Shown piece by piece: positions 1 through 64,000 of a DNA stretch of 64,000 nucleotides. Made by a program: the position numbers and the translations under genes. The notes under the pieces were generated by a model. That model worked only from the letters and a program-made list of their open reading frames with translations, did no database searches and was not told the DNA's origin. Origin of the DNA: Methyloversatilis sp. GTDB lineage: Bacteria > Pseudomonadota > Gammaproteobacteria > Burkholderiales > Rhodocyclaceae. Positions within the stretch are counted from its first letter, which is position 1. Every line of letters starts with the position of its first letter. The stretch covers positions 1 to 64,000 of the forward strand of contig JAEUNO010000032.1 in assembly GCA_016791045.1 (NCBI GenBank), read 5' to 3'.

Positions 1-777
1 GTCGCGGTAGCGCTTCACGCGCGCCACGTTGCCGGGCATCACGTGTTCCATGAAGGTGTAGGCCTGGTCGTACACCTCGTCGGTGTCGATCAGGATTTCG
101 CCGATGTCGGGCTGGAAGTAGTCGCGGATCGCGCGGATCACGAGACTGCCTTCCTGATAGATCAGGAAGGCGCCGGTCTGCGACTGCGCCGCACCTTCGA
201 TCGCCGTCCACAGCTGCAGCAGGTAGTTCAGGTCCCACTGCAGCTCTTCGGCGTTGCGGCCGATGCCGGCGGTGCGGGCGATCAGGCTCATGCCGGCGGG
301 CACTTCGAGCTGATCCATCGTTTCGCGCAGCTCGGCGCGATCGTCGCCTTCGACCCGGCGCGACACACCGCCGCCACGCGGATTGTTCGGCATCAGCACC
401 AGGTAGCGGCCGGCCAGCGAAATGAAGGTGGTCAGCGCGGCGCCCTTGCTGCCACGTTCATCCTTGTCGATCTGGACGATCAGTTCCTGGCCGACGTGCA
501 GCGCGTCCTGGATGCGGGCGCGGCCCGGCTCCAGATCAGGCTTGAAGTAGACCTTGGAGACTTCCTTGAACGGCAGGAAGCCGTGGCGATCGGCACCGTA
601 GTCGACGAAGCAGGCTTCGAGACTGGGTTCGATCCGGGTGATGACCGCCTTGTATATATTGCTTTTTCGCTGTTCCTTGCTGGATGACTCGATGTCGAGG
701 TCTACAAGTTTCTGTCCATCGACAATCGCAACGCGCAGTTCTTCTGCCTGCGTCGCGTTGAAGAGCATTCGTTTCAT
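1..777 (-). CDS. rne: Ribonuclease E, N-terminal part (runs off the window)
   Basis: Endoribonuclease that starts mRNA decay and processes rRNA and tRNA at the inner membrane. The visible 259 residues begin MKRMLFNATQAEELRVAIVD and continue with the S1 RNA-binding region (KAVITRIEPSLEACFVDYG, then a G-F-L-P-F stretch), which is the start of the RNase E/G catalytic domain. The RNase G start is different, so RNase E is preferred. The ATG at 777 follows GGGAGAAGTT on the minus strand, a good ribosome site. The catalytic Asp residues, zinc link and C-terminal scaffold lie beyond position 1. It is divergent from rluC, the same pairing as in E. coli. Confidence 0.95.
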   Translation of the reverse strand, partial: MKRMLFNATQAEELRVAIVDGQKLVDLDIESSSKEQRKSNIYKAVITRIEPSLEACFVDYGADRHGFLPFKEVSKVYFKPDLEPGRARIQDALHVGQELIVQIDKDERGSKGAALTTFISLAGRYLVLMPNNPRGGGVSRRVEGDDRAELRETMDQLEVPAGMSLIARTAGIGRNAEELQWDLNYLLQLWTAIEGAAQSQTGAFLIYQEGSLVIRAIRDYFQPDIGEILIDTDEVYDQAYTFMEHVMPGNVARVKRYRD

Positions 778-1155
778 CAACTTCTCCCGCGCGCACCGCA
801 CACGGGCAGGACAAACCGCTCGTCAAATGAATAACGTCTATCGTTTCGGCGGCAATCGGGTTCTATCTCGATGAGGACGGGACGGGGACGTGGAGGGGTT
901 TGCCAACTCTCAATGCAGCCGCGGTCTCGCAGCTGCCTGGGGGATTCTGCCTGTACGGTACTCGCGCTACTCAGTACACTCGCTACTTGGGGTGAGCGGG
1001 ATTAACCCGTGATCCGGTTTTCGTCTGTCCAAGAAAGACCGCATGAAGCACTTCACCGAACACATTGTTACCGGCGTCCACCACTTCGGGCTGGATGTGC
1101 TCCGGACTGCGCCTATCTCGCAATCAGACCGAAAACGCATCGCAGTATATTTGAA
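778..1155. other. rne-rluC divergent intergenic region (378 bp)
   Basis: No convincing gene is visible. The segment should hold the promoters and the 5' leader of rne. In E. coli the rne leader is the target of RNase E autoregulation, so a structured leader is expected, but I could not identify a known motif. Two imperfect direct repeats (TACTCGCGCTACT and TACACTCGCTACT) sit near 960-990. A TATATT hexamer at 1146-1151 lies only a few bases before the rluC ATG. Confidence 0.5.
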
Positions 1156-2178
1156 ATGAAGGAGTTGGGTAAAGCTCCGAAAGTAGTGCGGCATGTCGTG
1201 GACATCGAGGAAGCCGGCCAGCGCATCGACAATTTCCTGATCCGCATCTGCAAGGGCGTGCCGAAAAGTCACGTCTATCGCGTGCTGCGTTCGGGCGAAG
1301 TGCGGGTCAACAGCAAGCGGGTCGATCAGACCTACCGCCTGGCGGAAAGTGACGAGGTGCGCATTCCGCCGATGCGGCTGGCCGAGCCGGGTGCGCCCGC
1401 GCCAGTGCCGTCGCGCGATTTCGACATCCTTTACGAAGACGATGCCTTCCTTGCGCTGAACAAGCCGGCAGGCATGGCGGTGCACGGCGGCAGTGGCGTC
1501 AGTTTCGGTGTCATCGAAAGCCTGCGCCGTGCCCGACCTGACGCACGGCTGCTCGAACTGGCGCACCGGCTGGACCGCGAAACGTCCGGCATCCTGCTGA
1601 TCGCCAAGAAGCGGTCGGCGCTCACGGCGCTGCACGATGCGTTCCGCGATGGCGGCATGGAAAAGCACTATTTCGCCCTGGTCAGCGGGCGCTGGATGAA
1701 TCCGCAGCAGCACATCAAGCTCGCGCTGACCAAATACCTGACCGAATCCGGCGAGCGTCGGGTGTCGGTGGACAGCGAAGGCAAGGCGGCGCACTCCATC
1801 GTCCGCCTCGAAGTACGCTGGCCGGGCTACAGCCTGCTCGACGTGCGGATCAAGACCGGCCGTACGCACCAGATACGCGTACACCTGTCGGCGAGTGGCT
1901 TTCCCATCGTCGGCGACGAAAAATACGGTGATTTCGCGCTGAACAAGGCCTTGCGCAAGGAGGGCCTGCCGCGCATGTTCCTGCATGCCCACAGTCTGGC
2001 GCTGAAGCATCCGCTGACCGGGGAGCCGGTGGAACTGGCGGCGCCGCTGCCGGCCGACCTGGCCGGTTTCGTGCGCCGCATCGATCAGCAGCAGACGCGC
2101 GAATTCGAACGGAAAGACCCCGATCCGACTCTACAGACCGACAACGCCGACGGACACCCTCATGCCCGCACAGTTTGA
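1156..2178 (+). CDS. rluC: 23S rRNA pseudouridine synthase C (RluC)
   Basis: Converts specific uridines of 23S rRNA (955, 2504 and 2580 in E. coli) to pseudouridine. An N-terminal S4-like RNA-binding segment (AGQRIDNFLIRICKGVPKSH, then VYRVLRSGEVRVN) precedes the RluA-type catalytic domain. That domain carries the HRLDRETSGILLIAK motif with the catalytic Asp, followed by KTGRTHQIRVHLSASG. The ATG at 1156 is chosen because the RluC-like alignment begins there; no strong ribosome site precedes it. The 3' end overlaps the next gene by 17 bp, which suggests coupling. The divergent pairing with rne supports RluC over RluD. Confidence 0.93.
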   Translation: MKELGKAPKVVRHVVDIEEAGQRIDNFLIRICKGVPKSHVYRVLRSGEVRVNSKRVDQTYRLAESDEVRIPPMRLAEPGAPAPVPSRDFDILYEDDAFLALNKPAGMAVHGGSGVSFGVIESLRRARPDARLLELAHRLDRETSGILLIAKKRSALTALHDAFRDGGMEKHYFALVSGRWMNPQQHIKLALTKYLTESGERRVSVDSEGKAAHSIVRLEVRWPGYSLLDVRIKTGRTHQIRVHLSASGFPIVGDEKYGDFALNKALRKEGLPRMFLHAHSLALKHPLTGEPVELAAPLPADLAGFVRRIDQQQTREFERKDPDPTLQTDNADGHPHARTV

Positions 2179-2818
2179 CCTCATCGTTTTCGACTGGGAC
2201 GGCACGCTGCTCGATTCGGCCGCCGCCATCGTCCATGCCATACAGCGCGCCTGCGAAGATCTCGGGCTGGAGACGCCGGACGAGCGCACCGCGCGTTCCG
2301 TGATCGGCCTCGGCCTGGTCGATGCGCTCGCCCGCGTGGTGCCCGAATTGCCGTCGTCGCGCCACCAGGAACTGGCGGGGCGCTATCGCTACCACTACCT
2401 GTCGCGCGACCATGAACTGACGCTGTTCGATGGCGTACCCGCTCTGCTGGACGATCTGAGCGCACGCGGACACACGCTGGCGGTCGCCACCGGCAAGAGC
2501 CGGGCGGGGCTGGACCGCGCGCTCGGCCACACCGGACTGGGCAGCCGGTTTGCCGCCACGCGCTGTGCCGATGAGTCGGTATCCAAGCCGGCGCCTGACA
2601 TGGTGCTCGAGCTGATGGATGAACTGTCCTTCGATCCGGCGCGCACGCTGGTGATCGGCGACACGACGCACGACCTGCTGATGGCGCGGCACGCCGGTTG
2701 CGAGTCGGTGGCGGTGACCTATGGTGCTCATCCGCTGCACGAACTGCTGGCGGCGCGTCCGAAGGCACATTGTGCGAGCGTCGATGAACTGATGGCGTGG
2801 CTGGCATGTCACGCGTAG
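2162..2818 (+). CDS. HAD-superfamily hydrolase, phosphoglycolate phosphatase-like
   Basis: A 218-residue haloacid-dehalogenase phosphatase. Motif I is FDWDGTLLDS near residue 10, with the nucleophile Asp. Motif II is the Ser/Thr around VATGKSR, motif III the Lys in SKPAPDM, and motif IV GDTTHDLLMA. The cap is helical, as in Gph/YjjG-like enzymes. Phosphoglycolate is the best guess at substrate, but substrate cannot be read from these motifs; pyrophosphate or nucleotide monophosphates are also possible. It overlaps rluC at its start and the Rieske gene at its end, so it is part of a tight operon. Confidence 0.85.
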   Translation: MPAQFDLIVFDWDGTLLDSAAAIVHAIQRACEDLGLETPDERTARSVIGLGLVDALARVVPELPSSRHQELAGRYRYHYLSRDHELTLFDGVPALLDDLSARGHTLAVATGKSRAGLDRALGHTGLGSRFAATRCADESVSKPAPDMVLELMDELSFDPARTLVIGDTTHDLLMARHAGCESVAVTYGAHPLHELLAARPKAHCASVDELMAWLACHA

Positions 2819-3144
2819 CGGTGTGCGAGTCGGCCGAACTGGTCGATGGCGGGCCCGGCGTGCGCTTCGAGGTCGAGCAGCGCGGCAAGTCAGTAGCCGC
2901 ATTCGCGGTCAGATTTCGCGGGCAGGTGCGCGGTTACATCAATCGCTGCGCCCATGTGCCGATAGAGCTTGACTGGAATCACGGCGAGTTCTTCGACGAC
3001 ACAAAGTTATACTTGATGTGTTCCACTCATGGCGCGATCTATGCTCCTGAATCCGGGCACTGCGTCGGCGGACCCTGTCGCGGCAGCCGTCTAGAACCGA
3101 TAACGCTGGAAGAATCTGGCGGAACGGTATGGCGACCCGCGTAA
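2806..3144 (+). CDS. Small Rieske [2Fe-2S] protein
   Basis: A 112-residue stand-alone Rieske domain. Cluster ligands are visible as C48-x-H50 (CAH) and C72-x2-H75 (CSTH), followed by GAIYAPESGHCVGGPC, which supplies the Gly/Pro loop typical of ferredoxin-type Rieske proteins. No signal peptide or oxygenase domain is present, so it is a cytoplasmic electron carrier or assimilatory-type subunit of unknown partner. An upstream GTG at 2797 is in frame, but the ATG at 2806 is preferred. It overlaps the phosphatase gene by 13 bp and precedes the S49 peptidase by 22 bp. Confidence 0.85.
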   Translation: MSRVAVCESAELVDGGPGVRFEVEQRGKSVAAFAVRFRGQVRGYINRCAHVPIELDWNHGEFFDDTKLYLMCSTHGAIYAPESGHCVGGPCRGSRLEPITLEESGGTVWRPA

Positions 3145-3166
3145 ATATTTGTTTTATTGGCTAAAA

Positions 3167-4132
3167 ATGTCCGAACCGGAAAAGCAGCGCGACCCCAGTG
3201 CAGAACCCGTCTGGGAACGAAAACTGATCGAGCGCCTCGCGCTTGAATCGGTGGTCGAGCAGCGGCGCAAGCGTCGCTGGGGAATTTTCTTCAAGCTGGT
3301 CGGCTTCGCCTACCTGGGCGTGCTGCTTTTCGCGCTGGTCGACTGGAGTACCCTTTTCAGTCAGGCGGAACACCGCAAGCACACCGCGCTGGTCGAATTG
3401 AGCGGGGTCATTGCACCCGGGGCCGAAGCCAGCGCCGAGAGTGTGATGGCGTCGCTGCAGTCGGCATTCGAGGACAAGAACACCCAGGGTGTCATCCTGC
3501 GCATCAACAGCCCGGGCGGCAGCCCGGTGCAGAGCGGCATCATCAACGACGAAATGAATCGCCTGCGGGCCATGTACCCGAACGTGCCGCTGTATGCGGT
3601 GGTCGAGGACATCTGCGCCTCCGGCGGCTACTACGTCGCCGTTGCGGCTGACCGTATCTATGTAGACAAGGCAAGCATCGTCGGCTCGATCGGCGTGCTG
3701 ATGGAAGGGTTCGGTTTTACCGGTCTGATGGACAAACTCGGCGTCGAGCGTCGCCTGCTGACCGCGGGCGAAAACAAGGGCTTCCTCGATCCGTTTTCGC
3801 CGCAGGACGAAGGGCATCGCGAACACGCCCGCGAACTGCTCGGCGACGTGCATCAGCAGTTCATCGACGTCGTGCGCAAGGGACGCGGCGATCGGTTGAA
3901 GGAATCGCCGGACATGTTCTCCGGCCTGATGTGGAGCGGTACCCGCAGCATCGAGCTCGGGCTTGCGGATGATCTCGGCAGCGTCGAGTTTGTCGCGCGC
4001 GAGGTCGTCAAGGCGGCAGACATCGTCGATTTCACGCAGCGGCAGAATCTGGCGGAACGTTTCGCCAAGCAGTTCGGCGCCGATGTCGGGGAAAGCGTTG
4101 CGGGCGCGTTCTCGCGCATCGGCCTGCGCTGA
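3167..4132 (+). CDS. sppA: Signal peptide peptidase SppA-type protease (family S49)
   Basis: A membrane-anchored serine protease that degrades cleaved signal peptides. One membrane segment lies at about residues 38-58 (FFKLVGFAYLGVLLFALVDW), followed by a single S49 domain. The Ser/Lys dyad is inferred as S152 in ASGGYYVA and K204 in GENKGFLDPF. The 52-residue spacing equals that of the short B. subtilis enzyme (S147/K199). At 321 residues it is the short single-domain form rather than the E. coli double-domain form. An upstream in-frame TTG at 3149 is less likely than this ATG. The convergent neighbour begins 24 bp downstream. Confidence 0.92.
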   Translation: MSEPEKQRDPSAEPVWERKLIERLALESVVEQRRKRRWGIFFKLVGFAYLGVLLFALVDWSTLFSQAEHRKHTALVELSGVIAPGAEASAESVMASLQSAFEDKNTQGVILRINSPGGSPVQSGIINDEMNRLRAMYPNVPLYAVVEDICASGGYYVAVAADRIYVDKASIVGSIGVLMEGFGFTGLMDKLGVERRLLTAGENKGFLDPFSPQDEGHREHARELLGDVHQQFIDVVRKGRGDRLKESPDMFSGLMWSGTRSIELGLADDLGSVEFVAREVVKAADIVDFTQRQNLAERFAKQFGADVGESVAGAFSRIGLR

Positions 4133-4156
4133 GGTTCGCGGCGACCGGTCAGCGGG

Positions 4157-4885
4157 TCACGCGCCGGCCAGCATCAGGAACAGGGTGGGGCGGCGGTCGA
4201 TGCGCGCCACATCTGCCGTTTTCCACTGCGCCACCGTGAGTGTTCGCACGTATTGATCGGGCGCTGTCAACGCGCTGGCGATGCACAGCAAGGTGTCGCC
4301 GCGGCAATGCGCGCGCAGGGTTTCGAACATTTTCAGGTTGCGGTAGGGCGTTTCGATGAACAGCTGGGTCTGGCGTAGTTGCGCCGACGTCTTTTCGAGG
4401 GCGGTCAGCGCCCGCGCCCGCTCTGCATCATCCACCGGCAGATAGCCGTGGAACGCAAACGACTGGCCGTTCAACCCTGAGGCCATCAGGCCGAGAAGGA
4501 TGGACGACGGGCCGACCAGCGGCACCACTTCGATACCCATGGCGTGTGCGGCGCGTGCCGCCAGTGCGCCCGGGTCGGCGACGCCCGGACAGCCGGCATC
4601 CGAGATGACACCCGCGCTTCGTCCTCCGCGCAGCGGTTCAAGCAGCGCACGCAGCGGAGCGCCGCCGCGCTCGGGTGGCAATTCGACGATGTCCAGTTCG
4701 CGCAGCGGCGTCGGGTGCTCGAGTCGCTTCAAGGTCGCGCGTGCCGATTTGGCGCTTTCGACCAGGAAATAGTCGAGGCGGTGCGCGCACTCGCGCACGG
4801 CCGCAGGTGTATCGGCATGCCACAAGGCGCGGCTGTCGAGTGCGCTGGGCAACATGTAGAGCACACCCTGCGGCGGTGCGCTCAT
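4157..4885 (-). CDS. RsmI-like SAM-dependent methyltransferase (tetrapyrrole methylase family)
   Basis: A 242-residue protein of the tetrapyrrole methylase fold. It keeps the SAM-binding SDAGCPGVADPGA loop (about residues 95-107), VVPLVGPSSILLGLMASGL and the FIETPYRN segment of RsmI. The usual start of RsmI (Y-V-V-x-T-P-I-G-N-L) is replaced by VLYMLPSALDSRALW, and the protein is shorter than typical RsmI (about 280). It therefore looks like the RsmI paralogue found next to maf in betaproteobacteria rather than the 16S C1402 enzyme itself. Its start overlaps the 3' end of maf (GTGCGCTCATG region), implying translational coupling. Confidence 0.8.
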   Translation of the reverse strand: MSAPPQGVLYMLPSALDSRALWHADTPAAVRECAHRLDYFLVESAKSARATLKRLEHPTPLRELDIVELPPERGGAPLRALLEPLRGGRSAGVISDAGCPGVADPGALAARAAHAMGIEVVPLVGPSSILLGLMASGLNGQSFAFHGYLPVDDAERARALTALEKTSAQLRQTQLFIETPYRNLKMFETLRAHCRGDTLLCIASALTAPDQYVRTLTVAQWKTADVARIDRRPTLFLMLAGA

Positions 4886-5472
4886 GGCAGCGGATACCCG
4901 AGGCGGCGCAGCATGCGGCTCAACTCGATCAGCGGGAGGCCGACCAGCGCGGTCGGATCGTCTCCGCTGAGTCTTTCCAGCAGCGCGATGCCGAGGGACT
5001 CGGACTTTGCGGCGCCGGCACAGTCGACCGGGTCATCCAGATCGACATAGCGTTCGATTTCCGTTTTCGACAGCGTCCGGAAAACGACGTCGGTCGGGAC
5101 GACCGCTTCATGCAGCGTCCCATTGCGCGGGTCGATGACGCAGAGCGCAGTGTCGAAGGTCACTTTTGCGCCGCTCAGTTCGAGCAGCTGGGCGATCGCC
5201 GCATCGCGCGTACCGGGCTTGCCGTAGCGACGGGCGCCGCTCCAGGCGACCTGGTCGGAGCCGATGATGCAGCTGTCCGGATGGCGGAGGGCAATCGCCT
5301 GCGCCTTGAGGCGCGCAAGCCGGATCGCCTGCGCACGGGGCGTTTCATCACCGAGGCAGGATTCGTCGATGTCCGGCGAGGCCGTCGTGAAGGGCAGGCG
5401 CAGGCGTTCCAGTAATTCGCGTCGATAGCGCGAGGAGGAACCCAGAACAAGCGGGGGCAGGATGTCGGACAT
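4882..5472 (-). CDS. maf: Maf-family nucleotide pyrophosphatase (YceF-like)
   Basis: Hydrolyses non-canonical or modified nucleoside triphosphates to monophosphates; the YceF group prefers m7GTP. The N-terminus LVLGSSSRYRRELLERL is the diagnostic Maf nucleotide-binding motif, followed by DESCLGDETPRAQAIRLA and SDQVAW with the catalytic Asp. The ATG at 5472 places this motif at residue 8, as in the family; an open frame upstream of it overlaps the divergent promoter region and is discounted. The adjacent yceD-rpmF genes mirror the E. coli yceF-yceD-rpmF neighbourhood, which supports the YceF subtype. Confidence 0.88.
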   Translation of the reverse strand: MSDILPPLVLGSSSRYRRELLERLRLPFTTASPDIDESCLGDETPRAQAIRLARLKAQAIALRHPDSCIIGSDQVAWSGARRYGKPGTRDAAIAQLLELSGAKVTFDTALCVIDPRNGTLHEAVVPTDVVFRTLSKTEIERYVDLDDPVDCAGAAKSESLGIALLERLSGDDPTALVGLPLIELSRMLRRLGYPLP

Positions 5473-5507
5473 GGGTGGGGCGGGTCGGCGCGTTGTTGCG
5501 GAACGCT

Positions 5508-5537
5508 TTGACAGTATTACGTGCCGGATAGTATCAT
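5508..5537 (+). promoter_or_regulatory. Sigma-70 promoter for yceD-rpmF-plsX-fab operon
   Basis: TTGACA at 5508-5513 and TATCAT at 5532-5537 are separated by 18 bp. It faces yceD and lies in the maf/yceD divergent gap. The -35 is a consensus match and the -10 matches five of six. It would give a 5' leader of roughly 150 nt before yceD. Confidence 0.6.
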
Positions 5538-5689
5538 TTTGGGTTTGATTCTTCGCCCGGATGCGCCCTGAGAGCCCGCCAACAGGTGGTTTGTCTCCAA
5601 GCAGGGTGCGGAAAGAGGGTGCGGTAAAGGTACCCGTGACTGGCATGGAAGAAAGCGACCGTCAGCAGGCACCCGGGAAGGGTGGCGGC

Positions 5690-6190
5690 ATGCCCCGGCA
5701 GCTTGACGCAATTCAGTTTGCCCGGACGTCCGGTGTCCTCGATGGCAGTACGGATGTTGCACTGCTTGAACGTGTTGCGCAGGAGTGCTCGGCAGTTCCG
5801 GCGCGGATAGACTGGTCGATTGCCGGGCAGGTTGATGCGGAAGGTGCATGCTGGCTTGAACTGGCGCTTGCCGGATCATTGATGTTGCAATGCCAGCGTT
5901 GCCTCGAAGATGTCGCGGTGGGTGTGCGAAGCCGTTCGCGCTTCCGACTTGTTCCGGCGGGTGAAGAGTGGGGTGATCAGGACCTCGATGACGACAGTTA
6001 CGAGGCGCTGGAGCTGGACGGCTTGCTGGACGTGCGGACGCTGATCGAGGACGAGGTCTTGCTGTCGCTGCCCGCCATCGCGCTGCATGATCAGTGCAGC
6101 CCGCCTGGTGCGGGTGCAGATGCCGATGCCGATGCCTCCAAGCCCTCGCCGTTCGCCGAGTTGGGCAGATTGAAGCAGGGAAAGCAGTAA
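5690..6190 (+). CDS. yceD: YceD / DUF177 protein (23S rRNA accumulation protein)
   Basis: A conserved partner of rpmF, implicated in 23S rRNA accumulation and large-subunit biogenesis. The CxxC pair C68/C71 in [10 protein letters not shown] is the family signature, followed by the acidic stretch and DLLxLR-like region ([18 protein letters not shown]). The ATG at 5690 is preferred because [15 protein letters not shown] matches the usual N-terminus and GGGAAGGG precedes it by a good distance. In-frame starts at 5645 and 5561 would add residues without family similarity. An Ala/Asp run (residues about 143-150) lies in the tail. Confidence 0.85.
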
Positions 6191-6347
6191 AAGTCGTAGG
6201 TGCCGGCGCTCGATGGCGCCGGTGGTGTGCAACAAGCAGGATCGGCGCGCATGCGCACTCCGAACGTTCGGCAGCCGCCGACCGGCCGGGAAAGCAGCGG
6301 CGATCCATCACGTTTTATTCATCCGGTTCGCCGGTAGGAGTGGTTCC

Positions 6348-6527
6348 ATGGCAGTCCAGCAAAACAAGAAGTCCCCGTCGAAGCGCGGCATGCATCGCGC
6401 ACACGATTTCCTGACGGCACCGGCAACGGCAGTCGAATCGACGACCGGCGAGGTGCACCTGCGCCACCACATTTCCCCGAGCGGTTTCTATCGCGGCAAG
6501 AAGGTGCTCAAGACCAAGGGCGAGTGA
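6348..6527 (+). CDS. rpmF: 50S ribosomal protein L32
   Basis: A 59-residue basic ribosomal protein. [20 protein letters not shown] is the classical L32 start and the C-terminal part contains [20 protein letters not shown]. It is the Cys-free form that does not bind zinc. TAGGAG lies 7 bp before the ATG. The 157-bp gap from yceD contains a small hairpin (CCGGCGC at 6203-6209 with GCGCCGG at 6216-6222) that could influence rpmF expression. The L32-plsX-fab linkage is conserved across proteobacteria. Confidence 0.97.
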
Positions 6528-6603
6528 TCCCCTGTTCCGACTTTCCGGCACACAGCCCGATGTCGGCATGTTTCGGCCATCGTGACTGGACTGGATGCAT
6601 CGC

Positions 6604-7617
6604 ATGAGCTACACCCTCGCCATTGATTGCATGGGCGGGGACCACGGCCCGTCGGTCACCGTGCCGGCGGCCGTTTCCTATATCCGGCGTGATCCCGCCT
6701 GCAGCGTGCTGCTGGTCGGGCTGCAGGACGTTCTGAACGCAGAGTTGAAGCGCCTGGGGGCTGAAAACGAACCCAGGCTTTCCGTCGTGCACGCCACCGA
6801 AGTGATCGGCATGGACGAGCCGCCGGCGCAAGCGATGCGCGGCAAGAAGGATTCGTCGATGCGGGTCGCGATTGACCTGGTCAAGTCCGGACGCGTGCAG
6901 GCCGCCGTCTCCGCCGGCAACACCGGCGCGCTGATGGCGATTGCGAAGTTCGTTCTGAAAACGCTGCCCGGCATAGACCGTCCGGCGATCGCGTCCATTC
7001 TCCCGACGATGAAGGGACATACCTATGTCCTTGATCTGGGTGCCAACGTCGATTGCACGTCCGAGCACCTTTTCCAGTTCGGACTGATGGGCGCCATGCT
7101 GGTGTCGGCACTCGAGTCGCGCGAGCGGCCCAGCGTCGGCCTGCTCAATATTGGCGAAGAGGCCATAAAGGGCAACGATGCGGTCAAGGGCGCGGCCGAG
7201 TTGTTGCGCGCCAGCGATCTGAATTTCTATGGCAACGTGGAAGGCAACGACATCTACAAGGGCACGACGGATGTCGTTGTGTGCGATGGCTTTGTCGGCA
7301 ACGTGGCGTTGAAGACGTCGGAAGGTCTGGCGCAGATGATTGCGACCTTCCTGCGCGAGGAATTCAGTCGTGGACCTTTGCGCAAGCTCATGTATCTGGT
7401 TGCCCGGCCGGTGATCCAGGCTTTCCGCAACCGGGTTGATCATCGTCGTTACAATGGCGCCACGCTGCTCGGACTGCGTGGCGTCGTCGTAAAGAGCCAT
7501 GGATCGAGCGATGCCTACGGATTCGAAGAGGCGGTGGCGCGTGCGGCGGACGCCGTGCGCAATGATCTGATCGCCCGCATTACCCTTTGCATGACACGTA
7601 CCGAGGTGGCTGCATGA
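6604..7617 (+). CDS. plsX: Phosphate acyltransferase PlsX
   Basis: Converts acyl-ACP to acyl-phosphate, the first step of the PlsX/PlsY route to phosphatidic acid. The N-terminus [12 protein letters not shown] is diagnostic, with later [10 protein letters not shown] and [11 protein letters not shown] motifs. The ATG at 6604 gives the family start; an ATG nine bases upstream (6595) is possible. The stop overlaps the fabH start (ATGA), so the two are translationally coupled. This links phospholipid synthesis directly to the fatty-acid cluster downstream. Confidence 0.95.
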
Positions 7618-8576
7618 CCTTCTGCCGTATCACCGGCACCGGCTCGTATCTGCCGGGATCGCCGGTGTCCAACGACGATCTCGTTGCGCGTGGCATCGAG
7701 ACGTCGGACGAATGGATTGCCGAACGCACCGGCATCCGGCGCCGCCACTTTGCCGCCGACGACGAAAAATCCAGCGATCTTGCCCTGCATGCCTGTCGCA
7801 AGGCGCTCGAGGCGGCGGGTCGCCCGGCGCAGGACATCGACCTGATCATTGTCGCAACCTCGACGCCGGATCAGGTCTTTCCGAGTACCGCCTGCCTGCT
7901 GCAGAACCGACTCGAGAACCGCACCGCAGTCGCGTTCGATGTCCAGGCCGTCTGCGCAGGATTTGTCTACGCCCTGACCATTGCCGAAAAATTCATCCGC
8001 TCCGGCTCGCACAAGTGCGCACTCGTGGTGGGTGCGGAGGTCTTTTCGCGCATCCTGAACTGGGACGACCGCGGCACCTGCGTGCTCTTCGGCGACGGCG
8101 CCGGCGCCGTCGTGCTCGAGGCCTCGGACGAGCCGGGCATCCTGTCGTCGGTGCTGCACGCGGATGGCCACTACCACGACATCCTGTCGGTACCCGGGAC
8201 GGTGTGCGGCGGCAAGGTGTCGGGAACGCCCCTGCTGCAGATGGACGGGCAGGCAGTGTTCAAGTTCGCGGTACGCGTCCTGGGCGACACGGCAATCGAG
8301 CTGATGGACGCAGCGAAGCTGCCGATGTCCGCCCTCGACTGGCTGGTGCCGCATCAGGCGAATGTGCGCATTCTTCAATCCACCGCCCGCCGGCTCGATC
8401 TGCCGATGGACAAGGTGGTGGTCACCGTAGCCGACCACGGCAACACCTCGGCCGCGTCGGTACCGCTTGCGCTTGATCTGGCGGTGCGCGACGGCCGTAT
8501 CCGGCGCGGGCAGATCGTCATGCTTGAAGGCGTCGGCGGCGGTTTCACGTGGGGCGGCGCGCTGCTTCGCTTCTGA
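7614..8576 (+). CDS. fabH: Beta-ketoacyl-ACP synthase III
   Basis: Condenses acetyl-CoA with malonyl-ACP to start fatty-acid synthesis. The catalytic triad is complete: C114 in [10 protein letters not shown]247 in PHQANVRI and N277 in GNTSAAS. The length of 320 residues fits the family. The start ATG overlaps the plsX stop; fabD starts 14 bp after its stop. Confidence 0.96.
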
Positions 8577-8589
8577 AGGTCTTTCGAAC

Positions 8590-9528
8590 ATGCAGAAACT
8601 CGCATTCGTATTTCCCGGGCAGGGTTCGCAGTCGGTCGGCATGATGGCCGCCTATGGCGACGATCCTGCGATCCGCAGCACTTTCGACGAAGCGTCCGCC
8701 GCGCTGGGCGAAGATCTGTGGTCGATGGTGTGCGACGGTCCGGCCGAACGCCTTGCCCTCACCACCAATACCCAGCCCTTGATGCTGACCGCCGGCGTGG
8801 CCGTGTATCGCAGCTGGATGGTGCGTACCGGTCGTCGTCCCGACATGGTCGCGGGCCACAGCCTGGGCGAATACGCCGCGCTGGTCGCGGCCGGGGTGCT
8901 CGCGCTGGCTGACGCGGTGCCGCTGGTCCGCCTGCGCGCGCAGGCCATGCAGGACGCGGTGCCGGCAGGGACCGGCGCCATGGCGGCCGTACTCGGACTG
9001 GACGCGGCAGCTGTACAGGCCTGTTGCAACGACGCGGCGCAGGGGCGGATCGTCAGCGCCGTCAATTTCAATTCGCCGGAGCAGACGGTGATCGCCGGCC
9101 ACGCCGAGGCGGTGACGCGCGCCATGACGCTGCTGTCGGAACGCGGTGCCAAGCGCACGGTGGCGCTGCCCGTCAGCGCGCCATTCCATTGCGCACTGAT
9201 GCAGCCGGCTGCAGCGCGCCTGGCTGAAGCGCTGCCGAAGGTGGCGTTCGCCCGTCCGACGATCACGCTGATCAACAACGTCGACGTCGCCTCGCCCGAT
9301 GAACCGGATGCCATCCGCGACGCGCTGGTGCGTCAGGCTGCTGCGCCGGTGCGTTGGGTCGAAGTCATCCAGCGCATGGCTGAGCTCGGCGCTGTCACGG
9401 TGGCGGAATGCGGGCCGGGCAAGGTGCTTGCCGGACTGACCAAGCGCATCAACCGCGAACTCACCGGCGTGGCGCTTGCTGATGCGGCGGCGCTGGAACA
9501 GCTGGCACAACAGATCGGAGCCCGATGA
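8590..9528 (+). CDS. fabD: Malonyl-CoA:ACP transacylase
   Basis: Transfers malonyl from CoA to acyl carrier protein. The start MQKLAFVFPGQGSQSVGM is the FabD signature. The nucleophile S91 is in GHSLGEYAALV, and the partner His lies in VSAPFHCALM near residue 199. The length is 312 residues, normal. The stop overlaps the fabG start. Frame continues open upstream of 8590 inside fabH, but that part is not FabD-like. Confidence 0.96.
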   Translation: MQKLAFVFPGQGSQSVGMMAAYGDDPAIRSTFDEASAALGEDLWSMVCDGPAERLALTTNTQPLMLTAGVAVYRSWMVRTGRRPDMVAGHSLGEYAALVAAGVLALADAVPLVRLRAQAMQDAVPAGTGAMAAVLGLDAAAVQACCNDAAQGRIVSAVNFNSPEQTVIAGHAEAVTRAMTLLSERGAKRTVALPVSAPFHCALMQPAAARLAEALPKVAFARPTITLINNVDVASPDEPDAIRDALVRQAAAPVRWVEVIQRMAELGAVTVAECGPGKVLAGLTKRINRELTGVALADAAALEQLAQQIGAR

Positions 9529-10274
9529 TGAGCGTACTCGATGGACAGACAGCGCTGGTCACCGGTGCCAGCCGCGGCATCGGCCGCGCGATCGCGCTGG
9601 CACTCGGCGCCGCAGGTGCGACCGTGATCGGTACGGCCACCACGGAAGCCGGTGCGGCAGGTATCCAGCAGGCGCTTGATGGTGCAGGCATCAAGGGGCG
9701 TGGCATCGTGCTGGATGTCACCCGCAGCGAGGACATCGCCACGGCGATGTCCGGTATTGAACAGGCGTTCGGTGCGGTTACGGTGCTGGTGAACAACGCC
9801 GGCATCACGCGCGACAACCTCGCGATGCGGATGAAGGACGAGGAATGGCAAGCCGTCATCGACACCAATCTGAAGGCCGTGTTCACCATGTCGCGTGCCG
9901 TGATGCGCGGCATGATGAAGGCGCGCAACGGTCGTATCATCAACATCACGTCGGTGGTGGGCGAGACCGGAAACCCCGGCCAGGCCAACTACGCCGCCGC
10001 CAAGGCCGGCGTGGCCGGCATGAGCATGGCGCTGGCGCGCGAACTGGGTTCGCGCAACATCACGGTCAATTGCGTGGCGCCGGGCTTCATCGCGACCGAC
10101 ATGACCGATGCGCTGGGCGACACGGCACGCGATGCCCTGCTGGGGCAGATCCCGCTCGGCCGTCTCGGCACGACGGACGAGGTCGCCGGTGCCGTAGTGT
10201 TTCTCGCCTCGCCGCAGGCCGCTTACGTGACTGGCAGCACACTGCACGTGAATGGCGGCATGTTCATGCATTGA
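9525..10274 (+). CDS. fabG: 3-oxoacyl-ACP reductase
   Basis: NADPH-dependent reduction of 3-ketoacyl-ACP. It is a short-chain dehydrogenase with the TGASRGIG nucleotide loop (residues 13-20), NNAG and the catalytic S143, Y156 and K160 (YAAAK). It starts with a double ATG; either 9525 or 9528 may be used, the first giving an ATGA overlap with fabD. It is followed by a 132-bp gap with a separate acpP promoter. Confidence 0.95.
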   Translation: MMSVLDGQTALVTGASRGIGRAIALALGAAGATVIGTATTEAGAAGIQQALDGAGIKGRGIVLDVTRSEDIATAMSGIEQAFGAVTVLVNNAGITRDNLAMRMKDEEWQAVIDTNLKAVFTMSRAVMRGMMKARNGRIINITSVVGETGNPGQANYAAAKAGVAGMSMALARELGSRNITVNCVAPGFIATDMTDALGDTARDALLGQIPLGRLGTTDEVAGAVVFLASPQAAYVTGSTLHVNGGMFMH

Positions 10275-10334
10275 CGCGCGCGCTGTCCGCGGTACTGCCG
10301 GCCGGTCGTTGCCGGCGAAGCGGGGCAGGCTTTC

Positions 10335-10343
10335 TGTTACACT
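10335..10343 (+). promoter_or_regulatory. Extended -10 promoter for acpP
   Basis: TGTTACACT matches the extended -10 form TGn plus TACACT at 10338-10343. No good -35 is seen at the usual distance. It lies in the fabG-acpP gap and would give acpP its own strong start in addition to read-through. Confidence 0.45.
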
Positions 10344-10361
10344 CGCGCCACTTTTTTTAGT

Positions 10362-10383
10362 GCCCTGACGGACTCGTCAGGGC
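10362..10383 (+). promoter_or_regulatory. Perfect 9-bp hairpin in acpP 5' leader
   Basis: GCCCTGACG (10362-10370) and CGTCAGGGC (10375-10383) form a perfect stem with a GACT loop. It ends 10 bp before the AAGGAG ribosome site of acpP. No U-run follows on the plus strand, so it is not a terminator; a 5' mRNA stabiliser or translation-control element is more likely. A T7 run (10352-10358) precedes it. Confidence 0.55.
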
Positions 10384-10406
10384 TTACACAGGGAAGGAGT
10401 TTCGCA

Positions 10407-10652
10407 ATGGAAAACATCGAACAACGCGTCAAGAAGATCGTCGCCGAACAACTGGGCGTGAACGAAGCCGAAATCAAGAACGAATCGTCGTTCGTCGATG
10501 ATCTGGGCGCCGATTCGCTCGATACGGTCGAACTGGTGATGGCCCTCGAAGAAGAATTCGAGTGCGAAATCCCGGACGAAGAAGCGGAAAAGATCACTTC
10601 GGTGCAGCAGGCCATCGACTACGTGAATGGCCATCTCGCCGGCAAGGCCTGA
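10407..10652 (+). CDS. acpP: Acyl carrier protein
   Basis: An 81-residue acidic carrier of acyl chains. The phosphopantetheine attachment site is S37 in [10 protein letters not shown]. It is modified by holo-ACP synthase, whose gene acpS lies at 24.7 kb. A strong AAGGAG site and a private promoter with leader hairpin fit its very high expected expression. Confidence 0.98.
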
Positions 10653-10675
10653 TCGTTCATCGGACGGAGTACGTT

Positions 10676-11914
10676 TTGGCACGTAAAAGAATTGTCGTGA
10701 CCGGTCTGGGAATCATTTCCCCGGTCGGCAACACCGTAGGGCAAGCCTGGGAAAACATCCTGGCGGCGAAGTCGGGTATCCGGCGCATCACGCGCTTCGA
10801 CCCGTCCGAGTTGCCGGTGCAGATCGCAGGCGAAGTGCGCGATTTCGACGTCGCCAACTATCTGTCTCCGAAGGAAGCGCGTCGCTTCGACACCTTCATC
10901 CATTACGGCATCGCTGCGTCGATGGATGCGATCCGCGATGCCGGGCTGACTGCATCGCCCGACAATGCGGAACGCATCGGTGTGTGCGTGGGCTCGGGCA
11001 TCGGTGGTCTGCCGATGATCGAGGAAACGCACAACGTCATGCTGGCCGGCGGTGCGCGCAAGGTGTCGCCGTTCTTCGTGCCGGGATCGATCATCAACAT
11101 GATCTCCGGCATCATCGCGATCAACTACGGTTTCAAAGGTCCGAACTTTGCAACCGTCAGCGCCTGCGCGACGGCCAATCATTCCATCGGCGAAGCGATG
11201 CGCATCATCGAGTACGGCGATGCGGACGTGATGATCGCCGGTGGTGCCGAATCGACCATCTGCGCGCTCGGCGTTGCGGGCTTCGCAGCGGCAAAGGCCT
11301 TGTCGGGTCGCAACGACGATCCTGAAGCGGCCAGCCGGCCGTGGGACACCGGACGTGACGGTTTCGTGCTCGGCGAAGGCGCCGGCGTGCTGGTGCTCGA
11401 AGAATACGAGTACGCGAAGGCGCGCGGCGCACGTATCTACTGCGAACTGGCAGGTTACGGCATGAGTGCGGATGCCCACCACATCACCGCGCCGTGCGAG
11501 GATGGCGAAGGTGCGTCGCGCAGCATGAATAATTCGCTGCGCAATGCCGGCATCGCAGCCGACGGCATCGACTACATCAACGCTCACGGCACCTCGACGC
11601 CGCTTGGCGACATTGCCGAGACGGTGGCCGTAAAGCGCTGCTTCGGCGAGCACGCCAGGAAGTTGTGCGTCAGTTCGACCAAGTCGATGACCGGTCATGC
11701 GCTCGGTGCGGCGGCAGGAATCGAGGCGGTGGTGACCGTACTGGCCCTGCATCACCAGATCGCGCCACCCACCGCGAATCTGCGGGATCAGGATCCGCAG
11801 TGCGATCTCGATTACGTGCCGCTGGTGCCGCGAGACTTGCGCATCCGCGCAGCGATGTCGAACGCGTTCGGCTTCGGTGGGACCAACGCGACGTTGGTGT
11901 TCAGCCAGCTGTAG
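10676..11914 (+). CDS. fabF: Beta-ketoacyl-ACP synthase II
   Basis: Elongation condensing enzyme. The C-H-H triad is C164 (TVSACATANH), H304 (NAHGTSTPLGD) and H341 (KSMTGHALGAA). The start is TTG at 10676: GGAG at 10666-10669 is well spaced, and the product is then 412 residues starting ARKRIVVTGLGIISPVGN, the family length. No ATG fits. The gene is followed by a strong intrinsic terminator. Confidence 0.95.
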   Translation: MARKRIVVTGLGIISPVGNTVGQAWENILAAKSGIRRITRFDPSELPVQIAGEVRDFDVANYLSPKEARRFDTFIHYGIAASMDAIRDAGLTASPDNAERIGVCVGSGIGGLPMIEETHNVMLAGGARKVSPFFVPGSIINMISGIIAINYGFKGPNFATVSACATANHSIGEAMRIIEYGDADVMIAGGAESTICALGVAGFAAAKALSGRNDDPEAASRPWDTGRDGFVLGEGAGVLVLEEYEYAKARGARIYCELAGYGMSADAHHITAPCEDGEGASRSMNNSLRNAGIAADGIDYINAHGTSTPLGDIAETVAVKRCFGEHARKLCVSSTKSMTGHALGAAAGIEAVVTVLALHHQIAPPTANLRDQDPQCDLDYVPLVPRDLRIRAAMSNAFGFGGTNATLVFSQL

Positions 11915-11930
11915 GGGCGTCGTTTCGGGC

Positions 11931-12401
11931 ATGAACGGTTCCGCCGCTTTTGCCCGGATCGAACTTGAGGGGTCGCGTTGCTGCAACGCGGCCCTTTTTG
12001 TTTGCGCGGCCGCGCTGAGCGCGGCGGTAACGCTGCAGCCAGCCGTTGCGCCGGTGGCCGCAGCCGCACTCGCGCTCATGGTACTTGCGCGAAGGCGCGC
12101 TGCCTGGATACGCATTGAGTTGAGCGAAGCGGGGCAGATGGCGGTCTGGCGCGCCGACGGATTGGTCGCTGCCGGCCGCCCCGTCGCGGGACGAACCGGG
12201 CGCGGCTGGGTGTCGCTGAGCCTGCAACCCGATCACGGCAAAGGCTGCGCGCTGATGCTGTTCGGCGACCAGTTCGGCGGCGCCGACGACTTCCGGTGCT
12301 TCAGGCGCTGGCTGCGTGCAGCACTTCCTGATGCCGCACACGACGCGGGCGCAGGATGGTCGGGCTGGCGATCACGCTGGTTTCCGGATAATCCAGGCTG
12401 A
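11931..12401 (+). CDS. YgfX-like small membrane protein
   Basis: A 156-residue protein resembling YgfX-type proteins found between fabF and nadB in betaproteobacteria. The N-terminal RIELEGSR is followed by two closely spaced hydrophobic segments (about residues 23-58), and the soluble end carries the family's [11 protein letters not shown]. In E. coli YgfX (CptA) is a membrane protein linked to a toxin/SdhE module; that role cannot be assumed here. Two oddities: the fabF intrinsic terminator lies inside codons about 14-23, and the last 101 bp overlap the 3' end of nadB on the other strand. Confidence 0.65.
11970..11999 (+). terminator. Rho-independent terminator after fabF
   Basis: GGGTCGCGTT (11970-11979) pairs with AACGCGGCCC (11985-11994), including one G-T wobble, with a GCTGC loop and a following TTTTT. 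It would end the plsX-fab-acpP-fabF transcript. It lies within the coding start of the YgfX-like gene. Confidence 0.8.
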
Positions 12402-13917
12402 AGTGCAGGCCGCGACTTTCGTGCCGCTGGATGGCGCTGCGTACGATCAGATGGGCGGTGAGCACCAGATTGCGCAGTTCGATCAGGTCATTGCTGATAC
12501 GGAAGTGCGCGTAGTACTCGTCGATTTCACGCTCCAGCAGGCGGATGCGGTGCAATGCGCGTTCCAGGCGCTTGTTGGTGCGCACGATGCCCACGTAGTC
12601 CCACATGAAACGGCGGAGCTCCTCCCAGTTGTGGGCGATCACCACCTGCTCGTCGGCGTCGGTCACGCGGCTTTCGTCCCATGGCGGAAGAGCCGGTGGG
12701 GCGACCGGCTTGCGCGAAAGGATGTCCCGCGCCGCCGCAGTGGCATACACCAGGCATTCGAGCAGTGAATTGCTCGCCAGCCGATTGGCGCCATGCAGCC
12801 CGGAGTATGACGTTTCGCCGATCGCATACAGGCCATCGACATCGGTGCGCGCGCGCTGGTCTACCTTGACCCCGCCGCAGGTGTAGTGCGCCGCCGGCAC
12901 GACCGGAATCGGCTGCTGCGTGATGTCGATGCCGAGTTCGAGGCAGCGGGCGTGAATGTTGGGAAAGTGGCTGACCAGGAAATCGGCCGGCTTGTGCGAC
13001 ACGTCCAGATACACGCAGTCGAGACCGCGCTTCTTCATTTCGTAGTCGATCGCCCGCGCCACGACGTCGCGTGGCGCCAGCTCGGCGCGCTCGTCGTGCG
13101 CCGGCATGAAGCGTTCGCCATCAGGCAGGCGCAGCAGGCCGCCTTCGCCGCGCATCGCTTCGGTGATCAGGAAAGACTTGGCGTGGGGGTGGTAGAGGCA
13201 GGTCGGATGAAACTGGATGAATTCCATGTTGCCGACGCGGCAACCTGCGCGCCACGCCATGGCAATGCCGTCGCCGGTCGCGGTGTCCGGATTGGTCGTG
13301 TACAGATACACCTTGCCGGCGCCGCCCGTGGCGAGCACGACGACGGGCGCCGCGAAGGTGATGACATCGCCGGATTCGATGTCGAGGATGTATGCGCCTG
13401 CGCAGCCGATTTCAGGGCGGCCGATCTTCCAGCCCACGATGAGATCGACGGCCAGATGGCGCTCGAAGATGTGGATGTTCGGGTGACTGCGCACCTGACC
13501 GGTCAGCGTGGTCTGGATCGCCGAGCCCGTTGCATCATCGACGTGCACGATGCGCCGGTGGCTATGGCCGCCCTCGCGCGTGAGGTGATAACCCAGTTCG
13601 CCCTGTGCATCACGCGTGAAAGGAACGCCGCGTGCGATCAGCCATTCGATGGCTTCACGGCCGTGTTCGACAACGAAGCGGGCCGCCTCTTCGTCGCACA
13701 GGCCGGCGCCGGCGACCAGCGTGTCGCGCAGGTGGTGATCGACCGAGTCCGCGCTGTCGAGCACGGCCGCGATACCGCCCTGGGCCCAGCTCGAGGCCGA
13801 ATCCTCGACCTGCTTCTTCGTGATCAGCGCCACGCGCTGTCCTGCCTCGGCAAGGCGGAGCGCCAGCGCCTGCCCGGCGAGTCCGCTTCCAAGTACCAGC
13901 GCGTCGAAATTCAACAC
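12301..13917 (-). CDS. nadB: L-aspartate oxidase
   Basis: Oxidises L-aspartate to iminoaspartate for NAD synthesis. The FAD site is [19 protein letters not shown] at the start; substrate/FAD motifs [31 protein letters not shown] and [20 protein letters not shown] are all present. The start is taken as GTG at 13917 (TTG at 13914 is also possible), which places the Rossmann motif near the N-terminus; the open frame upstream (to 13992) runs into the rpoE promoter region. It is divergent from rpoE, as in other betaproteobacteria. Confidence 0.92.
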
Positions 13918-14020
13918 GGGAAAGAGCCGTTCGATAAAGCGCGCACTATATCGCAGCGGCTGCCCGGCAAGCTGTTCTGTGCGCGACCGCACGCTTTTGG
14001 CCTGCTGCGCAATGACCGGA

Positions 14021-14048
14021 TGAACTTTGTGGACATGCCCCGGTCTGT
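14021..14048 (+). promoter_or_regulatory. Candidate sigma-E autoregulated promoter of rpoE
   Basis: TGAACTT (14021-14027) and TCTGT (14044-14048) are separated by 16 bp. The sigma-E consensus is GGAACTT with about 16 bp to a TCTGA-like -10. It faces rpoE and would give a leader of about 115 nt. Autoregulation of rpoE is known in related systems. Confidence 0.55.
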
Positions 14049-14168
14049 TGCAGCATGGACGCGACCCTTACTCCCCTTCAAGCAGTACTCAGGCCTGAGC
14101 GCTCGGATATACTGCGCGCCAGTTCAAATGCCGTACCGGTGAAAGATCCGGGCAAAGCAACCGCACAG

Positions 14169-14768
14169 ATGAGCGAGCGAGAAGTTGACCAGTTGCTGGT
14201 CGAGCGGGCGCAGCGCGGCGACAAGCAGGCCTTCGGTCTGCTTGTTACCAAGTACCAGCGGAAGCTCGGCCGATTGCTTTCCAGACTGATACGTGATCCG
14301 GCTGAAGTGGAGGACGTTGCACAGGAGGCTTTCATCAAGGCCTACCGCGCGCTGCCCTCCTTCCGCGGCGAAAGTGCGTTCTATACGTGGCTGTACCGGA
14401 TCGGCGTGAATACCGCGAAGAACTACCTGGTTTCGCAGGGACGACGCGCGCCGACGAGTACAGAGTTCGATTCCGAAGAAGCTGAAAACTTCGACGACAG
14501 CGACAACCTGCGCGACATCAACACGCCGGAACGACTGCTGCTGACCAAGCAGATCGGCGAAACGGTGAATGCGGCGATGGACGCGCTGCCGGAAGAACTG
14601 CGCACGGCGATCATGCTGCGCGAGCTCGAAGGCATGGCATACGAAGAAATTGCGACCGTGATGGACTGCCCGATAGGCACCGTGCGCTCGCGTATTTTCC
14701 GCGCCCGCGAGGCGATATCGGAAAAACTGCGGCCGTTGCTCGACACGGCGCCTGACAAGAGGTGGTAA
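14169..14768 (+). CDS. rpoE: ECF RNA polymerase sigma-E factor (RpoE/AlgU)
   Basis: A 199-residue ECF sigma factor for envelope stress. Region 2 is KYQRKLGRLLSRLIRDPAEV followed by EDVAQEAFIKAYRAL; region 4 is LPEELRTAIMLRELEGMAYEEIA with the VRSRIFRAREAI helix. The ATG at 14169 (MSEREVDQLLVERAQRGD) fits the family start; an in-frame GTG at 14139 and an ATG at 14055 are less likely. It is followed by its anti-sigma system in order. Confidence 0.95.
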   Translation: MSEREVDQLLVERAQRGDKQAFGLLVTKYQRKLGRLLSRLIRDPAEVEDVAQEAFIKAYRALPSFRGESAFYTWLYRIGVNTAKNYLVSQGRRAPTSTEFDSEEAENFDDSDNLRDINTPERLLLTKQIGETVNAAMDALPEELRTAIMLRELEGMAYEEIATVMDCPIGTVRSRIFRAREAISEKLRPLLDTAPDKRW

Positions 14769-14773
14769 GACCC

Positions 14774-15295
14774 ATGAAAGAGAATCTGAGCGCGTTGATC
14801 GACAACGAACTCGAAGACCGCCAGGCCCAGCAGGTGCTGGATCGCCTGCACGCCGACGGTGACCTGCGCGACGAATTCGCGCTGCAGGTTGCGGTGGGCG
14901 ATGCCTTGCGCGGCGACATCGGCCTTGGCGCCGCCTTCACCGCTTCGGTCATGAGCCGGCTTGATGATGAGCCGACGGTTCTGGCACCTGTCATCCGCCG
15001 GACAGTGACCACGCCGAAGCGCATGTGGATGTCGGCCGCTGCTGCTGTCTCCGGCGTTGCAATCGTATCCTGGCTCGCGCTTGACCTGATGCCGGCCGGC
15101 ACGCCTGTCCAGATGGCGGCCACCACGACCCCGGCGAGCTATACACCGCAGGCAAGGGCTTCTGTCGCGAACAACGATGCGCCCCTGCGTGCCTATCTCG
15201 TTGCACACCACGGCTACTCGCCCACGGGGAGCATGCAGGGCGTTGCCCTCTATGCACGTGGTGTTTCGGATGTTTCGGCCGACGACCGTCGATGA
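14774..15295 (+). CDS. rseA: Anti-sigma-E factor RseA (MucA-like)
   Basis: Inner-membrane anti-sigma factor. The N-terminal cytoplasmic domain (MKENLSALIDNELEDRQAQQ) binds sigma-E. One membrane helix (about residues 77-100, MWMSAAAAVSGVAIVSWLAL) precedes a periplasmic tail that RseB protects and DegS-type proteases cleave. The ATG at 14774 is chosen over an upstream frame. Its stop overlaps the rseB start. Confidence 0.92.
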   Translation: MKENLSALIDNELEDRQAQQVLDRLHADGDLRDEFALQVAVGDALRGDIGLGAAFTASVMSRLDDEPTVLAPVIRRTVTTPKRMWMSAAAAVSGVAIVSWLALDLMPAGTPVQMAATTTPASYTPQARASVANNDAPLRAYLVAHHGYSPTGSMQGVALYARGVSDVSADDRR

Positions 15296-16260
15296 TCTTC
15301 CGGGCAGTCTGCTTGCTGGCAGCCTTGATCGGCGGACCGGTTGCTTGGGCGCAGAGCCAGGCTGAAGCGCTTTCCATGTTGAGCCGGGCAGTCACTGCCT
15401 CGCAGAACATGTCCTACGCGGGCACCTTTGTTTATCAGAGCGGTGCAAACGTCGAAACGTCCCGCATCGCCCACTACGTCGACGCGGACGGGAATTCGAT
15501 CGAACGGCTTGAAGTGCTCGACGGCAGTCCGCGCGAAGTGGTGCGCATCAACGACGAGGTGCGCTGCTACCTGCCGAAAGAGAAGATCGTCATCGAAGAC
15601 CGGCGGGGTTCGCGCAAGACCTTCCCGTCGCTGCTTCCGGAGTCCATCAACTCGCTGAGCGAGTTTTACGCGATCAAGCGTGGCGCCCCCGGCCGGGTTG
15701 CCGGCTTCGAGACGCATTCTGTGCTGCTCGAACCCAAGGACGGTTTCCGTTTCGGATACGTGTTCTGGATCGAGGCGCAGACCGGCCTGTTGCTCAAGGC
15801 GCGCATGGTCAATGAACGCGGCGAGGCGATCGAGCAGTTTGCCTTTGCCCAGCTTGAAATAGGGCTTCCGCTCAGCCGCGATGATGTGCGTTCCCGCATG
15901 GCGGTGATGTCCGAAGGTTGGGCGGTGCATTCGGCCAGTACGACCACCGGGCAAAACGTGGATGTCGGCTGGGTCGCCAGCGCGCCGGTGCCGGGTTTCC
16001 GGCAGATCGCCGGGATGCGGCGCTCACTCGGCCCGGACCGCCCGGACATGGTGCACATGGTGTTCTCTGACGGCCTCGCGGCGATATCGGTGTTCATCGA
16101 GCCTTTCCGCAAGGAAGACGGCAACTTCATCGGACCGATGAAGCATGGCGCGGTCAATGTGTTCAAGCGTCGGGTCGGCAACTTCATCGTCACGGCGCTC
16201 GGCGAAGTGCCGCCGCACAGCCTGCTCCGCATGGTCGAGGGCGTGGAGCAGAAGCGCTGA
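15292..16260 (+). CDS. rseB: Sigma-E regulatory protein RseB/MucB
   Basis: Periplasmic sensor that binds RseA and, in E. coli, lipopolysaccharide or unfolded porins. It has a signal peptide of about 20 residues (MIFRAVCLLAALIGGPVAWA), then the LolA-like MucB/RseB N-terminal domain and a smaller C-terminal domain (WVASAPVPGFRQIAGMRR onwards). The length of 322 residues is typical. ATGA overlap with rseA and TGATG overlap with rseC show tight coupling. Confidence 0.93.
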   Translation: MIFRAVCLLAALIGGPVAWAQSQAEALSMLSRAVTASQNMSYAGTFVYQSGANVETSRIAHYVDADGNSIERLEVLDGSPREVVRINDEVRCYLPKEKIVIEDRRGSRKTFPSLLPESINSLSEFYAIKRGAPGRVAGFETHSVLLEPKDGFRFGYVFWIEAQTGLLLKARMVNERGEAIEQFAFAQLEIGLPLSRDDVRSRMAVMSEGWAVHSASTTTGQNVDVGWVASAPVPGFRQIAGMRRSLGPDRPDMVHMVFSDGLAAISVFIEPFRKEDGNFIGPMKHGAVNVFKRRVGNFIVTALGEVPPHSLLRMVEGVEQKR

Positions 16261-16688
16261 TGGACATCCGGCAGGGTCAGGTGCGACGCGTCGCCGGTCG
16301 CCTTGCCTGGGTGGATGTCGTGCGCAGCAGCGGCTGCGGCCGCTGCGACGATGCGGGTGGCTGCGGCCAGGCCTGTTCTGCCCGCCCGACCACCTACGTG
16401 ATTCCGATATCGCACGCGGTCGCCGAAGGCGATCGTGTCGAGGTGTCGGTTCCGCAGAACGCTCCGCTGGTTGCCGCGCTGATGACGTACGGCGTCGGAC
16501 TCGCCGCCATGTTTGCCGGTGCGCTGCTTGCGCGCGTTGTCGTCGGTGACTCGGATCTGGCGGTTGCGGCCGGGGCCGTTACCGGCCTCGCTGCATCCGT
16601 GCTGTGGCTTCGACGCGTGCAGCCGCGTGCCGAGCTGTTGCCGGCGATCCGTGCCGTTCCGCAAACCCGAACCCGTCCGGAATCATGA
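16260..16688 (+). CDS. rseC: SoxR-reducing / RseC-MucC family protein
   Basis: A 142-residue inner-membrane protein with an N-terminal Cys-rich motif (SSGCGRCDDAGGCGQAC, four Cys that could hold an Fe-S cluster) and two membrane helices (about residues 70-110). RseC has a minor positive effect on sigma-E in E. coli and is also linked to SoxR reduction. The start overlaps the rseB stop by one base and its end overlaps mucD. Confidence 0.9.
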   Translation: MDIRQGQVRRVAGRLAWVDVVRSSGCGRCDDAGGCGQACSARPTTYVIPISHAVAEGDRVEVSVPQNAPLVAALMTYGVGLAAMFAGALLARVVVGDSDLAVAAGAVTGLAASVLWLRRVQPRAELLPAIRAVPQTRTRPES

Positions 16689-18139
16689 AAGCTTTCATTG
16701 CCGCGCTGTTACTGAGTCTTGTCACGCCGCTCGCCCTGGCGGCGGCGCCGGCGCAGCCCCCGGCACTCCGCCAGTTGCCGGACTTTTCCGAGCTGGTCGA
16801 GAAGCAGGGGCAGGCGGTCGTCAACATCAGCACGACGCAGAAGGTCAGCACGCGCGCCATGCCGCAGATGCCCCCCGGCATGGACGAAAATGACCCGATG
16901 TACGATTTCTTCCGTCGCTTTGTGCCGCAGCAACCCGGCGGCCCGGGGTCGCCGGATGCGCGCTCGCTGGGATCCGGCTTCATCGTGTCGACCGACGGTT
17001 ACCTGTTGACCAATGCGCATGTTGTCGATGAAGCGGAGGAAATCACCGTCAAGCTCAGCGACAAGCGCGAATTCAAGGCGCGTGTGATCGGCGCCGACAA
17101 GCGCACAGACATTGCGGTGCTGAAGATCGACGCAACGGGCCTGCCCACGGTGAAATTCGGCGACGCGACCAAGCTGCGCGTCGGTGAGTGGGTGGTTGCC
17201 ATCGGTTCGCCGTTCGGCTTCGAAAGTTCTGTCACGGCCGGCATCGTGTCGGCCAAGGGGCGTTCGCTGCCGCAGGAAAACTTCGTGCCGTTCATCCAGA
17301 CCGATGTGGCGATCAATCCGGGCAATTCCGGCGGACCGCTGTTCAACCTGCGCGGCGAAGTGGTGGGCATCAATTCCCAGATCTACAGCCGCAACGGTGG
17401 CTTCATGGGCCTGTCGTTTGCGATCCCGATCGACGTCGCGATGGACATCCAGTCGCAACTGCGTGCCAACGGGCGCGTGCAGCGCGGTCGCATCGGCGTC
17501 GTGATCCAGGAGGTAACGAAGGAACTGGCCGACTCCTTCGGCATGAAGCGGCCGGAAGGTGCGCTGGTCAGTTCGGTCGAACCGCGCGGCCCGGCCGAAG
17601 TTGCCGGCATCGTGCCGGGCGATGTCATCCTGCGTTTCGACGGCAAACCGGTGGAAGGATCGGGCGATCTGCCGCGACTGGTCGGCGGCACCAAGCCGGG
17701 CGCATCGTCGATCGCCCAGGTGTGGCGCAATGGCGCCACGCGTGATATTGCGGTCACCGTGGCCGAACTGAACGACGATCTGGCCGACCCACGACGCAGC
17801 CGTCGTGGCGGCGGTGCGCCGGAAGCGGTACCGCAGTCCAACCGTCTGGGACTGGTGCTGTCCGAAGTGACGCCACAGCAGCGGCGCGGCATGCAGATCG
17901 AAGGTGGCCTGCGGGTGGAAAACATCACGGGCGGCGTCCGGTCCGACCTGCGCATCGGCGACGTCATCCTGGCCGTCATTGGACGTGGCAAGCAGACACC
18001 GGTATCCACGCTGGACCAGTTCAACAGCATCCTGTCCAGCATGGAACCGAAGATCGGCCTGACCGTTCTGGTCCGGCGCGGCACCAACCAGACCTTCCTG
18101 ACACTGCGCGTGCCGAACGGTCAGGACGCGGAGAAGTGA
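16685..18139 (+). CDS. mucD: Periplasmic serine endoprotease DegP/MucD-like
   Basis: A 484-residue DegQ-family protease. It has a signal peptide of about 20 residues (cleavage after LALAA), a trypsin-like domain with H112 (TNAHVV), D142 (RTDIAVL) and S215 (NPGNSGGP), then two PDZ domains (about 275-370 and 390-480). As the fifth gene of the rpoE operon it corresponds to Pseudomonas MucD, which clears misfolded envelope proteins and damps sigma-E signalling. It overlaps the downstream glutaredoxin gene by 4 bp. Confidence 0.94.
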   Translation: MKAFIAALLLSLVTPLALAAAPAQPPALRQLPDFSELVEKQGQAVVNISTTQKVSTRAMPQMPPGMDENDPMYDFFRRFVPQQPGGPGSPDARSLGSGFIVSTDGYLLTNAHVVDEAEEITVKLSDKREFKARVIGADKRTDIAVLKIDATGLPTVKFGDATKLRVGEWVVAIGSPFGFESSVTAGIVSAKGRSLPQENFVPFIQTDVAINPGNSGGPLFNLRGEVVGINSQIYSRNGGFMGLSFAIPIDVAMDIQSQLRANGRVQRGRIGVVIQEVTKELADSFGMKRPEGALVSSVEPRGPAEVAGIVPGDVILRFDGKPVEGSGDLPRLVGGTKPGASSIAQVWRNGATRDIAVTVAELNDDLADPRRSRRGGGAPEAVPQSNRLGLVLSEVTPQQRRGMQIEGGLRVENITGGVRSDLRIGDVILAVIGRGKQTPVSTLDQFNSILSSMEPKIGLTVLVRRGTNQTFLTLRVPNGQDAEK

Positions 18140-18399
18140 GTCAGCCGACGGATGCGCCGGCGTTGACGCTCTATCTGCGTCGCTGGTGCCATCTGTGCGA
18201 CGATCTGCTCGAACAGCTGACACCGCTGATTGCACCGCATGGTGTCGAAGTGCGCGAAATCGACATCGACGAGCACCCGGAGTTCGAGGCGCCCTATGGC
18301 GAACACATCCCGGTGCTGTGCGCCGGCGAGCGCGAACTGTGCCGTCACCGGCTTGATCCGCAGGCGGTGCAGGCCTATCTGCTAGAATCGCGCGCTTGA
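18136..18399 (+). CDS. Glutaredoxin-like protein (DUF836 family)
   Basis: An 87-residue thioredoxin-fold protein with an active-site C18-x-x-C21 (RRWCHLCDD) and the cis-Pro loop in HIPVLC. The GTG start overlaps the mucD stop (GTGA). Its position at the end of the sigma-E operon, ahead of lepA, is common in betaproteobacteria. Its substrate is unknown; the motif suggests dithiol redox activity. Confidence 0.85.
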
Positions 18400-18423
18400 T
18401 CTCGTCGGTCCGGCTGACCAGAC

Positions 18424-18450
18424 AAGGGTGCCGCCATGGGCACCCTTTTT
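18424..18450 (+). terminator. Rho-independent terminator between the rpoE operon and lepA
   Basis: GGGTGCC (18426-18432) pairs with GGCACCC (18439-18445), loop GCCATG, extended by two A-T pairs, followed by TTTTT. It is only about 23 bp before the lepA ATG, so lepA must use a promoter that overlaps or precedes this element, or depend on read-through. Confidence 0.8.
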
Positions 18451-18472
18451 CATTCCTGTTTCCACTCTGACG

Positions 18473-20266
18473 ATGCAGCACATCCGAAACTTTTCCATCA
18501 TTGCCCACATCGACCACGGCAAGTCCACGCTGGCCGACCGTCTGATCCAGCGCTGCGGCGGTCTGTCCGACCGCGAAATGGAGGCGCAGGTCCTTGATTC
18601 GATGGATCTGGAGCGCGAACGCGGCATCACGATCAAGGCGCAGACGGCGGCCCTTCGGTACAAGGCCAACGACGGTCAGATCTATCAGTTCAACCTGATC
18701 GACACCCCGGGTCACGTCGACTTCTCCTATGAAGTGAGCCGCTCGCTGTCCGCCTGCGAAGGTGCGCTGCTGGTGGTCGATGCGTCGCAGGGCGTCGAGG
18801 CACAGACGGTCGCCAACTGCTATACCGCGCTCGACCTGGGCGTGGAAGTGGTGCCGGTGCTGAACAAGATCGATCTGCCTCAGGCGGATCCGGAGAATGC
18901 GCGGCAGGAAATCGAGGACGTCATCGGCATCGACGCGACCGATGCGATCCAGTGTTCCGCGAAGACCGGCCTGGGCATCGACGACATTCTCGAAATGATC
19001 GTCGTGCGCATCCCGCCGCCCAAGGGTGATCCGGCGGCGCCGCTGAAGGCGCTGATCATCGATTCCTGGTTCGACAACTACGTCGGCGTCGTGATGCTGG
19101 TGCGCGTGGTCGATGGTGCATTGAAGCCCAAGGACCGGATGCTGTTCATGTCCACCGGCGCGCAATACCAGGTCGATCAGGTCGGTGTGTTCACGCCCAA
19201 GTCCCTGCAGCGCGAAAGCCTGTCGGCGGGCGAGGTCGGCTTCGTCATCTGCGGCCTGAAGGAACTGAAGGCGGCCAAGGTCGGCGACACCATCACGCTG
19301 GCCGATCACCGCGCGCCCGAGCCGCTGCCCGGCTTCAAGGAAATCAAGCCGCAGGTGTTTGCCGGGCTGTATCCGGTGGAAGCCAGCGAGTACGACCAGC
19401 TGCGTGAGTCGCTGGAGAAACTCAAGCTCAACGACGCCTCGCTGCAGTACGAGCCGGAGGTGTCTCAGGCACTGGGTTTCGGTTTCCGCTGCGGCTTCCT
19501 CGGCATGCTGCACATGGAAATCGTGCAGGAACGGCTGGAACGCGAGTTCGACATGGACCTCATCACCACGGCGCCGACCGTGGTGTACGAGGTGCTGATG
19601 AACGACGGCAGCATCGTCATGGTCGAGAACCCGGCCAAGCTGCCCGAAGTGTCGAAGATGTCGGAGATCCGCGAGCCCATCATCAAGGCGGTCATCTTCC
19701 TGCCCCAGGAGTATCTGGGTGCGGTGATCACGCTGTGCGAGCAGAAGCGCGGGCAGCAGGTGAACATGCTGTATCACGGCCGTCAGGTGCAGCTCACCTA
19801 CGACCTGCCGATGGCCGAGGTGGTGTTCGATTTCTTCGACAAGCTCAAGTCGGTGTCGCGCGGTTACGCTTCGCTCGATTACGAGTTCAAGGAGTACCGC
19901 GCAGCCGACGTGGTGAAGCTCGACATCATGGTGGCCGGCGAGAAGGTCGATGCCCTGTCGGTCATCGTGCACCGCGCCAATGCGCAGTATCGCGGCCGCG
20001 AAGTGGCGGCCAAGATGCGCGAGCTGATTCCGCGCCAGATGTTCGACGTGCCGGTGCAGGCGGCGATCGGCGTGCACATCATCGCGCGCGAAACGATCAA
20101 GGCACTGCGCAAGAACGTGCTCGCCAAATGCTATGGCGGCGACATTTCACGGAAGAAGAAGCTGCTCGAAAAGCAGAAAGCAGGCAAGAAGCGCATGAAG
20201 CAGGTAGGAAACGTCGAAATTCCGCAGGAGGCGTTCCTTGCCGTGCTGCGTGTCGACGACAAATAA
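18473..20266 (+). CDS. lepA: Elongation factor 4 (LepA) GTPase
   Basis: A ribosome-binding GTPase that back-translocates or remodels stalled ribosomes. G motifs: AHIDHGKST (P-loop), DTPGHVDF and [10 protein letters not shown]. The special C-terminal domain ends [20 protein letters not shown], the LepA signature. The length is 597 residues, as usual. The ATG at 18473 gives [19 protein letters not shown]. It leads the lepA-lepB-rnc-era cluster, with lepB 18 bp downstream. Confidence 0.97.
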
Positions 20267-20284
20267 AACGACTGGACCCGAATC

Positions 20285-21097
20285 TTGAACTTTGCACTCA
20301 TCCTTTTCGTGCTGTGCGTGGTGACCGGCATCCTGTGGGGCCTTGACCGCATGGTGTTCGCGCGCAGGCGACCGGCCGGCGCACCGGACCCCTGGTGGGT
20401 CGAATACGGAGCAAGCTTCTTCCCGGTCATCATCGTCGTGTTCGGCCTGCGCAGTTTTGTTGTCGAGCCGTTCCGCATCCCCTCCGGCTCGATGATTCCG
20501 ACGCTGCTGATCGGCGATTTCATCCTGGTGAACAAGTTCACCTACGGCGTGCGTCTGCCGGTGCTGCACGACAAGATCATTCCGATGAATGATCCGCAGC
20601 GCGGCGATGTCATGGTGTTCCGCTACCCGGCCGATCCGTCGGTCGATTACATCAAGCGGGTGGTCGGCCTGCCGGGCGACACGGTGGCCTACCAGAACAA
20701 GCGGCTGACCATCAATGGCGTCGAAGTCCCGGTGCAACCGGCGGAAGATTACTTCCACAGCGAGCGCGCCTACTATTCGAATCGCTTCAGCGAAACGCTG
20801 GGCGATGTGCAGCATCACATACTGAACGACCGCGATGCGCGGGCCGACATCCCGACCGCACTCGATTTTCCGGGGCGCGAAAACTGTGTCTACAATCGCG
20901 AAGGGGTGCGCTGCGAAGTACCGGCCGGCCACTACCTGGTACTGGGGGACAATCGCGACCAGAGTGCCGACAGCCGCATCTGGGGGTTCGTGCCGGACGG
21001 AAACATCGTGGGCAAGGCTTTTTTCATCTGGTTTCACGCGGACACCATCCTGCCGCCGAAAGGCATCGATTTCGGCCGTATCGGCAGCTTCAGGTAG
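20285..21097 (+). CDS. lepB: Signal peptidase I
   Basis: Removes signal peptides from exported proteins. Two N-terminal membrane segments (residues about 2-20 and 42-58) are followed by the Ser/Lys dyad S69 (PSGSMIPTL) and K124 (DYIKRVVGLPGD) and box E GDNRDQSADSR. The start is TTG at 20285. At 270 residues it is slightly shorter than the E. coli enzyme. Confidence 0.95.
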   Translation: MNFALILFVLCVVTGILWGLDRMVFARRRPAGAPDPWWVEYGASFFPVIIVVFGLRSFVVEPFRIPSGSMIPTLLIGDFILVNKFTYGVRLPVLHDKIIPMNDPQRGDVMVFRYPADPSVDYIKRVVGLPGDTVAYQNKRLTINGVEVPVQPAEDYFHSERAYYSNRFSETLGDVQHHILNDRDARADIPTALDFPGRENCVYNREGVRCEVPAGHYLVLGDNRDQSADSRIWGFVPDGNIVGKAFFIWFHADTILPPKGIDFGRIGSFR

Positions 21098-21124
21098 TCT
21101 GATCGCACCATGAGGAGTCAACAG

Positions 21125-21490
21125 ATGCTGCGCAAGCAATCCGGTCTGAGTCTGGTGGGATTCCTGTTCGTTGCCGGCGTCGCCGGCATCGTTCTGGTAC
21201 TCGGAATGAAGACGATTCCGGCCGTCATCGAGTACTACACCATCCTGAAGAACGTGAATGCCATCGTGAAGAACGGCGAAATCAAGGGTGGTACCGTTGC
21301 TGACTACCGCAATGCCTATTCGAAGCGCTCGATCATGGATGAAATGTCGAGCGTCACGCCGGCCGATCTCGACATCATCAAGGACTCGAACGGCGTCGAA
21401 GTGTCGTTCGCCTACGACCGCAAGGTGCACATGTTCGGACCGGTGAGCATCCTGTTCGAATTCGAAGGGTCGGCCAGCGGGCCGAACTGA
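21125..21490 (+). CDS. DUF4845 small membrane protein
   Basis: A 121-residue protein with a pilin-like N-terminus (RKQSGLSLVGFLFVAGVAGIVL) containing one membrane helix, then a soluble domain. This family is found between lepB and rnc in betaproteobacteria; its function is unknown. The ATG at 21125 is preferred over one at 21110 because GAGGAG (within 21112-21117) is ideally placed for it. Confidence 0.85.
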   Translation: MLRKQSGLSLVGFLFVAGVAGIVLVLGMKTIPAVIEYYTILKNVNAIVKNGEIKGGTVADYRNAYSKRSIMDEMSSVTPADLDIIKDSNGVEVSFAYDRKVHMFGPVSILFEFEGSASGPN

Positions 21491-21494
21491 CGTC

Positions 21495-22172
21495 GTGACC
21501 TCCGCCGGGCAGATCGAGCAGGGGCTCGGCCACGTGTTCGCATCCAAGCACCTGCTGGTCCAGGCGCTGACCCATCGCAGTTTTTCCGCCACGCACAACG
21601 AACGCTTCGAATTCCTCGGCGATGCGGTGCTCGACTGCATTGCCTCCGACCTGCTGTGCGAGCGCTTCCCCGATCTTCCGGAAGGTGTGCTGTCCCGATT
21701 GCGTGCCAATCTGGTCAAGCAGGACACGCTGGCCGACATGGCGTGCGAACTCGATCTCGGCAGCGCGTTGCGACTGGGCGATGGCGAGGTGAAGACCGGC
21801 GGCCGTTCCCGACCGTCCATCCTCGCCGATGCACTCGAAGCGCTGATCGGCGCAGTGTTCATCGAAGCGGGTTACTGCGCTGCGCGGCAGACAGTCGCGC
21901 GGCTGTTCGGCGCGCGCCTGACCGGTCTGGATCCCTACATCGATTCGCGCGATCCTAAAACCGCACTGCAGGAATGGCTGCAGGCACGACACAAGCCGCT
22001 TCCGGTCTATGAAATCAGCGCCGTGACCGGGGCCGCCCACGCTCAGGCCTTCCGCGCACGCTGCCGAGTCGAGGCGCTGGGTCTCGCGACCGAAGGCGAA
22101 GGCAGCAACCGGCGTACCGCCGAACAGGCGGCGGCATCGCGCGCGCTCGAACAATTGCAGGGACAGACATGA
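21495..22172 (+). CDS. rnc: Ribonuclease III
   Basis: A double-strand-specific RNase that processes rRNA precursors. The catalytic signature ERFEFLGDAVLDCIASDLL and the acidic DALEALIGAVFIEAG are present, followed by a double-stranded-RNA-binding domain (PKTALQEWLQARHKPLPVYE to the C-terminus). The start is GTG at 21495. Its stop overlaps the era start, conserving the classical rnc-era coupling. Confidence 0.96.
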   Translation: MTSAGQIEQGLGHVFASKHLLVQALTHRSFSATHNERFEFLGDAVLDCIASDLLCERFPDLPEGVLSRLRANLVKQDTLADMACELDLGSALRLGDGEVKTGGRSRPSILADALEALIGAVFIEAGYCAARQTVARLFGARLTGLDPYIDSRDPKTALQEWLQARHKPLPVYEISAVTGAAHAQAFRARCRVEALGLATEGEGSNRRTAEQAAASRALEQLQGQT

Positions 22173-23119
22173 CCGATTCCATTGCGGACAGCGAGTTTCC
22201 GGAGATGCCGCCCGATGCATCACCGACCGTGCCGCCGATCACCCACTGCGGCTTCATCGCCATCGTCGGGCGGCCCAATGTCGGCAAATCGACGCTGATG
22301 AACCGTCTGATCGGCCAGAAGGTGAGCATCACCTCGGCCAAGGCACAGACCACCCGGCATCGCATACATGGCGTGCTGACCCGCGACGCCCGTCAGTTCG
22401 TGTTCGTCGATACGCCCGGTTTCCAGACGAAGCATCGCAATGCGCTCAACCGCGTGATGAACCGCTCGGTGACGCAGGCGCTGGCCGACGTCGACGTGAT
22501 CGTTTTCGTCATCGAAGCAGGCAAGCTGACCGAAGCCGATCAGGAAGTGATTGCGCTGCTGCCGAAAGACCGGCCGGTCCTGCTGCTGCTGAACAAGACC
22601 GACAAGGCGGGTGACCGCGCGAAGCTGCTGCCCTTCGTCGAGCGCATTGCGAAGCTGCACGATTTCCACGCCATCCTGCCGGTCAGTGCGCAGCGCGGCG
22701 ACGGGCTCGATGCGCTGATGAAGGTGGCCGGAGAATTGCTGCCGGAAGGTCAGGCCATGTTCGACGCCGATGACTTCACCGACCGCAGCGAACGCTTTCT
22801 CGCCGCGGAGTACATCCGCGAGAAACTGTTCCGGCAGCTGGGCGACGAACTGCCGTACGGTCTGGCGGTCGAGATCGAACGCTTCGAGGCGGAAGGCAAC
22901 CTGCGCCGCATCGCTGCGGCGGTCATCGTCGGCCGCGAGGCGCACAAGGGCATCGTCATCGGCCGCAATGGCGAAGTGCTGAAAACCGTCGGCAGCGCGG
23001 CGCGGCACGACATGGAAAAGGTGTTCGACTCCAAGGTGTTCCTCGAGCTGCACGTGAAGGTGCGCAGCGGCTGGGCCGACGACGAGCGCGCACTGAAAAG
23101 TCTGGGTTTCGAGCCGTGA
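22169..23119 (+). CDS. era: GTPase Era
   Basis: Binds 16S rRNA and aids 30S maturation. G motifs GRPNVGKSTLMNRLIGQK, DTPGFQTKHRNAL and NKTDKAGD are visible, and the C-terminal KH domain contains VIGRNGEVLKTVGSAARHDM. An N-terminal Pro/acid-rich extension of about 25 residues precedes the G domain. The ATG overlaps the rnc stop. Confidence 0.96.
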   Translation: MTDSIADSEFPEMPPDASPTVPPITHCGFIAIVGRPNVGKSTLMNRLIGQKVSITSAKAQTTRHRIHGVLTRDARQFVFVDTPGFQTKHRNALNRVMNRSVTQALADVDVIVFVIEAGKLTEADQEVIALLPKDRPVLLLLNKTDKAGDRAKLLPFVERIAKLHDFHAILPVSAQRGDGLDALMKVAGELLPEGQAMFDADDFTDRSERFLAAEYIREKLFRQLGDELPYGLAVEIERFEAEGNLRRIAAAVIVGREAHKGIVIGRNGEVLKTVGSAARHDMEKVFDSKVFLELHVKVRSGWADDERALKSLGFEP

Positions 23120-23177
23120 GCGTAGTGCCGGTGCATGCCGTGCGGCGGCGCAGCGCGCGCTGCCGGAAGGCGGTCAG

Positions 23178-23912
23178 GTGAATTCGGGCAAGCAGCGGGT
23201 GGACGGCCAGCCCGCCTTCCTGCTGCAGGCCCATCCCTACCGCGAAACAAGCCTGGTGGTCGATGTGTTCAGCCGAGATTTCGGCCGCATCGGTCTGGTG
23301 GCACGCGGTGCCAAGCGACCGCGTGCGGCGCTGCGTGGCGTGCTGGTGGAGTTCCAGCCGCTCGATCTGGGCTGGTTCGGCCAGGGGGAGTTGCGTACGC
23401 TGGCGCGTGCCGAATGGCAGCGCGCATGGCCCATGCTGTCCGGCCCGAGGCTGCTGCTGGGCTACTATCTGAACGAATTGCTGCAGCGCCTGCTGGCGCG
23501 CGACGATGCGCACCCGGCGCTGTTCGACCGCTATGCCGATACTTTGCAGAGGCTGGCGCTGGCACCGGGCGAAACGGCCGGCCATCAGGTGCTGTTGCGC
23601 AGTTTCGAGAAATCGCTGCTGCAGGAACTGGGTTACGGTCTGACGCTGGACTGCGATGCGCAGGGTGCCGCGCTGGATACCGGCGCGTCCTACCACTATG
23701 TGGCCGAGCAGGGCCTGGTGCGGGGTGATGCGGGTACGCCGGACGTCGTCAGCCTCACGGGTGCGCAGGCGCTGGCGATCAACGGCGACGATTACGGCGA
23801 TCCGCAGGTCGCGCGGCTGGCGCGAACACTGATGCGCATGTTGATCGCGCATTATCTGCAGGGGCAGGAACTGCGTACCCGACGTGTATTCATCGAACTA
23901 CAGGATCTCTGA
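23178..23912 (+). CDS. recO: DNA repair protein RecO
   Basis: Recombination mediator acting with RecR to load RecA on SSB-coated DNA. The N-terminal OB fold (AFLLQAHPYRETSLVVDVFS, then RDFGRIGLVARGAKRPRA) and the helical C-terminal domain match the family. The start is GTG at 23178 after GGAAGGCGG. The length is 244 residues. Confidence 0.93.
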   Translation: MNSGKQRVDGQPAFLLQAHPYRETSLVVDVFSRDFGRIGLVARGAKRPRAALRGVLVEFQPLDLGWFGQGELRTLARAEWQRAWPMLSGPRLLLGYYLNELLQRLLARDDAHPALFDRYADTLQRLALAPGETAGHQVLLRSFEKSLLQELGYGLTLDCDAQGAALDTGASYHYVAEQGLVRGDAGTPDVVSLTGAQALAINGDDYGDPQVARLARTLMRMLIAHYLQGQELRTRRVFIELQDL

Positions 23913-23915
23913 CTC

Positions 23916-24671
23916 ATGATCGAACTTGGCGTCAACATCGACCACGTGGCCACCTTGCGCCAGGCGCGCCGCACCTACGAGCCTGACCCGGTGTGGGCCG
24001 CCGTGGAGGCGCATCTGGGCGGTGCCGACGGCATCACCGTGCACCTGCGCGAAGACCGTCGTCACATCCAGGACGACGACGTGCGCCGGCTGCGCGATCT
24101 GGTGCACATCAAGCTCAATCTCGAAATGGCGGCCATCGATGAAATGGTCGGCATCGCCTGCGGGCTGAAGCCGGAAATGGCCATGCTGGTGCCGGAAGGG
24201 CGGCACGAGGTGACCACAGAAGGCGGACTGGACATCGTGTCGCAGGAAGAGCGGCTGCATGGCGTGGTCAGCCGCCTGCGCGATGCCGGCATCGTCACCA
24301 GCGTGTTCATCGACGCCGAACTGCCGCAGATCGAAGCGGCGGCGCGCATCGGTGCCCAGGTGTGCGAGGTGCACACCGGGCCGTACGCACATGCCTTCCA
24401 CGGTTTCGGCCGCGATCGCGAATCGCAGCCGGTGGCGGTCGAACTGGACAAGGTGCGCGCCGCCGGCAAGGCGATCCGCGATCTGGGCATGCGCTTCAAC
24501 GCCGGTCACGCGTTGAACTACGCCAATGTGCAGCCGGTGGCCGAACTGCCGGGCGTGCGCGAACTGCACATCGGACACGCCATCGTCAGCCGTTCGGTGT
24601 TCGTCGGCCTGCGCGAGGCGGTGCGCGAAATGAAGCAACTGATGCGAGAGGCGGCGGGGAGGGCAGCATGA
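23916..24671 (+). CDS. pdxJ: Pyridoxine 5'-phosphate synthase
   Basis: Last step of de novo vitamin B6 ring formation. The start [19 protein letters not shown] is diagnostic, with [38 protein letters not shown] and [10 protein letters not shown]. It follows recO by 3 bp and overlaps acpS. Confidence 0.96.
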
Positions 24672-25057
24672 TTTTTGGTGTCGGCACGGATCTGTGCAGC
24701 ATCGCGCGGCTGGAACGGCTGGTCACGCGCAACGGCGAGGCGCTGGCACGGCGCATTCTGGCCGCATCCGAAATGGTCGAGTTCGAGCGCGCACGCGAAC
24801 CGGCACGTTTTCTCGCCAAGCGCTTCGCGGCCAAGGAAGCGCTCGGCAAGGCACTCGGGACCGGGGTGCGTGCGCCGGTGCTGCTGCGTTCCATTGCCGT
24901 GTCGCACGATGACCTCGGCAAGCCGGTATTCGTGTTCGATGAGTTGCTGACGCAATGGCTGGACCAGCGCGGCCTGCATCCGCATCTGTCGCTGTCGGAC
25001 GAGGTCGCGTACGCGCTGGCCTTCGTCGTGGTCGAGCGCACGGAGACCCTGGCATGA
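24668..25057 (+). CDS. acpS: Holo-[acyl-carrier-protein] synthase
   Basis: Attaches 4'-phosphopantetheine to AcpP S37. It begins [18 protein letters not shown] and carries the Mg/CoA motif [19 protein letters not shown]. The length is 129 residues. ATGA overlaps on both sides (pdxJ upstream, nagZ downstream) indicate a single translation-coupled run. Confidence 0.96.
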
Positions 25058-26088
25058 GGCATACACCACCCGGTCCGGTCATGCTCGACGTGGCCGGCTT
25101 CGAACTCGACGCCGAAGACCGCGAGTTGCTGGCCCATCCTTCGGTCGGCGGGCTGATCCTGTTTGCCCGCAACTTCAGCGACGCACGCCAGCTCGCCGCA
25201 CTGACCGAAGCCATCCACGCCGTGCGCACGCCGCCGCTGCTGATCGCGGTCGATCACGAGGGCGGTCGGGTACAGCGTTTTCGCAGCGATGGCTTCACCC
25301 ATCTGCCGGCGATGCGCACGCTGGGCGCACGCTACGAAACCGATGCCAGCGCAGCGCTGGGTGACGCGCGTGCCGCCGGGTTCGTGCTGGCCGCCGAACT
25401 GCGTGCGCTGGGCGTCGATCTGTCATTCACGCCGGTGCTCGATCTAGATTTCGGTGCCAGCGCCGTCATCGGCGACCGTGCCTTTCACGGCGATCCGGCC
25501 ATCGTCGCCGCACTGGCCGGCGCACTGGCCGAGGGGCTGCGCGCGGCCGGGATGAAGTCGGTCGGCAAGCACTTTCCGGGGCACGGCTTCGTCGCCGCCG
25601 ATTCGCATGTCGCCATCCCGGTCGATGAGCGCGATTTCGACACCCTCTGGCGCACCGACATCCAGCCGTACATGCAACTGGGCCGGCAGATCGATGCCGT
25701 GATGCCGGCGCACGTCATCTACCCGGCAGTCGATGCGCTGCCGGCGGGCTTTTCACGCAAGTGGGTGCAGGACATCCTGCGCGGCCGGCTCGAATTCGAC
25801 GGCGTGGTGTTCAGCGATGACCTGTCGATGGAAGGTGCATCGGTCGTCGGTGATGTCGTCGCGCGCGCCGAAGCGGCGTGGGACGCCGGCTGCGACATGG
25901 TGCTGGTGTGCAACGCTCGTGATCAGGCGATCCGGCTCATTGACGGCTGGCATCCGGCGCCGGACGCCGTGCGCAGCGCACGCGTCGCGTCGCTGCTGCC
26001 GAAGCAGCCGTTCGGCGACCGTACGCAGCTCGCGCAGGACACACGCTATCGCGATGCGCTCGATCAGGTGCAGCGGCTCACCGCCTGA
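25054..26088 (+). CDS. nagZ: Beta-N-acetylhexosaminidase NagZ (GH3)
   Basis: Cytoplasmic peptidoglycan-recycling enzyme that removes GlcNAc from anhydromuropeptides. Motifs: IAVDHEGGRVQRF, the KHFPGHG loop with the general acid/base His, DSHVAIP, and the nucleophile Asp in VVFSDDLSMEGA. The length of 344 residues is typical. The start overlaps the acpS stop. Confidence 0.95.
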   Translation: MRHTPPGPVMLDVAGFELDAEDRELLAHPSVGGLILFARNFSDARQLAALTEAIHAVRTPPLLIAVDHEGGRVQRFRSDGFTHLPAMRTLGARYETDASAALGDARAAGFVLAAELRALGVDLSFTPVLDLDFGASAVIGDRAFHGDPAIVAALAGALAEGLRAAGMKSVGKHFPGHGFVAADSHVAIPVDERDFDTLWRTDIQPYMQLGRQIDAVMPAHVIYPAVDALPAGFSRKWVQDILRGRLEFDGVVFSDDLSMEGASVVGDVVARAEAAWDAGCDMVLVCNARDQAIRLIDGWHPAPDAVRSARVASLLPKQPFGDRTQLAQDTRYRDALDQVQRLTA

Positions 26089-26121
26089 CCGGCCGGCCGT
26101 GAAGTCCCGCATGGCTGCTCA

Positions 26122-27903
26122 ATGAGCGTGTTCGACGCCAAGACCTATCTGCAGACGCTGAGCGAGGCGCCCGGCGTCTATCGCATGATCGGTGCCGACG
26201 AAGAGGTGCTCTACGTCGGCAAGGCGAAAAACCTGAAGCGGCGCGTGTCATCGTATTTCCAGCGCACCGCGTCGAGCCCGCGCATCGGCATGATGGTGTC
26301 GCAGGTGCAGCGGGTGGACACCACGGTCGTGCGCTCCGAGGCCGAAGCGCTCATCCTCGAGAACAACCTCATCAAGAGCCTGCGGCCGAAGTACAACATC
26401 CTGTTCCGGGACGACAAGTCCTACCCCTACATCAAGCTCACGCAGGATGCCTTCCCGCGCATTGCCTTCTTCCGCGGCACGGTGGGACGCGATGCGCGCT
26501 ATTTCGGCCCGCTGCCCAGCGTGTGGGCGGTACGCGAAACGATACAGCTGGTGCAGCGCGCCTTCCTGCTGCGCACCTGCGAAAACAGCGTGTTCGCCAA
26601 CCGCTCGCGGCCCTGCCTGCTGCACCAGATCCACCGCTGTTCCGCGCCCTGTGTCGGCAAGGTGTCGAAGGCCGATTACGACGAGGATGTGCGGCTGACC
26701 AGCCTGTTCCTGAGCGGGCGGCACAGCGAGGTGATCGACCGGCTGTCCGACCAGATGAATGCCGCCGCCGAGGCGCTTGCGTTCGAGAAGGCAGCCCAGG
26801 TGCGCGACCAGATCAAGGCGTTGAGCCGTGTGCTGCACAAGCAGTACGCCGACAGCGCGCGCGACGAGGATATCGACATCGTGGTTGCGGTCGAGCGAGA
26901 CGGCACTGCGTGCGTCAATCACGCCATGGTGCGCGGCGGTCGCCACCTGGGCGACCACGCACATTTCCCGGCCGCCGGGCAGGGCAGCGAAGCCGACATG
27001 CTGTGTGCCTTCCTCGCCCAGCACTTCGCCAGCCAGCCGCCGCCGGGCCGCGTCATCGTGAATGTGCTGCCGGACGACGATGCCGAAGCACCCATCCCCG
27101 GCACGGCGCTCGCACTGGCGCGCAACGAGCGCGAGCGCGCCTGGGCCGACATGGCGCTGAAGAACGCCGAGATCGCGCTGCGCGTGAAGCTCGATGCCGG
27201 CGCGCGCGCCACGCACCGCGTGCGCGCCCTGGTTGAGGCGTTGGAGCTGGATGTGGCGCCCGAGCGCATCGAATGCTTCGACATCAGCCACACGATGGGC
27301 GAAGCCACGGTGGCGTCCTGCGTCGTGTGGGCAAACGGCGCGATGCGCAACAGTGAATACCGCCGCTACAACATTGAAGGCGTCACGCCGGGCGATGACT
27401 ACGCCGCGATGCGCCAGGTCCTGACGCGCCGCTACGAGAAGGTGGTCACCGGCGAAGGTGTGCGGCCCGATCTGGTGCTGATCGATGGCGGCAAGGGGCA
27501 GTTGGGCATCGCGGTCGAGGTGATGGCCGAACTCGGGCTCGACCTTCCGCTGGTCGGCGTGGCCAAGGGCGTGGAGCGCAAGATGGGCGCGGAAGAGCTG
27601 ATTCGTCCGGGCATCGAGGCGGGGCTGGTGCTCGGGCCGGAACATCCGGCGCTGCACCTGATCGCGGAAATCCGTGACGAAGCGCATCGCTTTGCCATCG
27701 CCGGCCACCGTGCGCGGCGCGAAAAGAAGCGGCTCACCTCGACGCTGGAAGACATACCGGGCATCGGTCCGGCGCGCCGCAAACGGCTGCTGACAACCTT
27801 TGGCGGACTGAGCGGCGTGCGCAATGCCACGGTCGAAGACCTGTGCCGGGTCGAAGGTATCAGTCGCAAACTGGCCGAACAGATACAGCGGCAGTTAAAC
27901 TGA
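26122..27903 (+). CDS. uvrC: UvrABC system protein C
   Basis: Excinuclease subunit that makes both incisions in nucleotide excision repair. It has an N-terminal GIY-YIG nuclease (PGVYRMI and VLYVGKAKNLKRRVSSYF), a UVR helix (around residues 203-235), an RNase H-like endonuclease domain (FDISHTMGEATVASCVVW, LIDGGKGQLG), and tandem helix-hairpin-helix motifs (LEDIPGIGPARRKRLL, VEGISRKLAEQI). At 593 residues it is slightly shorter than E. coli UvrC. Confidence 0.96.
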   Translation: MSVFDAKTYLQTLSEAPGVYRMIGADEEVLYVGKAKNLKRRVSSYFQRTASSPRIGMMVSQVQRVDTTVVRSEAEALILENNLIKSLRPKYNILFRDDKSYPYIKLTQDAFPRIAFFRGTVGRDARYFGPLPSVWAVRETIQLVQRAFLLRTCENSVFANRSRPCLLHQIHRCSAPCVGKVSKADYDEDVRLTSLFLSGRHSEVIDRLSDQMNAAAEALAFEKAAQVRDQIKALSRVLHKQYADSARDEDIDIVVAVERDGTACVNHAMVRGGRHLGDHAHFPAAGQGSEADMLCAFLAQHFASQPPPGRVIVNVLPDDDAEAPIPGTALALARNERERAWADMALKNAEIALRVKLDAGARATHRVRALVEALELDVAPERIECFDISHTMGEATVASCVVWANGAMRNSEYRRYNIEGVTPGDDYAAMRQVLTRRYEKVVTGEGVRPDLVLIDGGKGQLGIAVEVMAELGLDLPLVGVAKGVERKMGAEELIRPGIEAGLVLGPEHPALHLIAEIRDEAHRFAIAGHRARREKKRLTSTLEDIPGIGPARRKRLLTTFGGLSGVRNATVEDLCRVEGISRKLAEQIQRQLN

Positions 27904-27907
27904 CTCC

Positions 27908-28480
27908 ATGTTCACCGTACCGACCGCGCTCACCTGGGCGCGCATCCTGCTGATCCCCCTGTTCGTCGGTGTGTTCTTCCTGCCCGAGCGCACGTTGGTG
28001 ATGGCCGACAAGAACCTCACCGCAACGCTGGTGTTCATCATCGCAGCAGTGACCGATTGGCTCGACGGCTATCTCGCGCGCACGCTGAATCAGACCACCG
28101 CCTTCGGTGCCTTCCTCGATCCGGTGGCGGACAAGCTCATGGTGGCGGCAGCGCTGATCATGCTGGTCGAGCTCGACCGCACCAGCACCGTCATCGCCTT
28201 CGTCATCATCGGTCGCGAGATCACCATCTCGGCGCTGCGCGAATGGATGGCCAAGGTCGGCGCCTCGCGCAGCGTGGCCGTGTCGATGATCGGGAAGATC
28301 AAGACGACTGCGCAGATGACGGCCATCCCGATGTTGCTCTACTACGAACCGCTGCTCGGCATCGACGTCGCATCGATCGGCCGCTGGCTGATCTGGATCG
28401 CCGCAGTGCTCACGGTGTATTCGATGGTCTATTACATGCGCCGCGCCTGGCCCGAGCTGCGCGCGCGCAAGGCGCTGTAA
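27908..28480 (+). CDS. pgsA: CDP-diacylglycerol-glycerol-3-phosphate 3-phosphatidyltransferase
   Basis: Makes phosphatidylglycerophosphate, the precursor of phosphatidylglycerol and cardiolipin, at the inner membrane. The CDP-alcohol phosphatidyltransferase motif D-G-x2-A-R-x8-G-x3-D-x3-D is visible as DGYLARTLNQTTAFGAFLDP followed by VADK. There are four to five membrane helices in 190 residues. It lies 4 bp after uvrC, the same pairing as in E. coli. Confidence 0.95.
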   Translation: MFTVPTALTWARILLIPLFVGVFFLPERTLVMADKNLTATLVFIIAAVTDWLDGYLARTLNQTTAFGAFLDPVADKLMVAAALIMLVELDRTSTVIAFVIIGREITISALREWMAKVGASRSVAVSMIGKIKTTAQMTAIPMLLYYEPLLGIDVASIGRWLIWIAAVLTVYSMVYYMRRAWPELRARKAL

Positions 28481-28521
28481 TCGTCCTGCGCCGGGCGTGG
28501 CGAAATTGTTCGTCCCAAGTC

Positions 28522-28549
28522 TTGACAGGTTTTCTGCCAGACCTATAAT
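28522..28549 (+). promoter_or_regulatory. Strong sigma-70 promoter for the tRNA cluster
   Basis: Consensus TTGACA (28522-28527) and consensus TATAAT (28544-28549) with a 16-bp spacer. The discriminator just after the -10 is GCGCGCC, the GC-rich type expected for stringently controlled stable-RNA promoters. Start of transcription is expected about 7 nt before the first tRNA. Confidence 0.85.
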
Positions 28550-28562
28550 GCGCGCCTGTCTT

Positions 28563-28638
28563 GCGGGAATAGCTCAGTTGGTAGAGCGCAACCTTGCCAA
28601 GGTTGAGGTCGCGAGTTCGAGCCTCGTTTCCCGCTCCA
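28563..28638 (+). tRNA. tRNA-Gly (GCC)
   Basis: 76 nt including encoded CCA. Acceptor GCGGGAA pairs with TTCCCGC, and the anticodon loop is TTGCCAA (anticodon GCC). The discriminator is T. It is almost identical to the third tRNA in the cluster, differing by C versus T in the T loop. Confidence 0.96.
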
Positions 28639-28645
28639 AGATTTG

Positions 28646-28674
28646 AAAAAGGGGAAGTTCGTCTTCCCCTTTTT
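28646..28674 (+). terminator. Symmetric hairpin between tRNA-Gly and tRNA-Cys
   Basis: AAAAAGGGGAAG (28646-28657) pairs perfectly with CTTCCCCTTTTT (28663-28674), loop TTCGT. The A-run and U-run at the stem base make it able to terminate in both directions. A second hairpin (TGCAGCCC at 28678-28685 with GGGCTGCA at 28693-28700) follows at once, before tRNA-Cys. These may act as processing sites if the tRNAs share one transcript. Confidence 0.65.
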
Positions 28675-28705
28675 GTTTGCAGCCCACCGAACGGGCTGCA
28701 CCACC

Positions 28706-28779
28706 GGCGAGGTGGCAGAGTGGTCATGCAGCGGCCTGCAAAGCCGTGGACGCCGGTTCGATTCCGACCCTCGCCTCCA
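28706..28779 (+). tRNA. tRNA-Cys (GCA)
   Basis: 74 nt with encoded CCA. Acceptor GGCGAGG pairs with CCTCGCC; anticodon loop CTGCAAA gives anticodon GCA; discriminator T. The T arm carries GGTTCGATTCC. Confidence 0.95.
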
Positions 28780-28817
28780 GTACATCCGTCGGATAACCCG
28801 CCCGGGTCATCCGCACC

Positions 28818-28893
<76 letters not shown>

Positions 28894-28895
28894 CA

Positions 28896-28934
28896 CAAAC
28901 AAGAACAGGAAGCCCGGCTTCCTGTTCTTGTTTG
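28896..28934. terminator. Long perfect hairpin closing the tRNA cluster
   Basis: A 39-bp palindrome: 19 bases at 28896-28914 are exactly complementary to 28916-28934 around a single central C. Key parts are AAGAACAGGAAGCC and GGCTTCCTGTTCTT. In RNA the centre would open to a small CCCGG-type loop. It separates the tRNA cluster from the convergent antiporter gene and can act as a two-way terminator, although no long U-run follows. Confidence 0.65.
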
Positions 28935-28972
28935 TCGGCACCGTCCGTCCCGGTTCCGTTCCAATCCCTTCG

Positions 28973-30067
28973 CTACACGCCCGTCCTGCGCCCGCGCAGA
29001 TGCCGCACCACGATGATGACCAGCGTGATCGCGGTCAGCGGCAGGGCGATCGTCTGCATCACGAAGGCGTAGTCGCCGAGCGCGTCATGGTCCTTGGCGG
29101 CCATGATGAGATAGAGCGTATAGGCGACGTAGTAGGCGAAGAACAGCGCGCCCTCCCAGCGGGCGATCAGGTTGCCGGTCATGAAGATGGGCAGGCAGGC
29201 GATGGCGACGGCGGTCATCACCGGGATGTCGAAAGCCAGCATGGAGGGCGGCAGCGTGAGCGCACTCGGTGCCACCATCGCCGACACGCCGAGCGCACCC
29301 AGGATGTTGAATGTATTGCTCCCGACGACGTTGCCGACCGCAATATCGCGCTGGCCGCGCAGTGCCGCCGTGACCGAAGCGGCAACTTCGGGCAGCGAGG
29401 TGCCGGCGGCGACGATGGTCAGGCCGATCACCGCTTCGCTCAGGCCGAGGTAACGGGCGAACACGATGGCCGCTTCGACCAGCAGGTTCGAACCCAGCAC
29501 CAGCAGGCCCAGGCCGGCCACGATGAGGACGATCTGTACCGGCAGAGTCGAATCCCAGCCGGTCGTGTTCTCGCCGATGCTTTCCGCGTATTCGTCGTCG
29601 AGTGCGTCGTGCTGCGCCTTGGTCTGACGCCGGCTCTGGACGATGAGGAAGGTTGTGTAGCCGATCATCAGCGCGACGAAGATTACGCCGTCGGTGAGCG
29701 ATATGCCGCCATCCAGCGTCAGTGCGGCGAACAGCAGCGTCACGCCGATCATGATCGGCACTTCCTGGCGGATGAGCTGCTTGTCGACCAGCAGCGGGGT
29801 GATCATCGCCGAAAGACCGAGGATGAAAAGCACGTTGAAGATGTTGCTGCCGACAACATTGGCGACCGCCATGTCGGTCTTGCCGTTCCAGGCCGACTGC
29901 ACTGACACCGCGAGTTCAGGCGAGCTGGTGCCGAAGGCGACGATGGTGAGGCCGACCACCAGCGGTGAAATGCCGAAGGACAGTGCCAGTTTCGAGGCAC
30001 CGCGCACCAGCAGTTCGGCGCCTGCGATCAGTGCAACAAGGCCGAGGCCGAACAGCAGGAAAGTCAT
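28973..30067 (-). CDS. Calcium/sodium antiporter (YrbG family)
   Basis: Inner-membrane cation exchanger of the CaCA superfamily. Two alpha-repeats are clear: FGTSSPELAVSVQSAW with NVVGSNIFN in the first half, and AGTSLPEVAASVTAAL with NVVGSNTFN in the second. About ten membrane helices in 364 residues, with an acidic cytoplasmic loop in the middle (ALDDEYAESIGE). Convergent with the tRNA cluster. Ion selectivity cannot be settled from sequence. Confidence 0.9.
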   Translation of the reverse strand: MTFLLFGLGLVALIAGAELLVRGASKLALSFGISPLVVGLTIVAFGTSSPELAVSVQSAWNGKTDMAVANVVGSNIFNVLFILGLSAMITPLLVDKQLIRQEVPIMIGVTLLFAALTLDGGISLTDGVIFVALMIGYTTFLIVQSRRQTKAQHDALDDEYAESIGENTTGWDSTLPVQIVLIVAGLGLLVLGSNLLVEAAIVFARYLGLSEAVIGLTIVAAGTSLPEVAASVTAALRGQRDIAVGNVVGSNTFNILGALGVSAMVAPSALTLPPSMLAFDIPVMTAVAIACLPIFMTGNLIARWEGALFFAYYVAYTLYLIMAAKDHDALGDYAFVMQTIALPLTAITLVIIVVRHLRGRRTGV

Positions 30068-30096
30068 TGAGTCATATCCGTAAGTTTCAAGGCCGC

Positions 30097-30621
30097 TCAG
30101 ACCACGTCCACAGCCGAGGGTTGCAGGGCGGTCCGCCAGACGTGCAGTTTGTCGCTTGCCGACAGGCCTGCGTGGGCCGGGCTGGTCGATGGCAGTCTCA
30201 GCATGTCGAGCGGGCGGACGTGCGGCATCACGTCTCGTCGGAAGCAGGTTTCCGCCAGCGCGCCATTAAACAGGACGCGCCGTATGCCGGCGTGGCGCCC
30301 GAGAAACGCGACGAAATCGTTGGCCTGGGCGGAGCGAAGATCGATCGCCGAATCCAGGCTGCCGCGTCGCTCGCAGCTCGAAAGCACGTCCCACAGCGCG
30401 ACGCCGGCGCCGGTCAGCATCGCCAGCCGTTCGGCGTAGGGCAGCGCGGGGTGGGCGCCAAACAGGGTGCCCATGATGGACCAGAACTGGTTGCGCGGAT
30501 GGGCGTAATACTGGTTGGCGTCAAGCGACGCCGCGCCGGGCATCGAGCCCAGGATGAGGACGCGCGCGGTGGCCGGATCGGCCACCGGCGGAAAGCAGCG
30601 GATGCGCGTGTCCTCCAGCAT
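30097..30621 (-). CDS. DNA-deoxyinosine (hypoxanthine-DNA) glycosylase
   Basis: A 174-residue member of the uracil-DNA glycosylase superfamily, family 6 type. Diagnostic motifs are ILGSMPGAASL (about residues 22-32), YYAHPRNQFW (38-47) and the C-terminal LPSTSPAHAG. It would excise hypoxanthine arising from adenine deamination. The ATG at 30621 overlaps the stop of the upstream thioredoxin gene, so they are coupled. An open frame further upstream is a shadow of that gene. Confidence 0.85.
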   Translation of the reverse strand: MLEDTRIRCFPPVADPATARVLILGSMPGAASLDANQYYAHPRNQFWSIMGTLFGAHPALPYAERLAMLTGAGVALWDVLSSCERRGSLDSAIDLRSAQANDFVAFLGRHAGIRRVLFNGALAETCFRRDVMPHVRPLDMLRLPSTSPAHAGLSASDKLHVWRTALQPSAVDVV

Positions 30622-31502
30622 CACTTGTTCAGGACGGCCGCCAGTTCGCGGCGGTAGTGGCGCACCAGCGGGTGGTCGCTGCCGAGCAGGTCGAACAGAT
30701 CGATCAGCGTGCGCCGGCCGGCATCGTCGCCGAAATCGCGGTCGCGTCTGACCACTTCGAGCGCCTGCTTCATCGCGCCCTCCCAGTCCTCTTCCGCCGC
30801 GTGCAGCGCCGACCATTCGAGACGTGCTGCCAGGTCATCCGGATTGCGTGCAATGCGCGCCGCGTAGTCGTGGTCGGCGTCGCCTGGCTGGCGCCGTGCG
30901 ACGGCGATGCGCGCGTACAGCGTGCCGACGCGGGCGCGGTCGTTCATGTCGCCCGGCAGCGCATCGAGTGCGGCCTGCGCTTCGTCCAGCCTGGCCTGCG
31001 CGATCAGTGCCTCGACCCGGCCGAGCATGGCCGGTTCGAACAACGGATCGAGGCTGAGCGCAGTCTCGTTCAGCGCCAGCGCGGCGTCCGCGTCACCGCG
31101 CAGCAGCGCGGCGCGCGCCTCGTCATACGTCGGTTCGGCCGGCGACGGCAGCAGGGCGTCGACGAATTCGCGCAGTTCCCGATCCGGCAGTACGCCGGTG
31201 AATTCATCCACGACCACGCCGCCGACGAAGGCCTTCACGTTCGGAATGCCGCGCACGCCGAAACGGCGGGCCAGTTCCGGGTTGTCGTCCGAATTGATCT
31301 TGGCCAGCCGCACCCGGCCGGCGTAGCTGACAGTCAGCGCCTCGAGCCGCGGCGTCAGCGCCTGACAGGGCTGACACCAGGGTGCCCAGAAGTCGACCAG
31401 GACCGGCATGCGCTGGGACGCGTCGATCACATCGCGCTGGAAGTTCGTCAGGGTGACTTCGATGACGTCGCCACCTGTCGCGTCGGGGGCGTCGGGATGC
31501 AT
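30621..31502 (-). CDS. CnoX/YbbN-like thioredoxin with TPR domain
   Basis: A 293-residue protein with an N-terminal thioredoxin domain and a C-terminal TPR-like domain (about residues 120-290, Ala/Glu-rich helices). Members bind chaperone clients under oxidative stress (CnoX/YbbN in E. coli). The active site here is the full thioredoxin-type W-C43-Q-P-C46, unlike E. coli CnoX, which has SxxC. It may therefore also reduce disulfides. GAGGAAAG precedes the ATG at 31502; an in-frame extension to 31577 is discounted. Confidence 0.88.
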
Positions 31503-31710
31503 GTTCTTTCCTCGTGAAAATCGTCGATCCGGACTGCAGTCTGCAGCCCGCAGCTTCGGATGCAATGGAGCATACAAACATCAAGCGCGGGCGGGGGGCC
31601 GATGTTGCGCCCGGGCCATGCGGGAGTGTTGTCCGGCATCTGTCTCCGATCTGCCCTCCGGTCGCGATCGGTGCGTCGATCACTCGACATCAGGGGTTTG
31701 ACCGATGGAA

Positions 31711-31775
31711 TCGCGAGCGCGGCTCGCTCCTACAGGAAAACCGCGCTTCAGGCTGCACGAGCGACCCTTGGTCGC
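31711..31775. repeat. REP-like palindromic element
   Basis: Hairpin GCGAGC-GCG-GCTCGC (31713-31727) followed by TCCTACAGGA, then a second hairpin GCGAC-CCTTG-GTCGC (31761-31775) 33 bp on. The paired hairpins and the GCTCGCTCCTACAGG word resemble the REP elements of Pseudomonas and related bacteria. Related words occur at 35968 and 47188 in this window. Confidence 0.6.
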
Positions 31776-31831
31776 GATCTCCACGGCGATCACGCCACGG
31801 CGCGAACAAAACGTCCGCGCAACGATCCGAC

Positions 31832-31860
31832 TGCGGTGATCGGTGCCCCCTATATATAAT
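31832..31860 (+). promoter_or_regulatory. Candidate purL promoter
   Basis: A perfect TATAAT at 31855-31860 within TATATATAAT. At a 17-bp spacing the -35 would be TGCGGT, a weak match. It lies 55 bp before the purL ATG. No ribosome site is seen before purL; the leader just upstream is pyrimidine-rich (CCTTTCCTCCAGTTTCCCC). Confidence 0.4.
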
Positions 31861-31915
31861 TGCGAATTCGGATCCGCGTGGCGGTGTCCGGCGTCCTTTC
31901 CTCCAGTTTCCCCTC

Positions 31916-34900
31916 ATGACCCTCATTCTGAAGCTCCGCGGTACCCCTGCCTTTTCCGAGGCGCGTCTGGCGCGTCTGGCCGATGACTGTCGCGCGACGG
32001 TCGGCAAGGTGCGCGAACTGCGCGCGACGCAGCACTTCTTCGTCGAATGCAGCGCAATACCGGGCGCCGGCGAACTGGCGCAGCTGCATGCGCTGCTGGC
32101 GGCCGAACCGGCGGCCACGCCGGCTGCGGGTGCGCTGCTGGTGACGCCGCGGCTGGGCACGATATCGCCCTGGTCGTCGAAAGCGACCGACATTGCACAC
32201 AATTGCGGGCTGAGCAGCGTGCTGCGCATCGAGCGCGGCGTGCTGTACGAAATCGAGCTGTCGCGAGGGCTGCTGGGCACCGCGTCGCTCGACGCGACCG
32301 AGCGCGCGGCGCTGTCGGCGAAGCTGCACGACCGCATGACCGAATCGGTGCTGGGCAGCCTGGACGACGCCGATGCGCTGTTCAGCCATGTGCCGCCGCG
32401 CCCGCTGGTCAGCGTGTCGCTCGGAGACGGCGGCAGTGAGCAGGGCCGCGCCGCGCTGGTGCAGGCCAACAGCGCGCTCGGCCTCGCGCTGTCCGACGAC
32501 GAGATCGACTATCTGCTCGATGCCTACACGAAGCTTGGCCGCGACCCGACTGACGTCGAGTTGATGATGTTCGCGCAGGCCAACTCGGAGCACTGCCGGC
32601 ACAAGATATTCAATGCGAGCTGGAACATCGATTACGCGACGCAGGACCTGAGCCTGTTCGGCATGATCCGCGAAACCCACCGCGCGACGCCGCAGCACAC
32701 CGTGGTGGCGTATTCGGACAATGCGGCGGTGATCGAAGGCGCAACCACTGCGCCGGTCGACCGCTTCTACCCGGGGCGCGACGGCCGCTGGGGCTGGCAT
32801 GCCGAATCGATGCACTTCCTGGCCAAGGTCGAGACGCACAACCATCCGACCGCGATTTCGCCGTTCGCCGGTGCTGCGACCGGTGCCGGCGGCGAAATCC
32901 GCGACGAAGGCGCAACCGGCCGCGGTGCCAGGCCCAAGGCGGGTCTGGCCGGATTTTCGGTGTCCAACCTGAACATCCCCGGCTTCGAACAGCCGTGGGA
33001 GCGGGTGGATGGCGCGCTGTACGGCAAGCCGGAACGCATCGCCTCCGCGCTGCAGATCATGATCGACGGCCCGCTCGGTGCGGCCGCATTCAACAACGAA
33101 TTCGGCCGGCCGAACCTTGCCGGGTATTTCCGCACCTTCGAGCTGCCCTTCATGGGCGAAATGCGCGGCTATCACAAGCCCATCATGATCGCCGGCGGCA
33201 TCGGCAACATCAGCGCGCGCGACGCGCTGAAGATCGAGTTTCCGGCGGGTACCAAGCTGATCGTGCTGGGTGGCCCGGCCATGCTGATCGGTCTGGGGGG
33301 CGGCGCGGCGTCGAGCATGACCACCGGTACCAACACCGCCGACCTCGACTTTGCGTCGGTGCAGCGCGGCAACCCGGAAATCGAGCGCCGTGCGCAGGAA
33401 GTGATCGACCGCTGCTGGCAGATGCAGGACGACAACCCCATTCTTGCGGTGCACGACGTCGGCGCCGGCGGTCTGTCGAACGCGCTGCCCGAGCTGGCGC
33501 ACGGTGCAGGCCACGGCGCCTGGTTCGATCTGCGCGCCATCCTGAGCGAAGAGTCGGGCATGAGTCCGGCCGAGCTGTGGTGCAACGAATCGCAGGAGCG
33601 CTACGTGCTGGCGATCGCCCCCGAACGCGTCGATGACTTCCGCGCCCTGTGCGAGCGCGAGCGCTGCCCGTACGCGGTGCTCGGCGAGGCGACGCCGGAT
33701 GGCCAGCTGACGGTCGAAGACCCGCACTTCGGAACAAAGCCGGTCGACATGTCGATGGACGTGCTGCTCGGCAAGCCGCCGAAGATGCACCGCACCGTGC
33801 AGCGCCGCCCGGCCTTTGCGCCGCCGATGGACGTCGCCGGCTATGACCTGAAGGACACGGCCTACCGCGTGCTGAGCATGCCGTCGGTCGCCAGCAAGTC
33901 CTTCCTGATCACCATCGGCGACCGATCGGTCGGCGGCCTGACCGCGCGCGACCAGTTCGTCGGCCCCTGGCAGATGCCGGTGGCGGATGTCGCCGTGACC
34001 AGCGCAGGTTTCAGTGGCTACCAGGGCGAAGCGTTCGCGCTGGGCGAACGCACGCCGGTGGCGCTGCTGAGTGGCCCGGCGTCCGGTCGGATGGCGATCG
34101 GCGAGGCGATCACCAATCTTGTCGCCGCCGACGTGCGCAGCTTCGACCGCATCAAGCTGTCGGCCAACTGGATGGCCGCCGCCGGGCACAAGGGCGAAGA
34201 CGCCGCGCTGTTCGATACGGTGAAGGCCGTGGCGATCGACTTCTGCCCCGGGCTCGGCCTGTCGATTCCGGTCGGCAAGGACAGCCTGTCGATGAAGACG
34301 CGCTGGACCGAGGGTGAAGGTCAGAAGGCGGTGCAGAAGGAGGTGGTGTCACCGCTGTCGCTGGTCATCACAGCGTTTGCGCCGGTCGGCGACGTGCGCA
34401 AGACGCTGACCCCGCAGCTGCTGATCGACCCCGAAGTCGACACCGAACTGCTGCTCCTCGATCTCGGCCAGATGAAGAACCGCCTCGGCGGTTCGGCGTT
34501 TGCCCAGGCCTATGGCGTGGTGGGCGAACATGCCCCGGACGCCGACGCGGTGCTGCTGGGTCGCTTCCTGCCGGCGATCAACCGCCTGCGCGACGAAGGC
34601 TATCTGCTGGCGTATCACGACCGCTCGGACGGCGGCCTGTTCGCCACGCTGTGCGAAATGGCCTTCGCATCGCGAGTCGGCCTGTCGATCAACCTCGACA
34701 CGCTGGCCTACGACCCGCTGCTGGTCGACGTCGATTCGCTGGCCAAGAAGCCGGACGCGGTGCGCGGGCGCTTCAACGACCGCACCTTCTCGGCGTTGTT
34801 CGCGGAGGAACTGGGCGCCGTGATCCAGATCCGCGTCGCGGACCGTTCAAAGGTGATGGACGTGCTGCGCGAAGCCGGGCTGTCCGGCGTCACGCATGGC

Positions 34901-35914
34901 ATCGGCAGCCCGAATGACCGCGACGAAATCCGCCTGTGGCACAACGCCAAGGTCATTTTCAGCGAAGCGCGCAGCGATCTGCTGAAGGCGTGGAGCGAAG
35001 TCAGCCATCGCATCGCCGCATTGCGCGACGACGCGAGCTGCGCCGAAGAGGCGTTCGCGCTGCTTGACGACACGGATGACACCGGCCTGTTCGCTGCGCT
35101 GACCTTCGAGCCGCAGGAAGATGTTGCAGCGCCCTTCGTGAGCAGCGGAAAGCGGCCGAAGATTGCCATCCTGCGCGAGCAGGGCGTGAACGGTCAGGTC
35201 GAGATGGCGGCCGCCTTCGACCGCGCCGGCTTCGAAGCGCACGATGTCCACATGTCCGACCTGATGGCGGGACGCGTGAAACTGGCCGACTTCAAGGGTC
35301 TGGCCGCCTGCGGCGGTTTTTCGTACGGCGACGTGCTGGGTGCCGGCGCCGGCTGGGCCAAGTCCATCCTGTTCAATGCGCAGCTGCGCGACGCCTTCGC
35401 CGAGTATTTCAACCGCGAAGACACGTTTGCACTGGGCGTGTGCAACGGCTGCCAGATGATGAGCCAGTTGCGCGACATCATTCCGGGCGCGGCACACTGG
35501 CCGCGTTTCGAGCGCAACCGCTCGGAGCAGTTCGAGGCGCGCTTCACGATGGTCGAACTGGTCGAGTCGCCGTCCATCTTCTTCCGCGGCATGGCCGGGT
35601 CGAAGCTGCCCATCGTGGTGTCGCACGGCGAAGGGCGCGCGGTGTTCGACGACCTGCAGGCGCAGTCGCTGGCCCGGGTCGCGATGCGCTACATCGATCA
35701 CGACGGTAAGGTCGCGACGCGCTATCCGCGCAACCCGAACGGCTCGCCGGACGGCATCACGTCGGTCACCACGGATGACGGCCGAGCCACCATCCTGATG
35801 CCGCACCCCGAGCGCGTGTTCCGCAGCGTCCAGATGAGCTGGCATCCGGAACACTGGGGCGAGGACAGCCCGTGGATGCGCATGTTCAGGAATGCGCGGG
35901 TGTGGGTCGGCTGA
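31916..35914 (+). CDS. purL: Phosphoribosylformylglycinamidine synthase
   Basis: Fourth step of purine synthesis (FGAR to FGAM, using ATP and glutamine). It is the large fused form of 1332 residues: an N-terminal PurS-like domain, two AIRS-type ATP domains ([32 protein letters not shown]), and a C-terminal glutamine amidotransferase with the nucleophile Cys in [13 protein letters not shown] and the His/Glu of PHPERVF. The ATG at 31916 is chosen from the family start [14 protein letters not shown]; the frame is open for 134 codons upstream without similarity. Confidence 0.97.
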
Positions 35915-35967
35915 TCTGCGGTCGGCTTGTTCCGGGGGTGCGCGTGCGCGACTGACTTCTAAGTCCT

Positions 35968-36004
35968 GGGGGAGCGGCCCCTGAGGGAGAGGCCGCCGCT
36001 CCCA
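35968..36004. repeat. REP-like hairpin between purL and lysR
   Basis: GGGAGCGGCC at the left pairs with GGCCGCCGCTCCC at the right (one bulged base group), enclosing CCTGAGGGAGA. Read on the minus strand it contains TGTGGGAGCGGCGGCC, almost the same word as in the element at 47188. It sits between two convergent genes and may also terminate both. Confidence 0.6.
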
Positions 36005-36037
36005 CAGCTGCGCCTTCGGCCCATTGCGCAGAGGGCG

Positions 36038-36943
36038 CTACGCCGATTCCTCGTCAGGCAAGGGTTGCGCGTTCGCCAACAAGGCTTCGAAGGCGAGGGC
36101 GGCCGGGCTGATCGGGCGTTCGGGCAGGCGGATTCGATAGAGCGTGCGCTGTATCGCGGCACCGCCCGGGTGCAGACGGCGGATGCGGCCCAGTGCCAGC
36201 TGGTCGCGCGCGCAGATGCGCGGCACCATGCCCAGACCGCGTCCCGCCGCCACGGTCTGCACGATGGCCTCATTGCTGCCCACTTCTATCGTGCGTGCCG
36301 GCGTCAGCCCCATTTCATCGAGCACACGGTCGGTGGCGGCGCGACTGCCTGAGCCGCGCTCGCGCACGATCCAGCTGTGATCGGCCAGATCGGCCGGCCT
36401 CAGGGCGCCGCCGGTCGGCAACTCGGCATCGCGTGGCGCGATGATGACCATTTCGTCGCGTCGCCAGATGCGGCGGTTCAGTCGCGCATCGTCGACTTCA
36501 CCCTCGACCAGCGCCACATCGACCCGGCAATCGAGCAGCAGATCGGCGATCTGCCGCGTGTTGCCGCTGATCACCTGCAGCTCGACCTGCGGATGGCGGG
36601 CATGGAAATCGACCAGGAAGGGCGGCAGCCAGTAAGTCGCGATGGTGGTGCTGGCGCCTATGGTCAGCCGCCCGCGTTCGAGCGAACTGTAGGCGCGGAT
36701 GGTTTCGGTCGCTTCCCGTTCGAGCGCCAGGATGCTGCGTCCGTATTCGTACAGCGCGCGGCCCGACTCGCTTGGCTTGAAGGTCTTGCCCCGACGGTCG
36801 AGCAGCACGGTTTCGAGCTGCGATTCGAGCTCACGCACCGCCTTCGATACCGCAGGCTGCGTGATGTTCAGCCCTTCGGCCGCGCGCGAGAAGCTCTGAA
36901 CTTCGACGACCTTCACGTAGATGCGCAGAAGATGCAGATTCAT
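36038..36943 (-). CDS. LysR-family regulator (YeiE/CbbR-like)
   Basis: A 301-residue LysR-type regulator. The winged-helix N-terminus is LRIYVKVVEVQSFSRAAEGL followed by NITQPAVSKAVRELE; the effector domain starts near residue 92 (RLTIGASTTIATYWLP). It is divergent from a YeiH-type permease, the same pairing as yeiE-yeiH in E. coli, so it most likely controls that gene in response to sulfur or sulfite state. A perfect palindrome lies at its own start. Confidence 0.88.
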   Translation of the reverse strand: MNLHLLRIYVKVVEVQSFSRAAEGLNITQPAVSKAVRELESQLETVLLDRRGKTFKPSESGRALYEYGRSILALEREATETIRAYSSLERGRLTIGASTTIATYWLPPFLVDFHARHPQVELQVISGNTRQIADLLLDCRVDVALVEGEVDDARLNRRIWRRDEMVIIAPRDAELPTGGALRPADLADHSWIVRERGSGSRAATDRVLDEMGLTPARTIEVGSNEAIVQTVAAGRGLGMVPRICARDQLALGRIRRLHPGGAAIQRTLYRIRLPERPISPAALAFEALLANAQPLPDEESA

Positions 36944-36945
36944 TC

Positions 36946-36960
36946 ATTACTCAAAGTAAT
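36946..36960. promoter_or_regulatory. Palindromic LysR operator in the lysR-yeiH gap
   Basis: ATTACT-CAA-AGTAAT is a perfect 15-bp inverted repeat that contains a T-N11-A core (T36947 to A36959), the LysR consensus. It abuts the lysR start codon, fitting autorepression, and a -10-like GATATA follows at 36978-36983 for yeiH. Confidence 0.6.
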
Positions 36961-37042
36961 CGAACAGTGATTTGCATGATATAGAAGAATGAAAGGCTCG
37001 CCGCGTACGCTGCATTCACTTTCTGCAGCCCGCGACCCGCCC

Positions 37043-38053
37043 ATGAATACGACGACTGCCCTCACACCGCTCAGCCTGCCGACCGGTGTTGCTGCGTCGG
37101 TCGCGGTTGCCGGCGCAGCGGCGGCCCTTTCCAGTCTGCCTGGCGTGTCGGCATACGGCTTCGGCTGGCTGCCCCTGGCGGTGTCCCTAGGCATCGTGAT
37201 CGGCAATCTGTGGCCTTCGCTGCCGTCGCGCGGTGCCGAAGGATTCCGTCTGGCGCGCGGCACCCTGATGCGCGCCGGCATCGCCTTGTACGGACTGCGC
37301 ATCGGCATCGACGAACTGGGCCGGGTGGGCTGGAGCGGTCTGCTGATGGCGGTGGTCGTTGTGCTCAGCACCCTCGGGCTGGCGCTGACACTGGGACGTC
37401 GTCTCGGTCTCGACCCCCAGGTGGCCGTGCTGGTCGGCTGCGGCAGCGCGATCTGCGGTGCCGCGGCGGTTGCGGCCGCCGACAGCGTGATCGGTGCCCG
37501 GGCGCGGCATGTGTCCGCGGCAGTGCTGGCGGTGGTGGTGTTCGGCACGCTGGGCATGTATCTGCTGCCCCTTCTCCATCCCCTGACGGGCTTGAGCGAT
37601 CATTCCTTCGGTCTGTGGGTGGGGCTGACGGTGCACGAACTGGGTCATGTGGTGGCCGGCGCCGAGGCGGCCGGACCGGGCGCGGCCGCCAGTGCGCTGG
37701 TCGAGAAAATGATGCGCGTGATGTTGCTGGCGCCGGTCGTCATGCTGATCGCTGCCCGATGGCGCAATGGCAGCACGACGGCCCCATGCAGCCCGGGCGT
37801 TCCGCTTTTCCTCTACGGCTTCATCGCGACGATGGCGCTCAATGCGTCCGGTCTGCTGCCGGCGTGGCTGCACGCCCTGGGTGCCGAAGCGGCGCAGGCG
37901 CTGCTGGCGGTCGGTCTGGCGGCGCTCGGTGCCAACACCCGGTTGGCCGACATGGCGCTGGCCGGCTGGCGGGTGTGGGCGCTCGCTGCGCTGCTCTGGA
38001 TATGGCTGTTGCTTGCCGGCTTCGGCCTGGTCAGCCTCGGGGCGCTGTCATGA
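37043..38053 (+). CDS. YeiH-family putative sulfate exporter
   Basis: A polytopic membrane protein (about ten helices, 336 residues) of the UPF0324/YeiH family. Motifs: ARGTLMRAGIALYGLRIG, GCGSAICGAAAVAAADSVI, and LTVHELGHVVAGAEA. The family is annotated as sulfate/sulfite-related export on genetic evidence only; in Cupriavidus a relative is linked to taurine-derived sulfate export. An ATG at 36989 is in frame but would fall almost at the predicted transcription start, so 37043 (MNTTTALTPL) is preferred. Confidence 0.8.
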   Translation: MNTTTALTPLSLPTGVAASVAVAGAAAALSSLPGVSAYGFGWLPLAVSLGIVIGNLWPSLPSRGAEGFRLARGTLMRAGIALYGLRIGIDELGRVGWSGLLMAVVVVLSTLGLALTLGRRLGLDPQVAVLVGCGSAICGAAAVAAADSVIGARARHVSAAVLAVVVFGTLGMYLLPLLHPLTGLSDHSFGLWVGLTVHELGHVVAGAEAAGPGAAASALVEKMMRVMLLAPVVMLIAARWRNGSTTAPCSPGVPLFLYGFIATMALNASGLLPAWLHALGAEAAQALLAVGLAALGANTRLADMALAGWRVWALAALLWIWLLLAGFGLVSLGALS

Positions 38054-38189
38054 ATGCACGAAAGCAGAGCGCAGATCGTGCCGACGCACCGCTGCGGTCC
38101 ATGCCGGCGTCGCAGGGCAAGTCCGGGCAGGTAAGGCGAAGGCACGGCTGGCAAGGCCTTGCGGTGGATGGGTGGTTTGCCGGATCACC

Positions 38190-38204
38190 GGCCTGGCTTT
38201 TGCT
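38190..38204 (+). promoter_or_regulatory. Weak sigma-54-like element before the TauE gene
   Basis: GG at 38190-38191 and GC at 38202-38203 have the sigma-54 10-bp spacing, and the -12 box is TTGCT. The -24 box (CGGCCT) is poor. It has the same distance to the palindromic operator as the strong element at 39181. Confidence 0.25.
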
Positions 38205-38228
38205 TGACATGACCTGTCATAACAGGTT
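38205..38228. promoter_or_regulatory. Operator site 1 (GntR-type palindrome)
   Basis: The core ATGACCTGTCATAACAGG contains two overlapping inverted repeats: ATGAC-CT-GTCAT (38209-38220) and CCTGT-CATA-ACAGG (38213-38226). The full 24-bp stretch recurs at 39197-39220 with one difference (T versus C at the centre). It lies 54 bp before the TauE/SafE start codon. Confidence 0.65.
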
Positions 38229-38281
38229 TGGCGTCGCACCGCCGCGGAATGCGCGCCGCTTGTCCCGCCCGGGAGAACTGA

Positions 38282-39136
38282 TTGGATGCTTCGCTGCTGA
38301 ACACGCTGTGGCCGGACCGCGACATTGCGAGCTGGGCGGTGATTGCCGGCGCAGTGGTCGCAGGCGGCGTGCTGCGCGGCATGACCGGCTTCGGCGCTGC
38401 GCTGCTGATGGCGCCCCTGCTGTCCACGGTGGCGTCGGCGCGCGACACGCTGTGCATCGTCACCTTGCTGAACGCGCTGCCGCTGACCTACGCGCTGGGG
38501 CCGTCTGTACGCCGGATGGTCGATCACCGTGTGCTGCTGCCCATGCTCGGCGCCGCGTGCTTCGGCATTCCGCTCGGTCTGTGGCTGGTGAGCGTGCTGC
38601 CGGCGCGACTGTTCGGACAGGTGATCGGTCTTGCGGTGATTGCCAGTGCAGCGGTCTTGCTGACCGGCGTGCGCCTGGTGCGCGGCCCCAGTCATGCCGG
38701 TTCCATCGGCGCGGGACTGTTCAGCGGGGTATTGACCGGCTTCGGCGGTGTCGGCGGACCGCCGGCCATCCTCTACCTGCTGGGCGTGGAAACCGACAGT
38801 CATCGCGCGCGGGCCAGCTTCCTCGTCTACTTCGGATGCCTGTATCCGCTGGCACTGATTGCCATCGTGCTGTCCGGCTTGTTCGGTCTGTCGCTGCTGC
38901 TGCAGGGGCTGCTGCTGGCGCCCCTTTTTCATGGCGGCGGCCTGTTGGGCGAGCGTCTATATCGCGGTCTGGACCCACGCCATTTCCGTCGCGTCGTGCT
39001 GTGCCTGCTGATGGTCACCGGTGCGTTCGCAGCCTGGCCGGCGCACGCGACCGCTTTGGTGCAAGCGTCTGTCGCGGTGCAGCAAACCGGTGCGTGCATC
39101 GGTGCGGAAGATGTGCTGTCAAGTCTGAAAAGTTGA
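38282..39136 (+). CDS. TauE/SafE-family sulfite/sulfoacetate exporter
   Basis: A 284-residue membrane protein with about eight helices. The family motifs GVLRGMTGFGAALLMAPLLS near the start and GVLTGFGGVGGPPAILYLLG in the middle define TauE/SafE. The start is TTG at 38282, with GGGAG 6 bp upstream. Family members export sulfite, sulfoacetate or related anions after sulfonate breakdown. A shared operator ties it to the GntR-controlled cluster downstream. The unrelated C-terminal tail (after VTGAFAAWPAHA) looks like an extra short segment. Confidence 0.85.
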   Translation: MDASLLNTLWPDRDIASWAVIAGAVVAGGVLRGMTGFGAALLMAPLLSTVASARDTLCIVTLLNALPLTYALGPSVRRMVDHRVLLPMLGAACFGIPLGLWLVSVLPARLFGQVIGLAVIASAAVLLTGVRLVRGPSHAGSIGAGLFSGVLTGFGGVGGPPAILYLLGVETDSHRARASFLVYFGCLYPLALIAIVLSGLFGLSLLLQGLLLAPLFHGGGLLGERLYRGLDPRHFRRVVLCLLMVTGAFAAWPAHATALVQASVAVQQTGACIGAEDVLSSLKS

Positions 39137-39180
39137 TTCAAAGCAAAGGTTTATAGATATGTGGTGCGAGGCGGAAAAAT

Positions 39181-39196
39181 TGGCACTGACCTTGCA
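39181..39196 (+). promoter_or_regulatory. Sigma-54 (-24/-12) promoter before gntR
   Basis: TGGCAC-N5-TTGCA matches the sigma-54 consensus, with GG (39182-39183) and GC (39194-39195) exactly 10 bp apart. The predicted start, about 12 nt after the GC, falls inside operator site 2, so the GntR protein would block initiation. No sigma-54 activator gene is visible in the cluster. Confidence 0.5.
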
Positions 39197-39220
39197 TGAC
39201 ATGACCCGTCATAACAGGTT
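39197..39220. promoter_or_regulatory. Operator site 2 (GntR-type palindrome)
   Basis: ATGACCCGTCATAACAGG (core at 39201-39218) with perfect inverted repeat ATGAC-CC-GTCAT. It matches 23 of 24 bases of the site at 38205-38228. It lies 20 bp before the gntR start codon, fitting autoregulation. Confidence 0.65.
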
Positions 39221-39239
39221 CCCGAACAGGAGATCGAAC

Positions 39240-40019
39240 ATGGCACCCCACCGCAAGCAGATCGCGCCCCCGGGCGCTGCCAAGGTCGCGGATGCGTTGT
39301 CGCCGGTATCGCAGATGCCGCTGTATACGCAGATCCGCGAAATCCTGCGCCGGCGCATTCTCGACGGCAGCTATCCGCCGCATTCGCAGATGCCATCGGA
39401 AAGCCAGATGATTTCGGCATTCGCCGTCAGCCGCATCACGATCCGGCAGGCATTGGGCGACCTGCAGAAGGAAGGGCTCATCTTCAAGGTGATGGGCAAG
39501 GGCAGCTTCGTCGCCAAGCCCAAGGCCTTCCAGAGTCTGTCGCGGCTGCAGGGATTCGGCGAGGCGATGTCCACCTCCGGCTACGAAACCTACTCGCTGC
39601 TGCTCAGCGCCAGACCGGTCCCCGCGAGCGCACTCGTGGCACAGCGGCTGCAGCTCAAGGCGGAGGCGCCGGTGTTCGAGATCCAGCGCCTGCGCTACCT
39701 GAACCGCGAACCGATTTCGGTCGACGTGAGCTACTTCCCGCCGGACATCGGCGAACGGCTCGCGCAGGAAGACCTGGCCACCCGCGACATCTTCGTCATT
39801 CTCGAAAACGACCTCGGACGCAACCTCACGCACGCCGACGTGCAGATCGAGGCGATCTCGTCCGACGAGTCGCTGGCCCGCCATCTCGACATCGCCGAGG
39901 CCTCGCCGCTGCTGCGCATAGAGCGACTGACCTGGGCCGACGACCGGCCCATCGATTTCGAATTTCTCTATTACCGCGGCGACGCCTTCCAGTACCGCCT
40001 GCGCATCGACCGGAGTTGA
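39240..40019 (+). CDS. GntR-family regulator with UTRA domain (HutC subfamily)
   Basis: A 259-residue repressor-type protein. The winged HTH (about residues 25-93) contains PLYTQIREILRRRILDGSYP, then SESQMISAFAVSRITIRQAL; the UTRA effector domain follows (about 110-255) with FEIQRLRYLNREPISVDVSY. AGGAG precedes the ATG. It probably binds the two ATGACCYGTCAT sites and senses the cluster's substrate or an intermediate. It is followed 85 bp later by the flavoprotein gene, probably in the same transcript. Confidence 0.9.
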   Translation: MAPHRKQIAPPGAAKVADALSPVSQMPLYTQIREILRRRILDGSYPPHSQMPSESQMISAFAVSRITIRQALGDLQKEGLIFKVMGKGSFVAKPKAFQSLSRLQGFGEAMSTSGYETYSLLLSARPVPASALVAQRLQLKAEAPVFEIQRLRYLNREPISVDVSYFPPDIGERLAQEDLATRDIFVILENDLGRNLTHADVQIEAISSDESLARHLDIAEASPLLRIERLTWADDRPIDFEFLYYRGDAFQYRLRIDRS

Positions 40020-40104
40020 TCCACCGCTGGAAAGCAACGCAGGAATTCTTTGTTCGCAGCTGCGCGCCGAAGCGCGACAGTGCAGCCCCAATCAAGGAGA
40101 GAAC

Positions 40105-41835
40105 ATGAAGCGCATTGACCTGGAATTCGATCTCGTCGTCATCGGCGGCGGGACAGGCGGCCCGATGGCCGCGGTGAAGGCGAAGGAGAAGAACCCGAAG
40201 CTGCGCGTGCTGCTGGTCGACAAGGCCAACGTGAAGCGCAGCGGCGCGATCTCGATGGGCATGGACGGCCTGAACAACGCGGTCATTCCGGGCCATGCGA
40301 CGCCCGAGCAGTACGTCAAGGAAATCACCATCGCCAATGACGGCATCGTTGATCAGGAAGCAGTGATGGCCTACGCCGCCAACAGCTTCGACATGATCAA
40401 CCAGCTCGATCAGTGGGGCGTCAAGTTCGAGAAGGACGAAACCGGCGACTACGCGGTGCGCAAGGTGCATCACCTCGGCAGTTACGTGCTGCCGATGCCC
40501 GAGGGGCATCACATGAAGAAGATCCTCTACCGCCAGTTGAAGAAGGCGCGTGTCGAGGTGACCAACCGTGTCGTCGTGACGCGCGTGCTGACCGGCGCGG
40601 ACGGTGAAGTCGTGGCGGTCATGGGCTTCGACTGCCGTACCGCCGACACCTACGTCATCCGCACGAAGGCGGCGGTGCTCTGTACCGGTGCGGCCGGGCG
40701 CATCGGCCTGCCGGCATCGGGCTATCTGATGGGTACCTACGAAAACCCGACCAACTGCGGTGACGGCCACGCGATGGCCTACCACGCCGGTGCCGATCTG
40801 GCCAATCTCGAGTGCTTCCAGATCAATCCGCTGATCAAGGACTACAACGGACCGGCCTGCGCCTACGTGACCGGCCCCTTCGGCGGCTTCACCGCCAACT
40901 CCAAGGGCGAGCGCTTCATCGAATGCGACTACTGGAGCGGCCAGATGATGATGGAGTTCTACAACGAGCTCGAAGGCGGCAACGGCCCGGTTTTCCTGAA
41001 GCTCGACCATCTGGCCGAAGAGACGATCCAGGAGATCGAAACCATCCTGCATACCAACGAGCGACCCAGCCGCGGCCGTTTCCATGAAAAGCGCGGCAAC
41101 GACTACCGCAAGCAGATGGTCGAGATGCATATCTCGGAAATCGGTTTCTGCAGCGGTCACAGCGCGTCCGGCATCCACACGAACGCGATGGGTGAGACGT
41201 CGGTGCCCGGTCTGTATGCCGCCGGCGACTGCGCCAGCGTGCCGCACAACTACATGCTGGGCGCCTTCGTCTACGGCCGGCTGTGCGGCGAGAACGCCGC
41301 CGCCTACTGCGCCGGCCACGGCCAGGGCGTGGTCGATGCAGGGGACGTCGCCGCCGAGGAGCGCCGCATTCTCGCGCCGCTGGGCCGGACCGACGGGCTG
41401 ACGCCCTACCAGATCGAGTACAAGACGCGCCGCCTGGTGAATGACTACCTGCAGCCGCCGAAGATCACGCGCAAGTACGAGATCGCGCTGCGTCGCTTCG
41501 ACGAAATCCGCGAAGACGCCGAGTCGATGTTTGCGGCCAACCCGCACGAACTGATGCGTGCGATGGAAGCGCATTCCATTCTCGACTGCGCGGAAATGGC
41601 GGCGCGGGCATCGATGTTCCGCACCGAAAGCCGCTGGGGCCTCTACCACTATTTCCTCGATCACCCGGAGCGCGACGACGACAACTGGTTCTGTCATTCG
41701 CTGCTGAGCAAGAGCGCGGAAGGCCGCATGCAGATGCGCAAGAAGGCCATCGAACCCTACATCGTGCCGATCGACGAGGAAGAGCGCAGCGCCTATCAGC
41801 GGCTGCGCGTCGCGCACAACGCCGAAGCAGCCTGA
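40105..41835 (+). CDS. AsfA/AprA-like FAD-dependent reductase (fumarate reductase fold)
   Basis: A 576-residue flavoprotein of the succinate dehydrogenase / fumarate reductase / APS reductase alpha family. The FAD-binding start is FDLVVIGGGTGGPMAAV (GGGTGG at 14-19), and the second FAD motif is GLYAAGDCASVPHNYMLGAF near residue 370. The pairing with a small two-cluster ferredoxin matches AprAB and AsfAB; AsfAB of Pseudomonas putida is needed for aromatic sulfonate desulfonation. Sulfonate desulfonation is my inference from neighbours (sulfonate-type ABC importer, TauE). An APS-reductase-like or other sulfur redox reaction is possible. AAGGAGAG precedes the start. Confidence 0.75.
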   Translation: MKRIDLEFDLVVIGGGTGGPMAAVKAKEKNPKLRVLLVDKANVKRSGAISMGMDGLNNAVIPGHATPEQYVKEITIANDGIVDQEAVMAYAANSFDMINQLDQWGVKFEKDETGDYAVRKVHHLGSYVLPMPEGHHMKKILYRQLKKARVEVTNRVVVTRVLTGADGEVVAVMGFDCRTADTYVIRTKAAVLCTGAAGRIGLPASGYLMGTYENPTNCGDGHAMAYHAGADLANLECFQINPLIKDYNGPACAYVTGPFGGFTANSKGERFIECDYWSGQMMMEFYNELEGGNGPVFLKLDHLAEETIQEIETILHTNERPSRGRFHEKRGNDYRKQMVEMHISEIGFCSGHSASGIHTNAMGETSVPGLYAAGDCASVPHNYMLGAFVYGRLCGENAAAYCAGHGQGVVDAGDVAAEERRILAPLGRTDGLTPYQIEYKTRRLVNDYLQPPKITRKYEIALRRFDEIREDAESMFAANPHELMRAMEAHSILDCAEMAARASMFRTESRWGLYHYFLDHPERDDDNWFCHSLLSKSAEGRMQMRKKAIEPYIVPIDEEERSAYQRLRVAHNAEAA

Positions 41836-41874
41836 CACCCCGATCACATAGCCCGAATCCAGAGGAGTTACGCC

Positions 41875-42108
41875 ATGACCATAGCCACCACGCAGACCCA
41901 GGTTCCGGTGAATGTCGATAACGACAAATGCATCGCCGAGAAGGGCTGCACCGTCTGCGTCGATGTCTGTCCGCTCGACGTGCTCGCCATCGACATGCTG
42001 ACCAAGAAGGCCTTCATGAAATTCGACGAGTGCTGGTACTGCCTGCCGTGCGAAACCGATTGCCCGACCGGCGCAGTCAGCGTGTCGATTCCCTACCTGC
42101 TGCGCTGA
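41875..42108 (+). CDS. Two-cluster [4Fe-4S] ferredoxin (AsfB/AprB-like)
   Basis: A 77-residue ferredoxin. Cluster I ligands C19, C25, C28, C32 (CIAEKGCTVCVDVCP), cluster II C53, C56, C59, C63 (CWYCLPCETDCP). The CWxC...CP arrangement resembles the beta subunit of APS reductase. As the gene right after the flavoprotein, it is the likely electron donor subunit. AGGAG precedes the ATG. Confidence 0.88.
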   Translation: MTIATTQTQVPVNVDNDKCIAEKGCTVCVDVCPLDVLAIDMLTKKAFMKFDECWYCLPCETDCPTGAVSVSIPYLLR

Positions 42109-42119
42109 GGAGCCGGACG

Positions 42120-43067
42120 ATGGATATCCAGAACTGTTCAGTCGCCGAGCGCCTCGGCAGCGCGGACGCGGAAGTGCGGCGGCTCGCCGTGATCGACCTG
42201 CCTTATGGCGACGAGGACGACATCGTACCGCTGCTGCTGCCGCGCCTAGCCGACCCGGATGCGTCGGTGCGGACCGAAGCGGTGCGTGCGCTCGAGGGCT
42301 ACGAAGAGCCCGAGGTGGTTTCGGCACTGGCCCCGATGCTGCTCGATGCCGATGCCGATGTCCGCGCTGCGGCGGGTGTCGTGCTGTCCGAACTCAAGGA
42401 AAGCGCATCGGCAGCACCGTTGCTGCCCTTTCTGCACGGTCACTCTGCCGAGGTGCGCATGCTGGCCCTTCGTGCCGTGCGGGCCCTGCGCGTGCCGGAA
42501 GCCTTCGCTCCGGCGATGGACGCGTTGAAGGACGCGGATGCCGGCGTGCGGCGCGAGGCGGTCGGTGTGCTCGGCTACCTGCGGATGCCGGAGGCGATCG
42601 GCGCCCTGGCCCAGGTGGCGGCGCTCGATGCGGACGCCGACGTGCGGCGCATCGCCATCGGTGCCATCGGCTATTCCAGCGAGGTGAGCGTGCTGCCGGC
42701 GCTGACGCGCGGTCTTGCCGACACCGCGTGGATGGTGCGCGACGAGGCGGCCCAGACCCTGGGCAAGCTGCGGCTCGGTCTGGCCATTCCCGACCTGATC
42801 CGCGCCATGCATGACGAGTACTGGCAGGTGCGCGTGAAGGCCGCCCGCTCGCTCGGTCTGCTCAAGGCCGTCGCCGCGCTGCCGGCGCTGATCGAAGCGC
42901 TGACCCACACGATAGGAAACGTGCGCAAGGAAGCCGCCATCGCGCTCGGCGAAATCGCCGATCCGCGCGCGATTCCGGCGCTCGAGGCGGCGCTCGGCGA
43001 CGCCGATCCCGATGTGCGCAAGCTGTCGCGGCTTGCGCTCACCGCCATCACCCTGGCGCAGAAGTAA
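42120..43067 (+). CDS. HEAT-repeat (PBS-lyase type) protein
   Basis: A 315-residue protein built almost wholly of about nine HEAT / PBS-lyase repeats of some 31 residues (for example [40 protein letters not shown] and [20 protein letters not shown]). No catalytic motif or signal peptide is seen. Such repeats act as scaffolds or cofactor-loading helpers; here, between two ferredoxin genes, it may assemble or dock the reductase complex. GAGGAG is 8 bp before the ATG. Confidence 0.85.
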
Positions 43068-43077
43068 GGAGACAGCC

Positions 43078-43413
43078 ATGACCTATGTCGTGACCGAAGC
43101 ATGCGTGCGCTGCAAGTACACCGACTGCGTGGATATCTGCCCGGTGGAGTGCTTTCACGAGGGCCCCGAGTTCCTGGTCATCAACCCGGACATCTGCATC
43201 GATTGCGGCGTATGCGTCAGCGAATGCCCGGTCAGCGCGATCTACGCGCAGGACGATCTGCCCGCAGGACAGGAGGTGTTCATCGAGCTCAATGCGCGTC
43301 TTGCGACGCAGTGGCCGGTGATCGCCGAGGCCCACGAACCGCTCGCCGATGCAGAGACCTGGGCGCAGGTGAGCGAAAAACGGCAGTACCTCGACGCCCT
43401 TCAGGGCGCATGA
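43078..43413 (+). CDS. 7Fe ferredoxin (FdxA type)
   Basis: A 111-residue ferredoxin. Cys at 9, 12, 17, 21, 25, 40, 43, 46 and 50 are each one place after those of Azotobacter ferredoxin I, so a [3Fe-4S] (C9, C17, C50) and a [4Fe-4S] (C21, C40, C43, C46) cluster are expected. Sequence [20 protein letters not shown]. The C-terminal extension is typical. It is a second, separate electron carrier in the cluster and probably feeds electrons to the reductase. Confidence 0.9.
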
Positions 43414-43513
43414 AAAAGCGGTGGATGGGCCGGGCAGGAGACAGGCTTCCGCAACAACAACCGCAGCAGCACTTCGTCGTCCTTTATTGAATTGACAGGG
43501 AGAGGTGAACGCC

Positions 43514-44959
43514 ATGAATGCACTGAATGCAGGTTTCGATCGATTGGCTGTCGTATCGCGCATGTTCGCACTGGGCGTGTCCGTCGCCCTCTGTGCGCCG
43601 GCCGCGCTGGCCGAGGTGATCACGGTGGGAATCGGTACGCAGAACACGACGACCAATACGGTGACCGGCGGCATCGTCATCAAGGAACTGGGTCTGCTCG
43701 AAAAGCATCTGCCGAAGACCGGCAAGTACAAGGACATTCAGTTCAAGATCGAGTGGCAGAACTTCACCTCGGGCCCGCCGGTGACCAACGGCATGGTGGC
43801 CAACACCCTGCAGATCGGCATGATGGGTGACTATCCGCTGCTGGTGAATGGCGCGACCTTCCAGGCCGGCCCGGAAACGAAGAGCCGCCTGATCGCACTG
43901 ATCGCCTACAACATCGACGGTGCCGGCAACGGCATGGTGGTGCACAAGGATTCCCCGTATTTCCAGCTGTCCGACCTGAAGGGCAAGAAGGTGTCGGTGC
44001 CGTTCGGTTCCGCCGCGCACGGCATGCTGCTCAAGGCCATGGAAGACCGCGGCTGGAAGTCCGATTACTGGGATCTGGCCAGCCAGAGCCCCGAGGTCGG
44101 CACGTCGAACCTGCAGGAAAAGCGCATCGACGGCCATGCCGACTTCGTGCCGTTCGCCGAGTTGCTGCCCTATCGGGGCTTTGCGCGAAAGATTTTCGAC
44201 GGCGTTGAAACCAAGGTACCGACCTTTCATGGCGTGGTGGTACGCGAAGATTTCGCCAAGAAGTATCCGGAATTCGTCGTCGCCTACATCAAGGCGCTGA
44301 TGGAAGCCAACGACTGGGTACGCAAGAACCCGGTTGAAGCGGCAACGAAGATCGAGGAATGGACCCGCGTCGAGAAGGAGGTCGCCTACATGTTCCTTGG
44401 CCCGAGCGGCGTCCATACGCTGGATCCCACCATCAAGCCGAAGTGGATCGAGACGGTGAAGTACGACCACGGCGTGCTGAGCCGCATGGGCCGGGTGAAG
44501 GAGTTCGACGCCGATGCGTGGGTCGATGAAACCTATGTGATGCAGGCCTACAAGGAACTCGGGCTCGACTACGCGGCGCAGAAGGCCGGCTATTCGAGTT
44601 ATGAAATTTCGGGCACCGACCCCTTGTGCGGCGGCAGCATCACGGCGCCGCGCGAGGCGGGCGAGGTCTGGATAGAGGGCGGGGCGCTGACCGCCTACAA
44701 ATCGGCCAACTGCACACTGGCGGCGGTCCGCAAGGCAACGGAATCCGGCAAGAAGGTCGGGGTGGCCTTCGTGTTCGATCAGACCTTCAGGATCAAGCTG
44801 TTCGCCGACAAGGCCTTCTACTCGCTGGTCAGCAAGGATGGCGCCACGCAGATCGTGCCCTTCCTGCTGAAGAAGGATGCGGAGGCGCATGCCGCTGCCA
44901 ACGGCGGCAAGACAGGGCTCTATGCCGATGCACTGGCCGTCGCAACGGTAAGGAAGTGA
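43514..44959 (+). CDS. ABC transporter substrate-binding protein (sulfonate/nitrate type) with C-terminal extension
   Basis: A 481-residue periplasmic protein. The signal peptide spans about residues 1-33 (cleavage after AALA). A type-2 binding fold of the SsuA/NrtA/TauA kind follows (VITVGIGTQNTTTN at its start, MVANTLQIGMMGDYPLLVNG, DLKGKKVSVPFGSAAHGMLL). From about residue 365 there is an extra region of some 115 residues (ALTAYKSANCTLAAVRKATE, FADKAFYSLVSKDGATQIVP, DAEAHAAANGGKTG) that faintly resembles the end of NosL-type proteins. The ATG at 43514 with GGGAGAGG upstream is chosen over GTG 43505. Confidence 0.85.
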   Translation: MNALNAGFDRLAVVSRMFALGVSVALCAPAALAEVITVGIGTQNTTTNTVTGGIVIKELGLLEKHLPKTGKYKDIQFKIEWQNFTSGPPVTNGMVANTLQIGMMGDYPLLVNGATFQAGPETKSRLIALIAYNIDGAGNGMVVHKDSPYFQLSDLKGKKVSVPFGSAAHGMLLKAMEDRGWKSDYWDLASQSPEVGTSNLQEKRIDGHADFVPFAELLPYRGFARKIFDGVETKVPTFHGVVVREDFAKKYPEFVVAYIKALMEANDWVRKNPVEAATKIEEWTRVEKEVAYMFLGPSGVHTLDPTIKPKWIETVKYDHGVLSRMGRVKEFDADAWVDETYVMQAYKELGLDYAAQKAGYSSYEISGTDPLCGGSITAPREAGEVWIEGGALTAYKSANCTLAAVRKATESGKKVGVAFVFDQTFRIKLFADKAFYSLVSKDGATQIVPFLLKKDAEAHAAANGGKTGLYADALAVATVRK

Positions 44960-44962
44960 GCC

Positions 44963-45928
44963 ATGGGAACCGCTATCAGGATTCAGCCCGCGGATGACGT
45001 TCGATCGTTCGCGCCGGAGCCGGACGAAGGTGCGACATCGCTGCGTGAGCTGCCGGCTGCGCCAGCCGTCAGGCACGTGGAACGGTCCGATACAGCGGCT
45101 CCCGTGGGCACACTCAGGTCATCGGCATTCTGGCGATTGTTGCGCAGCGAAGGGCCGGCAATGCTGCTGGCCCTCGTTTCCATCGGTCTGCTGATCGGCT
45201 TCTGGTACCTGGCGACCGCCTATCGCTGGGATTTCTACATCCGCTTCACGCACATCCCGGGGCCGGTCGAGGTCTATCGCGATGCGCTGGCGCTGTTCGG
45301 CGATCCGAAGTTCATGACCAACATCACGATCAGCCTGCGTCGCATCATGCTCGGCTTCATCGTGGCCACGGTGCTTGGTGTGGGCTTCGGCCTGCTGATC
45401 GGACGCTACCGTGCGGCGCGCGGTCTGCTCTTTCCCGCAATGGAAATCCTGCGTCCGATACCGGCGATCGCCTGGGTGCCGATGTCCATCATGCTGTGGC
45501 CGACCACCGAAACCAGCATCGTGTTCATCACCTTTCTCGGCGCGTTCTTTCCCATCCTGCTCAACACCATGCACGGTGTGGCGACGATGGACAGCGTACT
45601 GGTGCGGGCGGCGCGCTGCCTGGGGGCCAACGAGTTCGCACTGATGACCCAGGTGGTGCTGCGCGGTGCGATGCCCCACATCTTCACCGGACTGTCCGTG
45701 GGCATGGGGGTGGCGTGGGTGTCGCTGATCGCTGCGGAAATGATCTCAGGTCAGTACGGCGTCGGCTACTTCACCTGGGAAGCGTATTCGTTGATCGAGT
45801 ATTCACACATCGTGATCGGCATGCTCGTCATCGGCGTACTGGGTCTGCTGTGCAGCGGTGCCATCCGCCTGCTGGCCCGGCTCGCCATGCCGTGGCAGGT
45901 ATCGGTCGGCAAGGAGAACACGCGATGA
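44963..45928 (+). CDS. ABC transporter permease (SsuC/TauC family)
   Basis: A 321-residue inner-membrane permease with about six helices. The EAA loop that docks the ATPase is RAARCLGANEFALMTQVVLR followed by GAMPHIFTGL. An unusual hydrophilic N-terminal extension of about 60 residues precedes the first helix. It is 3 bp after the binding-protein gene and overlaps the ATPase gene by 4 bp. Substrate is inferred to be a sulfonate or similar anion. Confidence 0.9.
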   Translation: MGTAIRIQPADDVRSFAPEPDEGATSLRELPAAPAVRHVERSDTAAPVGTLRSSAFWRLLRSEGPAMLLALVSIGLLIGFWYLATAYRWDFYIRFTHIPGPVEVYRDALALFGDPKFMTNITISLRRIMLGFIVATVLGVGFGLLIGRYRAARGLLFPAMEILRPIPAIAWVPMSIMLWPTTETSIVFITFLGAFFPILLNTMHGVATMDSVLVRAARCLGANEFALMTQVVLRGAMPHIFTGLSVGMGVAWVSLIAAEMISGQYGVGYFTWEAYSLIEYSHIVIGMLVIGVLGLLCSGAIRLLARLAMPWQVSVGKENTR

Positions 45929-46794
45929 ACGCCACTTCCGTCCCGGGCAAGGGTCACATCGAAATCCGCGATGTCTGCGTCCGCTTCACCCAGAACGGCG
46001 TGCCGCTCGATGCAGTGAGCGACGTATCGCTCGACGTGAAGCCCGGTGAATTCGTATCCATCGTCGGGCCGTCCGGATGCGGCAAATCGACCTTGCTCAA
46101 CATTGTCGCGGGCTTCCTGAAGCCGCATCAGGGCATCGTTTCGGTCGATGGATCGCCGGTCGGCGGTCCGGGTGCGGATCGCGGCGTGGTGTTCCAGCAG
46201 TATTCGCTTTTTCCATGGCTACGTGTGCGGGAGAACGTCGAATTCGGCCTGAAGATGAAGGGCGTCAGCCGCAGCGCGCGCGAGACAAAGGCGCGCACGC
46301 TGCTCGGGCTGGCGGGCCTGCTGTCGTTCGAGAATCACTATCCGGAGCAATTGTCCGGCGGCATGAAGCAGCGCGTCGGCATCGTGCGGGCGCTGGCCAC
46401 CAGCCCGCAGGTCATGCTGATGGACGAGCCCTTCGGAGCACTCGACTCGCAGACGCGCGTGGTGATGCAGGAAATCCTGACCAATATGTGGCAGCAACTG
46501 CAGCTGTCGGTGCTGTTCATCACGCATGACATCGAAGAGGCCATCTTCCTGTCGGACAAGATCTACGTGATGACCGCGCGCCCCGGCCGCATCAAGGCGG
46601 AAATTCCGGTGCCGCTGCCGCGACCGCGCACGCCTGAAATGACCTCGTCGCCGACCTTTCTCGCATTGCACCGTCAGCTCAAGGCGCTCATCCGCGAAGA
46701 AAGCCTCGCGGCAATGGGTGGCGAGCTGAAGGAAGGCGGTCTGGCCGGGCACGACTGGCACGTCGGCGCCGAAGGCGTGGGCGCGATGCTGTGA
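45925..46794 (+). CDS. ABC transporter ATP-binding protein (SsuB/TauB family)
   Basis: A 289-residue ATPase with Walker A GPSGCGKST (48-56), signature LSGGMKQR (143-150) and Walker B VMLMDEP (163-169), followed by FITHDIEEAIFLSDKIYVM. The C-terminal tail of about 35 residues (LAAMGGELKEGGLAGHDWHV) is an extra. It is the energy subunit of the importer. Confidence 0.92.
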   Translation: MNATSVPGKGHIEIRDVCVRFTQNGVPLDAVSDVSLDVKPGEFVSIVGPSGCGKSTLLNIVAGFLKPHQGIVSVDGSPVGGPGADRGVVFQQYSLFPWLRVRENVEFGLKMKGVSRSARETKARTLLGLAGLLSFENHYPEQLSGGMKQRVGIVRALATSPQVMLMDEPFGALDSQTRVVMQEILTNMWQQLQLSVLFITHDIEEAIFLSDKIYVMTARPGRIKAEIPVPLPRPRTPEMTSSPTFLALHRQLKALIREESLAAMGGELKEGGLAGHDWHVGAEGVGAML

Positions 46795-47096
46795 GCGCGC
46801 TGCCGAGGCGCATCACGGTGCACAGCACGTCCCGTCTGTTGCACATCGAGTGGGACGACGATACTGAAAGCGCTCTGCCCCATGCGTTGCTGCGCGCACG
46901 CTGCCGCTGCGCTTTCTGCACGAAAGCGGCACGCGCCGGTGAGGTGCAGCAGGACTGCAGCGAGGTCGCGCTGACCGAGGTTCATGAAATGGCAGGCACC
47001 GGCGTGAACCTCGTGTTCTCCGACGGCCACCGGCGGGGCATCTATCCGTGGGCCTATCTGCGAGAACTGGGTACGCAGCGCGAAGCCGCATCGTGA
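46791..47096 (+). CDS. DUF971 / GBBH-like N-terminal domain protein
   Basis: A 101-residue single-domain protein. The motif LLHIEWDDDTESALPHALLRARCRCAFC is cut here to its key parts: IEWDDD, LRARCRCAFC and the end SDGHRRGIYPWAYLRELG, which define DUF971. This domain occurs alone, at the start of gamma-butyrobetaine hydroxylases (where it binds zinc) and fused to Mrp/ApbC. The GTG start overlaps the ATPase stop, so it belongs to the cluster; its role there is unknown. Confidence 0.85.
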   Translation: MSALPRRITVHSTSRLLHIEWDDDTESALPHALLRARCRCAFCTKAARAGEVQQDCSEVALTEVHEMAGTGVNLVFSDGHRRGIYPWAYLRELGTQREAAS

Positions 47097-47187
47097 AGGT
47101 GCGGGTGGCGGTGAAGCGGGCGCCCTCCGAACTTCGCCATCCACCCGAATGCCGACACCAGCGTGCCCGTCGTGCGCCGTTCGTGAG

Positions 47188-47240
47188 CGCTGCTCCCACA
47201 GGCCTCCGCTCCCACAAGGCCACTGCTCCCGCAGGGTCGG
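47188..47240. repeat. REP-like element with three short repeats
   Basis: Three near-copies at 16-17 bp spacing: GCTCCCACAGGCC (47192), GCTCCCACAAGGCC (47208) and GCTCCCGCAGGGTC (47225). On the minus strand this reads TGTGGGAGCGGAGGCC, close to the element at 35968. It lies at the convergent end of the organosulfur cluster and the ADP-ribosylglycohydrolase gene. Confidence 0.6.
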
Positions 47241-47281
47241 CGTGCCACGCATCAACGTGGGGGACACGTGCTGGCCTGTCG

Positions 47282-48319
47282 TCAGCAGTCCTTCAGCGCC
47301 AGCGCCGACAGTTTTTCCAGCAGGCCCTTCAAGCGGTCATGCTCATGCAGCCCGTTGATCCACGCTTGCGGTACGGCGTGCAGGCCGCCCTGCGCGCCGA
47401 GCAGCGCGCCGAGCACGACGCCGCGGTGGCAGTTGTCGCCGCCCAGTCGTGCGTTGGACATCAGTCCGGTGCGCAGGTCGGACCCGTATTTCACGGCGAG
47501 GAAGAGCGTCGCCGGCAGTGAATCTTCCAGGTAGCAGGCCGGGCTGAACTGGGTGCCGACGACTTCTTCGTCCGGCCGCGTGCGCACCCACGACCGGTAG
47601 GGCCAGGTCAGCGCGGTGTGCGCGGCGCCGCCCGCGCGCTCGATGGCGTCGTCGATCGGCACGCCCTGCAGCAGGAAGTACATCAGGTCGGCGAACACTT
47701 TCGCCGCCTCGGCCGCGACTGGCCCCTTGTGCGTCAGATCGATGTGCGACGCCACCGCTTCGTGCATCGCGTGGCGGTTGGCCGCGTGGAAAAGGATGAG
47801 CGGTGTCAGCGTCGCCAGACCGCCGATGTGGATATCCTCGATGCCGCAGTCGCCCAGTTCACGGCCTTCGGCGTAGTGCCTGAAGAAGGCACGGTGGTAC
47901 TCCTCGACATAGGTATCGCCGTGCATGCCGGGCGTCAGCATGAAGTCGAGGTAGCGGCGCGCGAAGTCGTCGCGGTCGTAGTGGCCGCACTCGACCAGCG
48001 ACTCGGCCAGCAGCGCGGCGAGCCGGATGTTCAGCGTGTTTTCGCCGGCGTGCAGGAACTGGTGGTAGTGGATGCCGCGCGGCCCGCCCCAGAAGCGGGC
48101 CTGGTCATGCAGGATGTCGTCGGTCGCGTCGGTGTGCTGGTACGTGCTGCGCCACAGGATGCTGTCCGGGTGCGGATTGTGCGGCGCCATGTAATGGTCG
48201 ATCTCGCCATAATCGACCGCGATGCGGCTGCGCGTGTAGTACCAGTGCACCGGCATGGCCAGTGCGTCGCCGATGAAGCTGGCCCACCAGGCCGCTTCGA
48301 GGCGCGAGTGATCGATCAT
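47282..48319 (-). CDS. ADP-ribosylglycohydrolase-family protein
   Basis: A 345-residue DraG/ARH-like hydrolase. Metal-binding motifs appear as SFIGDALAMPVHW at the N-terminus, HTDATDD, and RLGGDNCHRGVVLGALLGAQ near the C-terminus. It would remove ADP-ribose from a protein, nucleic acid or small molecule. No dinitrogenase-reductase or toxin partner is adjacent, so the target is unknown. It heads a run of minus-strand genes that includes several hydrolases. Confidence 0.82.
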   Translation of the reverse strand: MIDHSRLEAAWWASFIGDALAMPVHWYYTRSRIAVDYGEIDHYMAPHNPHPDSILWRSTYQHTDATDDILHDQARFWGGPRGIHYHQFLHAGENTLNIRLAALLAESLVECGHYDRDDFARRYLDFMLTPGMHGDTYVEEYHRAFFRHYAEGRELGDCGIEDIHIGGLATLTPLILFHAANRHAMHEAVASHIDLTHKGPVAAEAAKVFADLMYFLLQGVPIDDAIERAGGAAHTALTWPYRSWVRTRPDEEVVGTQFSPACYLEDSLPATLFLAVKYGSDLRTGLMSNARLGGDNCHRGVVLGALLGAQGGLHAVPQAWINGLHEHDRLKGLLEKLSALALKDC

Positions 48320-48349
48320 GGTTGCTGCTCCTTTTGGACCGTTGTGCGG

Positions 48350-49168
48350 TCAGGCATTTCGCCGGCCGGATGGTTGCATCATGCGGCCCGGGCGTCGACC
48401 AAACAGCGCCGCGATGGTGATGCACAGCGTGAGCCACGCGGCGCCGGATGCAAAGCCGGCCATCACATCGCTGGCGAAATGCACGTGCAGCACGATGCGG
48501 CTCAGCGCGGTCACCAGCGCGATCGCGACGGCGCCCATCAGCACCGGCAGATGCCAGCGCGCCGGCAGCAGCTGCATCAATATCCAGGCGGCCATGCCAT
48601 AGGCCACCAGCGTACCCGAGCTGTGACCGCTCGGAAAACTCCAGCTGGTTTCCCAGGTCTGGCCGTGTTCGTGCAGCGGTCGCACGCGTTCGAAAATCGC
48701 TTTCAGTGAATGATTGAGCAGCGAGTTGCCGCCGATGGCCGCCACCCACGAGGCGGTCAGCAGGCGTTCGCCGCCAGCCAGCAGTGCGGCTGCGCCAACG
48801 ATGCACAGCGTGGTCAGCACGACCGTGTCGCCGAAGTGCGTGAGACGGGCGAATACACGCAGCGTACCGGCGGGCTGATGCGCGGCCATGGCGTCGGCCA
48901 GCGCATGGTCGAACTGCACCAGTGGGCCGTCGCCGGACACGGCCGATGCAAGGGCAGCGAACAACAGCAGCGCACACAACAGGCAGACGGCACCGGTGGT
49001 TGCGATCTGCACGCGGGTGCGGGCGCCCGCCGGCCACAGGCGACGGGCGGTGGTGTGACCGGCGATGGCCAGTGCGAAGGCGACGCCGAGGGCGCCCAGA
49101 CAGAGCGGTACAGCCTGCTGGGCGATGAATACGGCAAGCTGCTGCGGGTCGGCAGGAAGGGTGTTCAT
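48350..49168 (-). CDS. PAP2-family membrane phosphatase
   Basis: A 272-residue inner-membrane phosphatase (about six helices). The three PAP2 motifs are KAIFERVRP, SFPSGHSSG and SRIVLHVHFASDV. Substrates of the family include undecaprenyl pyrophosphate, phosphatidylglycerophosphate and phosphatidic acid; this one cannot be assigned. The next genes upstream encode a phosphoesterase and a lipid kinase, which suggests a lipid-phosphate theme. Confidence 0.88.
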   Translation of the reverse strand: MNTLPADPQQLAVFIAQQAVPLCLGALGVAFALAIAGHTTARRLWPAGARTRVQIATTGAVCLLCALLLFAALASAVSGDGPLVQFDHALADAMAAHQPAGTLRVFARLTHFGDTVVLTTLCIVGAAALLAGGERLLTASWVAAIGGNSLLNHSLKAIFERVRPLHEHGQTWETSWSFPSGHSSGTLVAYGMAAWILMQLLPARWHLPVLMGAVAIALVTALSRIVLHVHFASDVMAGFASGAAWLTLCITIAALFGRRPGRMMQPSGRRNA

Positions 49169-49175
49169 CGATGTC

Positions 49176-49985
49176 TCAGTGGTGCGCGTCCAGCGGCAGC
49201 GCGCTCAACGCACCCGGCTCGAAGCGATCGCTTTCCGCGCAGTAGTCCCAGCGCTCGACAACCGCGGTGCGCGTGCCATGCAGCGTGATCGCGCGGATCA
49301 GATTGATCGAGTTGCCCGCTTCCGGTCGCGTGCGCTCCGACACGGCGGTGCCGGCCTGTACCGCCCACGCGGTGCGCAGGCCGTCGCCGTCGAGCCTGCG
49401 TACGAACGGCAGATGGATGTGGCCGCCCAGAATGAGATCGGCGCCGGCAGCCCGCCACCGCATGACCGCCTCGCGATGGCCATGTACGCGGTTGTGCGTT
49501 TCGTCGGGCCGGCTCACCTCCACCGGGTGATGCAGCATGACGATGCGCAGTGCGCCGCCCGGGGCACCGTCGAGCGCACGCGCGACCGATTCGATCTGCC
49601 CGGCCGACAGTTCGCCATCGACATGACGGTATGCACGCGTCGAATCGACGCTGACGATACGTACGCCCACGGCATCGAACACTGCGTCGTGCGCGGCGCC
49701 GAAGGCGCGCCGGTAGCTGCGGTAGGGCACCAGCAGCCGCTCGAAAACGTTGAACAGCGCAATATCGTGATTGCCGGGCAGGGTGACCCGCGCCGGGATG
49801 CCCAGGCTGTCGACAAAGCTTCGCGCGGCGGCAAACTGACGGGCACGCGCGCGTTGCGTGATGTCGCCCGACAGCAGCAGCACGCCGGGCTGCTGTGCCC
49901 GCGCCAGCCGGCGCAGGGCGTCGCACACCGGCGGGCGTTCGACGCCGAAATGGGTGTCGGAAATCTGCATCAGCAGTGTGCTCAT
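49176..49985 (-). CDS. Calcineurin-like metallophosphoesterase (Icc/CpdA type)
   Basis: A 269-residue phosphoesterase with the metal ligands in QISDTHFG, SGDITQ, LPGNHD, MLHHPVE and LGGHIHLP. The arrangement is that of the cAMP phosphodiesterase/Icc group. Start at 49985 (MSTLLMQISDTHFG) overlaps the end of the upstream lipid-kinase gene by 4 bp. Actual substrate uncertain. Confidence 0.88.
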   Translation of the reverse strand: MSTLLMQISDTHFGVERPPVCDALRRLARAQQPGVLLLSGDITQRARARQFAAARSFVDSLGIPARVTLPGNHDIALFNVFERLLVPYRSYRRAFGAAHDAVFDAVGVRIVSVDSTRAYRHVDGELSAGQIESVARALDGAPGGALRIVMLHHPVEVSRPDETHNRVHGHREAVMRWRAAGADLILGGHIHLPFVRRLDGDGLRTAWAVQAGTAVSERTRPEAGNSINLIRAITLHGTRTAVVERWDYCAESDRFEPGALSALPLDAHH

Positions 49986-50920
49986 GCCGCCGGGCCGCGC
50001 GGCACGATGAGATTGAGCGCGTCCGGCAGCGCTTCGAAATGCAGCGGTGCATTCATCCATGCGACTTCGCCGTCGGTGGCCACCTTGATGTGCCGGCGCC
50101 GCCGCGAACTCAGGTTCAGGGTGCGGAAACTGAAATTCAGCACGCGGTCGGCGTCACCCAGTCGCCCCAGCGCCCCGCGCACCAGCAGCCACAGCATGGC
50201 CAGCTTGCCGGTCGGGCGCAATGTGATGCCGGCCAGCCTGCCGCGGGCGAGGTCCGACGCCTCGGGCAGACCCAGCTGCTCCAGCTGCAGACGGTTGTTG
50301 CCGACGAACAGCGTCACCGTCCGGATGCTGCGCTGCTCGCCGCCGTGTTCGATGTCCAGCGTCAGTCGCCGGTGTTCACGCAGCAGCGTCAGCAGGCCGG
50401 CCCAGAAGGCGACGAGGCGGCTGCGTCCGAGCTGGCGCTTCCACTCCTCGCGGTTTTCCAGCAGCGCCGGATACAGACCCAGACTGGCATTCACCAGGAA
50501 CACGCGGTCATTCACGCGGCCCGCCTGCACCGGCCGCACCTCGCCGTCGAGCAGCAGGCGCACGGCGGCTTCGGTGTCGGCCGGAATGCCGTGTTCGCGG
50601 CTGAAGTAGTTGAACGTGCCCTGTGGCAGCACGCCAAAGGTCAGACCCCTGCCCAGCATGGCCTGCGCGACGGTGTTGATCGTTCCGTCGCCGCCCGCTG
50701 CGACGACGATGCCCTGTTCGGCCTGCGCCCGCGCCACGGCATCGCGCGCCAGTTCGGGCAGTGTCTGGCCCGATTCCACCATCAGGATGTGGTGCGTTCG
50801 ACCGGCGGCCGCCAGCACCGAAGCGATGGTGGCGCAGGTCTGCGCAGCATCGCTGCTGCCGGAGGCCGCATTGAGGACGATGAAAAACGGTGCCGTGTCG
50901 TGCGGCTGTATGGCATGCAT
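49982..50920 (-). CDS. Diacylglycerol/lipid kinase family protein (YegS/BmrU-like)
   Basis: A 312-residue kinase with the N-terminal catalytic motif FFIVLNAASGS and AAGGDGTINTVAQAMLG, and the substrate loop GVLPQGTFNYFSREHGIP. The second domain is a beta sandwich. Members phosphorylate diacylglycerol, sphingosine or related lipids. The start at 50920 (MHAIQPHDTAP) is preferred to an in-frame codon at 50971. It is coupled to the phosphoesterase. Confidence 0.88.
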   Translation of the reverse strand: MHAIQPHDTAPFFIVLNAASGSSDAAQTCATIASVLAAAGRTHHILMVESGQTLPELARDAVARAQAEQGIVVAAGGDGTINTVAQAMLGRGLTFGVLPQGTFNYFSREHGIPADTEAAVRLLLDGEVRPVQAGRVNDRVFLVNASLGLYPALLENREEWKRQLGRSRLVAFWAGLLTLLREHRRLTLDIEHGGEQRSIRTVTLFVGNNRLQLEQLGLPEASDLARGRLAGITLRPTGKLAMLWLLVRGALGRLGDADRVLNFSFRTLNLSSRRRRHIKVATDGEVAWMNAPLHFEALPDALNLIVPRGPAA

Positions 50921-51038
50921 GGCGTGCGTTCGGTTGTGGGGCGTGGCCCCGGAAGCGCCGGACGATAGCAAGCCCGTATCGCCCGGTCAGCCGGACGATA
51001 CTGACACGCCTTGCATCGGTGAACCGGAATGACGTGCG

Positions 51039-51488
51039 TCAGTACCCGCGCACGCCGTGGCCCTTGATGTAGCTTTCGAGGTAGGTGATGTGCTCGGTCT
51101 GCTGGCGGATGACTTCCTTGACCACGTCGCCGACCGACACCATGCCGATCACGGTGCGGCCGGTACAGACCGGCAGGTGGCGGATGTTCTTCGATGTCAT
51201 GTGCCGCATGCATTCGTCGACCGAATTCTCTTCGGTCACGGTCACGACGTCCGACGTCATGATGTCGCGGGCGCTTGTCTGCCGCGGACTCGCCTGGTTC
51301 ATCAGCACCTTGAGCGCACAATCACGCTCGGACACGATGCCGATCAGCGCGTCTGACTCGAGCACGACGACCGACCGGATCGTGTGCGCCTTCATCAGTT
51401 CGAGGATGGTCTGCACCGAGTCGGACGGCGCGACCGCGCGCACTGTCCTGTGTGGCTTGCCTGCCAGCAATTGCTTCACCGTAACCAT
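51039..51488 (-). CDS. CBS-pair domain protein
   Basis: A 149-residue stand-alone pair of CBS domains (VTVKQLLAGK..., SVQTILELMKAHTIRSVVVL, IVSERDCALKVL, ARDIMTSDVVTV and MRHMTSKNIRHLPV). CBS pairs bind adenine nucleotides and sense energy state. No catalytic domain is attached; its partner is unknown. It is separated by about 290 bp from mfd. Confidence 0.88.
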   Translation of the reverse strand: MVTVKQLLAGKPHRTVRAVAPSDSVQTILELMKAHTIRSVVVLESDALIGIVSERDCALKVLMNQASPRQTSARDIMTSDVVTVTEENSVDECMRHMTSKNIRHLPVCTGRTVIGMVSVGDVVKEVIRQQTEHITYLESYIKGHGVRGY

Positions 51489-51777
51489 TTCAGCTCCCTT
51501 CGTTGACGTGACGTATCCCGCCCGTGGGGTCGGGCGATGATCTTCTCGTTGCGCGGGCGCCTGTTGGTCGGCGCCTCGCGCGAACGGGATGGTGTCGTCG
51601 GCGTCAGACTTTCAGGTACTGAACGGGTGACGGTTGAGCGGCGGCTGGCACGCCGCCGTGCGGTCGACAGACCCCCGGCGGCGTGCGGCAAAACAAACGA
51701 CGCAGCACTGTCTCACAAAGACCGGTTGCCGAACAGCAGGCGGATGCCCTGGCACACCGGACGTGCGGGGACACCTG

Positions 51778-54700
51778 TCAGCCGGCAAGCTTTTTCATCA
51801 ACTCCCGCACGCCGGCCACGCGGGCATCGAGATCGACGCTGGACCGCTTCCACGACAGCCGGTCCTGGCCGGCCAGCTTGAAGTTCCGGTCCTTCTGCAC
51901 GAGCTGGATGATGCGGATCGGCTCGATCGGCGGGTTGGGCACGAAGGTGACCAGGATCTGCGTGTCGTGCGCGTCGATCTTGGTGATGCCGAGCGGCCTG
52001 GCGGCGATGCGCAGCCGGTGGGTTTCGAGCAGGGCGCGCGTCTGGTCGGGCATCTGACCGAAGCGGTCGACCAGTTCTTCGCGCAGCGCCGACACCTCGT
52101 CGACGGTTTCGCAGTTGGCGAGCCGCTTGTACAGCGTGAGCCGCTCGTGCACGTCCGGGCAGTAGGCGGTCGGCAGCAGCGCCGGCGTGTGCAGATTGAT
52201 CTCCGACACGATGTCCAGCGGTTGCGTGAGGTCGGCGTCTTCGCCCTTCTGCAGCGACTTGACCGCGCTCTTGAGCATGTCGGTGTAGAGGTTGAAGCCG
52301 ATTTCCTGCATTTCGCCGGATTGCGATTCGCCCAGCACCTCGCCGGCGCCGCGGATTTCCAGATCGTGCATCGCGAGGTAGAAGCCCGATCCCAGCTCTT
52401 CCATCATCGTGATGGCTTCGAGCCGGCGCCGGCCCTGTTCGGTCGGCTTGGCGTGCGCGTCGGTCAGCAGGTAGGCGTAGGCCTGGTGGTGGCTGCGGCC
52501 GACCCGGCCGCGCAACTGGTGCAGCTGGGCCAGACCGAAGCGGTCGGCGCGGTTGATGATGATGGTGTTGGCGTTCGGGTTGTCGATGCCGGTTTCGATG
52601 ATGGTCGTGCACAGCAGCAGGTTGTGGCGGCGCTGCGTGAATTCGCGCATCACCCGTTCCAGCTCGCGCTCGGGCAACTGGCCGTGGCCGATGACGATGC
52701 GCGCCTCGGGCAGCAGGTCGGCGAGCCGGGTGCCCATCTCCTCGATGGTGTCGACCTCGTTGTGCAGGAAATACACCTGGCCGCCGCGCTTGAATTCGCG
52801 CAGCACCGCCTCGCGGATGAGGCCGCGCGACCACGGGCTGACGAAGGTCTTGATGGCCAGCCGCTTCTGCGGCGCGGTGGCGATGACCGAAAAGTCGCGG
52901 ATGCCTTCGAGCGACATGGCCAGGGTGCGCGGAATCGGCGTCGCCGTCAGCGTCAGCACGTCGACCTCGGCGCGCAGCGACTTCAGCGCCTCCTTCTGGC
53001 GCACGCCGAAGCGGTGTTCCTCGTCGATGATGACCAGGCCGAGACGGGCGAAGCTCACGTCCTTCTGCAGCAGGCGGTGCGTACCGATCAGTACGTCGAT
53101 CTTGCCTTCGGCCGCTTCCTTCAGCGCCTGCGTTTGTTCCTTCGCACTCTTGAAGCGCGAGATTTCGGCGATGCGGGCCGGCCATTCGTGCGCCACCTGG
53201 GCGAAGCGGTCGCTGAAGGTCTGGTAGTGCTGTTCGGCGAGCAGCGTGGTGGGCGCCAGCACGGCCACCTGCTTGCCGTCGGCCACCGCGACGAAGGCGG
53301 CGCGCAGCGCGACTTCGGTCTTGCCGAAGCCGACGTCGCCGCACACCAGACGGTCCATCGGCCGGCCGGACGTCATGTCGCCGACCACCGCGTTGATCGC
53401 GCCCATCTGGTCCGGCGTTTCCTCGAAGCCGAAACCTTCGGCGAAGGCATCCATGTCGTGCTGCTTGAAGCCGAAGGTGTGGCCCTTGCGCGCCGAGCGC
53501 TGAGCGTACAGCGCAAGCAGTTCGGCGGCGGTGTCGCGGACCTGGGCGGCGGCGCGCTTCTTCGCCTTGTCCCACTGGCCGGAACCGAGCTTGTGCAGAT
53601 GCACCTGGTCGCCCGGCGCGCCGCTGTAGCGGCTGATCTGGTGCAGCTGCGACACCGGCACGTACAGCTTGTCGCCGTCGGCGTATTCCAGATGCAGGAA
53701 TTCGGTTTCGCCTTCGCCCAGATCCATATGGGTCAGGCCGATGTAGCGGCCGATGCCGTGCTGCAGATGCACCACCGGATCGCCGATCTTCAGCTCGGTC
53801 AGGTCGCGCAGGAAGTTCTCGGCGGTGACCTTGCGGCCGTCGCGCTTGCCGCGCGAACGCGCCTGCGTCGGGTACAGCTCGCTTTCAGTGACCAGCGCGA
53901 TTGCCGGCGACGACAGCGCGAAACCCTCGACCAGCGGACCTATGGCGACCGTCAGGGCGGCGTCTGCGGCGATGGCGGCGTCGAAACCGTCGACCGGCGC
54001 GCTGGCCAGCCCGTATTCGGCGAAGTAGTCGATCAGCGTTTCGCGTCGTCCGGCCGATTCTGCGATGACCACGACGCGCTGTGCCGCGACCTGCGCGCGC
54101 AGCCGGTGCAGCGGGTCGGCTGCCTTCCGCTCGATGCCCAGCTCCGGCAAGGTCGATGCACCCGCCGACGTGTCCGGTGCGCCGCGTCCGAGGCGCACGA
54201 TGGCGCGATTGGCCAGCGACACATGGAACTGCTCTTCCGACAGGAACAGTTCGGTCGGCGGCAGGATGGGGCGGGCTCGCTCGCCCTTCATCAGGTCGAA
54301 GCGGCTCTTCGTGTCGCGCCAGAAGTCGCCGATCGCGTCATTTACCTCGGCGTCGAGCGCCACCAGCGCATTGGCCGGCAGATAGTCGAACAGCGTGTCG
54401 GTGTGTTCGAAGAACAGCGGAATGTAGTACTCGATGCCGGCGGTCGGTACGCCGTTGGACACATCCTTGTAGATGACCGACTTCGATGGGTCGCCCTCGA
54501 AGGCTTCGCGGAAACGCGAGCGGAAGGCCGTACGCGCCTTGTCATCCATCGGGAATTCGCGTGCCGGCAGCAGGCGGATTTCCTTGGTCGGGAACACGGT
54601 GCGCTGGGTGTCCACGTCGAACGTGCGGATGCTTTCCACTTCGTCATCGAACAGGTCGATGCGGTAGGGCAGGGCGGCACCCATCGGATACAGGTCGACC

Positions 54701-55215
54701 AGACCGCCGCGCACGCTGTATTCGCCTGGCGCCACCACCTGGGTCACCGGGCCGTAGCCCGCCACGGTGAGCTGCAGGCGCAGGCGCTCGACGTCGAGCT
54801 TTTCGCCCTGCTTGACGAAGAAGGTGTGGGCGGCGAGGTATTCGCGCGGCGCCAGCCGGTACAGCGCGGTCGAAGCCGGCACGACCAGCACGTCCAGTTC
54901 GCCGCGCATCAGTGCGTACAGCGTTTCCAGCCGTTCCGACACCAGGTCGTTGTGCGGCGAGAACTGGTCGTAGGGCAGGGTTTCCCAGTCCGGCAGCTGG
55001 AAGCTGCGCAGCGACGGCGCGAACCAGCGCAGTTCGTCGACCAGGCGCTGTGCGTCCATCGGACGTGCCGCGACGACGACCAGCGGCGCACCGGCGTCTT
55101 TCGCAAGGCTGGCGAGCGCGAGCGCCTGGGCGCCACCGGGCAGCGGCGGCCAATCGATGCGGCTGGCCGGGCGCGGGCGTGACAGGGCTTTCAGAAGGGA
55201 GGGCGATGTAGTCAT
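51778..55215 (-). CDS. mfd: Transcription-repair coupling factor
   Basis: An ATP-dependent translocase that removes stalled RNA polymerase and recruits UvrA. It has 1145 residues, the usual length. Order: UvrB-homology modules (VFPTKEIRLLPAREFP), RNA polymerase-interacting domain (VGDPVVHLQHGIGRYIGL), then the RecG-like helicase with Walker A GDVGFGKTEVA, DEEH box and GRVGRSHHQAYAYLL, and a C-terminal TRCF domain. The ATG is at 55215. Confidence 0.97.
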   Translation of the reverse strand: MTTSPSLLKALSRPRPASRIDWPPLPGGAQALALASLAKDAGAPLVVVAARPMDAQRLVDELRWFAPSLRSFQLPDWETLPYDQFSPHNDLVSERLETLYALMRGELDVLVVPASTALYRLAPREYLAAHTFFVKQGEKLDVERLRLQLTVAGYGPVTQVVAPGEYSVRGGLVDLYPMGAALPYRIDLFDDEVESIRTFDVDTQRTVFPTKEIRLLPAREFPMDDKARTAFRSRFREAFEGDPSKSVIYKDVSNGVPTAGIEYYIPLFFEHTDTLFDYLPANALVALDAEVNDAIGDFWRDTKSRFDLMKGERARPILPPTELFLSEEQFHVSLANRAIVRLGRGAPDTSAGASTLPELGIERKAADPLHRLRAQVAAQRVVVIAESAGRRETLIDYFAEYGLASAPVDGFDAAIAADAALTVAIGPLVEGFALSSPAIALVTESELYPTQARSRGKRDGRKVTAENFLRDLTELKIGDPVVHLQHGIGRYIGLTHMDLGEGETEFLHLEYADGDKLYVPVSQLHQISRYSGAPGDQVHLHKLGSGQWDKAKKRAAAQVRDTAAELLALYAQRSARKGHTFGFKQHDMDAFAEGFGFEETPDQMGAINAVVGDMTSGRPMDRLVCGDVGFGKTEVALRAAFVAVADGKQVAVLAPTTLLAEQHYQTFSDRFAQVAHEWPARIAEISRFKSAKEQTQALKEAAEGKIDVLIGTHRLLQKDVSFARLGLVIIDEEHRFGVRQKEALKSLRAEVDVLTLTATPIPRTLAMSLEGIRDFSVIATAPQKRLAIKTFVSPWSRGLIREAVLREFKRGGQVYFLHNEVDTIEEMGTRLADLLPEARIVIGHGQLPERELERVMREFTQRRHNLLLCTTIIETGIDNPNANTIIINRADRFGLAQLHQLRGRVGRSHHQAYAYLLTDAHAKPTEQGRRRLEAITMMEELGSGFYLAMHDLEIRGAGEVLGESQSGEMQEIGFNLYTDMLKSAVKSLQKGEDADLTQPLDIVSEINLHTPALLPTAYCPDVHERLTLYKRLANCETVDEVSALREELVDRFGQMPDQTRALLETHRLRIAARPLGITKIDAHDTQILVTFVPNPPIEPIRIIQLVQKDRNFKLAGQDRLSWKRSSVDLDARVAGVRELMKKLAG

Positions 55216-55332
55216 GGGCAGCTGGGAACACTGCGGCGCGCCAAGGTTCGCGCACCGAGAAAAGCTTGAGGACGCCGGGCGGCGAAGGGCGTGACGAAGG
55301 GGGGATTATCGCGGAAACGGCGGCCGGCCGCC

Positions 55333-55686
55333 TTACTCGTACTCGTCGTACTTGCGCGCGTCGCCGCGCACCCGCTCGGCGGGGTATTTGTCCCGGTTGA
55401 TCTGCATCTTTTCGGCGATGGCGGCGGGCAGGTCGATGTCCAGCGTGTCCGCCAGCCGGACAAGATAGACCAGCGTGTCGGCCAGTTCGTGGCCGACCGC
55501 CCGTTTTTTGGCGTCAGGCAGCTCATGGCCGGTGAGCAGCCACTGGAAGTGTTCCATCACTTCGGCGGCTTCGATGCTCATCGCCATCGCGAGATTCTTC
55601 GGGGTGTGGAACTGCGCCCAATCGCGCTCGGAGACGAATTCGCGGATCAGGTTGCGCAGTGAAAGCAGGTCGGTGGTGTCGTCCAT
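55333..55686 (-). CDS. MazG-like nucleotide pyrophosphohydrolase
   Basis: A 117-residue all-alpha NTP pyrophosphatase. The metal motif is EAAEVMEHFQW with HELADTLVYLVRLADTLDID, the E-x2-E...D-x-x-D pattern of the RS21-C6/dCTPase group. It probably cleaves non-canonical nucleotides. The start at 55686 (MDDTTDLLSL) is chosen over an extension to 55746. It is divergent from kup. Confidence 0.85.
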   Translation of the reverse strand: MDDTTDLLSLRNLIREFVSERDWAQFHTPKNLAMAMSIEAAEVMEHFQWLLTGHELPDAKKRAVGHELADTLVYLVRLADTLDIDLPAAIAEKMQINRDKYPAERVRGDARKYDEYE

Positions 55687-55809
55687 GGTGTGTGTAGTCG
55701 GAAAGATGGGGTGGATTTTTGCAAATGTGCAGCAGGACGGGCGCACGATCGCTTGATCTTGTATATGTTGCGGCGCAATATCGGCAGCCTGTCATTCCAC
55801 GATGCAGAA

Positions 55810-57687
55810 ATGACTCGAAACACAGCCGATGCAAAGGCGCTCGGCCCGCTGATGCTGGCGGCACTGGGCGTGGTTTTCGGCGACATCGGCACCAGCCCGC
55901 TGTATGCCTTCAAGGAAGCCTTCACCGGCAATCACGGGCTTCCGCTTTCGGAAGAGAACGTGCTGGCCGCGCTGTCGGCGCTGTTCTGGTCCGTCACGCT
56001 GATCATTTCGTTCAAGTACGTGTTCATCGTGCTTCGCTTCGACAACGACGGCGAAGGCGGTGCGCTTGCGCTGGCGTCGCTGGCACAGCGGGCGGCCCGT
56101 GCCGGGGTGCGCCGGCGGGTGGCGGCGGTGACCGCCGCCGGCGTATTCGCAGCGGCGATGTTCTACGGCGACGCCGTCATCACGCCGGCCATTTCGGTGC
56201 TGTCGGCGGTCGAGGGGCTCTCGGTCGTGGCGCCGACGCTGGAGCACTGGATCGAGCCGATCACCATCCTCATCATCATCGTGCTTTTTTCGGTTCAGCG
56301 GAAAGGCACGGCGCTGGTCGGACGTTTTTTCGGCCCGATCACCATCGTGTGGTTCGCGGTGCTTGCCCTGCTCGGAATCAACAGCATCGTGCAGACGCCC
56401 GACGTGCTGCGCGCACTCGATCCGACGTACGCCATCGTGTTCGCGATCGACAATCCGGCGCAGGCTTTCCTTCTCCTCGGTGCCGTGTTTCTCGCGCTGA
56501 CCGGCGGCGAGGCGCTGTACGCCGACATGGGGCATTTCGGCAAACGACCGGTGCGGCTGGCCTGGTATTTCATCGTGTCGCCGGCACTGCTGATCAATTA
56601 CTTCGGTCAGGGCGCGCTGGTGCTGCGAGCGTCCGAAACGGTCAGCAATCCCTTCTTCAATCTGGCGCCCGAGGCGCTGCGCCTGCCGCTGGTGCTGCTG
56701 GCCACGATGGCGACCGTCATCGCGTCGCAGGCGGTGATTTCCGGCGCCTTCTCCATCACCGCACAGGCCTCGCGGCTGGGTTATCTGCCGCGTTTGCGCC
56801 AGCTGCACACCTCGGACACCGAGCGCGGGCAGATCTACATTCCGGCTGTGAACTGGATGATGCTGATCGGCGTGGTCGTGCTGGTGCTGGAATTCGACAC
56901 CTCCAGCGATCTGGCGGCGGCCTACGGCATCGCCGTATCGGGTGACATGATCATCACGACGCTGCTGATGATCTTCATCACCACCATGTCACACCGTCGC
57001 CTGAAGGTGGCGCTGCTTGCCGTGCTGGGCGTGTTCTTCGTCATCGAACTGCTGTTCTTCGCGTCCAACCTGACCAAGTTCCTCGATGGCGGCTGGCTGC
57101 CGATGTTGCTGGGCGCGGCGCTGTTCACGATGTTGACCACCTGGAAGCGTGGCAGCGAGTTGCTGGCGCGCGAGCGCAGGCGCATCAACATCCCGATGGA
57201 GGACTTCCTGTCCAGTCCGATTCCCGAGGTGCCGCGCGTGCCGGGCACCGCGATCTATCTGACGTCCGACCCGGAAACCGTGCCGAGCGCGCTGTTCCAT
57301 AACCTCAAGCATTTCAAGGTGTTGCATGAGTCCGTGCTGTTCCTCCACGTCCGGATCGAGGAAGTGCCCCGGGTGGCGATGGAGGAACGCATGACCGTGC
57401 AGCGGCTGGCGGACAACACCTGGGCCATCGAGGTGCGCTACGGCTTCCGCGAGGAGCCGGATATTCCGGAAGCGCTGGAGGCGCTGCCGCCTGAAGTTCT
57501 GGAACTCGAAGCGATGGATACGACCTACTTCGTCGCGCGCTCGACCGTGGTCGAAGGCGTGGGTGATCTGTCGACATGGCGCCGTGCGTTGTTCGGCTGG
57601 ATGCTCAGGCAGTCGGAGGGGCCGGCAAACTACTTCCATCTGCCGCCGAACCGGGTGGTCGAACTGGGTACGCAGATCAGCCTCTGA
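55810..57687 (+). CDS. kup: Low-affinity potassium transporter Kup
   Basis: A proton-coupled potassium importer of 625 residues, about 12 membrane helices. The signature is ALGVVFGDIGTSPLYAFKEA, and other conserved segments are DNDGEGGALALASL and LTGGEALYADMGHFGKRPVR. The cytoplasmic C-terminal part (from about residue 455) ends with the family's NYFHLPPNRVVELGTQISL. The ATG at 55810 gives the usual length; further in-frame starts to 55690 exist. Confidence 0.95.
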   Translation: MTRNTADAKALGPLMLAALGVVFGDIGTSPLYAFKEAFTGNHGLPLSEENVLAALSALFWSVTLIISFKYVFIVLRFDNDGEGGALALASLAQRAARAGVRRRVAAVTAAGVFAAAMFYGDAVITPAISVLSAVEGLSVVAPTLEHWIEPITILIIIVLFSVQRKGTALVGRFFGPITIVWFAVLALLGINSIVQTPDVLRALDPTYAIVFAIDNPAQAFLLLGAVFLALTGGEALYADMGHFGKRPVRLAWYFIVSPALLINYFGQGALVLRASETVSNPFFNLAPEALRLPLVLLATMATVIASQAVISGAFSITAQASRLGYLPRLRQLHTSDTERGQIYIPAVNWMMLIGVVVLVLEFDTSSDLAAAYGIAVSGDMIITTLLMIFITTMSHRRLKVALLAVLGVFFVIELLFFASNLTKFLDGGWLPMLLGAALFTMLTTWKRGSELLARERRRINIPMEDFLSSPIPEVPRVPGTAIYLTSDPETVPSALFHNLKHFKVLHESVLFLHVRIEEVPRVAMEERMTVQRLADNTWAIEVRYGFREEPDIPEALEALPPEVLELEAMDTTYFVARSTVVEGVGDLSTWRRALFGWMLRQSEGPANYFHLPPNRVVELGTQISL

Positions 57688-57868
57688 GCCATGCATGGCA
57701 TCGGATTGCGCAGGGTGCCTTTTGTCGTACGGGAACTGCCGGGCTGCGACAATGACAGATTGGGCAGGCCGACTCGAATCACCCGGTTTGCCGGACCAGG
57801 CACGGCGTCCGGTGTGGATCGCACGCCGGGTCGGCAAGGCCTGTGACGGCACCCCGAAAAGGAGAACC

Positions 57869-58393
57869 ATGCGCTACACCCGCACCGCGATGTCCCTGCA
57901 CTGGCTGATTGCCCTGATGCTGTTCGGCATGTTCGGGCTCGGCCTGTACATGACCGAACTGCCGCTGTCCCCGACCAAACTCAAGCTGTACTCGTATCAC
58001 AAGTGGGCCGGCGTCACGCTGTTTCTGCTCGTGTTGCTGAGGCTGGGCTGGCGCGTCACGCACATGCCGCCCGCGCTGCCGCCCGGCACACCTGCGTGGC
58101 AGGCCAGAGCCGCTGCCGCCGGGCATCATCTGCTCTATGTATTGATGATCGCGGCGCCACTGTCAGGCTGGCTGATGAGTTCGGCCAAGGGTTTCCAGAC
58201 CGTGTGGTTCGGCGTGCTGCCGCTGCCCGATCTGCTGGACAAGAACGAGACGCTGGGTGACGCACTGCTGCTGGTGCACCGCTTCCTGAACTATTTCTTC
58301 ATGGCGGTCGTGGTCGGGCACGTTCTGGCTGCGGTCAAGCACCATTTCATCGATCGCGACGGCTTGCTGTCGCGCATGCTGCCCGGCCGCTGA
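57869..58393 (+). CDS. cybB: Cytochrome b561
   Basis: A 174-residue four-helix di-haem cytochrome b561 of the CybB type. Haem-ligand His candidates are in AMSLHWLIALM, SYHKWAGVTL, AGHHLLYVLM and VHRFLNYFFM, with VGHVLAAVKHHF near the end. It can pass electrons between quinols and periplasmic acceptors, and CybB oxidises superoxide in E. coli. AAAAGGAGAA precedes the ATG. Confidence 0.9.
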   Translation: MRYTRTAMSLHWLIALMLFGMFGLGLYMTELPLSPTKLKLYSYHKWAGVTLFLLVLLRLGWRVTHMPPALPPGTPAWQARAAAAGHHLLYVLMIAAPLSGWLMSSAKGFQTVWFGVLPLPDLLDKNETLGDALLLVHRFLNYFFMAVVVGHVLAAVKHHFIDRDGLLSRMLPGR

Positions 58394-58978
58394 TCACCGC
58401 GCGCCCGCGGGCAGCCACACCTGCGAGCTTTCGAGCGCATAGGACCATGGCAGGCCGGCATTCTTCCAGCCGTTCACGGTTCGTTTGCCGCGGTCGGCAC
58501 CTGCCGACGCGGTATCGCCCTCGAATCCGTCAATCACCGTCCAGACGCGGGTGAAGCCGGCGGCTGCCAGCGCATTGACGGCGCGCGTGGTGCGATCGCC
58601 GGAGCGGCAGATCAACACGACGTCGGCTGTCTTGTCGAGGCCCTTGGCCTTGAGACGCTCCTCGACCGCGCTGACGAAGGCGGGATTCTTGTGCAGCGTG
58701 AAGCGGCGGGATTTGGGGTCGAAGTGGTCGAAGTCGACCAGCATGAACGGAATGTTGGCGTCCATGCCCGCCGGTGCGCCGACGTAGCTCACCTCGGCCT
58801 GCGTGCGCACATCGAGGAACAGGACGTCCGGCGCGCGTTCGCTGACCATCCGGTGTGCTTCCACGGCCGTCAGATAGCGATCGAGTGTGGTGCGCTTGTC
58901 GGCCGGAACGTCGGATACATCGATCGCCGACGCGCTGCCGCACAGGCAAAACAGAAGGGTGATCAGTGACTTGTTCAT
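58394..58978 (-). CDS. Exported rhodanese-like protein
   Basis: A 194-residue single rhodanese domain with a signal peptide (about residues 1-18, MNKSLITLLFCLCGSASA). The active-site loop is C124-RSGDRT with the catalytic Cys. It is probably periplasmic, where it could carry persulfide sulfur. Convergent with the cytochrome gene: the two stop codons abut. Confidence 0.88.
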   Translation of the reverse strand: MNKSLITLLFCLCGSASAIDVSDVPADKRTTLDRYLTAVEAHRMVSERAPDVLFLDVRTQAEVSYVGAPAGMDANIPFMLVDFDHFDPKSRRFTLHKNPAFVSAVEERLKAKGLDKTADVVLICRSGDRTTRAVNALAAAGFTRVWTVIDGFEGDTASAGADRGKRTVNGWKNAGLPWSYALESSQVWLPAGAR

Positions 58979-59026
58979 CGCGCGCTCCCGGATGGTCGGC
59001 GTCGCGCATGCCCGGCGACGCGTCGG

Positions 59027-61657
<2,631 letters not shown>

Positions 61658-61757
61658 CAGGGGCAGATCGCCACCGGATTGCGACGACGGAGGCTGACAG
61701 GGTTCACGGCTGCCGAGCCCCGTTCTTGAGCCTGTGCGGGCCGCTCGCGCTTCATGT

Positions 61758-62387
61758 TCATTGACCGTAACCCGCGAACTTGCCGAGCACCCGTTCCATC
61801 TCGTCGTCGTCGAGCAGCTTCGGTGTGCCGACCTGCAGCGCGCGCCAGTACTGTTCGCACAGCGTTTCGAGCTCCACGGCCAGCGCGACCGCGTGACGCA
61901 GGCTGCGCCCGAACACCAGCATGCCGTGGTTCGCCATCAGGCAGGCGCAGCGGCCGGGCAGGGCGTCCAGCACTGCGTCGGACAACGCCTGTTCGCCGAA
62001 GGTGGCATAGCGTGCGCAGCGCACGGTGCTGCCGCCGAAGCGGGCGATCATGTAATGAAAGGGCGGGATGTATTCGCCGATGCAGGCGAGTGCCGTGGCA
62101 AATGGCGAGTGCGTGTGCACGATGGCGTCCGCGTCGGCGCGGTTCGCGTAGATGTCGCGATGGATGCGCCATTCCGAAGAGGGCTTGCGGCGGCCGCTGC
62201 TGTGGCCATCACTGAAGACTTCCACCATGTCGTCGGCGGTGCATTCAGCTGGCTCGAGCCCGCTCGGGGTGATCAGGAATGCGGGACCGCGGCGCGCGCT
62301 GACGTTGCCAGCCGCACCGCGGTTAAGTCCGCAAACTTCCAACCGGCGCGCTGCTTCAAGCACATCGCTGCCGCTGACCTCGTTCAT
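61758..62387 (-). CDS. Class II aldolase (fuculose-phosphate aldolase type; possible Ald2)
   Basis: A 209-residue zinc aldolase. All residues known from FucA are present at nearly the same numbers: E72 (SSEWRIH), H91 and H93 (IVHTHSP), H154 (MANHG), plus [15 protein letters not shown] and LITPSGL. It lies 156 bp downstream of mtnA on the same strand. In Rhodospirillum and E. coli a class II aldolase (Ald2) next to mtnA splits 5-methylthioribulose-1-phosphate or its 5-deoxy form to DHAP and an aldehyde. MtnB dehydratase is related, so that is the main alternative. Confidence 0.8.
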
Positions 62388-62543
62388 CAGGGTGTGCCCC
62401 TGTATTGTGGATTAACAGTGGATTATCCTGACCGGAGCCCAGATTACAAGCGGGTTTACATTAAAAATTGACGACGGATCAGGTGTTTCGCGATGCAACA
62501 TCGCGCAGACGCTTTGTTGTCAAGGGTTTCACGCTCCTAGAAT

Positions 62544-63611
62544 TCACTTTAGGTTCTGTGGATCATTCAGCCGGGCGCGGCGTGCGAAATGCATCCCGGA
62601 TACAGGATCGACGATGCCGCGCTCGGTGATGAGTGCCGTCACGAGCGGCGCCGGCGTGATGTCGAATGCCGGATTCTCGACCGGGCTGTGCGGATCGAGC
62701 TGGCGGACGCTGCCGGCGTCGCCGCGCAGCACGCGCAGTTCGTCGCCGTGGCGCGCTTCTATCGGTATCGCCGCGCCGCTGGCGCAGCCTTCATCGACCG
62801 TCGACCACGGCGCCGCAACCCAGAACGGAAGCCCGTTGTCGCGTGCCGCCAGCGCTTTCAGATAGCTGCCGACCTTGTTGGCAACGTCGCCGTTGGCAGC
62901 GATGCGGTCGGCGCCGATGATGACCGCGTCGACCTGACCCGCGCGCATCAGCTGGCCTGCGGCGTTGTCGGCGATGACGGTATGCGGCACGCCGGCACCG
63001 GTCAGCTCCCAGGCGGTCAGCAGGCCCTGGTTGCGCGGCCGGGTTTCCGAGACCCATACATGCAGGTCGACGCCGGCCGCGTGTGCGAGATAGACGCCGG
63101 CCAGCGCCGTGCCCCAGCCTGTCGTGGCGAGCCAGCCCGCGTTGCAGTGCGTCATCAGGTTCAGCCGGCCGCACCGGGGCGCCACCGCCTGCATCAACTC
63201 GAGCGTCAGTTCGCCGATGCGCCGGTTGGCGGCGCGGTCCTCGTCGCAGATTGCGAGGGCCTCGCGCCACGCCGCGCCGGCGCGTGCGTCCGGTGGCAAC
63301 GGCCGCACATGCGTGGCGATGCGATGCAGCGCCCACGCAAGATTGACCGCGGTCGGGCGGGTGGCCCCGAGGGCGCGCACTGCGGCGTCGAGCGCGGCAT
63401 CGTCTGCCGCCTCGTGCAGCGCAAGCGCCAGACCGAAGGCCCCGATGGCACCGATCAGCGGTGCGCCGCGGACCTGCATCGTCGCGATGGCGTGGGCCGC
63501 CTGCGCGGCGGTTTCAAGAGCCGCTTCCCGCCGGGCAAAGGGCAGCAGCGTCTGGTCGAGGATGTAGAGGCGGTCGCCGTCGAGGCGCAACGGGCTGGGT
63601 GTGTCGTTCAT
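62544..63611 (-). CDS. mtnA: S-methyl-5-thioribose-1-phosphate isomerase
   Basis: Isomerises 5-methylthioribose-1-phosphate (or the 5-deoxy analogue) to the ribulose form. It has 355 residues with C156 (LMTHCNAGWLA) and D235 (IIGADRIAANGD), the catalytic pair, and QVRGAPLIGAIGAFG and NKVGSYLKALAA. The ATG at 63611 is chosen over an extension to 63668 that would overlap the divergent promoter. Confidence 0.94.
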   Translation of the reverse strand: MNDTPSPLRLDGDRLYILDQTLLPFARREAALETAAQAAHAIATMQVRGAPLIGAIGAFGLALALHEAADDAALDAAVRALGATRPTAVNLAWALHRIATHVRPLPPDARAGAAWREALAICDEDRAANRRIGELTLELMQAVAPRCGRLNLMTHCNAGWLATTGWGTALAGVYLAHAAGVDLHVWVSETRPRNQGLLTAWELTGAGVPHTVIADNAAGQLMRAGQVDAVIIGADRIAANGDVANKVGSYLKALAARDNGLPFWVAAPWSTVDEGCASGAAIPIEARHGDELRVLRGDAGSVRQLDPHSPVENPAFDITPAPLVTALITERGIVDPVSGMHFARRARLNDPQNLK

Positions 63612-63673
63612 GTCGGAGAGGGATGGGCGGAGCTTCAAGCATAATCCGTTGATTCGCGACACAGACATCCGAC

Positions 63674-64000
63674 ATGCAGGACTATTCCGGTCATCTGACG
63701 TCGAAACTGCCCGACGTCGGCACGACGATATTCACCGTCATTTCGCGCGAGGCGCAGGCCTGCGGTGCGATCAACCTCTCCCAGGGGTTTCCCGACTTCA
63801 GCGCCGATCCGGCCCTGTACGATGCGGTGGCGTCGCACATGAGTGCCGGCCGCAACCAGTATTCCCCGATGACCGGCCAGCCGGCGCTGCGCGCGGCCGT
63901 GGCGCAGAAGATGCGCGCCGTATATGGCGCCGACTACGACGCGGAAGAAGAGATCACGATCACCGCCGGTGCAACCCAGGCGGTCTATACGGCCATCACG
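63674..64000 (+). CDS. Methionine aminotransferase-like PLP enzyme, N-terminal part
   Basis: The visible 109 residues start MQDYSGHLTSKLPDVGTTIF and contain INLSQGFPDFSADPAL and YSPMTGQPALRAAVAQKM, typical of the YbdL/kynurenine aminotransferase group. YbdL-like enzymes convert ketomethiobutyrate to methionine, the last step of the salvage pathway, so the pairing with the divergent mtnA makes sense. The PLP lysine lies beyond the window end. Confidence 0.88.
   Translation, partial: MQDYSGHLTSKLPDVGTTIFTVISREAQACGAINLSQGFPDFSADPALYDAVASHMSAGRNQYSPMTGQPALRAAVAQKMRAVYGADYDAEEEITITAGATQAVYTAIT

Follow-up and report, generated by a model that had tools for sequence, protein, structure and literature searches.

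What does the gene cluster at this locus do, and how would a flavoprotein annotated as a fumarate reductase fit into it? The locus lies within the window, that is, the whole 64,000-nucleotide stretch of Methyloversatilis DNA analyzed here. A first-pass annotation of ten of its genes proposed a GntR-controlled island for the uptake of a sulfonate or similar compound, its reductive cleavage and the export of sulfite. All ten genes are found as placed, on the same strand and as intact ORFs; the unit itself is larger than proposed, with a YeiH-type exporter gene and a divergent LysR gene further upstream (Table 1). We propose that the cluster is a substrate-induced system for sulfonate import and reductive desulfonation, a reading to which we give about half of our belief.

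Table 1. Features of the cluster and the evidence or remark attached to each. All Pfam scores given lie above the curated cut-offs.
Feature	Position	Strand	Basis or remark
LysR-type regulator	36038..36943	-	divergent from exporter gene; dN/dS 0.065; nearest named NCBIfam models selenium-associated LysR, 218 bits (cut-off 250), and YeiE, 188 bits (cut-off 480)
YeiH-type putative sulfate/sulfite exporter	about 37043..38053	+	PF03601
Palindrome ACCTGTCATAACAGGT, presumed GntR operator	38212..38227	.	upstream of tauE
TauE/SafE-family exporter, TTG start	38282..39136	+	PF01925 member, 84.9 bits (curated cut-off 32.6)
Second palindrome copy ACCCGTCATAACAGGT, presumed operator	39204..39219	.	upstream of GntR gene
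GntR/HutC-type regulator with UTRA domain	39240..40019	+	PF00392 63.1 bits, UTRA PF07702 132.2 bits, both above curated cut-offs
AprA/FrdA-superfamily FAD protein (P0005), presumed catalytic subunit	40105..41835	+	NF006131 (PRK08275)
AprB-like 2[4Fe-4S] ferredoxin, CWxC motif	41875..42108	+	alignment to AprB
HEAT-repeat protein, separate gene in host	42120..43067	+	HEAT_2 164.7 bits
7Fe ferredoxin FdxA	43078..43413	+	NF045490 151.4 bits (cut-off 135)
Periplasmic binding protein, TauA/SsuA type, C-terminal NosL-like domain	43514..44959	+	NMT1 38.1 bits
ABC permease	44963..45928	+	PF00528 (BPD_transp_1) 79.9 bits
ABC ATPase (P0011)	45925..46794	+	homology in conserved position, without Pfam scan
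DUF971/GBBH-like_N protein (P0012), CRCAFC motif, presumed Fe-S maturation factor	46791..47096	+	PF06155 78.0 bits

Purifying selection acts on the whole set of twelve genes, LysR through DUF971: against a syntenic relative (L157), whose DNA is 86% identical in the longest matching block, dN/dS is 0.065-0.25 (for the permease, over 82% of the protein). From the GntR and flavoprotein genes onward, the intergenic gaps measure 85, 39, 11, 10, 100, 3, -4, and -4 bp. The word island is harder to keep. The cluster has 64.5% G+C vs. 65.1% in the remainder of the window, and the match to L157 runs beyond the cluster into the purL region; with this ordinary composition and retained synteny, it does not resemble a recent acquisition. 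Scans for sigma-70 promoters (none found vs. 1.6 expected) and for terminators (5 vs. 6.4 expected, a chance level) are uninformative.

The linkage of the genes is strongly conserved, and the reading as one unit is supported. The flavoprotein, the small ferredoxin, and the HEAT protein co-occur in all 80 near relatives examined, and the same linkage is found in Alphaproteobacteria, Acinetobacter, Acidithiobacillus, cyanobacteria, and actinobacteria, the last with HEAT fused to the flavoprotein.

GntR control, which had also been proposed, is supported. The GntR gene sits directly upstream of the flavoprotein gene in 77 of the 80 loci. Upstream of tauE and again upstream of the GntR gene lies a 16-bp palindrome; the two copies are 992 bp apart, a distance retained in L157. 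The degenerate form of the palindrome has no further exact match in the host genome, and the operator was not found at the alphaproteobacterial or cyanobacterial loci. We infer that GntR is a repressor binding these sites; it would keep two promoters shut, that of tauE and its own, for as long as neither the substrate compound nor a product of it is bound.

The central protein is the flavoprotein. It is a member of NCBIfam NF006131 (1063 bits, cut-off 587), labeled "fumarate reductase/succinate dehydrogenase", a name carried by the annotated records examined; we found no substrate or reaction for any member. Its closest solved relatives are the MtPAPS reductase alpha subunit (247 bits) and AprA (192), followed by SdhA (120). 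Take the active site of E. coli SdhA, which we assume to consist of His242, Glu255, Arg286, His354, and Arg399, with His45 holding the covalent FAD. In the flavoprotein, His242 has become Asn241, Glu255 has become Tyr254, and the His45 position is Gly47 (each in 103 of 103 family sequences), while Arg286 and Arg399 fall in segments that P0005 is missing. Because every active-site residue bar His354 (His342 here, 101 of 103) is replaced or missing, we reject a fumarate reductase or succinate dehydrogenase, as far as these residues tell.

A canonical APS reductase is rejected on the same kind of evidence. Of the residues that we take to form the AprA site, Arg265 is replaced by Leu243 (103/103), Trp234 by Tyr212 (103/103), and Glu141 by Lys120 (98/103). 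Could the protein still be an assimilatory enzyme resembling APS/PAPS reductase, or a reductase of an inorganic or O-, N-, or S-linked sulfonate such as a sulfate ester, a sulfamate, or an S-sulfonate? The nearest solved structure is a PAPS reductase, AprA Asn74 is retained as Asn57, and other sulfonated oxyanions may pass sulfonate-type importers. We nevertheless think it unlikely, given the three replacements above, the lack of any ATP sulfurylase gene in 16 annotated family neighborhoods, the PF01507 CysH-family protein that the host already has, and an importer that is not of the sulfate type.

Even between distant groups, the flavoprotein keeps many of its charged and polar residues unchanged, which suggests, as far as alignments go, a bound substrate. 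The AlphaFold2 model has low confidence (mean pLDDT 67.6, with values under 50 for much of residues 196-353), so the pocket is presumed from the alignments alone. Identity within the family is 54-90%. The flavoprotein tree, with outgroup branches of 3.6-10 changes, several open forks, and two own-genome paralogues that are incomplete ORFs, serves to show the unity of the family only.

The resemblance to AprA/AprB may extend to the ferredoxin. The small ferredoxin aligns to AprB (3gyx_B) including the CWxC, at 39 bits, with a polyferredoxin (9sfi_O) ahead at 44; it scores 35 bits with the aprB model (cut-off 135.65) and 39 with the HgcB model (cut-off 99). The full motif is present in 97 of 102 relatives, and the remaining 5 retain CWxCxxCxxxCP with a shorter first spacing. 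Since MtPAPS reductase alpha and AprA come ahead of SdhA, and the ferredoxin aligns with the CWxC of AprB, the two proteins would form an alpha-beta enzyme, as in APS/PAPS reductase.

Electrons would flow from NADPH through ferredoxin-NADP reductase (Fpr) to FdxA, on to the small ferredoxin, and then to the FAD, which would remove the sulfonate sulfur as sulfite. The reductive direction is suggested by the Fpr gene that adjoins the cluster in 22 of the 80 relatives (absent from 58); in the host it is not beside the cluster and is encoded elsewhere in the genome (71% identical). At four further loci there is a long FAD protein; the only one of these scanned with NCBIfam is glutamate-synthase-beta-like. 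FdxA is absent from 50 of the 80 loci. Neither FdxA nor Fpr was matched at the three cyanobacterial loci searched, where a photosynthetic ferredoxin could be the donor, or at the two actinobacterial loci searched, where photosynthesis is no explanation. Running the chain backwards, a dehydrogenase would oxidize an organosulfur compound or sulfite and send electrons out through the ferredoxins to NADPH. AprAB works in both directions in nature, the superfamily of the flavoprotein includes dehydrogenases, and Fpr enzymes are able to run toward NADPH; on the other hand, Fpr and FdxA genes linked to an enzyme more often serve to supply it with electrons, and the neighborhoods examined showed no respiratory partner and none linked to quinones, which makes oxidation decidedly improbable.

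Two more partners can be placed in the reductive scheme. The DUF971 protein P0012 has, as CRCAFC, the CxCxxC motif that characterizes the HCF101 type, and so do 67 of 72 relatives; the 5 without it are all rhizobial. In cyanobacteria its counterpart is an Mrp/NBP35 protein. DUF971 may load the Fe-S clusters, and HEAT may help in assembly or docking.

As for the substrate, a sulfonate-type importer is supported. In a profile search of solved proteins, the binding protein matches TauA first (87 bits) and SsuA next, and a fold search agrees, with further matches among NMT1-type proteins; this is why we favor an organosulfonate as the compound taken up. Its score of 116.1 bits is under the TIGR01728 SsuA_fam cut-off of 163.5, and the query has no match in 20 of the 80 loci, some of them short. 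Its C-terminal 119 residues resemble NosL (PF05573 18.8 bits, below the cut-off of 24; E 0.002 against 7og7). A GTG at 43505 is a possible alternative start.

To the TauE exporter already recognized at the locus we add the YeiH-type protein, which scores 241 bits with PF03601, above the cut-off, and 212 with TIGR00698, below 232.6. We think that both expel sulfite because they are encoded next to each other in the host, in Pseudanabaena, and in Leptolyngbya, and because YeiH, the sole PF03601 protein that a search of the host genome turned up, recurs in 19 of the 80 loci. TauE is found in 3 of the 80, and most loci are without either. If the exporters were incidental, the substrate could contain no sulfur at all (a nitrogen heterocycle, for example, or another anion), NMT1-type binding proteins also serving nitrate, bicarbonate, and thiamine precursors. 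The exporter-free majority of loci would suit this; the ranking of TauA and SsuA at the top by both sequence and fold, and the additional sulfur genes in 10 of the 16 annotated neighborhoods, render it very unlikely.

Assimilatory desulfonation is well known from SsuD and TauD, both of which require oxygen. An LLM monooxygenase query matches in just 2 of the 80 loci, so there is no conserved monooxygenase, and the SsuD and TauD models, the two used, have no match in the host genome (91.9% complete). These results favor desulfonation without an oxygenase. They also bear on the notion, proposed earlier for AsfA/AsfB with SsuD, that the cluster is a helper supplying electrons to an oxygenase from another locus, its flavoprotein shuttling electrons and leaving the sulfonate untouched. 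One review describes Asf as a reductase/ferredoxin electron transport during oxygenation (PMC4267179), and LLM-type monooxygenases or ssuD lie close to the clusters of some relatives. With oxygenases so seldom linked, and invariant residues that hint at a bound substrate without proving it, such a helper role seems to us of low probability.

Reductive C-S cleavage with sulfite as the product, the core of the original proposal, can be reasonably inferred. We know of no earlier case in which a flavin drives the reductive breaking of an alkyl C-S bond. Other points also count against desulfonation: the leucine at AprA Arg265, the binding protein under its family cut-off and without a match in a quarter of the loci, YeiH/TauE and FdxA/Fpr missing from most loci (both actinobacterial ones included for FdxA/Fpr), the alphaproteobacterial and cyanobacterial loci without operator, and the DUF971 relatives without their motif. 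The stronger claim of an oxygen-independent, AprAB-derived family of flavoprotein-ferredoxin desulfonases, cutting sulfonate C-S bonds by ferredoxin-driven reduction and equipped with an Fe-S maturation factor, a HEAT protein, an importer, and exporters for sulfite of its own, we put forward only tentatively.

Among the open-access papers listed by our searches, judged by titles and the starts of abstracts, we found no description of the cluster; work under other names and subscription papers may have escaped. The recurring gene set is widespread and apparently unstudied, and its misleading "fumarate reductase/succinate dehydrogenase" label would have hidden a desulfonase candidate. If a ferredoxin-driven route were common, one would have to revise which genomes count as sulfonate-capable, and where; a novel desulfonase family, if true, would be spread over soil bacteria, rhizobia, cyanobacteria, and actinobacteria. 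Sulfonates are a major share of soil organic sulfur, according to a review (PMC4267179). With an operator-like site, a recurring gene set, and a conserved flavoprotein in hand, the question is directly testable.

How does the cluster compare with known systems? A close relationship to AsfAB proper is not supported. The CHR2 replicon of Cupriavidus metallidurans is said, in the genome paper, to carry asfRAB. Against this whole replicon, in which the CH34 AsfA is not tied to an ORF, P0005 has just two matches, at 26% and 25% identity, far from the 54-90% inside its own family; on this comparison we reject AsfA membership. The only flavoprotein-ferredoxin pair found on CHR2 (L130 40214-41863 and 39882-40217) has no LysR match in its stretch at E 1e-8, and the 785-834 kb region has no such pair. 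The asfRABC cluster of Pseudomonas putida S-313 shares with our locus a flavoprotein, a ferredoxin, a sulfonate-type binding protein, and the sulfur theme. It differs in the flavoprotein subfamily, in its LysR regulator (in the host, GntR-UTRA adjoins the flavoprotein gene and LysR lies beyond YeiH), and in having no HEAT, FdxA, DUF971, or exporters.

AprAB likewise has an FAD alpha subunit with the RSGA loop and the counterpart of Asn57, and its 8Fe beta subunit with CWxC would correspond to the small ferredoxin. Besides the three replaced residues, the host differs in a ferredoxin of 77 residues vs. 150-166 for AprB, and no sat or qmo gene is named in the 16 annotated neighborhoods. The PAPS reductase of Methanothermococcus thermolithotrophicus (8a8o), the best solved relative, aligns over nearly the full length; it has Arg where the host has Leu, and no kinase or sulfurylase gene lies near the host cluster. 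TauA and SsuA are relatives of the host binding protein in fold and sequence, and are without its approximately 110 extra, NosL-like C-terminal residues. Finally, in actinobacterial PRK13800 (NF010374), for which we know of no function, the flavoprotein and HEAT are joined in a single polypeptide, encoded, as in the host, beside GntR, a ferredoxin, and an ABC importer.

The gene unit in this window comprises twelve genes. The first-pass annotation had described a GntR-controlled organosulfur unit of ten, and those genes are indeed there, but it had missed a LysR gene and the gene for a YeiH-type exporter. The LysR gene is on the minus strand, and the other eleven diverge from it in the order YeiH-type exporter, TauE, GntR-UTRA, FAD flavoprotein (P0005), 8Fe ferredoxin, HEAT protein, FdxA, binding protein, permease, ATPase and DUF971. 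Gaps are mostly short in the run from flavoprotein to DUF971, with 4-bp overlaps between the last genes. The related locus L157 has the same gene order, 86% DNA identity over the longest matching block, and the same 992-bp spacing between the two operator sites; against L157, dN/dS is 0.065-0.25 for all twelve genes. The Methyloversatilis genome G754 carries two versions of the cluster, L094 and L157, which differ in layout and operator form. Beyond the cluster, ARAGORN calls a tRNA within a conserved-looking ORF on the opposite strand, and this call is probably false.

Positions of features in the window
Feature	Position	Remark
Cluster	36038-47096	twelve genes, LysR to DUF971
Operator sites	38212..38227, 39204..39219	upstream of tauE and of the GntR gene
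NosL-like domain	44600-44959	ends the binding protein, an unusual fusion
ORF	47282-48319	ADP-ribosylglycohydrolase by eye
tRNA-Leu call	48058-48143	ARAGORN

Is this linkage conserved in other genomes? An absence of linkage, which had been named as evidence against the unit, is clearly not what we find. At least 594 related stretches were matched, several of which may share one locus, and at least 588 of them encode a relative. Neighborhoods were counted in the best 80 loci, including those cut by contig ends, a sample that is therefore biased to near relatives. Flavoprotein, small (8Fe) ferredoxin and HEAT protein occur together in all 80, accompanied by GntR (77), DUF971 (63), ATPase (62), binding protein (60), permease (52), FdxA (30), the ferredoxin-NADP reductase Fpr (22, after DUF971), YeiH (19) and TauE (3). 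The 68 loci with full flanks give GntR 66, DUF971 54, binding protein 50, Fpr 18, YeiH 15 and TauE 2. Three layouts recur: HEAT followed by FdxA and the importer (11 such loci end with Fpr and YeiH); an arrangement lacking FdxA, in which the importer separates ferredoxin from HEAT; and one with no importer match. A clinical plasmid record of Acinetobacter baumannii (L023) has the second layout with a chromate efflux gene adjoining.

Sampling found the flavoprotein gene in 5 of 369 genomes from the class and 21 of 398 from the phylum, both counts including the own genome. Matches also come from 55 plasmid records, a few of them partial and one an APS reductase-like protein at 28%. Flavoprotein and HEAT are fused in Tsukamurella (NF010374, 1568 bits), and a 913-residue ORF in Nonomuraea is consistent with the same fusion. 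Two of three cyanobacteria combine flavoprotein, ferredoxin and HEAT with Mrp/NBP35, YeiH and TauE. The third, Nostoc (L133), deviates: two HAD hydrolases, methyltransferase, GNAT and VOC genes lie between its flavoprotein and ferredoxin genes, hinting at an extended pathway.

The presumed GntR site is the palindrome ACCTGTCATAACAGGT upstream of tauE, with a one-mismatch copy upstream of the GntR gene (4 strand matches vs. 0.07 expected). Its degenerate form, ACYYGTNATNACRRGT, is exact only at these two sites in the 3.54-Mb genome; allowing one mismatch adds two further places, and the backward control also gives two. Of the best 80 related loci, 43 carry an exact operator no more than 320 bp ahead of a cluster gene, and elsewhere in 1.62 Mb there is one (backward control, none). 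Tolerating as many as three mismatches to the form found in the window gives 64 of 80 loci with a site ahead of a cluster gene, a by-eye figure in which a few may be chance. Just 3 of 22 further loci have the exact operator. Nine of ten relatives' genomes have it, with 13 sites in total (control, 0), 12 of which correspond to operators of clusters already seen; the 13th, G754:C14:84217, is outside any examined cluster. Putative GntR autoregulation and control of tauE thus have good support at the sequence level in the betaproteobacterial group. The exact operator is absent from the alphaproteobacterial, cyanobacterial and actinobacterial loci, eight of which carry a Crp/Fnr gene, either within the cluster or next to it.

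In a profile search the best match of the binding protein is TauA, followed by SsuA, and a fold search with its AlphaFold2 model (pLDDT 84.5) finds TauA 6ssy at a target TM of 0.80. The NosL-like match of its extra C-terminal domain is under the Pfam cut-off, and the domain's Cys is unconserved and lost in the second layout. YeiH is the genome's sole PF03601 match (6 of 14 control genomes have one). In our reading, 10 of 16 annotated relatives have further sulfur genes nearby (LLM/SsuD monooxygenases, TauD, sulfate ABC, MetX/MetY, TauE/YeiH, a second sulfonate importer), not counting a TSUP gene that lies at a distance of 7 kb in L023; 10 loci have, near the cluster, proteins we read as sulfate-binding, Pfam giving only the general SBP class. 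The host genome, 91.9% complete, has a CysH-family protein and no match to the SsuD or TauD models, which hit 8 and 1 of 14 control genomes, respectively.

By profile, the solved proteins nearest to P0005 are methanogen PAPS reductase alpha (247 bits), AprA (192) and SdhA (120). In PMC10322725, a Trp of the methanogen enzyme is proposed to participate in electron transfer. AprB can be aligned to the small ferredoxin, CWxC motif included, but is slightly outscored by a polyferredoxin. We compared P0005 at what we take to be the active-site residues of SdhA and AprA. SdhA His242 and Glu255 become Asn241 and Tyr254, Arg286 and Arg399 fall in missing segments, the covalent-FAD His45 becomes Gly47, and His354 is retained as His342; AprA Arg265, Trp234 and Glu141 become Leu243, Tyr212 and Lys120, and Asn74 is retained as Asn57. 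The active-site region thus differs from both enzymes, and membership in Asf, AprAB or fumarate reductase was rejected as far as tested. An alignment of 103 members including the window's (beta-, alpha- and gammaproteobacteria, Acidithiobacillus, cyanobacteria, actinobacteria) has invariant Asn57, His122, Tyr212-Glu213-Asn214, Cys237, Gln239, Asn241, Leu243, Lys245, Asp246, Cys252, Tyr254, Tyr276-Trp277, Glu345, Cys349, His352, His381 and Tyr383, with Lys120 in 98. Conservation extends throughout the family (the 45 betaproteobacterial rows have a mean column identity of 80%), so invariance alone marks no pocket; even so, it argues for one common reaction other than fumarate, APS or PAPS reduction.

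Regarding electron supply, L022, L096, L103 and L108 have a long FAD protein after the cluster or after FdxA; that of L022, the only one scanned by NCBIfam, resembles glutamate synthase beta subunit under cut-off. Neither Fpr nor a long FAD protein adjoins the window's cluster; an Fpr with 71% identity is encoded at another place in the host genome. The window's DUF971 has a CRCAFC motif. According to PMC7980591, HCF101 supplies photosystem I subunits with [4Fe-4S] clusters, and its DUF971-type domain has, in many lineages, a CxCxxC motif whose function is termed elusive. Cyanobacterial loci replace DUF971 by the Mrp/NBP35 protein (Fe-S assembly domain in one scanned). Five rhizobial DUF971 proteins lack these motif cysteines, which is against a strict metal role.

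Altogether, the cluster would encode an AprAB-type reductase supplied by a sulfonate importer, and whether it performs reductive desulfonation is for us an evenly balanced proposition. The best argument against it is partly that we know of nothing enzymatic for the flavoprotein; a flavin-driven reaction that breaks a plain alkyl C-S bond would, to our knowledge, also be new chemistry. Cleavage would be less demanding for an activated sulfonate, either an aryl one or one alpha to a carbonyl. That an exporter stands under the same operator as the GntR-UTRA gene would suggest sulfur beyond need, in contrast to the ssu and asf systems, which are controlled by starvation.
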